A DNA stretch of 64,000 nt from Morinoia aosen (lineage: Eukaryota; Arthropoda; Malacostraca; Amphipoda; Talitridae), in contig CM059574.1 of NCBI GenBank assembly GCA_030386875.1, forward strand, positions 2,425,934 to 2,489,933, written 5' to 3'. The notes under the pieces are model-generated. The model did not search any database, had not been told where the DNA came from, and worked only from the letters and a program-made list of their open reading frames with translations. The stretch's first letter is position 1. Every line of letters starts with the position of its first letter. Shown in pieces: positions 1 to 64,000 of this stretch. A program made the translations under genes and the position numbers.

Positions 1-295
1 TTGGTCTAGACACTGCGACTTACTTCAGGATTAACGTTCGCTCAGTTTACAATGTAAGAGCATAATTTGCTTAGAAAATTGTTCGATAAATGAAAATATA
101 AAAATAAAGTATGAAACAAACTAAAATGAACATTCTTAGTATTTTAAACAAAGGTTAACCAATATTCATTTATGATAGATCCAATTACATTAAGAATGAG
201 ACAAATTTTTAATGTTTGACAAATATTTCATTCATGACAATTCAAATTTTACATCAGAAGACAGTCAAATTTGTTTCTGTCACACTTCATTACTT

Positions 296-537
296 GTGTG
301 ACAAATTAGATATTCTTGGTAACAAATATCATCGCCTTGACGATAAATTAGATGTAATTGATCAAGAATTATGTATCCTTGATGACATGATATTTCACCG
401 GGGACAATTTAAATATCCGTTGCGGTGAATTAGATAGCCTTCGTAATAAATTAGATAACCTTTCTAACAAAATAGAAATCCTGCGTTCCAAATTAGATAT
501 CCTTTGTGAACAATTTGATAACCATCACACATACGTG
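296..537 (+). repeat. Degenerate 21-bp tandem repeat encoding heptads
   Basis: A core resembling AAATTAGATATCCTT recurs about every 21 bp. Read in frame it gives seven-residue units of the form L-D-x-L-x-x-K (for example LDSLRNK, LDNLSNK, IEILRSK, LDILCEQ), the pattern of a coiled coil. The first half is read from an ATG at 216 and stops at 428. The second half is in another frame and stays open to a TGA near 541, so one small frameshift lies near 395-420. I do not recognise a protein family. It could be the remnant of a coiled-coil exon or a minisatellite whose unit length happens to keep frame. Confidence 0.55.
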
Positions 538-540
538 CAC

Positions 541-3236
541 TGAATTGTTACATGGCTTCATGTGAAAGACCACAAAGGGAAAATTCGGGATATAAGTGAT
601 GCCCTTATTTCAAATACTGCATGTTCAACGAACTTTCAGCGGTTAGGGGCAAAAAGTTCCTAAGATTCTCTAAGTTAGCAACATACCCTGTATACGTATT
701 CTTGTACATAATTTATTATTTGCGACTTGTTCAATATTAGCTAGGAAAATACAAACAGATGCTTAACGATCGGTTCGGAGCTGTATTCTGAGGCTAATAT
801 GCATGCTTCAACACTTCTCAAATTTTCCTTTGAATTAATAAGATATAACTAATGCAGTACTCAAATCCCACATTTTAAAAAGAACGGGTAACTTCTACTT
901 TATCGAACATTGTAGAATGCCGTCCTATCTGTGATGTGTCGCGTGCGCTATCAAATATACAAAAACATAAATAAACACATAAGTAAACGCACCAATGCTT
1001 CTATTGTACAGCACAGTTAAGTGTTCATTCACATTGATGAGAACATTTTTGATGAAGACAATATTAAAACATGCAACATTTAGTTTCAAGCAGCGTAATG
1101 CAGTGTACACAACTACGTAAAAACACGTGTTTGGTGGTTTGTGCCACGAAAAGTAATTAGTTTCAATTCATTTCAAATATTTTAACATGGAAAATACCAT
1201 ATTTTAGCAACGCCGCAAACTCTTAAACCTTAATGAAACGAATTTAGTTGATGGGTGCATTTTTAACACTCGTCATTTTCCAGAGCACTTTGAACGAAAA
1301 CTAATGATCAATTAGTAAATATATTCAATTTAAAACTAAGACTTCATCATCAACGAAAAGGATTGAAAATGCTGAGAAGACATATAAAAAACCAATACCT
1401 GGAAAATAAATTCTTAAGAGATGTGGTAAGCGGTTAGGTAAACACGAGATCGATAAATAATAGGACATCGATCATGTCATCGACTCTGAATCGCAAGCAG
1501 ACCAATTGGGGATCAAGCTGAAAATTACCCTAGCCTTGTACGTTTATATTAGAAATAAATAAGAAAGTAAAATGTAATCTCCCTTGCAGCCTAACACACA
1601 CACACCCTCAGGTAAAATATTTCAAAATGTTTCGTTTAGTATTTGGAGTTCTTTTGAAAAATTAGTTCCGAATATTCAAAGCTTACGCTACTAAACAGTT
1701 AAAAGACTACTGCTCATGTAATAATAATGAATAAGATGTAAATATAAATTTCAAAAATTCATTTTATTGATTTTTTTTCGGTGGGTTTCATTATATTGGC
1801 ATAATTATAATTTTTACTAGCTTAAACTTATAAAACGAATTTGTGCTAACCGTTATTGCTTAGATCTGTTTCGTCACTTGGTGAGCTTAAGGTTAGTTCA
1901 ATATTTTTTATTCAGTTATGTGGAGGGCTGCTCTTCGTACAGGTTTTGGAAATAGAACAATCGTATGTATTTCAAAATATACGGTATATATTGGTATATC
2001 ATAGTATTTCTCGATTTCTTTTTTATTCAAGGTGTTATCTGACTTACTTTGGAAAAGTTATCTTCTGGAGGAATGAATCATGAATTTACTGGGACATTTC
2101 CCGGTACCTTTCCATTTTTGATTTCAATAACCTCAGGAAATTAAGTAATTTAAGCTATCGCGCTAATTTCAGTGGCGCAAATCGTTTTGGCTCGGTCAAT
2201 AACTCGCGAAGAAGGAATTTGAAAATCACGTTCCGTTATTTCTCAAAATTTTTATTCCAAAAGTGGAAAAATGTTTGAAACCACAGCCGTTTATTTTACA
2301 AAATGAAAACTTGTGTGGTGTAAAGCTTCAACCTCCATAAAAGAGAGAGTTTTTTAGAAATGTCGTTTCTTTAAACAATTCAAGCTATTTATTTCCACAA
2401 CTAATGTAGTAATATCAAATTCTACGAATAAGTTTTAAATTTAGCAACTCGTGGCTCTGATGCAGTTTCAGAACTTCTAAGGTAATTTTCAGTAGATTGT
2501 ATGAGTCACAAACATCATATTAGCTTGGGCTTAAGATGTGATCCATTGCATGGAATTAGATTTGATATTTTATTTTTGGCATAGATTTGATTAATTGATT
2601 ATTAGATTTCAATTGCATGCAAGAAGAATTTCATTGAACATTTGTTTCAGCAGCCCATTGATAAAAAGTAAGGTTCAAGATAAGTTTCGAAATATTTCAG
2701 GATGTGAGAAGGGGTACAATTTTAAGTTTTGCTTCCAAAATGCAGAAACTGATTGCCATTTCATTTTGTAAGTCAAGAGGTACTTATTTCTGTTTCTCAG
2801 GTTTTATTGGCAGCTTTAAACGACCGTTGAATGTTATCAGATCATTATCGCTTTCATTTGTCTTTGACTATCAGTTTGGCCAAGAAACGTTAGAAAAGTT
2901 TAGATTTGTGAATGGCCAAATATTTTCAGGAGTTCGAATGTATCGGTTCCTCACTGTTCTTTTGGATTCTATTGTACTGAAGAGTTGGTTCGTTTCTAAT
3001 CAGCTCCAGTTTTTGCTTCTTATACGCACCGCAGAAATAAATGTATTGAATTTAGGGACAATATTTTCAAAACATTCTCAAATGAACCATTTGTAGCTCC
3101 ATCGAGAAATGTTACAAATTCAGCTTATTTAGTTCTAATATGAAACATGGACTTTAAAAGATAGCTTATAGTTGGTAATAATACTTCGATACTTTTTTCA
3201 ATTAATCGCTTCCGTCAGGCTGGCGTTCATTGGTCT
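541..3236. other. AT-rich interval, no gene recognised
   Basis: No coding sequence, RNA gene or transposon end that I can support. There is a short (CA)n run near 1590 and scattered T-tracts. The ORFs here (925-1110 minus, 1856-2083, 2704-3096) lack any recognisable motif and have the composition of chance ORFs in AT-rich DNA. Confidence 0.5.
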
Positions 3237-3490
3237 TTATGCAGATATACTTCGCTTATAAAAGAGAATGTATTTTTCGTTACCGTTCAAAATTAATGGA
3301 TATTTATTTGCGTTGAGACGCACACGAATTTTTTCCAGTTCAGTATTTATTCTATTTGTTCGTGAGATGTAGTTTTCATTAGGTAGATTCATAGCAAGTG
3401 TAATATCATCAGTAAAAAGCATGAATTTGAAAAATGGAGTACACTGAACTCCATCACTGATAAAAATCAAAACCTGGAGGAGATCCAAAA
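3237..3490 (-). pseudogene. LINE reverse transcriptase fragment (Jockey/CR1-like)
   Basis: About 83 codons on the minus strand match the palm region of non-LTR retrotransposon reverse transcriptases: FFKFMLFTDDITLAMNLP, then a stretch ending in the LNANK motif and KYILFYKRS. The usual F-A-D-D catalytic box reads F-T-D-D, so the alanine is altered while both aspartates remain. The fragment resembles, but is not identical to, the matching part of the LINE at 57.4 kb (FFKFMLFADDSTL), so the two come from related families. There is no 5' endonuclease or 3' tail around it. It is a dead, truncated copy with no sign of host use. Confidence 0.8.
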
Positions 3491-3830
3491 CTTTTCTTTG
3501 AAAAACTACATGGTTAAAAGTAGTTCTAATAGAGCTTTACCAGTTAAAACACATGGTTTCGATTCGTCATGTCATGTATAAGTTAAATCAGTTTTGAATA
3601 ATCCCTCTAATGCCCTAGCATTGCAACTTCGAGAGTAGTAGGTTTGTTTCCGAAAATGGAGAAACGGAAAGAAACTATATGGAAACAATATGAATATAAA
3701 TTATCGATGATGATTTAGAATGGCCTGCGTTGTCGTATTTTAAAGATCTGAAATCAAATGACTTGTCATAAAGAAATTATTTTTAGGCTAGGGTTTGAGA
3801 AGATAGGAGATATAGAATAAATATTTGACA

Positions 3831-3906
3831 AGTTCACTGACTTCAAGTTCACTGAGTTCAAGGTCACTGAGTTCAAGTTCACTGAGTTCATGTTCACTGT
3901 TTTCAA
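3831..3906. repeat. 15-bp tandem repeat
   Basis: About five copies of a unit close to GTTCACTGAGTTCAA in direct order, with one or two substitutions per copy. It is a simple minisatellite with no coding potential. Confidence 0.9.
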
Positions 3907-5499
3907 TCTTTTTATTCATTTTTGGGTTGTTAATACACTCGTTACATCGGAGCTCAGAGTTGCGTTAAAAAAAACAGAATTAGTTTCATGAAATCGATTC
4001 TAGTAATTCTAGTGGAGAGCTGAGTCAGTAATGATTTAGATTAGTAGCGTTTTCACTATGCTAATAATGAATTTGGTTGAATGATTTAGAATTTTTGTTT
4101 CTTAATGAATTGTTACATTTTCTTTAAGGATGGATACGATTTTCCTGTTCTAGTTATTTGTGGTTTATAAACAGAATTGAACGGGCACAAATAGTGTTCA
4201 ATATCGTTTTTGAATGAGTCAAATGTGAAAATGAAATTATTTTTCTTGAAATTATTTTACGTTATTTCTTACATAGATTCTAAACCTTGCATACACTGAT
4301 TGGGATGATTTCCCATCATGAGTCAATGCAAAGTATGGTAGGTGCTGTCTTACTTTCATATCCTGAGTAATCCGAAACGTTTTTTTTTTTTGGGCATACT
4401 TTCCGCTTGATTATCAAACAACAATAGGTAGAATTTACTGTAAAATAATGTAAATGTTTATTGATTGACCTAAGTATGATAACATTACACTCAATATTGA
4501 CCGTAATATTAGCATTATGAATAAATAGCAAACCGTGTGAACTATCATCGAGGCAGCAGAGAAGCGTAGGAATCTTAAATTGGCCTCTGTAATAACTCGT
4601 AACTTACTGACGAGGGAAGCTTAAAATCACGAGGTGAATTATCAGGGGATCCCTACCTTGAAAACAAAAGAATACCTCGGCAGTGTCTGCTCTGCCTCCA
4701 ATGATACTACAACAACAAGAGCAGCAGCAGCATCAAGTTTGGACGATGCCTTAATTAAACGGGTCCGAGCTGAGAACGGTGTTTCGCGAAGAGCAAAGCA
4801 ACGACACAGATGAAAGCTGTTATTCAGAAAGCTCTGAAGGTAAGTTGCATCACAACCACTGTGCTCTTATTTGATTTCTAATATGTGGCCTTATAATCGA
4901 TGTAAATTGTTTTCATTCGCATAAGCGATTGTCAAAGGAATGTAAATAAGCTCGAAATCATACAATCAAGAGCACCTGACTCCTGAATGGCATCATGTGG
5001 TCAGACAGATACCAAATTTTGTAGAGTACGGTAGAGTACGTTGCGCTGCAAGTGTAAATGATGATAGTAGTCATTTGGAGCGATACTAGGTGTAGCCTGT
5101 TATTAAATGGGGAATGACGGGAGTGCCAGATACGGGTGTTGTCTCAACTTACCATCATTCACCATGCTCATCGCGCACGTAGCACTGAAATTAGATTTTT
5201 TATGTGCTTATAACGACAAATTGATAGTATAATAGAGATGTGTTTTAATTATTCTAACACAATTTATTTTCCAACTTTTCAACCTGGCGAAATAGTTTCA
5301 GTTCTTCACGTGTTAGAATACAAAGATTTTCACAAATTATTTTACTGAAATTAACACTCAATTTCTCAAAAATTCTATAAATATCAGTCTATTAGTGGCA
5401 TCGTTTCGATGTTACTAACACCATCCTCGGGATGCCGAAGACAAAACAAACAATTACGTTGGTAAAACTATGTCAATCCAAAATCAAGCTACATCAGAC
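3907..5499. other. Gene-poor interval with one weak exon candidate
   Basis: Mostly unassignable. A frame from about 4757 to 4849 is open, acidic and serine-rich (it contains EEQSNDTDES and ends YSESSE) and runs straight into GTAAGT, a consensus 5' splice site. A stop lies just upstream near 4753 and no matching acceptor is obvious, so this stays a weak exon candidate. A (CAA/CAG)-rich patch lies at 4710-4735 and a repeated GTAGAGTACG at about 5021-5040. Confidence 0.3.
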
Positions 5500-5700
5500 T
5501 GAATATAAATATTAGTAATCCCATTGCGACATGACCAGGTAGGACTTATTTTGTGCAAGATTAAAATTACAGATGCCTAGTTATTAATCACCAGATATTC
5601 ATAAGGTAATGGCACCAGAGATGGAGGCAAATTAGATGATCTACTAGAGGTTCCAAACGTCAAAGCCACAGTCCTACAGAAAAATTTTAGGCCAAAAGAT
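5500..5700 (+). repeat. Left inverted flank of old Penelope-like element
   Basis: This segment matches the reverse complement of about 11600-11780. Shared landmarks include CACCAGATATTC, GGCACCAGAGAT and CTAGTTATTAA in the same order. The two copies lie either side of the split PLE coding remnant. Inverted terminal repeats are a known arrangement in Penelope-like elements, so this is probably the flanking pseudo-LTR. Divergence is considerable, which fits an old insertion. Confidence 0.6.
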
Positions 5701-5739
5701 AATATGTATTTTCGTTAAGGGTAGGTTCAAGTTTATAAA

Positions 5740-6350
5740 TGTGCAGTGCTTTTATAACTTGAACTCTATACCGGTGAAGCCGATTTTATACGGAAGGTAC
5801 GTGGAAGGTATTATCGTTGAAATTGAGATGGTAGAGCAGTTGGAGATTTTGAGGAATTTGATGACTGATAATCCTGTGTTACGTTAACGTATGAGCTGGG
5901 TGTAAATGGGAAGCTGCCATTTCTTGACGTTTCAGTTGAAGCTTCTCACGGTGCTTTTCGCATAACCGTGTATCTAAAGCCCTAGCATGCTGGTGGAACC
6001 AGAAACTGTGATTGTGATGCAGCGCATGTGTATTAAGAAGGCGTTATCCATACCTTGTTAAAGAGCACTCATGAAGTGTGCAGCAGCTGGGCTAGTTTTC
6101 ATTCAAAAATGCTACGATGTTAGCGGTTGCTAGGTAATAACAATTTATCCAATACGCTTATTGGTGGAATTTGTAACTTTGTAAATCGAATTTTGAATGA
6201 GGACCATAATCCAAGATATTATGCGAAAGATAAATATATTTAATGAAAATCAAAAGCATTGCAATTACAAAATTATTGAACGTGTCTTCAAAAATGTTGA
6301 AACTTTCGTGAAACCAATAGATCCAGATATGTCAATAAAACTTCGCGTCG
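5740..6350 (+). pseudogene. Penelope-like element ORF, 5' portion of remnant
   Basis: Fragments of a Penelope-type reverse transcriptase are readable: a degenerate relative of the K-R-Y-V-D-D box (GRYVEGIIVE), then YELGVNGKLPFLDVSVE, which matches the conserved L-P-F-L-D-V stretch, and TVYLKP, the usual TVYRKPT motif with changes. EGVIHTLLKS follows, as in the family. In-frame stops replace ordinary residues (for example TAG where Thr is usual and TAA where Lys is usual), and there are frame changes, so this is normal decay. The frame is cut at 6350 by the hAT-like element and resumes at 11221. Confidence 0.75.
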
Positions 6351-6354
6351 TAGT

Positions 6355-6480
6355 GATGTACCGATATCAATTTTCTAGCCGATACCGGTTCCCATTTTTT
6401 GGCTGATACCGATACCGATACTCCGATACTTGGAAATGCCGATACTTAGACCGATACTACTACCGATACCGATACTTTTA
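6355..6480 (+). repeat. CCGATA subterminal repeats, left end
   Basis: About ten degenerate copies of CCGATA(C/T) are packed into 120 bp, with a matching cluster in reverse orientation at 11130-11212. In hAT elements such clusters bind the transposase; that role is inferred here from position. Confidence 0.75.
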
Positions 6481-6924
6481 CTATTATATTAAAATAAAAT
6501 CATTATAAGCCCTACGTTGGTCTTTAAATAAAATTATTCACTAATATATCTAATAATATAACAATATTGACAATGAAGTTTTCGATTAGGAATGATAAAA
6601 GTGCTCTTGCAATGTTAACTATATCGTTTGATTTGTTTCCCGCACCAAGTTTTTCGATTGCGTCATCTTTCCGCTTCATTTCGTATGATACCGTTATCAG
6701 CATGTATGAGCAAATAGATATTCACTGTTTAGCTTTCTTTATTTGCCAATTGAGGTTATTATCATACTAAATTACATAAAAATGATATTTTTCTCCATTT
6801 ACACCCAATTGAAAATCAAGGACGTTTTGCCGGTATGTACTCGTCGGTTCCTAAGCGTATTTTAGTGGTATTACGCACGGTTTAAGAGTCAAATGTCCAA
6901 TTTTTTGGACACAATACTGCACGC

Positions 6925-7045
6925 GAATCGCCGTTGTTCCGCCTTACCTAACGGTCGTTTACCGCCTCAGATCCAGATTCGAATCGCGGCTGGCCGTCCA
7001 TGGATTATAGGTTAAAAAATCTCTCCCGGTTGCACGTGCCCCGCC
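6925..7045 (+). repeat. Possible tRNA-derived SINE head
   Basis: GATTCGAATCG at about 6982 fits a polymerase III B box, and TTACCTAACGG about 38 bp upstream is a weak A box (two mismatches to consensus), the right spacing for a tRNA-like promoter. No other copy is visible in the window and no tail or target duplication was found. Confidence 0.3.
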
Positions 7046-7446
7046 TCATGGGGTGTACAATATTGCACTGGAAGCTTTGGATCTTACAATACATTCACAC
7101 TCAATGCCTTGTGGATGTATTGACCCATTAAGCTCAGTACAATATTGTACATCCAATGAGATCGATGCACGTGCAACTGGGAGCTCAGGTACATAAGACA
7201 ATACATTAGAAAGGCGCTCTTTCTTCAACTTTTATCACAAAAATTAAACCATCTCTTAGCAAAAATTTACATGAATATCTTACTTCCATTAAATCACAGC
7301 CTTCCCACAAATGGCACACCAAAATAATATAGGCATTAAACATAAAATCCCAATACGTTCCAAATGCTGCATATGACAAACAAATATCAACTACATAAAC
7401 ATAAGGATGGGAATGAAACTTCCATATCACAAAGTTCCCTTTCAAC

Positions 7447-8098
7447 GCTCGTTTACATTATAGATTAGATTATTGGTTCGTTTAAGCCTCCCTATCCGCA
7501 ACAAATGCGATCCAAAGAGAGGAAAAGGGAGGCACCATTTAGTGTGGAGGCAACACGTGGACTAACTACGCTTTGGGACATAGTGCACCACTAAGTGAAT
7601 TGCTCTCTTGCACACCGGCATAAATGAATAGCATTTCCATAATTTCACTTCCTTTTTATGAATTGATTTCAGCATACCAGTTAAAATGATCGTACACTTA
7701 AATTTTTTACACTCTCTATAAAGGACAAGAGTGCTTTTGAGTAGTACAGTCGGTTTCTAAATTCTGCTTCTCACAAGTTAACCGAACCAACCGTAGCAAT
7801 CGCACAAACGTAGTCAACGTTTTGAAGGAAACGCGGAATCTGTGCGGAAAGGGTTTAGAAACAGTTAGTTGAGAAAAAAGTTCATGAAACAAGATCAAAG
7901 TTGAAGAAGAAAGTAGTAGGTGCTAAAAAACAGGACATCAGTGAACCGAAAATAGGTGATCCTCAACATAACAAATACATTTTATTTCAACAAAAAGAAG
8001 GCCTACCTAACTCTTAGCTCAAGTCCTCACATTTTCCTCCCTGGAAGCGCTAGTTCCCAAAGATACAATAGTTGTATCCTTCTGCTGAGCGTCTACAT
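7447..8098 (-). mobile_element. SINE-like retroposon, copy 1 (interrupted)
   Basis: Minus-strand copy of the window's most abundant dispersed family. The 5' end (near 8086) has the palindrome GATACAACTATTGTATC, and the 3' end (near 7459) has a tail of AATCTAATC type. Flanks CGTTTACATTA and CGTCTACATTA look like a diverged target duplication. The body is about 360 bp in other copies; here roughly 270 bp of foreign DNA sits at about 7553-7823. No protein is encoded. The family looks like a SINE or other short non-autonomous retroposon, because copies share both ends and have 11-14 bp target duplications, but I see no clear Pol III boxes. Confidence 0.75.
7553..7823. other. Insertion inside SINE copy 1
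   Basis: This stretch is missing from the other SINE copies. Its ends carry a short imperfect inverted match (ACGTGGACTAACTACG against the complement of CGTAGTCAACGTT). It is probably a small MITE; its family is unknown. Confidence 0.45.
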
Positions 8099-8102
8099 TA
8101 CA

Positions 8103-8915
8103 TCGCGTGTCCCACAAAAATGTCCGCGAGTTTTTAATTGATTATATCTCCGCTTTAACTTAACATATTTGAAATGTCTTTTTTTCACTGTGTAGTAAAT
8201 TTTGTTTCCGTTTCGAATAGTCTAATTTCTTAAAAATCGTTTAATAACCACTGTACAGTGATGAATTTACTAAAAGAGGTAGAAAAACTAATTGTTCAAA
8301 CGAAAGATTTTAAAAACAACACTGGTGTTTATCATTTCTAAATAACTACCGTTGGAAATAATTTCACAATGACATATCCTACATAACACCAAATATTTAA
8401 ACCCTCTGAGAGGTTGTTTACTCCCTTGTTTCATTATTTGAAGTCAACTAAAATGCAGTTCACTAACGATCAAAGAATTTTTATAGTATTGGAATATGAA
8501 GCAACGAAAAAGTGTGAAAAAGTTCGAAGAGCAATTATTGAAAAGTTCTTCAAAAAGGCACTCGTCCGTTAAAAAAACTGTGTATCGCACAGTTAGAAAA
8601 TTAGAATGAAAATTATACGCTCTTCTAACTTTTCACCGTTTGCCGTTGCTTCATATTCTATTACGATGAAAATTCTTTGATCGTTAGTGAGCTACATTTT
8701 AGGTGCCTTCAAATGATGAAATAAGGAACTGAGTAATGTATTGAGAAATGAAGAACACCAGCGTTGTCTTGAAAACTTTTCCATTCAACGATTAGTTTTC
8801 CACCTGTTTGAGTAAATCGATGACTGTAAAGGGGTTGCTAAATGATTTTCAAAAACTTAAATTATCCGAAATGGGAACAAAATTCATTGCATTGGAAAAA
8901 ATACAAGAAAATACG
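8103..8915. mobile_element. Foldback element, copy 1, with mirrored transposase start
   Basis: The element begins TCGCGTGTCCCACAAAAATG and is a long imperfect palindrome: 8103-8620 runs outward-in and 8640-8915 is its reverse complement. Landmarks such as AAATGCAG(T/C)TCACTAACGA appear once on each strand (about 8451 and 8695). Each arm carries the start of a short helix-turn-helix transposase gene, so two truncated gene starts point at each other. The right arm is cut short at 8915, where family X sequence takes over. A complete relative lies at 62962-63839. Confidence 0.75.
8453..8572 (+). pseudogene. Truncated DUF4817-like helix-turn-helix (transposase N-terminus)
   Basis: Thirty-nine codons begin MQFTNDQRIFIVLEYEATKK, matching the start of the DUF4817/helix-turn-helix region found in many insect mariner-type transposases (M-x-x-T-x-(E/D)-(E/Q)-R-x-F-I-V-L-E-Y). 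A stop at 8570 is followed by KKTVYRTVRKLE in a nearby frame, the end of the DNA-binding region, so a small indel broke it. No catalytic DDE/D domain follows because the palindrome turns back. A mirror copy is on the minus strand at about 8640-8700. It could still bind element ends in principle; nothing shows that it is expressed. Confidence 0.65.
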
Positions 8916-9459
8916 TGTTTAAAAATTTTAACTCAGCTTGAGCTCGTCGACCAACGCAAAAATCTAAAGATGAGCGTAACTGTCGATGGCCTCAACATCC
9001 CGATAAACAATCAAAAAACATGTTTTTAGCATGATGATGCAATACTAAATCACCGTTTATCTAATGCAATAATTGCAAAGAACACATTCACAAGGAAAAC
9101 TCACACCAGCAATCGCGATTACAAAAACGTTAACTTCCAGTACACCACTCGATGACTTACAGTCGTGAACTAAGTCGAACAGATCGCGACACCTGCAGCA
9201 CACTACCGGCAGCATACGTTTGTAAGGCTGTAAACCACTGATGGCCGCTCTCAAATGTTACGGCCATCCCCCAAATGAAAATTTTGCGCCTTCAAACCGT
9301 CCATGGTCACGTCCGAACTCGACCCGTACTCGACCGCGGGTAGTAAAGAGCGCATTGAAGGAGTGTTAATGCAGAGTAGGCCGACCAGCTTATATATCGC
9401 ACATAATCGACCGTCACGTCCTTAACCCACCGGTGATCCGTCAATGATTTTCAATTGGG
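8916..9459 (-). repeat. Family X terminal region, copy 1
   Basis: Read on the minus strand from 9459 this matches 59911-60420 on the plus strand almost throughout: TIR, GGACGTGA-GGTCGATTATG, TCGGCCT, GGCGCAAAATTTTCA, GGCCGTAACATTTGA, AACATGTTT and GAGCTCAAGCTGAGTT occur in the same order. No open frame is conserved between the copies, which argues for non-coding transposon DNA. Confidence 0.75.
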
Positions 9460-10369
9460 CAGGCGTAAACTAGTTGAATAATGTAGCATTTAGTCTCAGA
9501 AATAGCAGCGTGAACGCGAGTAGTATACGTATGTACTAACACATACAGTGTGCAGAAGCAAACACGGCTCTTTTCGGTTTGGAGCCTATCGACTTTTAAT
9601 ATTTTCTTTTTGCCAAAGTATGTGTTTTGGTATGAACAACACGAAAATGATAATCATTTTGTGGAGAAATTATTTATTAAGCCTGAAATTTGTTGATATC
9701 CATTAATATTTTATGAAAATACTGCGGTTTCACGGAACGTTTTCGCCCCGCAAATTCACACAGAAACGAGTCCATTACTGGTCGGTGAGGGTCTCCCTGA
9801 AGTTTTTTTCACGTTTTAGGCTATACTATACACTCTCAATCATTCTAGTGTGTGCACCTGTTGCAGGGTCCACGAATTTCAATAAGTTTTAACTATGATT
9901 AACAATGAGGTGTTTGAGATTATACCCTTGGTTAGGTTAGGCCAGCGACACTTAATGACTTAATGAATTATTTCTTTACAAAAATGGTTATCATTTGTGT
10001 GTTTTTCACACCAAAATACATAATTTAGCGAAAAGAAAACATTAAAATACGATAGGCCCCAAAACCAAATAGATCCGCAATTACGCAACCAAATATAAGA
10101 TTGTTCGTGAATTTTTCCAACATCTTAAAATTGAAGAAAAATGCAAGATACGTAGTGTACGGCGATTTACATGCTTAATTAAAATCGAATTTTCAGCTAC
10201 TTCTGCATTACATTTACAAAACTTTAAAATGCGCCTTCAAATTTTTTTATTTGGTTTGATTTTTGTTAGCGTGTCACATACGTTAAGAAATGAAAAATGG
10301 GGGAAACTACATAGGTTCTAGTTATAAATAGAAAAAAAATTTATGTCGCTATACTTTGTTTTTACTGTG
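9460..10369. other. Interior of hAT-like element, nothing recognised
   Basis: AT-rich DNA without long frames. A GGTTAGGTTAGG stretch near 9930 resembles the insect telomere unit but is only two units long. Confidence 0.4.
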
Positions 10370-10530
10370 TTTAACTATTCATGCTACATAGCTTTCACTC
10401 ACTGACAGTACGTGATTCATCAGGAATTAAAAGTAGTAAATACAGTTAGCGGGCCTGATTAAACGCTGTAATTCAACAGTTAGCTAACTAATTTACTAGG
10501 TATGAATAGGCTCTTTATTTGATTACTAGT
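10370..10530 (+). repeat. Dispersed repeat shared with 35960-36115
   Basis: The sequence from TGCTACATAGCTTTCACT through GCCTGATTAAACGCTGTAAT to AGGCTCTTTATTTGATTA is present in reverse complement at 35960-36115. Similarity is roughly 85 percent by eye. It is a dispersed element or the end of a larger one; the family is unknown. Confidence 0.75.
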
Positions 10531-11220
10531 GTGCACAGCCCGCCAAAAATGACGGGATTCAATACCTTTCTTGAACAAATTTTCCAGACGTGGATGACTA
10601 ACAAACATATTTATTGGAACAGTACCCATGATAAAAAAATATATAATTGTACCTGCGCACTGGTGAAACTCGTATCACAGAGACGGTCCTAATGGCTACA
10701 TTTATGAGCGTGACCGAGAAATGGAAGAAGCGGACTCGAAACAAATAAACCAAGGGTATTTTTAGGGAGTAGCATGACCCGTGAAAATTCTCTGGACAAT
10801 GTCATCGTTTAAGCTAAGTTGAGCCGTGAAAAAATTCTGTCAACATTAATTTCCCTTTTCTGTCCAATATATAACCTATCCTAACCAAAGCTATCCTGAT
10901 GAAATATCAAACATATCAATGCATGTTAGGGCCACCTTTCAATGTTACACTGAGGTGTTCGGTATCCATGATACTTCACACCCAAACATCCTATTTTTCT
11001 TCAGAAGCGGACACCAAACAAATATGTAAACACACAACGGGTATTATTAGGTTAAATACTTTTACGTTCACGGTATATGACCTTCATTTTCATGATAAAA
11101 TACGTATTATTGGAAAGTGTCGGTAATGTATCAGCCGAATTTTGCCGATTCCGATTTTGTCGATAAAATGACCGATACTGCCGATACCCATATCGATGCC
11201 GATGCATCGGTACATCACTA

Positions 11221-11480
11221 TTCGTGTGTACTACAAAATCACAAAATCAGTGATCTCCTAGTTAGAAACGATATTTCCAGATCCGGAGTCAGTGACCTTG
11301 GCAGAGGGAATGTGATTTTTCAGTTCGAATGTAACAGGATAGAACGCAAGTCTTTTAATAAATGTTGCATTGGCTGACTAGGCTGACACTGAAGCTAAGA
11401 TTAACCTCGCACAAACATCAAGGTTCCATTTTTAATTATTTCAGTGTTGATCATAACTGTAAGCCCTCAAATGAAGATCT
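11221..11480 (+). pseudogene. Penelope-like element ORF, 3' portion of remnant
   Basis: Right after the hAT end the translation picks up as the downstream linker of the same Penelope protein: KISDLLVRNDISRSG, then SDLGRGNVIFQFEC, close to the family pattern S-N-L-(V/L)-x-R-N ... D-L-x-R-x-N-V-V-Y-x-F-x-C that leads into the GIY-YIG domain. The nuclease itself is not readable beyond about 11400. The frame of the left half (ending in KLRV) continues sensibly into this half when the hAT element is ignored, which is good evidence that the two were one gene. Confidence 0.7.
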
Positions 11481-11599
11481 GTGCTCAATGCCAAAAAAAT
11501 TGTTTAATGTTGTAAAATGGAACATATTCAAATAAAAGAAGTCATAAACTTCAACCTAGCCTCAACGAAATCACAAATATTTTTTTTTTGTTATAAAAT

Positions 11600-11780
11600 A
11601 GTTCAATAGGACTGCGGCTACCTCCAGTAGTTCATTCATTTTGCCTCTATCTCTGGTGCCGTTGACATGCGAATATCTGGTGAGCGTTAATAACTAGTCA
11701 TCTGCAATTTCAATCATATACAAAATTACCATACCTAGTCTTCTCGCATTGTGTCCTAGTCATATTTGTTATACCAATAG
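11600..11780 (-). repeat. Right inverted flank of old Penelope-like element
   Basis: Reverse complement of the segment at 5500-5700. Together they bracket the PLE remnant and date the flanks as part of that element, not of the hAT insertion. Confidence 0.6.
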
Positions 11781-12277
11781 TTTTGTTCTTTCTAATCTAA
11801 CCTAAATTAGGGATTATCTTTGTACTCTAACATGTGTAGAACAATTGAAACACAAGCAATTCGATATTTTTCTCTCACAAAGTTTTTTTCCAGCCAGTAT
11901 ACCCTGATTAATGAAATGAGTAAAGCTACTGATATCAGTGATATGGAACCTAAAGCGAAGAATAAACTTTACAGACCTATGCGGTGAGGAGTGAGGAGCA
12001 TTTATTCTTACTAAAATTTGACCAGGAAACTATAAAAGGTATTTCTTACTAAGAATATTCATTGTTGGATAGAAATCCTATACTTGATATCCAACTATTT
12101 TTTTTCAACAGAATCAGTTAACTGGGATGGAGGAGAGGCAAGAGACCCGTCACTTATCTTCCAGCTATCACTTGGGCATTTGAAAATTGTGCGCCAGCCC
12201 TTGACGAGCAAGTTTCACTCGAGTTCGATGTAAAGACAGAGGGTGTATTCTAAGATGAAGTGTCACAGAAGGTTTAG

Positions 12278-12500
12278 ACCCCTCAGGGCATACAACTCTC
12301 ATATCCATGGGAACTAGCGATCCCAGGGTAATTTCTGAGGCCCAGCTGAAGATAAGGTAGGCATTCCTTTTGATTTCATATGCTTTTGTTTTACTACCGA
12401 TCAATTTTTTGCAGCTTTCTACTGAAACTTTCGTTGTTCATTTAGTTCTTCTATAACTTCTATCATGTTTTATAAACTTCTGCGTATCTTGTTGATTCTG
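12278..12500 (+). mobile_element. Old, diverged SINE-like copy
   Basis: CCTCAGGGCATACAACTC, then CCATGGGAACTAGCGATCCC and AAGATAAGGTAGGCATTCC, follow the order of the family's 5' half (see 61397-61777) at clearly lower identity. The T-rich remainder also tracks the family to about 12500. The overlapping minus-strand ORF (12168-12404) is a chance frame. Confidence 0.6.
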
Positions 12501-13043
12501 AAAACAAGGTGTGTATACACGCCTTGCTCATAGATTTCCCGTTTGCTTAACGTTCAAATTTGTGTGTTCCGTCTTCCACTCTTTACAACGCATTAATATG
12601 GCTAGGAAGGCTTATCCTAATATTCTAGATTTGGCTTAAATATAGGATTAATTTTAATGAAGTATTTTAGTTATACCTATTTTGGGTGCTCAATGCCGAT
12701 CGTGCTTAGCATTTTCGCAAAAAAATTAATGAATAAATGACTTAAATGTCAAAACATGTTTTAATAACTGCGAGTCCATTATGTGATCGTAGAAATAAGA
12801 CCAGCGCAGTCTATGCTGTCAATGGACAGGTGTGCTGAATTTTCGGCCAAGATGAGCCGGAATTTTGTTTGTTCATATAATTGACAGGAGTGAGCATTTG
12901 AGTGTTTACCAAGCTTTGTCATTAGAAACTCTCTGCCACGCTCAGCGAAGTTGTCGTTTTGAAGAACAACACTCAAACATTTATTACATACTTGATTGCT
13001 GCTCTTCTAAACGACCACTTTCGGCGACAAAAAAAACTTAGGC
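12501..13043. other. Unassigned interval
   Basis: No repeat or gene identified. The minus ORF 12779-12976 lies here without recognisable motifs. Confidence 0.35.
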
Positions 13044-13182
13044 CGCGCATAGCCAATATATATCGCCTCTAAGCGACCCTCAAATATAAATGCATATAAG
13101 TATATTATATATATATTATATATGTATTATATTATATTTGAGGGTCGTCGTTTAGAGGCGATAAATCTCGGATGCGCGAGGT
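13044..13182. repeat. Long hairpin with AT-rich loop
   Basis: Arms of about 45 bp (GCGCATAGCC...GACCCTCAAATATAA and its imperfect complement ending ...GATGCGC) flank a loop of TA-rich repeats. The arm contains GAGGGTCG...GGCGATATATA...GGC, which matches the internal part of family X near 59960, so it is probably a rearranged piece of that family. Confidence 0.7.
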
Positions 13183-13446
13183 CGAAAGATTTTTAAAGCC
13201 AAATTCAAGGATGACCATCCGCGAGTCATGTGCGTATCGCCGGTGAAATGGGTCGAGCAGGGACGTAGCATGGACTTAGCATGTATGATCATCGCGGACA
13301 GCCGCGTACGTATCTGAGCCAAAAAGTTTGTCCTCAAGTGTACATTTCGCCTACGCATCGGAGGCGATTTACCGATGTTGCGTCCCTTAGGTTCTTCCTT
13401 GCGCGGCCAAAACACATCGACGATACGTCCTCGATTTTCAATTGGG
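13183..13446 (-). repeat. Family X terminus next to satellite array
   Basis: The segment ends with the complement of TACCCAATTGAAAATCGAGG and, read on the minus strand, continues GACGTATCG(T/C)CG(A/G)TGTG as at 59925. Its partner end is not in the window. The satellite array begins within a few bases of this terminus. Overlapping ORFs on both strands (13152-13511, 13281-13595) show no protein motif. Confidence 0.55.
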
Positions 13447-16400
13447 TAAGATACGATTTTCTCCGCGTTCGACCTAAGAATGGCCGAAAACGTGCTTATT
13501 TGCTTTGTCAACCGCGGAATTGGCAGAATCAGCAGTTTTCACCTCTGTCGACTGGGCAAGCTGCAATGGACGTGATTTTACTGTATTCGACCTAGGAAAT
13601 AACCTAAGCCGCAATTTTCACGGCATTCGGCCTAAAAAGGCCCAAAACGCTCTTATTAGCTCTGTCGACCGTGGAATCGGTTCAAGACGCACTTTTCACC
13701 TATTTCGATTGGGCAAACGAAAATGAACGTGATGATTTTCACCGCATCCGACCTAGGAAACAACGTAAGTTATGATTTCAACGGCATTCGACCTAACAAA
13801 GGCCAACAACGCGCTTTGTTGCTCTGTCGTCCGTGGAATCAGTATAAGATACACTTTTCACCTCTGTCGACTGGGCGAACGGCTATGGACGTGATTTTAC
13901 TGTATTCTATCTAGGAAACAACCTAAGACACGATTTTCACGGCATTTGACCTAGGAAAGGCCCAAACGCACTTATTACTCTGTCGGCCGTGGAATCGGCT
14001 ACTGATGCACTTTTCATCTCTGTCGCGAGGGGAAGAGGAAAAGGACGTGATTTTCACTGTATTCGACCTAGGAAACAACCTATGGTACGATTTTCCCAGC
14101 ATTCGACCTAGGAAAGGCCCAAAACGTGCTTTTTAGCTCTGTCGATCGTTGAATCGACTGTAGATGCACTTTTCACCTCTGAATAGTTGGCAAACGAAAA
14201 AGGAGGTGATTTTCACCGTATTCGACATAGAAAACAATCTAAGACGCGATTTTCACCGCATTCGACCTAGGAAAGTCCCATAACGCGTTTTTTTTTAGCC
14301 CTGTCGACCGTGAAATCGGCTAAACATCCTCTTCTCACCTCTGCCGATTAAGTAAACTGAAAAGGACGTGATTTTCACGGCATTCGCCCTAGGAAAGGCC
14401 CTCAACACGTTTTTTAAAGCTCTGTCGACCGTAGAAGCGGCTCATAAAGCGCTTTCCACTTCTGTCGACTGGGCAAACGAAAAAGTATGCGTTTTTCACC
14501 GCATTGGAAGTTGGGAATAACCTATGACGCGATTTTCGCCGCATTCGACCTAGTAATGGCCTAAAACGAGTTTTTACCTCTGTCGACCGTGGAATCGGCA
14601 AAAGAAGCACTTTTCACCTCAGTCGACTCAGTAACCGGCAAAGGACGTGATTATCACTTTATTCGACCAAGGAAACAACCTAAGACCCGATTTTCACGGT
14701 ATTCGCCCTAGGAAAGGCCCTTAACGTTTTTTTTATAGCTCATTCGACCGTAGAATCGGCTCAATAAGCAATTTTCACCTATGTCGGCTGGGCAAACGAA
14801 AAAGTACGCGATTTTCACCGCATTGGACGTAGGAAACAGCCTATGACGCGATTTTCACCACATTCGACCTAGTAAAGGCCTAAAACGCGTTTTTTACCTC
14901 TGTTGACCGTGGAATCGGTTAAAGATGCACTTTTCACCTTTGTCGACTGGGCAAATGAAAATCAACGTAATTCCACAGCATTCGTCCGCCGAAACAACTT
15001 ATGATGCGATTTTCACGGCATTCGACCTAGGAAAGGCCCAAAATGCGCTTAATAGCTTTGTCGACGGGGCAAACGGAGAAGAACGCGATTTATACCGCAT
15101 TTGACCTAGAAAACAACCTAAGACGCGGTTTTAACCGCATTCGACCTAGGAATGGGCCAAAAGGCGCGTTTCTACTCTGTCAACCGTGGAATCGGCGAAA
15201 GGTGAACTTTCACCTCTGTTGCGTGAGGAAGAGGAAAAGGACTTGATTTTCACTGTAATCAACTATGAAACAATCTAGGAGGCGACTTTAACAGCATTCG
15301 ACCTAGGACTGGCCCATAACGCGCTTTTCTACTCTGTTGACTGTGGAATCGGCGAAAGAAGCACTTTTCACCTATGTCGACTGAGCAACCGGCAATGGAC
15401 GTGATTATTCGCGATTTTCACGGCATTCGATCTAGGTAAGGTCAAAAATGCGTTTTTTCGCTCTGTCGACCGTAGAATCGGTTAACGATGCACTTTTAAC
15501 CTCTGTCGACTAGGCAAACAGGAAAGGACGCGACTTTCAAGGCATTCGACCTAGAAAAGACCCTGAACGCGTTTTTTGCTCTGCCGACCGTGGTATCGAC
15601 TCAAAAAGCACTTTTCATCTCTGTCAAGTGGGCTAACGGAAGAGGACGCGGTTTTCACCGCATTCGACCTAGGAAACAACCTAAGACGCGATTTTCACCG
15701 CATTCGACCTAGGAAAGGCTTACAACGCACATTTTAGCTCTGTCGACCTTGGAATCGGCTGAATATGCACTTTGTGACTTAAGTCAGCCAGGCAAACGAA
15801 AATGAACGCGATTGCACCGCGTTCGATTTAGGAAATAACCTAAAACACAATATTAACCGCATTCGACCTAGCAAAGGCCCAAAACGTAATTTTTTGCTCA
15901 GTCGACCGTGGAATCCACAGAAGATGCACTTTCCACCTGTCTCGAGTGAGGAACCGGAAAAGAACGTGATTTTCACTGTTTTCGACGTAGGAAACAACAT
16001 GAGACGCGATTTTCACCGAATTCGATCTCGGAATAGCCCATAACGTTTTTTTTCGCTCTGTCGACGGCAGAATCGGCTTAAGATAAACTTTTCACCTCCG
16101 TTGACTGGACAAACCGAGAAGAACGAAACTTTCACTGCATTCGACAAAGGAAACAACCTGCAACGCAATTTTCACCGCATTCGACCTAGGAAAGGTCCAG
16201 AACGCGCTTTTCAGCTCTGTCGACCGTAGAAACGGCTATAGATGCACTTTTCACCTCTGTTTAGTGGGCTAATGAAAAAGGACGTGATTTTCATTGTATT
16301 CGCCCTATAGAAAACAATCTAAGACGCGATTTTCACCGCATTCGTCCTAGGAAACAACCTAAGACGCGATTTTAACCGAATTCGACCTAGGAAAGGCCCA

Positions 16401-16853
16401 ATACGCGCTTTTAGCTCTGTCGACCGTGGACTCGGCATAATATGCACTTTTCACCTCTGTCGACTGGGCGAACTGCAATGGACGTGATTTTACTGTATTC
16501 GATCTAGGAAACCACCTAAGACACGATTTTCACCGAATTCGACCTAGGGAAGGCCCATAAGGTGCTTTTTAGCTTTGTCGACTGTGGAATCGGCTAATGA
16601 TGCACTTTTCATCTCTGTCGCGTCGGGAAGAGGAAAAGGACGTGATTTTATTTTTATTCGACCTAGGAAACAACCTAAGATTCGATTTTTACGGCATTCG
16701 GCCTAGGAAAGGCCCAAAACGCGCTTTTTTGCTCATTCGACCGTGGAATCGGTTAACGATGCACTTTTCACCTCTTTCGACTATGCAAACAGGAAAGGAC
16801 GCGATTTTTACGGCATTCGACATAGAGAAGTCCCTAAACGCGTTCTTTAGCTC
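13447..16853 (+). repeat. Satellite array 1, about 160-bp monomer of four ~40-bp subunits
   Basis: About 21 degenerate monomers in direct order. The start TCTGTCGACCGTGG recurs near 13661, 13823, 13979, 14138, 14300, 14421, 14579, 14738, 14899, 15057, giving spacings of about 156-162 and occasionally 120. Within a monomer the pentamer TCGAC occurs four times, in TCTGTCGACCGTGG, TCTGTCGACTGGGC and twice in GCATTCGACCTAGGAAA, so the unit descends from a duplicated ~40-bp ancestor and the 120-bp versions lack one subunit. The short ORFs on both strands are by-products of the repeat. Confidence 0.93.
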
Positions 16854-17160
16854 TACCCAGTCAGAAATTTATCGTCTGACCGACGAAAATTTACGTCCGA
16901 ATTTACCAGTAATTACCATCTTCTTCTTCCTATAAACCGACGATATATCGTCAGAATTAGTGTCGCGAATGTCCCCTATTATCGTCCGATTTACGTTAAA
17001 TTACCGGTTTTTATCGTGAATTTTGGACGAAGACCGACGATATTAACCAGTCAATTACCGGCAGTTAAACGATTATTATAGTCGGTCTTCGTTCAAAACT
17101 CACGATAATTACCGTTGATTTAACGTTATAAATCGCTACTCTAACCACTATATTCCAGGA
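16854..17160. repeat. Array 1 right flank with inverted repeat
   Basis: Sequence rich in TTACCG(G/T) and CCGACGATA words. An inverted repeat spans about 17005-17118: ATCGTGAATTTTGGACGAAG and GACCGAC on the left, and GTCGGTCTTCGTTCAAAACT on the right. Similar words (ATTACCGGTGATTACCAG, CGACGGTAATAACGG) flank the left edge of array 2 at 37480-37725, so the arrays share flanking material. Confidence 0.6.
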
Positions 17161-18153
17161 GATTCATAAGCAGTGCAACGATTTGTCCCAAAAATAGCGA
17201 ATTGCTCCCAAAAAAATGGGCCCCACCTCGTGAAATGCGTCTGTCCAATTACCGCAAATTTGAACACTGCACAAAAATTCTGAAATAACTTAATTTAATT
17301 CAACAAGTATGTTAAACACTGTCCATATATTTCCGCAAGTTTCTTGCAAATTGCGATAATTGAACAGATTATTATTACAGGGTGAAGCCTATTGCAACAA
17401 GTAACAATGCATTATTAGAAAAAATAGTTGCAATGCTGATGAATGCTACAGTAAGAAGGCTCAAATGGTCATCTTCATCGTAGAACACGAGACTATTACG
17501 ATAAGTCTTACAAAAAATATAAAGTCATTTTGAATTGCCAGTGATTTATAAATAGGTTAAAACATTACAGATGTTCAACAAATATATTTATTTCATTTTC
17601 AGCAGCCATCATTCAAATATTGAAATAAATTCTTAAAAAAATATACTTGGCACGCAAAGAATTTCATCACAAGTTGTTTGTAAGATTCATCACTAGAAAC
17701 ACTATGATTATAACTTTCATTTGAAATTAACCACCACCACCACAAAAGGACTCATCAAGCAACCGATTACTAAGAAAATTTTGCCAATTTAATATTAAAT
17801 TCGCGCACTTCCATTCTTACACATCAAATATCTACTATGTCCAACTCTCATAACCACTACACATCTTAGTCCTTTAATTGGGATGAGGAGACGACAGGGC
17901 CCGCACTAATGCTATCGAGTCGCAAGTAGCAGAGGGTGAGGTTATCCTCCACAGCTACACCTCTTCAGAAGTAGCCCTCCACCTCCCGCTTCTGTGCGGC
18001 TCTAACGTTTGTAATTTCTATAGTATTAATTAATTCACCAGATATTCATATCATAAGCAAATAAACAACTGAAAATTTTTCAAATACAACTTTCCCGTAA
18101 AACTGGTGCTACAGTAAAGAAATTTTGGTAATGCCAATACCTCCTGTTCGATT
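17161..18153. other. Unassigned interval
   Basis: No frame or repeat end that I can support. A GGGATG-AGGAG stretch at about 17880 resembles one at 12125, the only hint of a dispersed repeat here. Confidence 0.35.
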
Positions 18154-18539
18154 AAACGAAAATAAAAGATTAGATCAGATTAGCTGTTAGTTTTAGCCTC
18201 ACCCGCAGCAATAAATGAGATCCAAAGAGAGGAAGGAGGAAGGCATCATTTAGTATGAAGTTAAGGAAAAGCGGAATCTACGCAGAAAGGGCATAGAAAC
18301 AGTAAGTTGTGGAAAAAGATTATGAAACGAGACCAAAGTTGAAGAAGAAAGTAGTTGGTGCTGAAAAACAGAACAGCATTGAACCGAAAAAAGGTTGTCC
18401 TTAACATAACAAAAACATTTTATTTAAACAAAAAGAAACCCTACCTTACTCTCAGCTCGGGGCCTGACATTGTCCCCTTGGGAGCGCTAATTCCCATAGA
18501 TGCAATAATTGTATTCCCCTGAGGGGAACGAAAAAAAAT
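18154..18539 (-). mobile_element. SINE-like retroposon, copy 2
   Basis: Near full-length minus-strand copy. Near-identical flanks AAACGAAAATAAAA (18154-18167) and GAACGAAAAAAAAT (18526-18539) look like a 13-14 bp target duplication. The tail end reads AGATTAGATCAGATTAG on the plus strand, the same AATCTAATC-type tail as other copies. Confidence 0.8.
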
Positions 18540-18825
18540 CAGCAGAAAAAAAAACAACATACATTGAGTCCTTTTTGGTACCAAAAATAGATGAACAAAT
18601 CCGACATCAAGATAGTACGAACAGTAACGACTAGTGTCAAAATTAAATTAGATTAGATTATAGGTTAGTTTAACCCTTCAACGTCAGCATTTTACTCCTC
18701 AAATGATCGTAAACATAACCACCATCAGAAGACCTACTCTGCCATCAGGGAGTGACAGGTATCAGAACAAGGATGGAGCTACCCCTCGACAGTGAATTCC
18801 GAAGTACCCAGGTAGCAAGAAATTA

Positions 18826-20525
18826 TTAGGCCAATATTGGGTTGATAATTATTTACTGACCTGAGATTGGAATCTTAGATTACAATAATAGGCTAATAAC
18901 AAGACAATATCGAAAAAAGATATATTTATTTTTTATATCAACTTGTTATTGGGACAATGTAGTAAATTTTATTATTTCTAATATTAAACTAACAGTGTAT
19001 ATATATGTACGATATTCATATATATGTAAACTATTTCATAATAATTAAAAATCTCGCAATTTAATAAAATTTGTTAAAATATAAATTATTGTTGCCCAAA
19101 TATTGGGTTGACATTGTACGCCAATAATACGGAGTAATTTGTTTAAAATGTACCAATAAAGTTAATCAATAGTTATTGCAGTCATTAATGAGTGCAGATA
19201 TATTGATAGATATCAAGAAATATGAATACGTTACAATAATATGTATATTTAGAATTACTGTGATCACAGGTTCACAGTTCTAGTTTTTTCAGCCGTTCAA
19301 TGAGTTTCGAAGGTCTAATTTTTTCAAAAAAATGCCAAAATCGTTTGTCATATGTTACTATAGCAATAAATGTCTATATATTGAATTAAGATGATATAAA
19401 GTCATTTATATAGATGATATAGATGACTTAATTTCGTAAAGAAGGTATTGAGTAGGCCTATTCCTACCATATAACCCATTTTGAATGCGTCAATCTTTGA
19501 GTAAAGCGCTTTAGCGCAATTTTTCAATCACGCATATATATGCTGCTTAGATGAACGTATATATGCTGCTTAGTACAGGTTGCCCGACCACTGGTACGTA
19601 CGTGCAACACAAAATTTGGACTACGATGCCAAAGAGGTTGCAATCATGGATTTTAGATACATTTTGAATGCAGTTTAATTCATAGTCTTGTAGTGTGTAG
19701 GTATGTGCATAGGATAACATATTTATCAGAATTATATACATTTATGGTCTATGAACCCTTCTGAATATTGATGCGATATTAGAAATTAATTATTGAGCCA
19801 AAGTGTTGTTTAAGGAAACACCTTAATATCAAGTCAATAGTGACACAGTAATGAGCTGATACTGGGAAAAAATAAATTATTACTGGGACAATATATTCTA
19901 CCAATATCCACTTGATGTCAGAAAAGAAGTATTGGGCCTGTAGTACCCTACCTTAGTTACCCCTCAAACTCAGTTCTAGACCATTTGTTTTCAGTAATTC
20001 AAGTATGTGTACATGTAAAATTATCCAAGAAAAAAGTGGGAAATTCTGCATAGTGGATAACCGATAGCAATTGCAGGAGAAGTAAGAGTATGTAACTAAG
20101 GTCGCTGCTTCACTCGCCGCAAGCGCAACTCAATTGCAAAAGCAGCAACAACTCCAGGCCTGACTAGCCAATATATTTCTAAGGAACACCTAAATATCAA
20201 GTCCATGGTGACACAATAATTAGCTAATATTGGGTTAGTGAAATTATCATTATCGGGGCCATTTGTTTTACAAATATCAACCTATCAGGAATTGAGTATT
20301 AAGCCAATGTTATTGTAGGGAACACTTCATTATCAAGTCAATATTGACACAATAATTAGTTCATATTGGGTTGATGATAATATTGTTATTGGGCCAATAT
20401 ATTTTTCTAATATCAACCGAATTTTCCAAAATAAGGTATTGCCCCAATGTTCATTTTGAATATCCAGTCAATATTGAGACTGTATATTGGCTCAATATTA
20501 GGTCAATAAATTTTGCTACCTGGGT
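18826..20525. mobile_element. CCAGGTAGCAA-ended element with internal ~130-bp tandem units
   Basis: The ends are inverted: CCCAGGTAGCAAGAAATTAT at the left, and the complement of CCCAGGTAGCAAAATTTATT at the right. Inside, words such as CAATATTGGGTTGATAA, ATCAAGTCAATA(G/T)TGACAC and TGAGCCAA(T/A)GT repeat as units of roughly 130 bp (about 18835, 19785, 20180, 20300, 20420). No protein is encoded. The element is itself split by a Y repeat at 19950-20165. Confidence 0.7.
19950..20165 (+). repeat. Repeat Y, compact copy
   Basis: About 205 bp running from TACCCTACCTTAGTTACCCC to GCTGCTTCACTCGCC and CCAGGCCTGAC. The same start and end occur at 25125 and 28362, where about 3 kb of PLE lies between them. 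This copy shows the uninterrupted state. No coding capacity. Confidence 0.75.
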
Positions 20526-20986
20526 ACACATGAGAAAACAAACTTGCAAGAAATATGATATATTGAGGCTATTCTAGAAAGAGGACCGAAAAGTCCTGAT
20601 GGGCGTTAAAGGGTTGAGCCTCCCTAACCGCTACAAAAAAAGAGCGTATTGAAGAGAGGAATGAAGAAAGCACCATTTCGTATGGTTTTGGGAATGCGGA
20701 ATCTATGTGGATGGGGCATATAAACAGCAAGTTGGGAAAGAAGTCCATGAAACAAGATAAAATTTAAAGAAGAAAGTCAGAGATGCTAAAAAACAGGACA
20801 GCAGTGAACCGGTAAGAAAAGAAAATAGATGGTCTTCCACAAAACAAACAACATATCATTTCAACAAAAAGGCTTACCTAACTCTCAGCTCGGGCCCTCA
20901 TATTTTCCCTCTAGGAGTGCTAATTCTCTTAGATACAATATTTGTGTGCCCCTGCAGAGATTTTTAAAGGCACAACGTTCGCCAAG

Positions 20987-21330
20987 TTATACACCTCCAC
21001 TCATATCACCCATCGAAAAAAAAAATGGAGGATTTTCAGAGTCAACTTGAACTTCATCCACTCCTGGTAAGGGAGGAGCATGATCAGCTGATGTCGATGG
21101 TCCAAGTAAATGAGGCGACTGAGAGACGGTCAAAGCAAGAGATGGAGAAGCAAGTAGACTTCGAGGAAGTGTACTCGCTTCCACCGGCGACACTTCTGAC
21201 TCAATCCGTCGTCTCTTTGAGCCAGCCCAATCTTTGCAGTGACGCAGGACCTCTTGGATAGCTGATGCCTTTAGTCTCTGATCTTCTTTATGCCCGACTG
21301 CAGCTAAAGCATCTGATGAATTGGAATACG
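20987..21330 (-). CDS. Candidate terminal exon, function unknown
   Basis: On the minus strand an open frame runs from about 21320 to a TAA at 20987, roughly 110 codons. It includes a lysine/arginine patch (DWAGSKRRRIESEVSP) and a serine/proline-rich part (SPHLLGPSTSADHAPPLPG). Just upstream is a textbook acceptor: TACTAAC branch-point sequence, a pyrimidine-rich stretch and AG (TTCCAATTCATCAG). The composition is more protein-like than neighbouring DNA. I recognise no domain, no upstream exon is identified, and the SINE 5' end follows closely downstream. It could be the last exon of a host gene or of an unlisted retroelement, or a chance frame. Confidence 0.35.
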
Positions 21331-21360
21331 TTAGTAATATTAACTGTGCAAATAAAAACA

Positions 21361-21639
21361 AAATAAACTAAATTAACGTTTGCCCAATGACTGTTTTAGC
21401 TACCACTGTGTTTGGAGTGAGCCAAACTAGCTCTACTTGTGATCGCAACATTGGAAATGTTGAGTGCTATCAGAGAACAAGTCGATTAACCTAAGTCTGA
21501 ATACAACACTTGATATCTGTACCCTGTTGCACAACGGGGCGGTAAAGTTATTGATAATTTATTTATAAGGTAACTTTGAGTATATCTAGGCGGTCAGATC
21601 TGAATCGAATTATTTTATACAGATAAAAACCATTAAATT
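21361..21639. other. Unassigned interval
   Basis: Short intergenic DNA, no feature seen. Confidence 0.35.
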
Positions 21640-21716
21640 GCTTATAAATTAGTAATAGCCTTCCTTACCACTTCAAAGATGTTCAAAGAGAGAAAGGATG
21701 AAAGCACCATTAGGTT

Positions 21717-22478
21717 TACCGGGTGTCCCAAAAAAACTATACATAATTTTTCAGGGTTGTAATTCAGAAACTATTGAACTTGAAAAAAATGGGAAGTCAC
21801 ATTTTGTTTCCTAACATTTGTTCCATTTCTGTACCAAATTTCAGATGAATTCATTCAATCGTTTTGTTAAGCAGTTTAGCGACCGATACTGAAAGCCTGT
21901 TCGCACACTTTTGGTAGACTTAGAATCTTATGATATTAAAACCATGATATTATTAACTTTTACTCATTTATCAAATGGAAAATACCACTAAAAATAAGAA
22001 TACCAACGAAATGTTCCTCCTATTGTTCGTTTGCTGCAAGAAGATTTGGAACATTTGCTGCAATCATCAATTTGCATCATCCGCCAATTTGCTGCAAAGA
22101 GATGCTCACGTTAGACGAGTGATGGCGAAAATGAGGAGGCGAATGCAACTGTATATTGAGAGAAACGGAGGAAACGAACAATAGGAGTAAAATTTGTTTT
22201 TTTATTTTAGTGGCATTTTCTATTTAATAAACGGTTTATAACTTTTAAAAACATTTTTTTAATAACACGACATTCGAAATTTACCAACAAAGTGCAAACA
22301 GGTTTTCAGTATCGGTAACTAAAGATAATGCTTACAAAAAACGGCTGGATCAATTCTTCCGGAATTTAGTACAGAGATGGAGCAAATGCTAAGAAACCAA
22401 ATGTGGCTTTCTAATTTCTTAATGGTTTTTGAATTATAGCCCGTGAAATTAGGTATCATTCATTTGGGACACCCTGTA
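21717..22478. mobile_element. Non-autonomous Tc1/mariner-type element
   Basis: About 758 bp flanked by TA on both sides (21717-21718, 22477-22478). The ends are CCGGGTGTCCCAAA and TTTGGGACACCCTG. TA targets and such ends are typical of mariner-superfamily elements of arthropods. It carries only a short remnant ORF and lies within SINE copy 4. Confidence 0.75.
21975..22184 (+). pseudogene. Remnant ORF in mariner-type MITE
   Basis: Seventy codons ending DAHVRRVMAKMRRRMQLYIE, then RNGGNEQ. An arginine-rich stretch followed by a short glycine-containing tail close to the right terminus is how mariner-type transposases of arthropods end (R-x-R-x-x-x-C-x-x-x-x-G-G-x). No catalytic residues are present. 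It is probably the gene's last part, retained after internal deletion; the identification is tentative. Confidence 0.4.
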
Positions 22479-22783
22479 GAGTCAAGGGAAAGTGAAATCT
22501 ATGCACAAGAGGTGTTCCCGTACACGATTCCGCGCTCACAGAAACAGAAAGTCACGTAGGAAGGTTACGAAACAATGATAAAAGTTGAAAAAGAAAATCT
22601 GAGATGCTGCAAAAACAGGACGGAAGTTGGCCAAAAAAGCTGGTCCTTGAACAAACAAAAACATCTTATTTAAGAAAAAGGGTCACTTATCTATCTGGTC
22701 GGGCTCTCAAATTTTTCCTTGGAAATGCCAATTCCCATAGATTTAATAGTTGTATCCCCCTGAAAGGAACTGATATTACAACG

Positions 22784-22959
22784 CAACATAGAGGAATGTT
22801 GTCTATTGCAATTACACTTCGATCAAAACATTTAAGAATAACCAATGCTATAAAGAAAAAAATAGCGCATTTTTTCATTTATTGCAGCATTAAATTACCG
22901 ATTATGCGTAATGTATTTGATCGTAGTGTAATTGCAATAGACAACAGTCCTCTATGTTG
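22784..22959. mobile_element. Small palindromic MITE
   Basis: Arms of about 50 bp, CAACATAGAGGAATGTTGTC onward and its complement ending AGTCCTCTATGTTG, enclose about 75 bp. It sits directly beside the 5' end of SINE copy 4. The two overlapping ORFs are mirror frames of the palindrome. Confidence 0.8.
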
Positions 22960-24540
22960 GTCCTCTATGAACCAAAATAAGTATGAGCTTACACGAACCT
23001 AATATCAACTGGCAGGCTGGATGCTCCCTAAACTGATCTTCGTCCGTTGGCGAGCCTGTCCTAATCCCGAGTAGGACATTTCTTTAGCTACATCAGCCGT
23101 CATGATGCGCTGCATCATTCGCAGCGTGGTGTCCCGTAAGCTGACGCCAACGCATCGCTGGAGCTCCGTCATCTAGTGATAGAAGATGCAATGTTATTGT
23201 GTGTGGTAAATCGGAATCAAATACGCACCCCATGTGAGGAATGGCCTAACTGTACGGATGAAACTCTAATCGCATTTAAATCTCTTATCAACACCGTATC
23301 ATGCTGAATGACCAGAACGCATTCAGTTGAATTTGGCTTTATAATCAACGCTCATTTCAGAATAAGAAGTAAAGAAGTCATAAACATAAGCGTTCTTAAA
23401 CTAACGACAGCTAATTAAAACGACACTTCATTCACCTATTCGGAAGTACAAATGAAGCGAATGAAACAATTGCGGAACTTCGATGATTGGATATTTAAAC
23501 GACCAAGTAGAATCGAAATTCAAACAGTTTCTACGTCCTTCGAAAGAGTTGCTATGGAGTGCTATATTCTCTACAAATGGTGAATAACTGTCAGTTCAGT
23601 TTGTTTGAGATAATTCATTACGTATGCGAGCAGGTGTTGCAAAGACAGTAATCATTGCCTAAAATATGAATTACTTTCAAGGTAATGATCAATTTAGTGT
23701 GTGCGATCACTGACCAACGTCAAGTTTTTTCCATGTCAATATTGTATACTTTGATACTTATGCATCTTAAGATTAGGAGGGCGGCTGTTGAATCCAATAA
23801 TAATTTTCTGGAGATCATTTTTCGATTTGACTTTACTTGTCAGTAAAACATAACTTCCGGAACTTAGAAGTATAATCATTGTACATGACAGGAATAAAAC
23901 ATCCATCAATCTGTACGGTCAGATAATTTATTATTAAATGCCATTTACTCGAACAAGATTTTCTTTCGAACTGGCATCAAAAGTTAACGATTGTCATTAA
24001 CGGATTCAAAAGTTGCTAAATCCCCAACCGAAGGTAATTTGTCTCGGACATTTTAGTCCTGAAGTCTTGTATACCAAATATATTAGCTTCTATAAAATGA
24101 TTGTTTAGATTAATCTTCCACTTGATAGGGATATTGAGCCCTACACTACGATAACTCCTGTAGTTGATGGGGCATCTATTAACGTAAGAGCAATCACTAA
24201 GTATGGATGTACGTATTGTGACAGCCTGGAGCATATGCATAATGAACAATTAATCTTATCCACATAAAAATTAGAATGAGATACTCAACCTCAGGTTTGT
24301 TTTTGTGGTATTGAATTATTAATAGCTATTGTGTTTCCTCACCACTGTTTGATTGGTCGCTATTTGGTCAAGCTCCTCCATTGACGTTGCTCGATGAAAT
24401 GTTGAGACAGGCTGAGCACAGGTGGCAGAAGGCTTCTGAGGTTCAAGAATGGCCAAAATTTTCTTGATGTCTCGTCTGTTTGAGCGAGACATGTCGAGCA
24501 GAACATCAATCTTACAGTTGATCTTGTCAATCGCAGTACA
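22960..24540. other. Unassigned interval
   Basis: No gene or repeat recognised. A local inverted word (ATGATGCGCTGCATCATTCG) is at about 23100. Confidence 0.4.
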
Positions 24541-25235
24541 CCCAATTGAAAATTATCGCCCTTTTCAGGTAGTAAATTAGTCGTAAAAGGTCGAAAACGG
24601 CCCAAAAGGGCCAAAAACCACGACTTCAAACCGACTCCTACCTATACTTGGCCTATTAGGGCTTGAAAAGGGCTCTTCATTCAACTGACCTTTTATAGGT
24701 CTAGTCAATGGCTGTTTGCGGGCTCATTCGGGTCGTTTAAAGTCGTTTTCAAGCCTTTTCGACGACCTCTATTTGGACGCGTAATAGATTGTAAAAAGAC
24801 TCGTAATCGTAAATGTTGTACAAATCGTATTACTTCAGTAAATGTAAAGAACTAAATGAATTTCAACTAACCTAACTTAGTTAAGTTAGATTAGGTAAGG
24901 GTGGCCAAAGTTAGTTTCGATTAGTTTCATCAATTAATTATTACTATAAATTTTGGTTTAGTAGTTAAAAAAATATTATGCTCATGTAGATATCCAGAGC
25001 TGGTCATAGATACTTCAAAATGTATCTAGATACTAGATACTTCTCCAAAAGTATCTAGATACTAGATAATTTTCTTTTAATTCTCTCTGTCTCACTACTT
25101 CATCGCTGAGCATTCAACTTGTAGTGCTTTACCCTAGTTACCCCTCAAACCTCGATTCTAGTCCTTCTATGTTCAGTAATCTTAATATATCCCAATCTCA
25201 ATTGTTAAAATAAGGGACGTCTTGACAGTGAAGTT

Positions 25236-26233
25236 TCCATTTTTTCAAAATTTTGGGATCAGCATAGACAAATTTGATTTTTTGACCCAAGCTTTCGGCT
25301 AGATTAGCTCTAGCCGTCATCAGGGGAACGATGTATTTTTAAACAAACCTCTTATGGTATCCGCGGGTATCTAGTATACAAAACATTTTTTTTTATTTTT
25401 AAAATTTTTTACATGCAAGCCGAAAATCATTGAGCAAGGGCGACTGATGAGCATAGGAAGAAACTGCGGGGGGACATCAAGATGACGATTAATTTTGTTA
25501 GGTTCCTAAACACTGTACATTGCTTCGACAATTTTTCGAGCGTATTAATTCTTAACATTTTATAATATACATACATTTTAAAAATCAAAAGAATGGTTAT
25601 CTTCTTCGGAATGCTAATAGACGAGGGATAACCTATTCTTCCTCTGCACATTCTTCGCATGCCCATCAATTCGTTGTTAAAGATTTCTACCCGTTTCCCC
25701 AATGTAACATGCTTCACAATTTTTACATTATAATTTATATATAAGATTACTTTTTTCAGAATTCTATCGTTTATCTTTAAGTCTGATTAGGCTGTTTTTT
25801 ATTGTATTCGAAGATTTGAAAGCCAATTTAACATTGAATGGTTTTAAGATTCGCTGGAATCTTTCAGAACAACCTTTAATATACGGGACGCTTACATATT
25901 TCAGGGGGCGTTAGGAATTTTCGTTGCTTTATCGAAGTATGGGGAGGTTTTGATTATTTCCACCAATCGTTCGTCGGTTGCTATTACGTAGTTCCGGAGG
26001 AAAATTATTCTATTTCAATAATTAATCCACTGTTGGAAGTTCTTGCTTCAAATTTTGCTCACTACAAATATTAACTGCTCTCTGATAAAGGGATTTCGCT
26101 ACACTCCTCCTCTGTGATAAGGGATGATAACTGAAATAGTCTAAGTACCTGCCTGTGTTTGTTGGTTTCCGGTAGACCTGGAATTATAATCTATTATTGC
26201 TTAACCGATTAATTAATATATCTAAGTACGGGA
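25236..26233 (-). pseudogene. PLE left arm: inverted copy of RT end and GIY-YIG region
   Basis: On the minus strand this repeats the C-terminal coding part of the plus-strand PLE, from the stretch encoding CIPYLDILI through VYRKPTNTGRY to the GIY-YIG box CEACYIGETGR. The TAA/TAG codons sit at the same places as in the plus copy, so they predate the duplication. The arms differ at only a few positions. One difference turns the plus-strand TGA at 28004 into TGC here. As it lacks the catalytic palm it cannot act alone. Confidence 0.8.
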
Positions 26234-28006
26234 TGCAAATTTATCTAAGTAATAGCTGCATTACAAAGTAGCTAGCGGGTCACGAATATATCTAGAAAAG
26301 AAAAAGTTGCCATTAAAGAATTAAGAGAGGATGACTCAATCGTCATCGCACCTGCAGATAAAGGGAACTCGCTGGTAGTTATTGACCGACGAGATTATGA
26401 ATAAAAAATAGCTGATCACTTAGCGAATAGTAGTACCTATAGGATAATGAACGAAAATAAAACCTATTTAGCAGTAAAGAAAGTGAACAAGCTAATAAAA
26501 TAGTTGAAAGATGAAAATGAACTCACCGACTAATAGCGTAAAGCCTTGTACGTAAACAAGTGCGTGACCCCCCTCTTCTACGCGCTAATCAAAACACACA
26601 AGGAAAACTACCCGATTCGTCCGATCGTATCTTTTATTGATTCACCAACTTATTAAGTTGCAAAATTTTTATCGGGAATTCTAACCCCAATTACAAACGA
26701 GGCATCGCAAAAACTAAAAAATAGCTTTCAAGTCAAGTTATTTTTGCAAGAAATCAACGTTCCGGACAATTATATCCTAGTTTCTTATGATGTGAAGAGT
26801 TTGTTCACTTGTATACCTCAAAATTTTGCTCAGTAATGTGTCGCCGAAAAATTGCAGAACTTCAACTCACCTCTTCAAGTAACTCCGATTTCAACTGAAG
26901 CTATTTTGCGACTCCTCAACCTATGCCTGGAATCTAATCATTTTTAATGGAATCACAAAATTTATCAACAAGTAGAAGGAACACCGATGGGTTCCCCTAT
27001 CTCTGTCGCGTTGGCCGAGATAACAATGCAAGCAATGGAGGATTAATTCCTATCAACACCCCCGTGCCAGCCACTGTTTTGGAAACGTTACGTTGACGAT
27101 ATATTGACTGCACTACCAGAAGATATGCCTGATACATTCCTCCAGCATATCAATGGGTTCAACACCAACATATAATTTATTATGGAATTAGAAAGTAATG
27201 GATGCATCCCGTACTTAGATATATTGATTAATCGGTTAAGCAATAATAGATTATAATTCCAGGTCTACCGGAAACCAACAAACACAGGCAGGTACTTAGA
27301 CTATTTCAGTTATCATCCCTTATCACAGAGGAGAAGTGTAGCGAAATCCCTTTATCGGAGAGCAGTTAATATTTGTAGTGAGCAAAATTTGAAGCAAGAA
27401 CTTTCAACAGTGGATTAATTATTGAAATAGATTAATTTTCCTCCGGAACTACGTAATAGCAACCGACGTATGATTGGTGGAAATAATCAAAACCTCCCCA
27501 TACTTCGATAAAGCAACGAAAATTCCTAACGCCCCCTGAAATATGTAAGCGTCCCGTATATTAAAGGTTGTTCTGAAAGAGTCCAGCGAATCTTAAAACC
27601 ATTCAATGTTAAATTGGCTTTCAAATCTTCGAATACAATAAAAAACAGCCTAATCAGACTTAAAGATAAACGATAGAATTCTGAAAAAAGTAATCTTATA
27701 AATATATTATAATGTAAAAATTGTGAAGCATGTTACATTGGGGAAACGGGTAGAAATCTTTAACAACGAATTGATGAGCATGCGAAGAATGTGCAGAGGA
27801 AGAATAGGTTATCCCTCGTCTATTAGCATTCCGAAGAAGATAACCATTCTTTTGATTTTTAAAATGTATGTATATTATAAAATGTTAAAAATTAATACGC
27901 TCGAAAAATTGTCGAAGCAATGTACAGTGTTTAGGAACCTAACAAAATTAATCGTCATCTTGATGTCCCCCCGCAGTTTCTTCCTATGCTCATCAGTCGC
28001 CCTTGA
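26231..28006 (+). CDS. Penelope-like RT with GIY-YIG endonuclease, in-frame TAA/TAG read as Gln
   Basis: One frame, without frameshift or TGA, from 26231 to a TGA at 28004-28006. Numbering codons from 26282: PADKGNSLVVID at 23-34, SFIDSPTY near 116-123, the A-box region SYDVKSLFTCIP near 166-177, GTPMGSPIS near 233-241, YVDDI at 270-274, CIPYLDILINR near 304-314, VYRKPTNTGRYLDYFS near 327-342, YVSVPYIKGCSERVQRILKP in the linker, then CKNCEACYIGETGR from codon 478, the GIY-YIG nuclease start, with R-I-D-E-H and ARKIVEA following. Codons 1-574 hold 16 TAA and 6 TAG, against about 21 CAA/CAG. Several TAR codons sit at family glutamine sites (before WNHKIYQQ, before F-I-M-E-L-E, before CKNC). Under the standard code it is dead; under a UAR=Gln code it is intact apart from the missing 5' end. 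The role in the family is target-primed reverse transcription with nuclease cleavage of the target. Confidence 0.85.
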
Positions 28007-28115
28007 TCAATGATTTTCGGCTTGCATGTAAAAAATTTTAAAAATAAAAAAAATGTTTTGTATACTGGATACCCGCGGATACCATAAGAGGTTTGTTTAA
28101 AAATACATCGTTCCC

Positions 28116-28158
28116 CTGATGACGGCTAGAGCTAATCTAGCCGAAAGCTTGGGTCAAA
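28116..28158 (+). other. Conserved terminal hairpin, hammerhead-like
   Basis: CTGATGA (28116-28122) is followed by a perfect hairpin CGGCTAGA / TCTAGCCG and then AAAG. This resembles the hammerhead ribozyme core reported in Penelope-like elements. To leave GAAA free, the stem must lose its outer C-G pair, leaving one extra base after CTGATGA, and stem III is unclear. A mirror copy is on the minus strand at about 25288-25330. I call the hairpin, not a ribozyme. Confidence 0.5.
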
Positions 28159-28550
28159 AAATCAAATTTGTCTTTGCTGATCCCAAAATTTTGAAAAAAT
28201 GGAAAGATATCCCAATGTAAATTTAATCAAGAAAAAGTTCCCACTTCTCCGCAGCGTATCACCGATACCTACAGCCGGAGAAGTGTAAAAGTATAAGGCC
28301 GCTGCTTCACTCGCCTCAAATCGGAACTCACTAGGCGAAGCAGCCACAAGACCCGGCCTTACAAACTCTTTACATCGTATAGAAAATCTGATGTTGGAGC
28401 GATCTGATCTGCTCCATTATGCCACTGGTGTAAATCAATACTAAGTAATTTTCATATTTATTTCGTTAATAAATGAAAATTTTAATTTTCATTGGTATAA
28501 TGTTTCAATTTGGGACTTTTGATTCCATATGTCTTTTTGTTTTTAAGGCC

Positions 28551-28800
28551 GGGCGTAAGGAAGCCCAAAAGGGCCGGTATTAGCCTTGATCAAGCAGTAA
28601 GGAAGCCCAAAAGGGCCGGTATTAGCCTTGATCAAGCAGTAAGGAAGCCCAAAAGGGCCGGTATTAGCCTTGATCAAGCAGTAAGGAAGCCCAAAAAGGC
28701 CAGGAAGAGGCTAGTTCAAGCAATGGAAAAGCCAAAAATGGTCGTGAATAGCCTCGATCAGGTAGTAGAGAAGCCCAAAATGGCCGTTGCATTAGCCGTT
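28551..28800 (+). repeat. 42-bp tandem repeat with GGCCC-AAAA-GGGCC-like core
   Basis: Three exact and about three diverged 42-bp units, each with AGCCCAAAAGGGCCGGTATT and CTTGATCAAGC. Because 42 is a multiple of three, the frame 28510-28866 repeats the 14-residue unit RKPKRAGISLDQAV. The unit also consists of palindromic words (TTGATCAA, CCCAAAAGGG), which fits subterminal transposon repeats better than a protein. Confidence 0.85.
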
Positions 28801-28946
28801 TCGATGCCCAGAAATAGCCGTTTAAATGGGCTAAAAATACTAGACATTTGCTCCGAAAAAGGCTAATTTACTGCTCGAAAACGACTAAACTCTTGGCTTA
28901 TAACTGCCTGAAAACGATCTGTAAAAGGCTCAGAATTTCAATTGGG

Positions 28947-29154
28947 CAGTCCTTCCTGAAATAAAAGTCAAAAAATGAAGATTGGTCTATCATGAAGATT
29001 AGATTAAAATATAGTTAGTCACAGAAGTAATCGAAAAAATTTAATCAGCTAACATTTCAAAGTACGCTAAACTTTGACTTGAGTAACCAAAGTCATTCCA
29101 GGTAATTGAGAGCAACCAACCCAGGTAAGATCCCTCAAAATTTAGAGGCCTTAG
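28947..29154. other. Unassigned interval
   Basis: Short spacer between two transposons, nothing recognised. Confidence 0.3.
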
Positions 29155-31044
29155 TCACGATTTAAAAATGAAATTCAAGTAACTCCATGAAACATGAATG
29201 TTTATTTTTTCCATTTTTAAATATGATATAGAGAAAAGAAGTACACACACATGTTTTACATTTTTTGTGTCTAATTTATGTTTCCGAAAATAAGTGAAAA
29301 TGTGTCGGGGAAAAACAAATTCCATGACGAAATTAAATAGAATAATTTGTACATTCCAAAAATGAAGTGCATGCATTCTCTTGCCTATCAATGACCAATC
29401 AACAAGATGTATAACAATTCATGACAATATCTCTTATCAAGGATTCTAATACATAATAATTTACTGCTACATTTTACAGCATTACCTGCATGTGTTTGTA
29501 ATTGAAACGGGTGTAGGAGCAATGGGCTTGTGTAACTTGAAAGCACTTGGTGAGGGTGCCCCACAGGTAACTGCAGATGAAGCAACTGACTGAGTCGAAG
29601 CAGCTGAGGAAACAATAGACCGAGTTGCAGCAGGAGAAGTAGTATACTGAGTTGAAGCTCCAGACGATGACACAAAAGATGATGAACACTCAGGTTGTTT
29701 AACTGTGTCAGTCTCATAGCCTCCAGGAGTGTACAGCTTCAGTTCAGCACCTCTAAATGTACCTGAATGCATGAATGAAAGAATGGCATCGTATTAATTA
29801 CAGAAGCAATTTTATTACTGAACATTTACATAAATTTACAGAAGTTTGTTCAGTATTTAAAAAGCTCAAGTGCAAAATATAAGAAAAAATTCATAGAAGT
29901 AACACTACTTATTATTATTATTATTATTATATAAGAAAGTTTTAGCCTCCCTTAACCACGACAAAGATGTTCCAAGAAAGGAAAGAGGAAGGCAATCTTT
30001 AGTATGGAGTTGAGGGAACGCGGAATCTATGCACAAGGTGCACAGAAACAGTAAGCTAGGAAAGAAGTTCATGAAACAAGAAAAAGGTTGAAGAAGAAAG
30101 TAGTAGGTGCTGAAAAACAGGACAGCAGTGAACCGAAAAAAGATGGTCCGTAACGAAACGAAAAACCTATTTTATTACAACAAAAAAAAGCCACCTAACC
30201 TTTAGCTCGGGCCCTCACATGGTTCCTCTGGGAGCGCTAATTCCCATAGATACAATAGTTGTATCCCCCTGAGGAGAGTAACACTACTTTAATTAAATGA
30301 AGCTGTTGTGTGAGCCAACTAAACCTGACTCATGCATTTGTCATACCTTCAAGAATTGAAACTGTTCACCTACTGTAACATTTGCTGAGGGATGTGAGAT
30401 GCAGTGGACCAGTCAAACAAGGGTTATCAGTGCCAAAGAAAGGAGAGACAAAGAAGGTTTGATAGGGTCATATTCCCAGTCCGAAATTTCTCTCAGGCCC
30501 ACAGCTATACCAAGAAAGTTTTTCGCTCATCTACACATACAATCCATAGCTATACAATATAACATACAAAGAAATGAAATACTTAGTACACGCATAATAG
30601 AAGCAAATAGTTAGAGTCATCGCTTCTTAAATTATTGATTGCAATGACTCATTCTTGATCTGGTACCAATTTAAATACTTCTCGTGTATAAATATCATTA
30701 TAAAATTCAAAGGATTCAACGTTAGAGGAAGTGACACTTCCTCTAAAACTCTGAAGGTTTCTTTTAAAGATTTTAATTTTGTGAATTTTAGAACGATCAA
30801 TGCACAAATCATAAGTAAGGATAGGTAAGAAAGACTTACTTGACTGTGCAAGAATTTTCTTCACTCGAGATGTAGTCCAGTTCTCTTCAGGTTGTGCGTT
30901 ATTTTCACTTAAGGAATCGACATCATCAACAGGGGGCCATTTGCAATGAAGTGCTCCATTTAATGTTTGCACCCAATGATTTGGCACAACTGCATGGGTA
31001 TTATTGATGAACTGGACTGCAACATAGTTCTTGAAAGATGGCAT
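29155..31044 (-). pseudogene. Second transposon gene, DUF4806-like protein, in pieces
   Basis: The first piece (31044-30649) reads MPSFKNYVAVQFINNTHAVV, PNHWVQTLNGALHCKWPP and then ENWTTSRVKKILAQS. This is the start shared by many insect proteins annotated with DUF4806: a V-V-(Q/E)-F strand, V-V-P-x-x-W and C-x-W-P-P. The middle piece (29772-29482) is serine/threonine-rich with no domain (SSSGASTQYTTSPAATRS); a basic piece lies at 29391-29155. A SINE (29911-30276) is inserted between the first two. It lies just downstream of the transposase gene on the same strand, so both probably belong to one element. The intron/exon structure is unclear and the DUF4806 core itself is not clearly readable. 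Confidence 0.5.
29898..30289 (-). mobile_element. SINE-like retroposon, copy 5, with exact target duplication
   Basis: AGTAACACTACTT occurs at 29898-29910 and 30277-30289, an exact 13-bp target duplication. The body 29911-30276 has an (ATT)n run on the left, which is the (AAT)n tail of a minus-strand insertion, and GATACAATAGTTGTATC near the other end. This is the clearest evidence that the family moves by retroposition. Confidence 0.9.
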
Positions 31045-31090
31045 TCTTATAATGAGACTGTAGAAACAGATAATTTTTCTTCACGGCAAT

Positions 31091-33341
31091 TTAGTTGGAA
31101 TTTAAGCTGTGAAGAAGAGATAGAGCCACATAATTAGACTTGAAAGGAAGGAGCATCATTTTACATAACAAGTCAGAGATCGGGATCGTGCACTTGGATC
31201 GGAGCTTATCAACTCGGAATATTCCAATTGAGGTTGAGTCTACAGGAGTGTCAAAAAAAGGAAGCACAGACGAAAACTTTTGAACTTGCACATAGATATT
31301 TTTCCGGCTAAAAATTGATCGAATTATAGCAACCGAGTTATCACATAGCAAAACTGTGTTGTCCCTTGAGCCCAGCTCTCCTGTTCCTATCATGACACCT
31401 GGTTTCAGTTCAATTTTCTTGTAACATTGCACGTGAGCACTAGACTTTTTCTTTATGATTTGCAACAATTTAGGATAGTCAGAAGCATTGGCAATGGGGA
31501 ACTTCTCATTCTGAACGAGGATATGTCGACTTATCTGGTTCAATGGCTTGTATCCAGACCGCACAGAACCTTTTATGTGTGCTCCTAAAAATGACTCAAA
31601 AGGGAAAGCTGAAATTTTTTCTAGATTCCCAAATGCACTGTAATCATCAGGCAAATGCAACAAGGAGTGAACATAGAAGCTTATGAATGCTTTGCCATAT
31701 ATTGATGAACCATCGTGAATGAAGGTTTTTAGCATATTTTTAACGACCACCATGTTTGGAACCATATCATTCGAGAGAAGGATTCTGAATGATGCTAGTA
31801 ACAATAGAAAATGAGAATAGTAATTAGAAGGGAAAAAATCATGTGCAAAAAGAATTGCTCCAACACAGAGCATCATTAGCCTCATTTCTGATGCTTTCCA
31901 ATGAGAAAGATGCCTGAATTGGCTATCAAATTTTAGAGGAAAATCGGATGGGGTGTGTCTCGAAATAACTGAAAGTTTATTTTCCAACAAAGCCTTCTGT
32001 GTTTGTCCAATGTGACACTTTTTTTCTTTCCTTTTGCTCAACTTCCACCTTGTCAGCAAACGTTTCATAACCCCAATACATGCAAGGTGCATATAATCAA
32101 GAACAAAATGTAAAACCATTGGAAAATCTAATAATGACAGAAGAGGAGATGTCTTATCTTTGAGATGATGATCACGGTCAGCTTTAGATTTGAATGAGTC
32201 GTTTGTTCTTACATCACATTCAGTTTCAAGGAGAGCAACATGCCCACCCCAATACTCTCCTTTTTGCACACATCGTTCACAACTATTGTAGCCGGAGTGT
32301 CCAATTATCTGCTTCAAATAGCTCCTCATTGGAGCATCACAAATAAAAGGGCCAATCTCAATAGGCACACTGCCCAACTCAGAGCATAGCCCCCTTGTTT
32401 TCAAAGTCATCAAGTCTTTGATGAACTGGTCAAGAAAAATTTCTGGTGGTGGAAGTAACTTGTCAGGAGTGTTTGTGCAATACAAACCTGCACACACAAC
32501 CTTTTCAATGTGCATAAACTTCACTAAAAAGTGGATATGCACAATATTATCTTGAATTTGTGTACAGAGGAATACCGTCAATATTAACACACAAATTCAA
32601 TTTTGGCAAATTAGGCATTGAAGAGTTGTTCACTAATTCTGCACAACATCTAATCCAGTCTTCAAAATGAACATACTCTCCAAATTCACTCATTGTTTCG
32701 ACGTTCATAGCTTTGTACGATTTTTTTAGAGCTTTGGCAGTCTTCGGAATAGATGAATAAATCACATTTAAATCGCATAACAGTCTGCTTAAACAATCAC
32801 TTGACAATTGTTTTTCAGAGGTGGCCCATTTAGCTAAGATCTCACCCAATATTTCTTCACGATTGTCCGATGTAGTTGGTGAAGTAACGCTAAAATTGAA
32901 ATCTCGGACACAATTGCTTTAACCATCACTGAAGACATCACTTGAGGAATCGCTAGGAAATGAAGATGTGTCACTATGCTCACGAGCATCACTGATTGAG
33001 CTCAGACATTCTTCTGAAGGTTCTTTGATTGACCCTATGCGATTAGGAACATCACGTATTGAATTTTGACTGTTCAATGGAGGAATGTCTTCATTGAACA
33101 TGTCTGATCTGTTATCAGGAAGAGTATCACTCGACAACTCTGAGCAGTTCCCTTCAAAAACTTTATTGGAGGATTCAGGGATACGTTCATCATGAAAACA
33201 AGATTTCGAATCACACCCATCTTCATCTGGGAAAGTATGAGGAACTGCTTCATCTGAATCATCTTCTGAAAAAATTCTAATCCTTCGACGCTTCTGCCGC
33301 GTCGACAATTCAGAAAATAATTTGCGTTTCTGTGAAGGCAT
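31091..33341 (-). pseudogene. Transposase of a CACTA/EnSpm-like or related DNA transposon
   Basis: Three consecutive pieces form one gene. 33341-32919 encodes a basic and then acidic start (MPSQKRKLFSELSTRQKRRR, then SEDDSDE). An in-frame TAA at 32919 is followed without frame change by a region to 32550 that ends in LNLCVNIDGIPLY. A single frameshift near 32550-32590 leads to the long frame ending at the TAA at 31091. That part has ICDAPMRSYLKQIIGHSGYN, then CERC, HH, PLLSLLDFPMVLHFVLDYMH and LACIGVMKRLL, the signature of a transposase domain common in insect, cnidarian and other animal genomes. The CxxC plus acidic residues suggest a zinc-bound DDE-type fold. One stop and one frameshift make it inactive, but recently so. 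The exact superfamily is uncertain and the element's inverted ends were not found. Confidence 0.7.
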
Positions 33342-35808
33342 GGTAGATTACCAGTAGCAAGCTGACGAAGGTTTTTCTTAAAGTAACTTTCAGGGTGAAT
33401 GACTCTGAGGGTTAAAAGAATATTCACATTGAATCATTTTACAAGCAATGATTTTGCTTGTGTTAATCAGTTTGATCTCAAAACTCTACATCTCATATCA
33501 AAATACACAGTTAAAGTAAATCACAATAGAACTTGTAGTGTTACCACATGTTTGAAAAAGTTCTTAATAACTTGAGGGGGACAACTGTGTGGTTTGATCA
33601 AAAATTATAAATTTTGCTGAGAAAGGTTCATTAAGTCGAAGGGGCTGTTGTGTCCTAAAATTTATTGGGGTTACGGGTACAAGAGCCCCCCAAAGAGGGG
33701 TCTCAAGATAGATGGTGAGGGTAAAAAACCATGAATTTTTGACCAACATTTCAATAGAAAAAGAAAGGAAAATGAAAAATCCAGCATTGTAACTTTGCTA
33801 GCAATGTTACAAAGATTCTAAAACTGTCTTAGATTTTGTTCAAGAATGTAAAAACTCAAGACTTCCATTCCTATGAAATGTCTAAGAAAATTCCATAAAT
33901 TATGGAAAATATTCCTCATTTTCTCAAAAACTATGGCCAAAATCAAGAAATTCACATGGAGGAAAATGTTATTCTTTTAAAAAATTACATATACTGAGCA
34001 AAATTCAGAGCAATCTGTCCACGAATTAAAATTTAGTTTGTTGTCCCCCTTAATCCTTATTATTGACCCTAGTTGGAACATGGAAACTTTGATGTCATAT
34101 CTATAATAAGTTTTATGTCTATCTTTATACTTGTATGAATTTGAACTTACATATATATTTCACAAACAAAAATATTCCTGGAAAGTAATTTCCTGTTTTG
34201 AACAATAATGATAATAATTTCATTCAGAAGAAAAATCATTTTGAAGTTTCATTTTCACACTGAGCCATCAAAACATATCAAATACTAAAACTATTGGAAT
34301 GAAAGGATTGCCCAATGAGTATTGCATTAGCATTCACTTAATAAGGTCTAAATGCTTCACAATTCACCAAGATAGGTCGTGCAAACCTGAAGTAATATTT
34401 AATGTGAGGTACTAATAGAAGCATCATTGGAAGAATTGCTGTGAGATGAACTTCTATCTCTAGGTTCAAGACTCAAGCAAATCTAGAGGGATATCACTGA
34501 CTAAGCTATCATTTGCATTACTGGATGACTCTGAGATCAATTCATTGTACACACAAAGTTTGAAGTTAATCAAGTTTGCTTGGGCAAGTATGAAAAACTA
34601 ATTCACGTCTGTTATCATTAGATTGAGAACAATCTTCAGGATGAACTCATTTTCAATCTTCAAACTCAAGCTCTCCTTTGATATTGTAGATTTGTAGAGT
34701 CAAGTGAGCAAAAGTTTATCAGAAAGTGTCTATCCGTACATATGAGTCATGATGTGAGAACATTTCATAAAATTTTTCTCAAATAATATTTCGGGTGTCA
34801 ATCAACGTTTACCAATAGTTTTTTTCATAAATACACAGTGCTTAAACACAGTGATTAAATCAGAATAAGAATTATGTTACCACACGGTTAAAACAAGGCC
34901 ATATCAACTCAATCATTTTTTGTTTGGAAACTGATACCTCTCACATATCTTGAATAAATTTCTATGTCTATCTTTATACGAACAAAATAGGCATTCACAT
35001 ATAGGTTCCTATGTTTACCATGCACAAATTTTTACTGAAAAGTAGTTACCTGTAGTGAATAGGCAGAGTAATATGCTTCATCAGAAGGAAATTGATTAAC
35101 AAATTTTACATTTGCACTGAAACTAATCAAATAATTTCTATACCAACATTGTACAAACAATAAGATCCAAAGAGAAACATTGCCATAGTTTTCAATGAAT
35201 GAGAGTTGAATGCTGCTCATTTCCTGAACAGCATCTTTCAGACACAGATTCTAGATTGATATTTTGAAATTTTACACATACATATTTCAGTATATTATTC
35301 ATCTCATAAACAATTTACACTACTAAAAGCAAAGATTATTTAAATTGGTAAGGATAAGTTAACTAAATTTTTAGAAATTACCCCTCAACACAAATAAATT
35401 TGAGTGTTGAATAATATTTTACTATAATTTTTTATCATACTGGGATTTTGCTAGCATCAGTCAGCTGTTATATTCAGAAATCCCTGTTCATGACTGTACA
35501 CAGTTTAACATGGTACAGTCATGTCTTATTTGTAATGTATGCATATATATTTATAAAACATATGCATTCCCCATGTTAATGCACAACGGTAAGCTTTAAA
35601 ACCGTTCAATCAATTTTTAAAATCTTACATCAGCAGTGAAGCAATTAAAAAAAATTAAAATACCAACAATAGTATTCGGGAGTTAGATCTTAGTACTATT
35701 GTCATGTATTGCATACATTTCTAATTAATAAGAATCAAATCTTTCACAGTTCAAGATATTTTCAAACCTAGAGAATGAGTTATATGTTACAAAACACTGC
35801 TCCAACTC
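33342..35808. other. AT-rich DNA upstream of transposase gene
   Basis: No motif-bearing frames. It probably includes the 5' region of the transposon above and unrelated DNA. The minus ORFs 33564-33749 and 35032-35220 have no recognisable content. Confidence 0.4.
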
Positions 35809-35885
35809 GTGCAACTAAGTCAAATAGCATGCTACTTGTTAGTCATTCATGTTACCAGCTGAGCTATTTCATGATTTCGACTTCA
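35809..35885 (-). other. tRNA-like A-box sequence, possible SINE remnant
   Basis: The minus strand reads TAGCTCAGCTGGTAACATG, a perfect Pol III A box in the form of a tRNA D-arm, followed about 45 bp on by AGTTGGAGCAGTG, a poor B box. The anticodon and acceptor stems do not fold convincingly, so it is not a functional tRNA gene. It is a tRNA pseudogene or an old tRNA-derived SINE. Confidence 0.35.
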
Positions 35886-35959
35886 TATCTTGAAGCAATA
35901 GAAATACTTTCCAATAATACATATTTTATCTTAAAAATTAAGGTCATAAATCATGAAAT

Positions 35960-36115
35960 AGAAAACATAATCAAATAAAGAGCCTATTCATACCTAGTAA
36001 ATTAGTAGCTAACTGTGGAATTACAGCGTTTAATCAGGCCTCTTAACTGAATTTACAAATTTGAATTCCCGATGAGTCACGCACGGTCAGCAAGTGAAAG
36101 CTATGTAGCAGGAAT
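35960..36115 (-). repeat. Dispersed repeat shared with 10370-10530
   Basis: Reverse complement of the plus-strand copy at 10370-10530, from ATAATCAAATAAAGAGCCTA to AGTGAAAGCTATGTAGCA. It may mark the outer end of the transposase-bearing element. Confidence 0.75.
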
Positions 36116-37474
36116 ACTTAACGAAATTTCAATACTTTCACAGTGAAACCCTATATAGGTTGACCCAATTTCCATATCTTGAATACTGTGACAGGCTAAA
36201 TTTCGGTATTTTCAAGGGAGTCACAGTATCACAACAGTATCCACACAAGCTCACAACAACTGAGAAACTGATCGTTCATATTTACGAGTACCGACTTCCG
36301 ACTAATCCCAAGTACAACTAACTTCCCGCGGAAACTCTCACACCGTCACCGACTCACGCGACTAAACGAGGAACGATCGACACTCAAACAACGCTTGAAC
36401 GCCTTTCAAACATGGAATATACGGTCTCAACTGATGTCAAATTTAACGTATTTCAACTTACAACTCATTACTGATGTTTTTAGCTAGAAACTATCTAGGA
36501 TATTTATAAGCTATCTAGATTTACAGCTATTAGCAAGAATACAAAATTCTATATCTTGATGGAACGAAAACTATCTAGATCTAGCTATTTTATAGCTAGA
36601 GTCGCAATTAAATATGTGCACAATTTTCGAATTCAAGCCTACATTAACGTCCAGAACTTCGTGTACTGTACGCGAAGGTTCGAGTAATTTTTCTTGTATT
36701 TTTTCTCTGATTTGAGAAAGAAATATTTTCATTAAAAAAATTATAGAATTTTAAAACATTCTCATTAATTGATGCTGTGAATGTATAGGGTTATAGGTCC
36801 TCCATCTTTTGAACATGTAAAACTCAACGAATTCTCATAAAATTGGAATATTTAAAAATAAGTCCTTCTGGTTTACGATCGCGTTCTCTTCAACCGTAAA
36901 AAAAGAACTTAACACTGATATTCCAACTTATCGAAACGGTCACGTTTTGAAGAGCTGGAACCTTTTATATCCTTTGAAACGGTTTGAAGAGTGAGTTAAA
37001 TATTGAATAAAGTCAGAAATACATTTTTTTCATTGACATCAAACTATAATAATGCATTTTATACATCCAGAATTTTTTTTAATATAATTAAGCAATTTAA
37101 ATGAAATGCACCTATTCTTTGTTTTCACAATAATGGTCCTGTATTATTGAAATTCATCCTCTTATTTGCTAAGAAATTATCAAGTGCTAAAATTCAGATA
37201 TTTCATGTTAAATTATCAACATTTGAAGCTTAAATTAGAAAATATGAACTTCATATTCTAACGTCTTAAAAATTAGAACGTATACAACTAGCGATATATG
37301 TAAATTTGCCCCTGTAATATCTTAATTTTGAACTTATGTTTTTGACTCTTATGTTGGAAGAATTGAGGGTCAGACTATTGCATGTAAAGGATAAGTAAAA
37401 TAATATTTGACTATCAGAAATGCATCACATAATATTATGTAACTTTTCATCAATTCAACTTAGGCTTGGGCCAT
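36116..37474. other. Unassigned interval with CTATCTAGA words
   Basis: AACTATCTAGAT-type words recur at 36485-36605 and resemble the GTATCTAGATAC words at 25015-25065, suggesting remains of related short elements. No gene is seen. Confidence 0.4.
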
Positions 37475-37725
37475 CAAGCATTACCGTTAATTTAAAATTA
37501 ACAAATATAGCGTAAAAAACGACCGTATTTTTAACAGCGTTTTTCTATGGTCGAAATTACCGTCAAAAATCGACGGTAATAACGGTCACCATTGTCGGTG
37601 GGCATTTATAACGTCTAAAATTACCGGTGATTACCAGTAATTTACTTACTGTTGGAAATCTTACGATAAACGATGGAAATCGATTATAAATACCGGTTCG
37701 CCGACGAAAAAATTCGGATTGGGTA
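37475..37725. repeat. Array 2 left flank, shares words with array 1 right flank
   Basis: Repeated TTACCGT/ACGGTAAT words with local inverted symmetry (AAATTACCGTCAAAAATCGA followed by CGGTAATAACGG). The same vocabulary occurs at 16860-17150, with both flanks facing the interval between the arrays. Confidence 0.5.
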
Positions 37726-40700
37726 TCGACCGTGAAATCAGCTCACGAAGCACTTTTCACCTCTGTCGACTGGACAAGCGGAAAATTACGCGAATTCCAC
37801 CGCATTTAACCTAGGAAACAACTTAAGATGCGATTTTCACCACATTCGAAATAGAAAAGGCAAAGACGCGTTTAGCTCTGTCGATCGTGGAATCTTTCAA
37901 GATGCACTTTTCACCTCTGGCGACTCGGCAAACGGAGAAGAACGCAATTTTCTCTGCATTCGACGAAGAAAAGACCCCAACCGCGTTTTTTAGCTCTGTC
38001 GACCGTGGAATCAGCTCAAGAAGCACTTTTCACTTCTGTCGACTGGGCCAGCGGAAAAGAACGCGATTTCCACCGCATTCAAACTAGGAAACAACCTAAG
38101 ACACGATTTTCACCGCATTCGACCTAGGAGAGGCCCAAAACGATCTTTTTTGCTATGTCGACCGAGTGGAATAGGCAAAGATACACTTTTCACATCTGTC
38201 GACTGGGCAAACGGAAAAGAAAGCGATTTTTACCACATTCGTATTCGGTTTAGGAAAATGCCAAAAACACGCATATTAGCTTTGTCGACCGTGGTACCGG
38301 TTAAAAATAAATTATTCACCACTGTCGACTGGGCGAACGAAAAAGAACGCGGTTTTCATCGTATTCGACCTATAAAATAACCTAAGGCTCGACTTTTACT
38401 ACATTAAAACTAGAAAACAACCTTAGATACGATTTTCACAGCGTTCGACCTAGGAAATGGCAATAACGCGCTTTTTAGCTCTGTCGACCCTGGAATCGGC
38501 TAAAGATGCACTTTTCACCTCTGTCGACTGAGCAAAAGCCGAAGAGCACCATTTTACTCACATTCGGCCTATGGAACAGCCTGAAGCGCAATTTGCACCG
38601 CATTCAACCAAAGAAACATCCTAAGACGCGATTTTCATCGCATTCGACCCAGAAAAAGCCCTGACACTCTGTATGCTCTGTCGAACGTGGAATCAGCTAT
38701 TGATGATCTTTTCACCTCTTTCGACAGGGCAAACGGCGAAAAGCACTATTTTACCCATATTCGGCCTAGGGAACAGCCAAGAACGCAATTTGAACCGCTT
38801 TCGACCAAGAAAACAATCTAAGACGCGATTTTCACGGCATTCAACCTAGGAAAGGCCCAAAATGCGCTTAATGGCTGTGTTGACCGTGAAATCAGCTCAA
38901 GAAGCACTTTTCATCTCTGTCGACTGGGCAAGCGGAAAAGAACGCGATTTCAACCGCATTCGACCCAGGAAACAACCTACGACGCGATTTTCACTGTATT
39001 CGACCTAGGAGAGGCAAAAACTCGCTTTTTAGCTCTATCGACCGAGGAATCGGTTCAAGATGCACCTTTCAGCTCTCGCGACTCGGCAAATGGAGAAAAA
39101 CGCGATTTTCACTGCATTCGACCTAGGAAACAACCTAAGACTCGATTGTCAACGCATTCGACCTAGGAAAGGTCCAAACGCGTTTTTTAGCTCTGTAAAC
39201 CGTGTAATCGGCTAAACATGAACTTCTCACCTCTTTCGACTTGGCATAAGGAAATGAACGCGAATTTCACAGCGTTCGACCTAGGAAAGGGCCAAAAAGC
39301 GCTTTTTAGCGCTGTCGACCCTGGAATCGGCTAAAGATGCACTTTTCACCTCTGTCGACTGAGCATAAGGCGAAAAGCACTATTTTACCCATATTCCGCC
39401 TAGGGAACAGCCTAGAACTCAATTTGCACCGCATTCGACCTAAGAAACAACCTAAGACGCGATTTTCATCGCATTCGACCCAGAAAAAGCTCATGGCACG
39501 CTTGTTGCTCTGTCGAATGTGAAATCAGCTGTAAATGCACTTTTCACCTCTGTCGACAGGGCAAACGACAAAGGGTGCGATTTTCACTTCCTTTGAGGAG
39601 GAAACAGCTCAAGTGCTATTTAGCTGTGTCGACCGTTGAATCGGTTATAGATGCACTTTTTCCCCTCTGTCGACTGTGCGAACGGCCAAGGGTGCGATTT
39701 TCACTTCATTTCAGGAGGAAACAGCTCTAGAAGTGCTTTTTAGCGCAGTTGACCGTGGAATCTGCTCATGATGCACTTTTCACCTCTGGCGAATGGGCAA
39801 ATGGCAAAGAACTCAATTTTACCCCCTAACAACCTACGAAATAACCTAAGTTGCGACTTTCACTGGATTCGACCTAGGAAACAACCTAAAGCGCGATTTT
39901 CAAAGCATTCAACCTAGGAAAAGGCCAAAACGCGCTTTTCAGCTTTGTCGCCCGTGGAATCGGCTGAAGATGCACTTTTCACCTCTGTCAACTGGGTGAA
40001 CGGCATAGAACGCTATTCTCACCATATTTGAAGAGGAAACGACTCAACAAGTCCTTTTTAGCTCTGATGGTCCTGAAACCTGCTCCACATGAGCTTTTCG
40101 CCTCTGTCGACTGTTCAAACGGCAAAAAACGCGATTTTACCCACATTCGACCTAGGAAACAACCTAAGGCGCGATTTTCACCGCATCCCCCCTAGGAAAG
40201 CCCAAAACGCGCGTTCTATCCGCGGCGACCGTGGACTAGGGTCAAACTGCACTTTTCACATCTGTCGACTGGGCAAACGGCATAAGACATGATTTTCAGT
40301 TCATTTGAAAAGGAAACGGCTCAACAAGTGCTTTTCGGCTCCATCGACCGTGGAATCTGTTCAAGATACAGTTTCACCTCTGTCGAATGGGCACAAGGCT
40401 AAGAACGCAATTCTACCCACATTCCACCGAAGAGAGGCCCAAAACGCGCTTCTTAACTCCGTCGATTGTGGAATCGGCTCACAATGCACTTTTCACCTTT
40501 CTCGACTGGGCAAATGGCAAAGGAATCGATTTTCACTACATTTGAAGAGCAAACGGCTCAACAAAGGCTTTCTAGCTCCGTGGACAGTGGAAACAGCTCA
40601 AGACCCACTTTTCACCTCTGTCGACTGGGCAAACGGCAAAGAACACGATTTCACCCACATTCGACCTAGGAAACAACCTAAGACGCTATTTTCACCGCAT

Positions 40701-41975
40701 TCGACCTAGGAATGGCCCAAAACGCGCTTTTTAGCTCCGTCGACCGTGGAATCGGCTAGAGATGCACTTTTCAACTCGGTAGACTGGGCAAACGGTGAAA
40801 AACGCGATTATAACCGCATTCGAGCTAGGAAAGACCCAAAATGCGCTCTTTAGCTCTGTCGACCGTGGAATCGGCTAAAGAAGCACTACTCACCTCTGTC
40901 GACTTGGCAAAACTTCAAAAAACGCGATTTTAGCCACATCCGAGCTAGGAAACAACCAAAGACGTGATTTTCACCGCATTCGACCTATGGAACAACCCAA
41001 GACGCGATTTCCACTGCATTAGGCTTAGGGATGGCCCGAAACGCACTTTTTAGCTCCGTCGACCGTGGAATCGGCTAAAGATGCACTTATCACCTATGTC
41101 GATTGGGAAAACGGCAAAGAACGCGATTTTATCGACATTCGATCTAGGAAACAACCTAAGTGCGATTTTCACTGCATTCGTCTTAGGAAACAACATAAGA
41201 CGTGGTTTTCACCGCATTCCACCTAGGAATGGCCCAATACGTACTTTTTAGCTATATCGAACGTGGACTATGTTGAAGATGCACTTTTCACCTCTGTCAA
41301 CTGAGCAAACATGATAGAACGCGATTTTCACCGCATTCGACCTAATAAAGGCCCGAAAAGAGCTTGTTAGCTCCGTCAATGTGAAATATGCTCAAATGCA
41401 CTTTAAGCCTCTGTTTCCTGGGCAAAAGGCAAAAAACGAGATTTCATCCACATTCGACATAGGAAACAACCTAAGACGCGATTTTCACCACATTCGACCT
41501 AGGAAACCACCTAAGACGCAATTTGCACCGCATTCGACATGGGAAACAACCTAAGACTATTTTCACGACATACGCCCCAGGAAAGGCTCAAAACGCGCTT
41601 TTTAGCTCTGTCGACCGTGAAATCAGCTCAAAATGCACTTTTCACTTCTGTCGACTGGGCAAACGGTAATTGACACGACTCTCACCACATTTGAAGAGGA
41701 AACGAATTAACAACTGCTCTTCAGCTCCGTTGATCGTGAAATATGCTCAAGATGAACTTTTCACATCTGTCGACTGGGCAAACGGCAAAGAACGCAATTT
41801 TACCCAATTCGACCTAGGAAACAACCTAAGACGCGCGTTTCACCGCATTTCACCTAGGAAAGGCCCAAAACACGCTTTTTAGCTTCGTCGACCACGAAAT
41901 TGGTTATATATGCTTTTTTTGCCACTGTCGACTGGGCAAACGGCAAAGAACGCGAGTTTCACTATATTATGAAGG
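37726..41975 (+). repeat. Satellite array 2, same family as array 1
   Basis: About 4.25 kb of the same monomer in the same orientation, roughly 26 units. The subunit words TCTGTCGACCGTGGAATC, TCTGTCGACTGGGCAAACGG and GCATTCGACCTAGGAAA persist. From about 39600 on, variants with GAGGAAAC(A/G)GCTCAA replace part of the unit, a local subfamily. Short ORFs on both strands (for example 40305-40709) are repeat artefacts. Confidence 0.93.
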
Positions 41976-42567
41976 GTAAAAGGCACAAGTAGGACAAGCG
42001 CAAGATTCTCGATTTGTCTGATAACAGCCAACAGCTATGCTAAGCCTCAGAATCTACACAAAAACTAAAGGTTATGTTGTTAAACAGGCGTGAAGCGTAG
42101 TAGGATAGGTGCATCGTTTGCTATTTTCTATTCGCCGCCACTTGAATCGAAAACGAGTTTTAAATGACATCCTCAATTAAATAATTTAGCTAGCATATGA
42201 GCTCAAATATATCAGAGAACATAATATGAAAAGTTTTCATTCATGGTATTTCACTACTGCAGCTCACATATGAAAATCATTGATTATGTATTGCATAAGT
42301 TTTGTACATAAATTGATAAAGTTGATGAAACCTCATTTGTTGCTTGCATTATCAATCATTTGTGTTACATCAGGTAAAATTTTTAAGGACAGGGTACCCC
42401 TTACGCAACCTTTTTGTATTATGCAACCTAGAGCAATGAAATTTGGTATACTGAGAGCAAATGAAATTTAGATTGGTTTTTCATCAATAAAAAATGCAAT
42501 TTTCTCTAAAGAAAATGAGATATTCATAGAAATCGAAGTTTTTGGAGGGGCGGTTCAAACTCCTTCT
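41976..42567. other. Unassigned interval
   Basis: Leaves the satellite with GAAGGGTAAAAGGCACAAG. No gene or repeat recognised. Confidence 0.35.
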
Positions 42568-42848
42568 TGTCCGACTGTTTGTGAGCTACAGTGATGATTT
42601 TGGTGTCATTGGATGCGGAAAGACGTGGAAATTCAAAAAATTTCAATGTTTCCTCAAATTTTCCGTTAAAAAAATAAAAAAATTTGAGAGCAAACTTGTT
42701 TACGGAAAATTTCGGATTTATGACCTCATAACTTTTGAACAAAAATCTATTTTGAAAAACGAAAAAACGATTGGAAATTTTGGAAAGCCCTTGTCTTTCC
42801 GCATCCAATGATAATAAAACCATCACTGCAGCTAAAAAACTGTCGGTG
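42568..42848. mobile_element. Palindromic MITE-like repeat
   Basis: Inverted arms of about 75 bp: left GTCCGACTGTTTGTGAGCTA through CATTGGATGCGGAAAGAC, right GTCTTTCCGCATCCAATG through CTGCAGCTAAAAAACTGTCG. Overlapping ORFs on both strands follow from the symmetry. No target duplication was identified. Confidence 0.8.
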
Positions 42849-44457
42849 GAGAAGTATTTTAAAACTCAAAGTCTGAGGTGTTCATTATAGGCAAAACAAA
42901 GATATCTGAACAGTTTTAATTAAAAAAATTTAAAATTTTTTGGCTCAGGTTAGACTCCTGAAATCATTATAGAGGAATACAGAGACATAGAAGATGACAT
43001 AGCAACGTCGCGCCGAGAAGAAAGTGCCAAAGGGGAGGTGTAAAATAGTAAAATACCCCTTGCCTCTCCCCTCCTGCCCCATTCTTCAAACCCTCGTGGC
43101 GGGCGAACCATTGAACGTACGAGTCTCCTTTTTCACAGGATGTGCATGACCTTATTCACCTACGTTAGCAGCTAAAATCTACTTTCCTAAAAATTTCTAA
43201 TTCCAAGAGGGTAAACTGTCCTTAAATCAATATTCAAAATTTACTGCTCTTGCGTCTAAATTACACACTGACGACTCCTAAACCCTCTTATTCAAACAGG
43301 TTGAATGGAATGAGCCATTCAACATATAAACTTTGCATTTTCAATGCCGAGTTTCGTTTTTCTCAACAACTTTCAAACTATCACGAACAATATAATTCAT
43401 TATTAATTCTCAGCGCAATAATGTTGCCATGATACTACCCGCAGTAAAGTACGTGTGACAAGTTGTGTGCGACATGATCAATGTTTTTGTACGTAGCGGT
43501 CAATGTGTTGAAGTCAATCAATGGCTTAACGTTGTTAGAGAGACCTTATGGTTTGCTTGAGGCTTGAAAACAACTTGTTATTTGTATTATGATGTTCATT
43601 AAATGGTGCAGGGATAGAGCAATAAATTCAATTTCTTATATGCTCTGAGTTTTGAAGTTTTCTATACACGAAAAATACAATACATTAGGTCGCATTGACT
43701 TTTTCGTACCTATAGTAAAACCTATTTCAGTTCTAGAGATAAAATTATGGCCTGACATCAATGCGTAGTTAAGCTGCTCATGCGATCTCTTTGCAACGTG
43801 ACGGTGTAGCACTGTACATCATCTTTTCAGTCGTTTTCCGAACGTCGTGAGTGATGGGTGTGGGCTCAAATTCTCCCGGTGTTATAAGGTACTAAGAAAT
43901 CTTGGAAAAGAGTTTTAAGTGAAGACGTCGGTTGTTTGGAGGTAAGTAACAAATTTGTCTTTGTTAAAATAGAATGCATGCATTGTACCACTTTTTTGTG
44001 CACTTCGACGTCATTAAAATCAGACATGTACGTACGAACGCACCGCAGAAGTTTTGAAGTTTGTTACCGGAGTAATTTGTTTCGTTTACTTAAAAACACA
44101 ATTATCTATGACACAATTTGCTGTAAACTTATCAGGTCATTTTAACAGTTCCCCTTAGTTCAGTTTAAATCATACATTATTTTAGTTAAAAAATCATTCT
44201 TATTCTGACCGCGATGCGCCCGAGCGGCCAAAGCACAGACGCACGTACGTCTGAACACAGAACCGAAGCTTAGAAGCAAGTTAAAACATTGCCAGCGGGA
44301 GTATACACAAAGCAGCACGACTGTACGAAAATTTTATGCACTTATTCTTCTCAAAACGTTTCGCATGCCGTTGCGTTTGAAATCAAGCACGCACACACTT
44401 GTGTGTGTAGGGCTTCCCGTCCGCTGTTTTTGCCTCTCTTTTTTTTTTAAACATGCT
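42849..44457. other. Unassigned interval
   Basis: No supported gene. GC content rises around 44200-44420. Isolated ORFs (43250-43432, 43936-44145) have no motif. Confidence 0.35.
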
Positions 44458-44520
44458 CATCGCTTGTAAAGCCTCTGAGGCGCAGGGTAGGGAAGCGAGA
44501 GTAATTGCGCATGTACATTC
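44458..44520 (+). repeat. Short repeat shared with 59010-59070
   Basis: CATCGCTTGTAAAGCCTCTG, then GCAGGGTAGGGA and GCGAGAGTAA, ending GCGCATG; about 55 of 60 bases agree with 59010-59070. Confidence 0.75.
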
Positions 44521-47282
44521 TTCTCCCCTCCCAAATGTTAAGTACTCAAATCACAAATTCGAGAAAAAAATATTCCGGCGCAAAAAAAAAATATTAACTA
44601 CAAGCATATTACCAAAACAATCTCTTCTCCGCCTTTATTGCGTTTTAAACTCAAACAAATCAAATTTTATTAAACCTAGTAAAGTTACTTTGCCCAAGAA
44701 TTATTTATAACATTCGGCAACACAAGCAAGGAGAACGAGGGCGGCTTAAGCGAACAAAAAAGCCCTGTTATTTTTTATGTAAAATTAAGCTACTCGGTAC
44801 AAGCTTCTCGCACTAGACAAACTAAGTTCGTATTAGACTAACAACGCAAGTAGACACATGGTTTAAAAACATTAGTTATTACTCACCAAGATATTAATTA
44901 CTAATCTTACCATCCAAATTGAACTGGAGACCACATAAAATTAGTTAACGCTAAAAAAAGTAAAACGCCAGTTCGGAACAACTATAGAAATATAAACTCA
45001 AAAACCAATATTAATGATAATAATACGCAAATTTTCATAAACACATGGACGACCTGCAACCGAAATAATTTTTCATTCTCTTACACTTTATTTTTGACGG
45101 GTAATAGACGAAAGATCAACAAATTATATAATAACATAAGAAAAATTGCATTGAAAAATTAAGAAACCGAAAAATATTGCGAAACGTGGAAGAAGTTATT
45201 ACCACAATTATACGCAGTGGGTGGCGAAAAGAAAAACACATTTCAAGTTTTTAACTCTTCCGGTTACAACAACTTACAACCATTGTTACACAAAAAGCGC
45301 AAAGAAAAACGATTAATGGGTATTACTAAAAATTAACGAACAAGCTGAAAGGAAATAAAGCACTAGCTGCTACCACCTCTCAGCACTAGCACCAAACTTA
45401 CCATACAACCACAAAGTCAGCACGATGAGAGAAGTGGGTAAAAAAACGCCAGATATTCTTTTCAGTAAACACCAATGGTAAACACAAATTCAGGAAACAC
45501 CAATAAAAAAATAATTTCCAAAAATTTCTAAATAATTTCGCAAAAGAACACTCCCTAGTCGCAAATTTTTTTTTTAAATTACAAACAAATGAAACACCCG
45601 TCAATCACTTGCTTTAAATCGAATTCGTCGCATAGTGAACCTCTTTACACAGACAAATTTTCCGGTCTGTACATCGTTGCTTGACGTTAGAGAAGTTGCG
45701 CATATTCATTACAAATGAAAAGCATAAGATTAATAGATTATAGGGTTATAGTAACGGTTAAATAGACTTACTGCGAAGCGAAACACAATTTCCTCCTCAG
45801 AGCAATCACAGAATTTCAATCACAATCTAAATTATCGCCTCGCGGCCAACGAAATTGAGCGATATTTCATATTTAATGTTAACGAAACTAACGGCCATCA
45901 GAGCAAAAGATCCTGTAAATATTTAACAAACGATAGAAAAATTACACTTCCGTGCTTAAGGCACGGAAACAAGCACCCAAAGGCATCGGCTGCACATTTG
46001 TTGGGGAACATGCGCGTCTAGTGCGCCCTGTTCGTGGCGAACGTCGAGCCCGCCTTGAACCAGGCTGTTGCGCCAATATCACTACATCACCGCCGATTGA
46101 TATGTTTGTTACACCTACACCTCCCCGGTGTTGTTGTATTTTGGCGGCCTCAGCGTGCCCCGACGGAGCTGAAAATCCTCGGCCCGGTTTCGTTTCGCGA
46201 GAACTTCTACGTTCTTCTTGACGTAATACATTAGGGCAGCCAGCCCATCAGCGCGATAATCAACAGCATCACGAGAATACCAGATACTTGGTCTGGTATT
46301 AAATCCAGTCTTGAATTAGCCTGATGCCAGTCCTGACTTATTGCGCGCTTGTGTTTTGATAAAGCTGACACAAGCGTGTCCGTATCCACTGTTGAAACAA
46401 CGTTGCACATCTTTAGCCTGCGTATCCTGCAAAAGGAACAGAAACAGAACTGATTAGGATGACCAAAAAACAATTATAAAATAGATACAATTTCAATAAC
46501 CCTAACCAACCATACTAACCTAACACACAAGCATAAAAGCTTGAGCAAAGTGAACTGTAGCTTGATAAAGAACTGTTAAATAGAAACAAAAGTTTTATCC
46601 AAGGAAATTACACAAGATATTAACAAGCGTTGCTCGTCAGCAAGAAAAGTTTTTATGTAAGAGCTGCGTTCAGACTTCCGGTCGGGTAATTTCCATTCAC
46701 TGTAAAAATTTAATTTATTTGAGCTGACGATAAAACATTCCAACCAAAAGTAAAAAGGAAAATTTTGGTTTCGCTGTAGCGCCAAGATCGACCTTCTCAC
46801 GAGATGAGCTGCAATGTCAGCGATTGCATTTAGCAACCGGGGAATTCGCTCACCATTTAATATATTAATTCAGCAACAACGTCAGAGCAAATGCACGCCT
46901 AGAGTTGCATGTGCGCAGCACAACACAAACCAAAAAAACAGCGAATTGCAAAGATTTGTAAAGACATCTTTGAAGACATCTTCAGAGATACATGTACATT
47001 TCTTTTAACCTCGATATTAAAGTATAATACTTAACCTAATTTAACCTAATAAGCGCAACAACAACTGGAAACGATACATGCAGATTATAATGAATGCGGG
47101 AGAGCAAGTTACACAGATAATACGTTGATAGAGCAAATAACGCAGCAAAAATTCTTAACCTATAAGGAAAACGAAACGCTAAATAGAGTGATACAGCTAT
47201 CCTTTACAGCAAATCCTATCCTGTTGAGTCGTCGCGACGTCATAAATGAAAGTCGTATGTACTGTAAAAATAGAGAACTTAT
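44521..47282. other. Unassigned, possibly includes 3' end of the Gypsy element
   Basis: The minus-strand Ty3/Gypsy element should end somewhere here with a polypurine tract and LTR. I compared this interval with 52985-54200 by eye and found no direct repeat long enough to be an LTR pair. GC-richer DNA at 45950-46230 gives overlapping ORFs with no recognisable domain. Confidence 0.35.
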
Positions 47283-48643
47283 TTAACTCTCCGTAAAGGT
47301 AAAACGTGATTCATATTGCTTTTGTGGACTTTGGAACAATTTAATTTCGACCCAATTACGTTTGACTTTCAAGACTACACCCGGCCCTAGCCAAGTTAGC
47401 TCTAGCTTATCCTTCTTTGCGTGATTCCTTAAAAGGACTCGGTCACCCACAATGATGTTCTTGTCCTTACGCTTAATGTTTCGGTAAAGGTTCCTTTCGA
47501 TAGTATTATTCAAAACCAGGTTCCTAATATTTTCTAAAGTACGAGCTGCCTCTTTGGCTCGAAAATTAACCAAATCTATTTCTTCATCATAACTGTAAGT
47601 TACGGTGTCGAAGCTTTCACCTTGGAAATATGGACACGTGTCCCTGTTAAATACTACGTAACTCGGAGTATCCCCCAAAGTAGAATTTAGTGCATTGTTC
47701 CATGCATTTTCAACGACCTCCAATCACTGATCCCACTCTGCATGAGGTAATGAATTGACACACAGTTTTAATAAATTAATGATTTTTTTGTTGTTCCTTT
47801 CAACAATAGCGTTCGAATGAGGACTAAAAGTCAGAACTTCTTTTTTAGCCATTGCATGTATATTGGCAAATTGCTTTACTGCTACCGATTTAAATTCTAG
47901 TGCATTATCAGAGATTAAAGTTTTCGGATATCCGAAAATGCTAAAACAATTCCCTAAACATGAAATTACTGTGTTCGTACGACGGTTAGATGTCGCGTAC
48001 AGTTTGCAATACCTAGAAAAAAGATCAATAATTACCATTATATATTTATTACCGCTATCGGTCAATTTTAGGGGACCAAGATAGTCCATTGAAAGAACTT
48101 CAAAAGATTCTTTCGCTATAGGAGCCGTCAAAATTTTAATGGGCACAGACGGTCGCGCTTTACGCAGTTTAAAAACTTCACAATTTCGTGCGAATTTCCT
48201 CACAATCTTTCTCTCTCCTAAATATTGAAATATTTAAGTTTATATTCAAACAAAGTATGCAAAGCATCGGTATGGTAGCTAGAATGTATGGCTAAAATTG
48301 CCTTCTCCATTAGGGAAGCTAGCACCTCTGCGGTTAATATGGTACTTGGTCGTCTGTCAATCCGTCGCCGTCGGTACAATATGTCATTTAAAATTAGGTA
48401 ACTCTGTAAGTCAGGTATTGTTGACGCACTACCGTGAAGTAGCGCTTCTCTAACATCAATACAAAATGGGTCTTGTTTTTGTTCGTCAATAAATTCTTTA
48501 ATAGTCCATGAGATTTCTTTCTCCATCGGTACGTAATCAATCAATTTAGGTTGCGTTTCCTTGCGTGTTAAGCCAACGTCGGTATCGTCGCTCTGCAAAG
48601 AGTCACTGGGAACGTCCGCTTGTCTAGACAGTCTTTTTTTCAT
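47283..48643 (-). pseudogene. Ty3/Gypsy integrase region
   Basis: Three frames in order. 48643-48218 carries the end of the RNase H/IN linker and part of the zinc-binding region (HSSYHTDALHTLFEYK). 48203-47724 has the catalytic core: LSMDYLGPL (first Asp), IDLFSRY, LISDNALEF (second Asp) and NAIVERNNK (Glu), so the D,D,E triad is kept. 47723-47283 has the C-terminus with WNNALNSTLGDTPSYVVFN and a GPY/F-like box (LTWLGPGVVLKVKRNW). A frameshift lies at about 48210 and a stop at 47724. The zinc finger seems to have lost one cysteine (NCEVFK where C-x-x-C is usual). The enzyme would insert the element's DNA into the genome; this copy is defective. Confidence 0.88.
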
Positions 48644-51270
48644 TTGAGACCGAGTCTCTGCGACGCACGCTTCTGATTCAGAATCATTGCGCAGAGCTTC
48701 ACAGCTCTCAAGTTCTTTAATTGATGATTATCGCTTATGGGTAGTCTGCTTAAATATTCAGCTACAATATTTTGCCCGCCAGGTAGGTATTTAACAATAG
48801 GATCGTAGGAATGAACGTTTATACACCACCTTGCCATTGACGCGTCCTCTTGGAGTTTCCTAATAAACAGAGGGGTCAATGGTTTGTGATCCGTGTAAAC
48901 ACGGATTGGATATTCAGTTATTAAATATTTAAAAGCTTTAGGAGCTGAATACAGATCAAAAAACTCTTTTTTTGTGGTACTATAGCGTTTTTTGGCTGGA
49001 ATTTAAGCTTTTACTAAAATAAGCTACAGGACGCAATATTTCATCGCTTGAATCTTCGGCCTGCATCACAACAGCTCTGATCCCAAAATTAGATGCGTCA
49101 GTAAATATGAGAAAGTCTTTCGTGTAGTCAGGATGTCTTAAAACCGTCTCAGATGTCAGAGCAGATTTAATATAAACAAAACTTTTCTGGCATTCGTCGT
49201 TGCAATCAACAAACAACATTTTTCCTTAAAAGCCTGTACAAGGGATAGGCAATTTCAGAGATATTAGGAAAAAAATTCTAAAATAGTTTGCTGACCTAAG
49301 AACTGCTGCAACTCTTTCACATTAATGGGAGCCCCACAGCTCTGAAGTTTTTCCGAACTCCTGCACCTTATACCATCCGCAGCAATAATATGCCCAAGAT
49401 ATTCAATTTCGTTTTAGAGAAGTGACATTTTTTCAAGTTTTATTGACAAATTCCCAGACCGAAGCATCGTAAGGACACTTCCAATGTCAGTTAAGTGTTG
49501 ATTTTTAGTCTTCGAATATAATAAAATATCGTCCAGAGAGACGAAGCACATTTGACCTAGAATAGGCGCAAGCACAGAGGTCATCACCCTCTGGAACACT
49601 GTTGGACTCGAACTCAACCCGAAAAGGTTTCGCCGGAACTGGAATTTCCGACACCCTATACTAAAAGCTGTAAATTTCCGTCTCTCTTGGTCCAATTCGA
49701 TCTGATGGAATGCGGAACGCAAATCTAAAGCTGAAAAGAGTGTGCTACCTCCTAATGTCGACAGTATTTCATCGATTCTGGGTATATGATAAGATTCTTT
49801 CACCACAATCTTATTAAGAGCCCTGAAATCGATCACGGGGCGAAGCTTCCCGCTTTTCTTCTTTACAACAATTACGGGGAAGTTATAGTTAGACATCGAC
49901 ACTTCAATTATTCCCTGTGAGTGCATATCATTAGTAATTTTTGCTAACTCCTCCTGATATTTATGAGGTATTCTATATGGAGTAATATTCAGGACTGGTG
50001 CATCCGGTTTTAACTGTATCCGGTGCGACATAACATTAGTAACTCCAATTGTTTCCCCTTCAAGCGTAATAACATCACGGAACTGATTTAATAAATTTAC
50101 CAAAGTTAACTGCATGTCCTCTTCGTGACATGAAATATCATCTTTCATTAAAGAACGACGTACGTCCTGCTGTACACTACTGTTGTACACACCCTCTACT
50201 TGTGCATTAACTCTTAGCACCTCACTACTAGAAAGAACTCGATCTCCGCCGCGTTCGTCTGACTCCAACTCAAGTGTTTTTCCGGCTATGGTCTTAATTC
50301 CACCACTATGCGAGACTACTTGCATAGAATCCGACATAGCGTCAGAGCTTCTCTCAACAGTATTAGCGTCACTGAGCGCTGCCTCAACGCTAGTGAGATA
50401 CATCTCACTTTCAACCTCATCAGCTGCAATTAATTCCAAATTGCACATCATTGTATTTTCGTTGAAATAAATCGCGTCATCTTGAGCATTTAGTATCATT
50501 ACTGGCACTACACCGTCTTCCTCGACGTGTACGAATGATTCTGCTAACAATGCTCCATTATCAAAACCTCGTTTCAAAACCAAATACTCGCCGGGTTCTG
50601 CCTTTTTAACAAATCCGTAAACTTCTTGCATTGAATTACCCTGTGCATCGACTGTAGTGCAATGAACTACTAGAGGCGATCTCTTTTTTCTGATCTCTGG
50701 CCTTGGCTTCGATGCAGCTCGCTGAAGCACGACTTTTTGCATCTTTTCTTTTCTGCAGTCACTATATCTCAACGCACGGTAACTGCCTCTGTGGCTCTTC
50801 TCGGTAACTATTACATCAGAAAGTAAACAGTCACTGTTTACAATACTCTTACACACAGCTTCTCTATTTATTGCTGGTTCCGCTTGTAATTCTTTAAAAG
50901 GCACACTAACCCCCTCCCACTCGAGGGATCCTTCTTTAAAATTCATTTTGGCATTATTCAGCACACCTCTTCCTAAAATCAAATCATAATTAAATTTTGC
51001 ATCTTTAACGATCAAAGCACTAGTCTAAGTACCCTGTTACTACCAGGAATTGAGATAGTTAAATCGACTTCTCCACTTACATTACTTTTACTGTTAATTC
51101 CTTAGACGCTCAGACAACTAGGCTTTAATTTCTCATTCAGGCACTTAATTTGCTTGTATCTAATGAGGCACTTCTCAGAGCCGCTTTCTAATAGCGAGCT
51201 CAAATACTGATCATTCCTGCTCAAAAATATAGTAGGTTTTCTAGCCTTACGTAAAGTAACTAATCCGGCG
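48640..51270 (-). pseudogene. Ty3/Gypsy protease, reverse transcriptase and RNase H
   Basis: 51270-51016 contains protease-like sequence in which the active-site triplet reads E-S-G (LLESGSEKCLI) where D-S/T-G is expected, and a frameshift. 51015-49414 continues with YDLILGRGVL and the reverse transcriptase: VVKKKSGKLRPVIDFRALNK, FSALDLRSAFHQIEL, FQFRRNLFGLSSSPTVFQRV and FVSLDDILLYSK. The catalytic pair DD is kept but the usual tyrosine before it is serine. 49219-48980 and 48879-48640 are RNase H (FLIFTDASNFGIRAV, then VAYFSKSLNSS). Frame breaks lie between each block. The ~320 codons between protease and RT are unusually long and contain no domain I know. Confidence 0.88.
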
Positions 51271-51534
51271 CTTTTTTCTTAAAATTTCCCGTCACAACAC
51301 TAGTGGAGAAATAAGCCTCAACTGCTTTGTTTTGTTGACTATCATCCGCAAGCTTTTCGTCTTGCAATTATTCATATCTATTTCCACATTTGAACTATGG
51401 GTCAATGCTTGATTCAAAGTTAGTCGTCTCGGACGTATCTGAAATTGTTTGGACCACTGCTTCAGGATTTACGAGTGTCCTGGGCCGACTCTCGGGCTCA
51501 ATCTCGTTCTCACTAGTACCTGCCACTGCACGTC

Positions 51535-52984
51535 CTACTCGTTTATTAAAAAATCCCGAGAATCTGACTCGGAATCTGCAAAATGCACCTCATGCCTACC
51601 ACGTGATTGACTATTACCACCCCTATTAGCGCTGTAACTGCGTATATACGCTTTGTAGTTTTTCACCTCATTTTCTGATGCTCTACAATTTCTCACAAAA
51701 TGCTGAACTCCACAAGCGAAACACGCTCCAGCATATCCTCTCGATTTACTCTGGCCTCTTTGAGGTCTACAATCAAAGTGACCTACCATGTTGCATGAAT
51801 TACACAAAGGGGACCCTCTCTCTTAGCTGCAAAGTGCACTGGGGCCTGATTTAAACTGCTATCTGTCGGCAAAGTATTCCATTCCAGATAAGCTATTCCT
51901 CTATCTCCAACATAGCCACTAGATTCTCTCGCTCTTCCACGAGGATTTCGTAACCAAGGTCGAGGACACGATTCGCGCCCCGGGAAGCGACCCCTACGGT
52001 AATTTCCGTAGAAAATATCCCTCTCCTGCAGGGATTCCTGCACTTCAATGTTTTCCTCTGAACCACAAGCCACATCTGCCACATAACTTTCTCTCTCGTA
52101 CGTAGTTGGGTAATGAGCCGCTAAGATTTTCTCTGTTTCGGATTGACTCCTAACAGTCGCAACTAAACGCGCTAACAGCTCTTCCGAAGTACTGAACTGA
52201 CATTACAAGATTTTTTCGAGAAGGACTCGTCTAACAACGGCCCCAGCACCGTTATTGCTACGCTCAACACAATGCTATCACCCACAAAACGTTTTAACTG
52301 AGGCTGATCTGTACTGGCCTGACAGAATGGATGACGCTGCCAACCTATTGTCGCTGAGTTCAAGAATTGGGCTGACACTTTCCGTATTTTAGCGAAAGCA
52401 GTTACCAACTATGCTGCCAACGCATCGTTACGCACTAACTGTAACTGATTCAGATCGCACGACAACGCGTAAATAGATTTTTTAACCCTACACACATAGA
52501 TATCATCCAAAATTTTTATCAGCTTCTCGAAAGTATAATGCAGTTCAGAATTCACTAATTTTGTTACAATAGAGTTAAAATCTCCTACTTGTTTATTGGC
52601 AGACTTAACGAGGAGTTCTTTCTTACTAGCATCCGACGTTACGTCTGGCAAAAGCGACATATACGCCCTTAGGTTAGCAACATGAGTTTGCCAACTCTTA
52701 TTTTCAAGGAATTCCGGATCCTCCTTCCTTCTCCTGCCTCTAAAAATTGTGATCTCTGCATGTGAAAAAAAAATTGTTCCTGCCCTAGGCATATTCGCGG
52801 CAATTTCGCGCGCCGATAGCGTCCTGTCTGTTGCGCTAGGACCTGGGCCACTGGCCCCAACTGCTGCAGAATCAGTCATTGATGTAAAAGTCTGAGTTCT
52901 AAATCTAGGCAAACTAGTTCTGCCGCTACTTGTTTTAATCGTAGTAGAACGAATAAATTCTTCAGAATCGGAAGACTCAGACAT
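51535..52984 (-). pseudogene. Ty3/Gypsy Gag with zinc knuckles
   Basis: 52984-52409 begins MSESSDSEEFIRSTTIKTSS and is followed after an in-frame TAG by a further 78 codons of the same frame to 52172, the likely capsid part. Then come an arginine/glycine-rich stretch (52082-51783) and two CCHC-type knuckles in 51807-51535 (CNSCNMVGHFDC and CFACGVQHFVRNC), the nucleic-acid-binding end of Gag. The second knuckle lacks one residue of the normal spacing. Stops and frameshifts prevent expression. Confidence 0.8.
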
Positions 52985-53493
52985 ACAGTTTACCTTTTAA
53001 CACTCGAAATTTTTAAATATACACTCGGGTTTGCAACTTTTACCACCGTAAACACATCAGGTAAGAAAACCCAAACTTTAAATACTTCTAATAACCGCAA
53101 AAACACAAAAAAAAATTTTTACGCTCACCATCAAAAAAAATGACAACAATGCAATGCGACTCTTACTCAAAGAAATCGTCCCACCCGGCGTACATATGGT
53201 AATCCGTTAATGCGTTATCCTGTGAAACAGCTGCTTCACACTGCAACAAAGCTCAGACTAACGCCTCTCAATGAAACAAAGCTGTGCGGCCTCGGCCGAT
53301 GCAAAAAAACAAGCTGCAAAAAACTACTCACTCGCTAGGCTGCAACGCTGGTGCGCAAAAAAATAAGCAGCAAAAAATAGACTGCGAAAAAGAGCTACCC
53401 ACTTCCTCTGCCCGCACTGCCACTGCGACTGCAACTCGAACAAAGCCCAAATTTAATTTACTCCTCTAAGGACCCCGTCTACGTAGAAACCAG
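52985..53493. other. Gypsy 5' leader region, no LTR found
   Basis: A-rich DNA upstream of Gag. Words such as AAGCTGCAAAAAACTACTCA and AAGCAGCAAAAAATAGACTG recur in 53300-53390, a small tandem repeat of about 55 bp. No primer-binding site could be fixed. Confidence 0.4.
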
Positions 53494-54177
53494 GATATGT
53501 GTTGATTTTCTGTTTTTATATGCATCTTATAGAGGATTTTCTTGCGCTTCCATTGGTACTTTCCGTTTACGTCTAAACCGAATAGTGCGCCCACCAGAGG
53601 GGGGGAAAGCGATGGGGGTGGCGTGACCTTGACCTCTGCCCCCCTCATTATTGGGGGTCATTTGAGCGTGTTTCTCTGCGGCAATGGCAATATAGTTCAT
53701 TCATAGGCTACTCAAAGTGCTTTCATTATTCAAACGAAACATTCTAACGCTGAATAAATGTTTTTTATAAAATTTTGACAATTTCAGAATTTAGCTGTTC
53801 TGCTGTATCTATGATAACGCAGCAGGAGACAGTCATAATAAAAATCGGGATATGTGCTGATTTTCGGTTTTTATATGCATCTTATAGAGGATTTCTTGTG
53901 CTTCCATTGGTACTTTCCGTTTACGTCTACTCCGAATAGAGCGCCCACCAGAGGGGGGGAAAACGATGGGGGTGGAGTGACCTTGAACCCTCCCCTCCTC
54001 ATTATTAGGGGTCAATTGAGCGTGTTTCTCTGCGGGAATGGCATTGTAGTTCGTTAATGGGCTACTCAAAGTGCTTCCATTATTCAAACAAAACATTCGA
54101 AGGCTAAGTAGGTATTTTTTTCATAATTTTTGACAATTGCAGAATTTAGCTGTTCTGCCGTATCTATGATACCGCAG
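53494..54177. repeat. Tandem duplication, period 355 bp
   Basis: 53494-53823 and 53849-54177 match at about 90 percent by eye, from GATATGTG(T/C)TGATTTTC to CTATGATA(A/C)CGCAG. Each contains GCGCCCACCAGAGGGGGG and a run of G. The ORFs are not conserved as protein between the two units, so it is probably non-coding. Confidence 0.9.
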
Positions 54178-54229
54178 TTTCATTCATGGCTCGATGACAA
54201 CTACAGTATCATAGCTACAGCTATGGTGA

Positions 54230-54990
54230 GCGCACCAATCCAAAGGGCTTGAAAGAGCTATAAAACAAAGGAGTTGACTTAAAAAAACGTATTTTGGTCA
54301 AAAAAATGAAAAATTAAAAAAATTGTTGTTTTCATGAATTACACCTATTCTCTTCTGTTGTATATTTTTTTCCAGAGTTACAGATCTACAGCAATGTAAA
54401 TTATATCAATCGAAAGGGCTTGAAAAGAGCTACAAACGCTCAAGAGTTCATTGTAGAAAACCTTATAGTTCAAAAGATAAAAAGAAAAAAATATTTTGGT
54501 GAAAAAAGACGTTTTTCTGGAAACTTGATTATTGGTTTCTCAAATGTATCATCTTCCACAATTTTAGAGCTAAGAGAATGGTTTATATACCATTCGATAG
54601 GGCTTAGCAAGGTGTATTCACGCGCAATAGTATTTTCTGATAAATTTATTATTTTGAAAATTACACGACATGAAAAAAAATGAAAAAAGGTAATTTTTTT
54701 GTAATTCCCAAAATCCACAAAAAGAAGTTATCAAAATTCCCTATTGCATGTCGTTATATAGACATATAAGCAATCTGAAAACGAAGTACTGGATCTGTAA
54801 CTTCAAAATTGTAGGAGAAGTTAGATTTAAAAAAAAAACCTATTATATCATATTTTTCTAAGATAAAAAAAAATCTAGTGCAGAGACAAAAATTTTGTCG
54901 AAATAACAACTGATCTTTGCATCATTTCACACCTACTGTGAAAATTTCAGAGAAATCCATTCACAAATAACGGACTTTTTTTGGGTAGAC
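54230..54990. repeat. Degenerate repeats around GGGCTTGAAAAGAGCTA
   Basis: AAAGGGCTTGAAAGAGCTA (54240), GAAAGGGCTTGAAAAGAGCT (54412) and CGATAGGGCTTAGCAA (54594) lie about 175 bp apart, each followed by A-rich sequence with GGTGAAAAAA or GGTCAAAAAA. They appear to be diverged tandem units of unknown origin. Confidence 0.5.
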
Positions 54991-55332
54991 GGTCCCCTTA
55001 ACCTTTACTTTACGACGTTACGCGTAAACTATATTTGCTGAATATATCATTGTCGTTATAATATTTGAAACTTATTACCTGTTGTATGTGAACTTGTAAA
55101 ACGCCCTCATGCAGCAATCTGTTTACACCAATGTTGTGGTATTGAACTCCAATATTATTCGCTCATGGACTGAGTTTATGTGTACTCACGTAATCGCTCT
55201 AGGTTTTTTTTATACTCTATTCTCTCGTACTTCATAAGCTAGTTTTTTAGACAGGAAAATCCCTTAAAGCTTGACTCTGTATTTCGTTTCAAGCCCTTTA
55301 GTACCTAATTCCTACTGTTTACTTATTTTAAA
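54991..55332. other. Unassigned interval
   Basis: No feature recognised upstream of the LINE. Confidence 0.3.
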
Positions 55333-56190
55333 TGACTGATCACCCTGAGATATTCGAGGAAATCGGCCCAGATCTCAACCATTTGAACAGAATCCAAACC
55401 TAAACGACTCTCATGGGTGTAGGTATACTAATATATCAAAATTCAACGTATCTATACGAATAACTGACCGAGATTTCTCACTCCTGTGTTGGACTGTAGG
55501 TCACTCTATTCAAAATTGGAAGAGATACAACGTACTATTACTGAACTTAAATATAACCTAGACGTGATTATCTTCACCGAAAGCTGGCTAGATGACTCGA
55601 CTAAAGACATGATTCGAATTGAAAATTATCATAGTTACCATTCGCTATGAAAAAAACAGCACATATATATATCTAACCACATAGACTCGAGAACCATAGC
55701 AAGTGCAACAATGAATCAGGATCATATAGAATCACTCATCGTAGAACTGTCTAGAGATGGCAAACGCATTGTGCTTGGAACGGTGTATAGGCCTCCTACA
55801 GCCTGTCCTATATCCTTCCTGAATGACCTAAATCGTATTATTTCTTAGTTCAACAGGCCCTTATACAATGACATAATAATATGCGGTGACTTCAATTATG
55901 ATCTACTGAAACATGAAAGCTATGAACCAATCTCTAATTTCCTAACAACCTTTCAGTCTCAATCCTTCCTTCGATCATTACAAAGCCTACACGAATAACC
56001 TCAGAGTGTGTTACGCTGCTTGACAATATCTTTATGACAGACAAAAGTGATATTCTTGCTGGAATAAAAACTTCTGACTTATCAGACCACTTCCCAGTAT
56101 TTCTTATTAAAAAATATCTATATTGCTTGCACCAAGGTACGGGCTGAAACTTACTCATATCGTAAAATAAACGAATCAAATCTTGAAGAA
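55333..56190 (+). pseudogene. LINE apurinic-like endonuclease domain
   Basis: In shifting frames: DCRSLYSKLEEIQ and LDVIIFTESWLDD (N-terminal box with the catalytic Glu), VLGTVYRPPTACP, DIIICGDFNYDLL (the G-D-F-N box) and TSDLSDHFPVF (the S-D-H box). These are the successive motifs of the endonuclease that nicks the target for non-LTR retrotransposition. There are several frameshifts and stops, so it is dead. The first ATG of the element may be at 55333 but cannot be fixed. Confidence 0.8.
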
Positions 56191-58250
56191 ATGCGCACCG
56201 TTCTAGAAGAATCAATGCCTACATTGCACATCTCTCAACAAAACAATAATGCTACGAGCATTGATGAAGCAGTAGTAAAGTTGACTGAAACTATAATGAC
56301 CGCATACAATCAGTGTTGCCCAATTGTAATCCGTACAGTTACCCCGGAAAATAAACAAAACCCCTGGATTACTAGAGACATCTTGATAAATATAAAAAAA
56401 CGTCAAGCGTACCTAGCCCTCCTTTGCGAAGGGCGAATATCTAGTGAAACATATAACCGATTCAGAAACTATGTAACAAACCAGATAAGAGCATCAAAAA
56501 AGAACTACTTTACGTTCAAGTTTACTCAATTCAAAAATGACGTTAAAAAGACTTGGCATCTCCTTAACTCCTGCTGTAAACCGAATAATGCCGATAAAAA
56601 GAAAATTGAATATGTTATTCAACATAATGTAAAATACCATGAGAGGAAAGAAATTGCTAATCTCTTCAACAACTTCTTTGAAAACGTAGGGAAAACTATA
56701 GCTGATGATATTCCAAGTGAACCTACTTATCACCTGGAATTTATGGATCATATTCGAGAACCCAACTCCTTTTTCTTTACGCCTACAAACTCCTCCGATG
56801 TAATTACGTGCATAAACAATTTGAAAAATAAATCAAGTGGGTTACAAACGCTTCCGACTAAAGTACTTAAAGTTTTTGCTGACATTGTAGCCCCGCTGAT
56901 ATCAAATATTATTAACCAGTCTCTCTTACTAGGCACTTTCCCGAACTCCCTCATTATCGACCTATCTCCGTACTACCAATTATTAGCAAAGTATTCGAAA
57001 AGATTGTGTGTAAAAAGTGTACTCTTATTTTGAACAAAAATCGTTTCTTTACGATAAACAATTCGGCTTTCGCTCTAAATAATCAACAACACAGGCTATA
57101 TTAAATCATTTACAATTCCTCTATTCTAATATAGATGAAGGAAAGCCTGTCTTCTCTGTATTTCTTGACTTTCGAAAAGTATTCGAATAAGTGGACCATA
57201 AAATACTACTCTCGAAACTACACTGTTATGGCATTCGAGGGATTGCCCATGATTGGTTCAGATCATACCTATCAAATCGGAAGCAATACGTTGTCATTGA
57301 CGACGCAAAATCAGACCCACAGACAATTAGCCATGAAGTTCCACAAGGATCTATTCTTGGGCCTCTCCTGTTACTGATTTTTATCAATGATATTGTAAAA
57401 TCTACATCATTCTTCAAATTCATGCTTTTTGCCGATGACAGTACGCTTTCTGCGGTCCTTCCGAACCAAAATCCTGCTATGATTGTGGAGAGTATAAATA
57501 ATGAACTTCATAAGATTTCATCGTAGCTCAAAGCTAATAAAATAAGCCTTAATATTGATAAAACAAATTATATTACATTCTCATACAAGAAAGATGTATC
57601 TCTCCAATACATTAAAATTGGCGACGGTGAAATCGAAGAAACCACCTCATGTAAGTTTCTGGGTATCATAATAGATAAACATCTGACCATCAAAGAGCAC
57701 ATCACTCATAATAGTTCTTAATTGTCAAAATCCATCGGAATCCTAAATAAAGTTAAAAATTTTCTGCCTGAAACAACTTTGCAAATGCTCTACCGAACGC
57801 TCATTTCTCCATACTTGCAATACGGAATAGAAGCATGGCACAGAACTGATAAAAATAAAACCAACAAAATTTTTACTCTGCAGAAAAGAGCTGTCAGAGC
57901 GGTAAAGAACCTAAAATATAATGCTCACGCAAATGATTCTTTCAATAATTTAAATACTTAAACTTTCTGATCACTACAAAATCTCCAGCGGTAGTTTCAT
58001 TTACAAAACATTAAGAAATGATGGCGACAATAGCCTGAGACAATTATTGACTGCGCACACTGGTCATCACGACCATTTAACCCGAAATAGAAGTAAATTC
58101 ATGCTTCCTTATTATTCAGAGGCCCGGTCGCCACACAGTATCCTCTTCGTTGACCACCAAAACTTAGAACTCTATACCTGCGGAGATCCGTAAATGTAAT
58201 TCGTACAAAGTGTTCAAAAGACATTTTGAGTCTCACTTCCTCTCAAAATA
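56191..58250 (+). pseudogene. LINE reverse transcriptase (Jockey/CR1-like)
   Basis: 56191-57033 is the linker and fingers region (KNKSSGLQTLPTKVLK and TFPNSLI...). Then follow FGFRSK, STTQAIL, VFSVFLDFRK (catalytic Asp), VDHKILLSKLHCYGIRGIAH, PQGSILGPLL, FKFMLFADDSTL (F-A-D-D) and LKANKISLNIDKTNY, then the thumb CKFLGIIIDKHL, NFLPETTLQMLYRTLISPYL and QYGIEAW. Stops replace assorted residues, including a TAG where Trp is usual before LKAN, and there are frame shifts, so decay here is of the ordinary kind. The domain order and the tail make it a Jockey- or CR1-group LINE. Confidence 0.85.
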
Positions 58251-58629
58251 CTAGTCGTGTAAGATCACCATGTCAAATCTTGCCTCCTACATGTAACTAA
58301 TGATAATGTAATAATATAACTTGCCTTGGGTAACATAACCGATCTTCAGTCTGCTCTTGAATCGTTTTATCGAACATACTGTTAAATATAGCTGATTTGA
58401 CCTATATTGTGAAATACAGCATAAAATATCGAGTTAATTATCTCAATGATCAGTCTAATGCGAAACTAGGTTAAGTGAACTAGGTTAAATATTATTGTAC
58501 ACCTTAGAATAACGTGATGATAGGATGCCATAGAAGTCGCTGAACTTATTCGGGCCCACAGGTAGCTATACTCAAATTTGACCATTGTACTAGACTTAAG
58601 AATCATTCTACCTCTGTATCACCCGTGGT

Positions 58630-58677
58630 AAATAAATTGTTTAAATTGTTTAAAATTGTTTAAATTGTTTAAACTTA
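58630..58677 (+). repeat. LINE 3' tail of ATTGTTTAA units
   Basis: Four to five units of about 9 bp, ATTGTTTAA, end the LINE. A short tandem repeat in place of poly(A) is usual for some non-LTR clades. Confidence 0.7.
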
Positions 58678-59009
58678 ACTCAAAACGTCGAACTGGAGGA
58701 TGTGAAAACGCTCGACGCCGCTGTAAGACCGCCAATGATGGCGCAGAAGTAAATTCCAGGCTTACGTTGTAGGTATCACTTGTGTAGTTTAGGTAACACT
58801 TTTATAGTTATAGTTTGTAGTTATCACTTTTAGTTCGTTGAATTAGCACAAATCACCCGTCGTGGAGACTGGTCCTCCAAAGCTTATTTCCAACACGATT
58901 TCTATGTCGTCGCCGGCGTCAAAAATGAGAACTCTTGTGCGGAATGGAGAGCTCGTATCTATCCAAGCTGACAATTTCGCATACGATTCCAAGAGCGCTT
59001 ATAAAGCCT
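58678..59009. other. Unassigned interval
   Basis: No feature supported. A 16-bp duplication, GCGCTTATAAAGCCTC and TCGCTTATAAAGCCTC, is at 58995-59026. Confidence 0.3.
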
Positions 59010-59072
59010 CATCGCTTATAAAGCCTCTGAGGTGCAGGGTAGGGAGGCGAGAGTAAGCGCGCATGCACAATC
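59010..59072 (+). repeat. Short repeat shared with 44458-44520
   Basis: Same 60-bp sequence as at 44458, ending GCGCGCATGC. Copies lie in the same orientation on either side of the Gypsy and LINE elements. Confidence 0.75.
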
Positions 59073-59910
59073 GCAAATGCATTTGTTATCATTTGTTTGT
59101 CCTTATTCAGGAAGTTTTGAAAATGACATTAGATATCGTCTAATATTTTATTGCTGCCACGTAAAGACAGAAAAATTAACTAACTTTGTAGTATTAAATA
59201 ATGTGGCAACAAGCATTGATATTCATTTTAAAATTATCTCATTATCGCGAGCGCAACTGAAAAGAATTCGGTATTGATGAAGCATTATACATGTATGTTG
59301 TGAAGATAGGGAAAGAAGCGTATACAAAGGCTCTACATAATTTCCTGACGCAAACGAAAAAGGTCAATATGTGTGATGAAATCCATAATATTTATTACTT
59401 GGTGCGTTGGCGCAGAGCTTTATCACCAATGTGAGCATAGAGGTCCTTTTATTTTGCACTTTGCGACCAAAATAGTATTATATTAAACGAGAGAGAACTA
59501 ACGAGTAAATAAACTGATATGAGCTCATAAAATTTGTTTGAAAATTTTCTAAGTAAAGTAATCGAATCCATTTGGCGTAAAAATGCATAAAAGGCAACTT
59601 ACAAACGCTTCAGCTTCAGAATATTTTTTATTTAATTGATTTCTTAAAGCACTTAGTAATTGCTCGAATTAGCCAATTTATATTAGAGACTAAAAAAGAT
59701 TTGCATTGTTAACAATACATTGTGTCATAACGAAGAATACATTATGACATAGGTAGTATCGCAGTAACTGCTGTTATTTGGCATAATTCCTAATAAAATA
59801 TGTGTCATTTAAAACGGCTGTCATTTTTAATAGTGGAATGAAACATAAAGTATTTTGAAGGAATGGAGAAGAATGATTTTAAAAACATTTACTCTGAACG
59901 TTTCGAGTCT
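59073..59910. other. Unassigned interval
   Basis: AT-rich DNA, no gene or repeat recognised. Confidence 0.35.
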
Positions 59911-60420
59911 ACCCAATTGAAAATCAAGGACGTATCGCCGGTGTATTAAGGACGTGAGGGTCGATTATGCACGATTTATAGGCTAGTCGGCCTGCTCTGC
60001 TTTAACACTGCCTCTACGCGCCCCAAACCAAGCGCGGTCAAGCTCGGACGTGAAATTCATAGTTGGCCTTGGGTGGTTCGAAGGCGCAAAATTTTCAGTT
60101 GATTAACGGCCGTAACATTTGAAAGCGGCATGACTCGATCTGTCAGTTAATGACAGCGTGTCATCGTGAGCGTACTGGCGGTTACTGCCTCTGCAAAGGT
60201 TGCGTTTGGTGTTTCGACTGTGTTCTTCACAATCATTGCGTTGGGCAAATTGTGACGTAGTATTGCATCAGATGCTCAAAACATGTTTATTGATATTATA
60301 TTGATTGTTTACTTGGATGTTGTGGCGATCATCCGTTATGCTCATCCTCATATTTTTCTCGTCACTTCTCGAGCTCAAGCTGAGTTCAATTTTTTAAACA
60401 TAGTTTTGTGAAGTGTTGTT
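59911..60420 (+). mobile_element. Family X terminus, copy with CCCAATTGAAAATC end
   Basis: Starts CCCAATTGAAAATCAAGGAC and matches the minus strand of 8916-9459 in order over about 500 bp. The opposite terminus is not seen to the right, so the element is truncated or its partner end has diverged. Confidence 0.7.
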
Positions 60421-61382
60421 CGTCCAACTGTTATGAAACTAGAACAGTGGTATTCATATCAAAGTACTCTGGATAGTTTACTGAGCAGGTTTATAGAACA
60501 GTTCACATTCACTTGATTCATTTGCAAGTTTTTCGCAGAGTGGCTATAAAGACTATTTTTTTCAAATGTGTATTTATATCACAATAAGTTACCTATTTTC
60601 ACGATATTAATAAGTGCAAATGCTGACATTGAACAATAAATTAAACCAATGTGCTTTTCACAGTGCTTTGTATCAGTGCCAATAAGAATAGAGGAAAACG
60701 CTGGTGATAAACCAAAACTGTGTGTTTATAATGAAAAATCGATTGCTCTAAATATGTATCATGGCCAAAAAATAGCACAACGTTTTATGACTCCTGCACT
60801 TTTGGGACTTAGCACTCCTACAGGGTCCGAGAGATGTGAATTTGGGTCATTTTATATTGTAATTATCGTTTTGCCTTGTCATGATAGACATTTTTTATTC
60901 ATTTTCTTACTGTCCATGCTATGTCGTCTTCAAATATTCTCTTGTTTAATTTGTTTTTCAAGATTTGTAATTCTGTGCATTGAGTCCTGCGCAACAGTGC
61001 ACCCTATCATTTGTGGTTATGGTTTATTTCGAACACTTTTTTGGTAGTTAATTGCGCTAGCTAATTGTGCTCTAATTTTTTCTCTAAAACCGCATTAGTA
61101 ACGCAAGGAAATTCTTTTGTGCTATTCTTTGCCTTTGCTTTCCATTTGGTGCTCTAATGAAATAATTTTCAGTCTTTGAACTTGTTATTTGAAATGCTGT
61201 TCAGCATTCAGCCAATAATCAAGCACATTCAGTCAACTTTAAGTGCCTACGTATGTAATTTATGAATGATGCATTTCTTTTGCAAAATTTTTTTTTGCTG
61301 GTTCATTGGTCACCCAGCTGATGCAGGGTATTGAAAATTTACGTTGTAACTCTAATTTCATCCGTTATGTTCTTTAATGATA
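60421..61382. other. Unassigned interval with one chance-like ORF
   Basis: The 132-codon frame at 60649-61047 has a hydrophobic, cysteine-rich second half (HFLFIFLLSMLCRLQIF) but no domain I know and no codon pattern to support it. Confidence 0.35.
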
Positions 61383-61791
61383 TTCAAAATGTTCCCCTCC
61401 CTCAGGGAGATACAACTATTGTATCTATGGGAAGTAGCGCTCCCTGGGGGACAATGTGAGGGCCCGAGCTAAAGGTTAGGTAGGCCTTTTAGTTAAAATA
61501 ACATAGGTTTTTGCTTTGTTACGGACCATATTTTTTCGGTTCACTGCTGTCCTGTTTTTTCAGCACCTACTACTTTCTTCTTCAACTTTGATCTTGTTTC
61601 ATGAACTTCTTTCCCATCTTACTGTTTCTATGACCCTTCAGCATAGAATCCTCATTTTCTTATCTCCATACTAAATGGTGCCTTCCTCCGTCCTCTTTTT
61701 GATACGTTCTATTTTTGATACGTTCTATTTTCGTAGCGGATGAGGAGGCCTAAACTAACTTATAATTTAATCTAATCTTCAAAATGTTCCC
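61383..61791 (+). mobile_element. SINE-like retroposon, copy 6, full length with target duplication
   Basis: TTCAAAATGTTCCC at 61383-61396 and 61778-61791 is an exact 14-bp target duplication. The body 61397-61777 (about 380 bp) is the best plus-strand copy: it starts CTCCCTCAGGGAGATACAAC, has TAGCGCTCCC and GAGGGCCCGAGCT, a T-rich middle and ends ATTTAATCTAATC. One 16-bp word (GATACGTTCTATTTT) is duplicated near 61710. Confidence 0.9.
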
Positions 61792-61974
61792 TCCAGGCAA
61801 ATCATTTCCATAATGAACAAAAATGTGAGAGATCTATCGAGAATATTATGCATATATAATGTACATGAGCGTTGAAATGGCTCTCTTTACACTTGAGTTG
61901 ATATAACTTTATATTAGGAAAAAATAAAATATGATATATTTTATTTGTTTATTTCTTGATGTATAGATTATGAA

Positions 61975-61978
<4 letters not shown>

Positions 61979-62007
<29 letters not shown>
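61979..62007. repeat. (AT)n microsatellite
   Basis: About 14 AT units. A second (TA)n run lies at 62595-62612; the two border the palindrome between them. Confidence 0.95.
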
Positions 62008-62009
<2 letters not shown>

Positions 62010-62042
62010 GTATATTTTGGTAGTAACCCTTCCTTGATACAG

Positions 62043-62595
62043 GTTTCATTAAAAATAATGCCATATTGATTATTAATAATAGTTTTGTTCAAATTTCTAG
62101 TTTTCGGAAGAGTTTACTTTGATCGAAATTTATTGAATTTAAAAGCTCCCCTAACGTTTTGTGATTAAAATTTTGCGACGCGTTTCGTCCTGTGTCCACG
62201 GACATCATCAGGCTAAAAGCAGTTTGAGTTGTGCAGCTAATAGAATGGAGAAGTGGGCAGAGTGGCTGCGGTTACCCGAATGTAGAAATGTGCATTTGAT
62301 GCAAGTTAGAAGGTGTACAGTTGGTCTGCGAAGTGAGGAGGGCTAGGCGACCTAGGTTCCGTAGTGGAAGGTACATTCTCCGTTCTCAATATTATTAGCT
62401 GCACAACTCAAACTATTTTTAGCCTGATGATGTCCGTGGACACAGCACGAAACGCGTCGCAAAATTTTAATCACAAAACGTTAGGGGAGCTTTTAAATTC
62501 AATAAATTTCGATCAAAGTAAACTCTTCCGAAAACTAGAAAAATTGAACAAAACCAATATTAATAATCAATGTGGCATTATTTTTATTGAAACAT
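62043..62595. mobile_element. Long inverted repeat with CGAAACGCGTCGC motif, PLE-terminus-like
   Basis: Arms 62043-62242 and 62394-62595 are about 93 percent complementary and enclose about 150 bp. Each arm has CCTGATGATGTCCGTGGACA followed by CA-G-ACGAAACGCGTCGC pointing outward, a layout resembling Penelope-type terminal sequences with a hammerhead-like core. No protein is encoded. It may be two inverted PLE terminal repeats without a body; the family is inferred only from that motif. Confidence 0.65.
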
Positions 62596-62614
62596 ATATA
62601 TATATATATATAAA

Positions 62615-62954
62615 CGGTGTTATGTAATTCGATGCACAGATTTTAACCAAATGCAGAAAAACGCGAAATAAAACGATTTTAATGAGTGACAAAACCTCGA
62701 AACTGCTTTGTTTTCGAGAAATGACCTGAAATAATTTCAGATTCCCGTAAGAATGGGCTTGACATGCAGCCAACGAGTAAAAACGAAACTTCTTTGGCAC
62801 GCGCTTCAGGCTATTCTTACAGGAATCTATAATTATTTCAGATCATCATTTCTCGAAAACAAAGAAGTTGTGAGGTTTTGTCACTCCTGAAAATCGTTTT
62901 ATTTTGCGTTTTTCTGCCTATGGTTAAAATCCGCATCGCATCACACAACACCCT
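62615..62954. mobile_element. Palindromic MITE of about 340 bp
   Basis: Ends CGGTGTTATGTAATTCGATG and the complement of GGGTGTTGTGTGATGCGATG, then ATTTTAACC. The arms share GAGTGACAAAACCTC and TTTGTTTTCGAGAAATGA and extend nearly to the centre, so the element is almost entirely palindromic. Confidence 0.8.
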
Positions 62955-62961
62955 GTAAATA

Positions 62962-63839
62962 CCGGGTGTCCCACAAAAATGTCCCCGAGTTTTCAATTGA
63001 TTGTATATCCGCTTTAAATTAATATATTTGAAAGGTCTTTTTTCACAATGCAATGAATTTTGTTCCCTTTTCGGATAATTTAAGTTTTTGAAAATCGTTT
63101 ACTAACCACTTTACAGTGATCGATTTGGTGAAACCGGTAGAACAGCTAATTGCTCATAGGAAAAGTTCTCAAAACAACACTGGTGTTCTTCATTTCTCAA
63201 TACATTACTTACTTCCTTATTTCATCATTTGAAGACACCTAAAATGCAGCTCACTCACGATCAAAGAATTTTCCTCGTATTAGAATTTGAAGCAACGGTA
63301 AACTGTGAACAAGTAAGAGGAGCATTTAATTTTCTTTTTAATTTTCTATCTGTACGATACACAGTTTTCTTATCGGACGTGTATCTTCCCGGAAATTTTT
63401 CATTAATTGCTCTTCGAATTTTTCACAGTTTTTCGTTACCTCATATTCCAATACGATGAAAATTATTTGTTCGTTAGTGAACTGCATTTTAGGTGTCTTC
63501 AAACAACGAAATAAGGGAGTAAAAAACTTCTCAGAGCGTTTAAATACTTGGTGGTATGTAGGATACATCATTGTGAAATTATTATAAACAGAAAGTATTG
63601 AGAAATGAAGAACACAAGTGTTGTTGTTTTTAAAACATTTCCTTAGAACAATTATATTTTCTACCTCTTTCAGTAAATCGAACACTGTAAAGTGGTTATT
63701 AAACGATTTTCAAAAAATTAGACTATTCGAAACGGAAACAAAATTTAATTCATTGTGAAAAAATACATTTCAAAAATGTTAATTAAAAGCGGAGATATAA
63801 TCATTTAAAAACTCCGAGACATTTTTGTGGGACACGCGA
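62962..63839. mobile_element. Foldback element, copy 2, complete, TA-flanked
   Basis: TA at 62960-62961 and 63840-63841 flank ends CCGGGTGTCCCACAAAAATG and the complement of TCGCGTGTCCCACAAAAATG. The whole 878 bp is an imperfect palindrome. The left arm encodes MQLTHDQRIFLVLEFEAT on the plus strand (from 63244), the right arm MQFTNEQIIFIVLEYEVTKN on the minus strand (from 63487), both starts of a DUF4817-like helix-turn-helix transposase. The gene bodies are absent. TA flanks and ends place it with mariner-type elements. Confidence 0.85.
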
Positions 63840-63852
63840 TATAATGTAGACA

Positions 63853-64000
63853 CTCCTCATAGGGATACAACTATTGTATCTATGGGAGCTAGCGCTCCCA
63901 GGGAGGAAAATGTGAGGGCCCGAGCTATGAGTTAGGTAGGCCTTCTTTTTGCTGAAATAAAATTTTTTGTTATGTTAAAGGACCACATATTTTCGGTTCA
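63853..64000 (+). mobile_element. SINE-like retroposon, copy 7, cut by the window edge
   Basis: Starts with AGGGATACAACTATTGTATC and follows the family to the end of the window. The junction with the foldback element (GCGATATAATGTAGAC) is the mirror image of the one at 8090-8110. Confidence 0.85.

Follow-up and report, generated by a model that had tools for sequence, protein, structure and literature searches.

Introduction

Changes of the genetic code are thought to sweep through a whole nuclear genome. Recoded bacteriophages use suppressor tRNAs in standard-code bacteria, and Naiad elements, which belong to the Penelope-like elements (PLEs), reportedly read in-frame UGA as selenocysteine. 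In the ciliate nuclear code (NCBI table 6), both UAA and UAG (UAR; TAR in DNA) specify glutamine. The PLE described here appears to treat UAR likewise, with UGA as its sole stop; it departs from the ciliate case in that this reading is found within a single lineage of retrotransposons, and in an animal with Hsp70 genes that end in UAA. The parallel with Naiad is that a PLE gives a sense meaning to stop codons inside its frame, but the codon, the amino acid and the machinery differ. As with recoded phages, a genetic parasite would have stop codons read as amino acids by a tRNA dedicated to them, except that here the setting is an animal nucleus and the candidate tRNA genes lie in the chromosome, outside the element.

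The Pen families of Adineta vaga (PMC3846280) are PLEs with a reverse transcriptase (RT) followed by a C-terminal GIY-YIG endonuclease. The present element has the same order of domains, and with C-terminal GIY-YIG PLEs it shares a fold like that of telomerase RT, inverted and direct end repeats and a target-site duplication (TSD) and, with elements such as Pen, an end repeat that takes in the start of the open reading frame (ORF). It differs from the Pen families in having in-frame UAA and UAG apparently as Gln, at about half of its Gln codons.

Results

The window insertion is a typical Penelope-like element

The element is a Penelope-like retrotransposon, and its insertion in the window (the whole stretch of 64,000 nucleotides that was analysed) is typical of PLEs: a copy truncated at its 5' end and preceded by a partial copy in inverted orientation, between 12-bp TSDs (Table 1). 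The forward-strand frame 26231-28006 comprises 592 codons, including 17 TAA, 7 TAG, 13 CAA and 9 CAG, and its sole TGA is the terminal codon (28004-28006). An earlier note on this DNA had described one unshifted frame of about 590 codons with 24 TAA/TAG and no TGA before 28004, and the count agrees; the CAA/CAG codons, put there at about 21, number 22, and TAR does make up approximately half of the presumed Gln codons, as stated there. Codon 6, a TAA (26246-26248), lies on the junction with the inverted 5' arm, and we count 23 TARs as the element's own because other copies align only from 26248. Random decay had been argued to yield TGA as well; zero TGA among 24 random one-step stops has a probability of about 0.0006 under transition/transversion weights of our choosing. 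Between the inverted arm and 27203-28205 there are 16 differences in 1004 columns, none of them inside a TAR codon.

Translated with table 6, the protein had 1540 homologs, the best being 47% identical over 98%. That the RT is of the PLE type is indicated by the Pfam RVT_1 match together with structural matches to telomerase RT: the predicted fold (pLDDT 84.4) had telomerase RT for all 12 of its best Foldseek matches in the PDB (TM approximately 0.4), the first being 3du5 (E 2e-10, TM 0.44). The C-terminal GIY-YIG domain scored weakly, yet CKNC...YIGETGR is present, and C495, C498, Y502 and G504 were invariant across 20 aligned PLEs. Both the inverted/direct pLTR arrangement and the TSD are found at the window insertion. 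Phylogenies of 57 and 58 PLE proteins placed the element inside a well-supported group (100/100), whose other members are predicted at source with intact frames and therefore presumably use the standard code.

Table 1. Positions in the window of the element, its parts and a second PLE fragment.
Feature	Position	Strand	Remarks
Penelope-like ORF, codons 7-592, 5'-truncated copy	26248..28006	+	23 TAA/TAG read as Gln, TGA end
Reverse transcriptase domain, Pfam RVT_1, residues 177-297	26759..27121	+	6.5e-07, 29.7 bits, cut-off 29.6
GTPMGSP motif	26978-26998	+	within RVT_1 region
YVDD motif	27089-27100	+	within RVT_1 region
GIY-YIG endonuclease match, residues 492-527	27704..27811	+	E 0.00023, 21.8 bits, just below the cut-off of 22.6
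Element 3' end, repeated in inverted arm, pLTR-like	28007..28206	+	
Inverted partial copy of the element's 3' part	25199..26237	-	98.4% identical to 27203-28205
Left target-site duplication ATATCCCAATCT	25187..25198	.	
Right target-site duplication ATATCCCAATGT	28207..28218	.	11/12 matching left
Fragment of second, distant PLE, ~31% identity	5878..6165	+	3 TAR, 0 CAR, 0 TGA in 96 codons

The other PLE of the window had been described as decayed with TGA, which its fragment does not contain (Table 1). A TGA-free run at 5225-6193 was considered as a TAR-coded PLE and rejected, its frame differing from that of this fragment. The Gypsy-like pol frame at 49258-51132 has nine TARs, seven in the first 36 residues and two deeper. 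By eye, a short tandem repeat was seen 3' of the element (28542-28720). A CTGATGA...GAAA stretch at 28113-28150 resembles the hammerhead motif, which occurs at PLE ends; Rfam returned no match for this stretch, nor for any known RNA family within 25000-28500, up to E 0.1.

TAR codons fall on columns of glutamine type

The residues at the TAR columns were read from 24 near homologs (P0002-P0025), no pair of which was 80% identical. Gln made up 14.8% of residues at the 23 TAR columns, compared with 21.9% at the 22 columns with CAA or CAG (CAR) and 2.5% at the others, and when 23 columns were drawn at random 5000 times, only 2 draws attained the Gln level of the TAR columns; with the junction codon included, the share was 15.8% and a single random set in 5000 reached it. 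Gln also had the top log-odds at TAR columns (2.0), with Glu and Asp next (0.85), and on these values we rejected a reading of UAR as Glu, which is the reading of peritrich ciliates. Most TAR columns are variable, Gln being the commonest residue in just 5 of the 23. For a full-length copy elsewhere in the genome (L012; 801 codons, 35 TAR, 31 CAR), Gln accounted for 13.9% at TAR columns, 18.6% at CAR columns and 2.7% at the others. Family B, a further PLE family of the genome read over 300 codons of one copy, is identical to family A at 129 of the 300 and has 15 TAR, 13 CAA and no TGA; its TAR columns contained 15.4% Gln against 2.7%, and one of its TAAs stands on a column that is Gln in all 24 near homologs. 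TARs on Gln-type columns and TGA as terminator only point to a UAR=Gln code in the element, and the proportion of Gln codons that are TAR suggests a long time under such a code.

Near-identical copies are dispersed through the host genome

The flanking DNA had been attributed to an insect, which is incorrect. The host most probably belongs to the talitrid amphipods, since its mitochondrial COI matches that of Platorchestia sp. at 98% identity and the other 119 proteins among the matches listed at 90% or less. A search of the host genome (1.99 Gb, 29 contigs), in which 40 of 463 candidates were scored, gave at least 47 matches to the element on 19 of the 29 contigs, and 46 of these were 96-100% identical. 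Such near-identity suggests recent amplification in the host genome. Contamination as a source was rejected on the spread over 19 contigs and on a dispersed repeat that the flank of one copy (L010) shares with the window.

From 32 fetched stretches we obtained 62 aligned pieces, of which the 42 that started by query base 230 and reached the end were used and 20 were dropped. Sister copies with CAA or CAG at the TAR sites would have spoken against the earlier note; instead, 22 of 23 sites were TAR in at least 90% of the covering rows, and 12 in every covering row. The exception was codon 544, with TAA in 11 and GAA in 29 of the 42 copies. All 42 retain the terminal TGA, an inner TGA was found at three codons in four rows, and 14 rows had small indels relative to the window copy. 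A recognisable start was present in 20 copies, in frame in 16 and out of frame in 4, and the 16 in-frame N-terminal pieces add 11-13 TARs and no TGA in 216-217 codons. Two copies on C17 (L015 and L018, at 17.49 and 18.22 Mb) have a common 3' flank beyond the element, and represent a duplicated segment rather than two insertions.

Shared variants bear the mark of purifying selection

With TAR read as Gln, variants between copies were classed as private (one locus) or shared (at least two loci). Private variants, from which 14 codon variants with multiple changes had been set aside, numbered 335 and were distributed as by chance, with 94 synonymous (88 expected), 238 nonsynonymous and 3 TGA. Among the 103 shared variants, by contrast with chance, 51 were synonymous (28 expected; 0 of 5000 simulations), 52 were nonsynonymous and none was TGA. 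Sixty-six of the shared variants conflict with the tree, through either recombination or recurrent change, and the 37 consistent with it included 19 synonymous ones versus 10 expected (P 0.0002). When the tree-consistent variants were divided by spread, those common to 2-4 loci comprised 18 synonymous and 15 nonsynonymous changes, and the four common to five or more loci comprised 1 and 3, respectively. The duplicated segment containing L015 and L018 would weaken the selection signal, not create it.

The selection test between genomic copies called for earlier thus gives purifying selection on the shared variants, and by this test TAR would have been translated as an amino acid in the lineages that spawned new copies; the neutrality of private variants suggests that each copy decays neutrally after landing. 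Together with the Gln-type TAR columns, this supports the proposal that UAA and UAG mean Gln in the element and that it functioned under such a code.

The altered code looks peculiar to these PLEs

P0014, a relative with an intact standard-code frame, was used as a query and gave 12912 candidates; all 92 scored PLE matches carried 13-25 TARs, and any TGA was present in 7 of the 92. These matches form approximately three identity groups (up to 51%, 42-44% and 40-41%), of which A and B were read. A second query, P0070, which resembles coral PLEs in the pieces compared, gave 16837 candidates, and its 76 matches were all TAR-laden (19-31 TARs), with TGA in 7. The two lists overlap and contain the best matches only, so that other PLEs may differ. 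By the tree test (AU p 0.278), families A and B may or may not share a single TAR-coded clade.

Among the best 150 of 52382 RVT_1 candidates, a list that is unsorted as to LINE or LTR and favours intact copies, 135 were without a stop and 15 had one or two, and the open frames reached 1436 codons. In Hsp70, the only host gene family examined, the four animal genes that were read all end in EEVD-TAA, one of them having an inner TAG, and 48 of the 53 scored Hsp70/DnaK matches had no inner stop, at least two of these matches being bacterial. Judged by this family, UAR=Gln is not the ordinary code of the host nucleus. A host-wide code change was rejected on the TAA ends of the Hsp70 genes and the stop-free best RVT_1 frames, and from the sequences compared the UAR=Gln code looks peculiar to these PLEs.

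The Hsp70 clusters are large, many of the 53 scored matches lying in tandem on C3, C4 and C21. On the chromosome-size contig C27 (55.3-72.0 Mb; L041, L042), bacterial dnaK, accompanied in L042 by dnaJ, was found along with several cox1 matches with open frames; this DNA may belong to a symbiont or contaminant joined in the assembly, or may represent large transfers. Mitochondrial-type cox1 (with inner TGA) occurs in several copies on C28 and C29 and in pieces on C26, C22 and C11.

A cluster of candidate suppressor tRNA genes lies on the same contig

A tRNA-Gln pattern search of the genome gave 35 matches, with anticodon TTG in 13 and CTG in 22, and since all 35 carry these ordinary anticodons, suppressors arising from ordinary tRNA-Gln by an anticodon change alone were rejected. 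A looser pattern gave 45 sites (3 in a reversed control), namely the same 35, seven on C19, one on C18 and two on C1 and C14. The seven C19 sites lie within 20 kb (16,095,218-16,115,297), 13.6 Mb from the window element on the same contig. Seven of the eight sites fetched, comprising all of those on C19, are complete tRNA genes (Rfam 66-73 bits) with anticodon TTA (UUA) in five and CTA (CUA) in two; no tRNA is encoded at the C18 site. The cluster was read in parts, and seven is a lower bound.

All seven genes fold, and each has TTTT 3-4 bases downstream, a terminator of the pol III type. Their bodies are 92-100% identical, whereas their 5' flanks are 47-71% identical (mean 55%; 49% when shuffled); two of the seven have an alignable 3' flank in common (79% over 198 bases including the gene). 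This contrast suggests that selection or gene conversion preserved the bodies as the sequence around them changed. Compared with four host tRNA-Gln genes, a comparison limited to the Gln isotype, they were identical at only 51-57 of 72 positions. The acceptor stem GGUCCCA/UGGGACC is exact in four of the seven, and six have U73; the host tRNA-Gln genes have GGUUCUA/UAGAACC and U73. One gene shows a compensated acceptor-stem change, and another (L058) is damaged at its ends, with a broken 1:72 pair and G73. We take the GGUCCCA/UGGGACC stem to occur also in animal tRNA-Gln, an assumption on which the Gln identity partly rests, and on these features the seven UUA/CUA tRNAs are likely tRNA-Gln-like. 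No PLE sequence was found beside the tRNA genes in the pieces compared, and ARAGORN found no tRNA gene in eight copy loci or the window. Between two of the tRNA genes lies a minisatellite array with a long open frame (L061, 5437-6904).

Discussion

The UAA and UAG codons of this PLE fit Gln best and are probably decoded in the host by the seven-gene UUA/CUA tRNA cluster on the same contig. Going beyond this, we lean towards the reading that two genetic codes may coexist in one animal nucleus: UAA and UAG would be stops for host genes and other retrotransposons, and the UAR=Gln PLEs would be read by a dedicated suppressor tRNA-Gln cluster preserved by selection. Such an arrangement would parallel recoded phages in an animal and could act as a lock confining the transposon to cells in which these tRNAs are made. 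The candidate tRNAs would have to be made and charged with Gln, and would compete with termination at UAA and UAG, not at UGA. Suppression would be confined to certain cells or times, e.g. the germ line. This restriction is suggested by the host Hsp70 genes, which still end in UAA; moreover, under a constitutive germ-line UAR suppressor other retrotransposons should drift to TAR, which the best-scoring ones have not done, so that a restriction must be assumed. In permissive cells the RT/endonuclease of approximately 800 codons would be completed and end at UGA, and in other cells translation would break off where the first UAR occurs.

A ciliate-type donor, which the earlier note had favoured as the source, is not supported, given the near-identical copies, the other TAR-laden PLE groups and the UUA/CUA tRNA genes in the host. 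Decoding in the host explains more than such a transfer, which is not required, because TAR-laden PLE groups, signs of recent amplification and seven tRNA genes are found in this genome. Organisms with UAR as Gln include ciliates, oxymonads, diplomonads and ulvophyte algae, and a broader alternative would be that the families evolved in some such organism and were passed horizontally to the amphipod more than once, their copies being dead or moved in trans and the tRNA cluster unrelated. We regard this as unlikely. The code itself would fit such a donor, private changes in the host are neutral, and PLE end sequences can be mobilised in trans, as reported for Pen3a (PMC3846280), but several families and many separate insertions would be required, the tree-consistent variants common to 2-4 loci are under selection, and it would be a coincidence that this genome holds seven UUA/CUA tRNA genes. 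No UAR=Gln lineage was found among the organisms named in the best 120 of the 1540 matches, a minority of which carry names, and viral and prokaryote contigs yielded no relative. As to origin, the code may have changed in the amphipod lineage itself or may have come in by transfer from a donor that reads UAR as Gln; the tRNA cluster favours the former.

Neutral private variants would equally be expected if the copies were non-coding passengers moved by another enzyme, their frame being a relic of an older TAR-coded element that is untranslated today, and the 5' truncation of the window copy and the 4 of 20 copies with the start out of frame agree with this. Such a reading seems improbable in view of the synonymous excess and lack of TGA among shared variants, the 16 of 20 N-terminal pieces that are in frame without TGA, and the lack of a TAR-free PLE as helper among the best 92 and 76 matches. 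Editing of U to C, turning UAR into CAR in the messenger, would arguably likewise yield exact Gln, spare TGA and make a special tRNA unnecessary; we know of no editing on such a scale in animals, and since the tRNA cluster would be left unexplained we consider it highly improbable. To a mutational origin of the stops, by plain decay or a process such as CpA to TpA hypermutation, we give almost no credence. CAR does become TAR by one transition, and CpA is slightly lower in the element (0.86 vs 1.06 of expectation), but TpA/ApT is 0.88 there against 0.86 for the remainder of the window, 88 of the 98 conserved columns remain intact, the window copy has no inner TGA, and selection on shared variants contradicts it; random decay and RIP-like mutation were rejected on the selection, dinucleotide and TGA-absence tests.

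Should the preferred reading, decoding by the host's UUA/CUA tRNA cluster, be correct, one mobile lineage would differ in code from its host. Nature would then offer a case, open to testing, in which a single nucleus uses two codes, together with a novel means of limiting a transposon to particular cells and, possibly, code reassignment at an early point. Among the results listed for searches of open PMC text there was no publication on retroelements with UAR=Gln or on suppressor tRNAs of crustaceans. Families of this kind would be labelled 'decayed' by standard-code annotation.

One of the Hsp70 sequences, L046 (C3:9301427-9303250), is otherwise full-length and has a single in-frame TAG where its sisters have Tyr; this gene offers a way of testing whether suppression extends to genes of the host.
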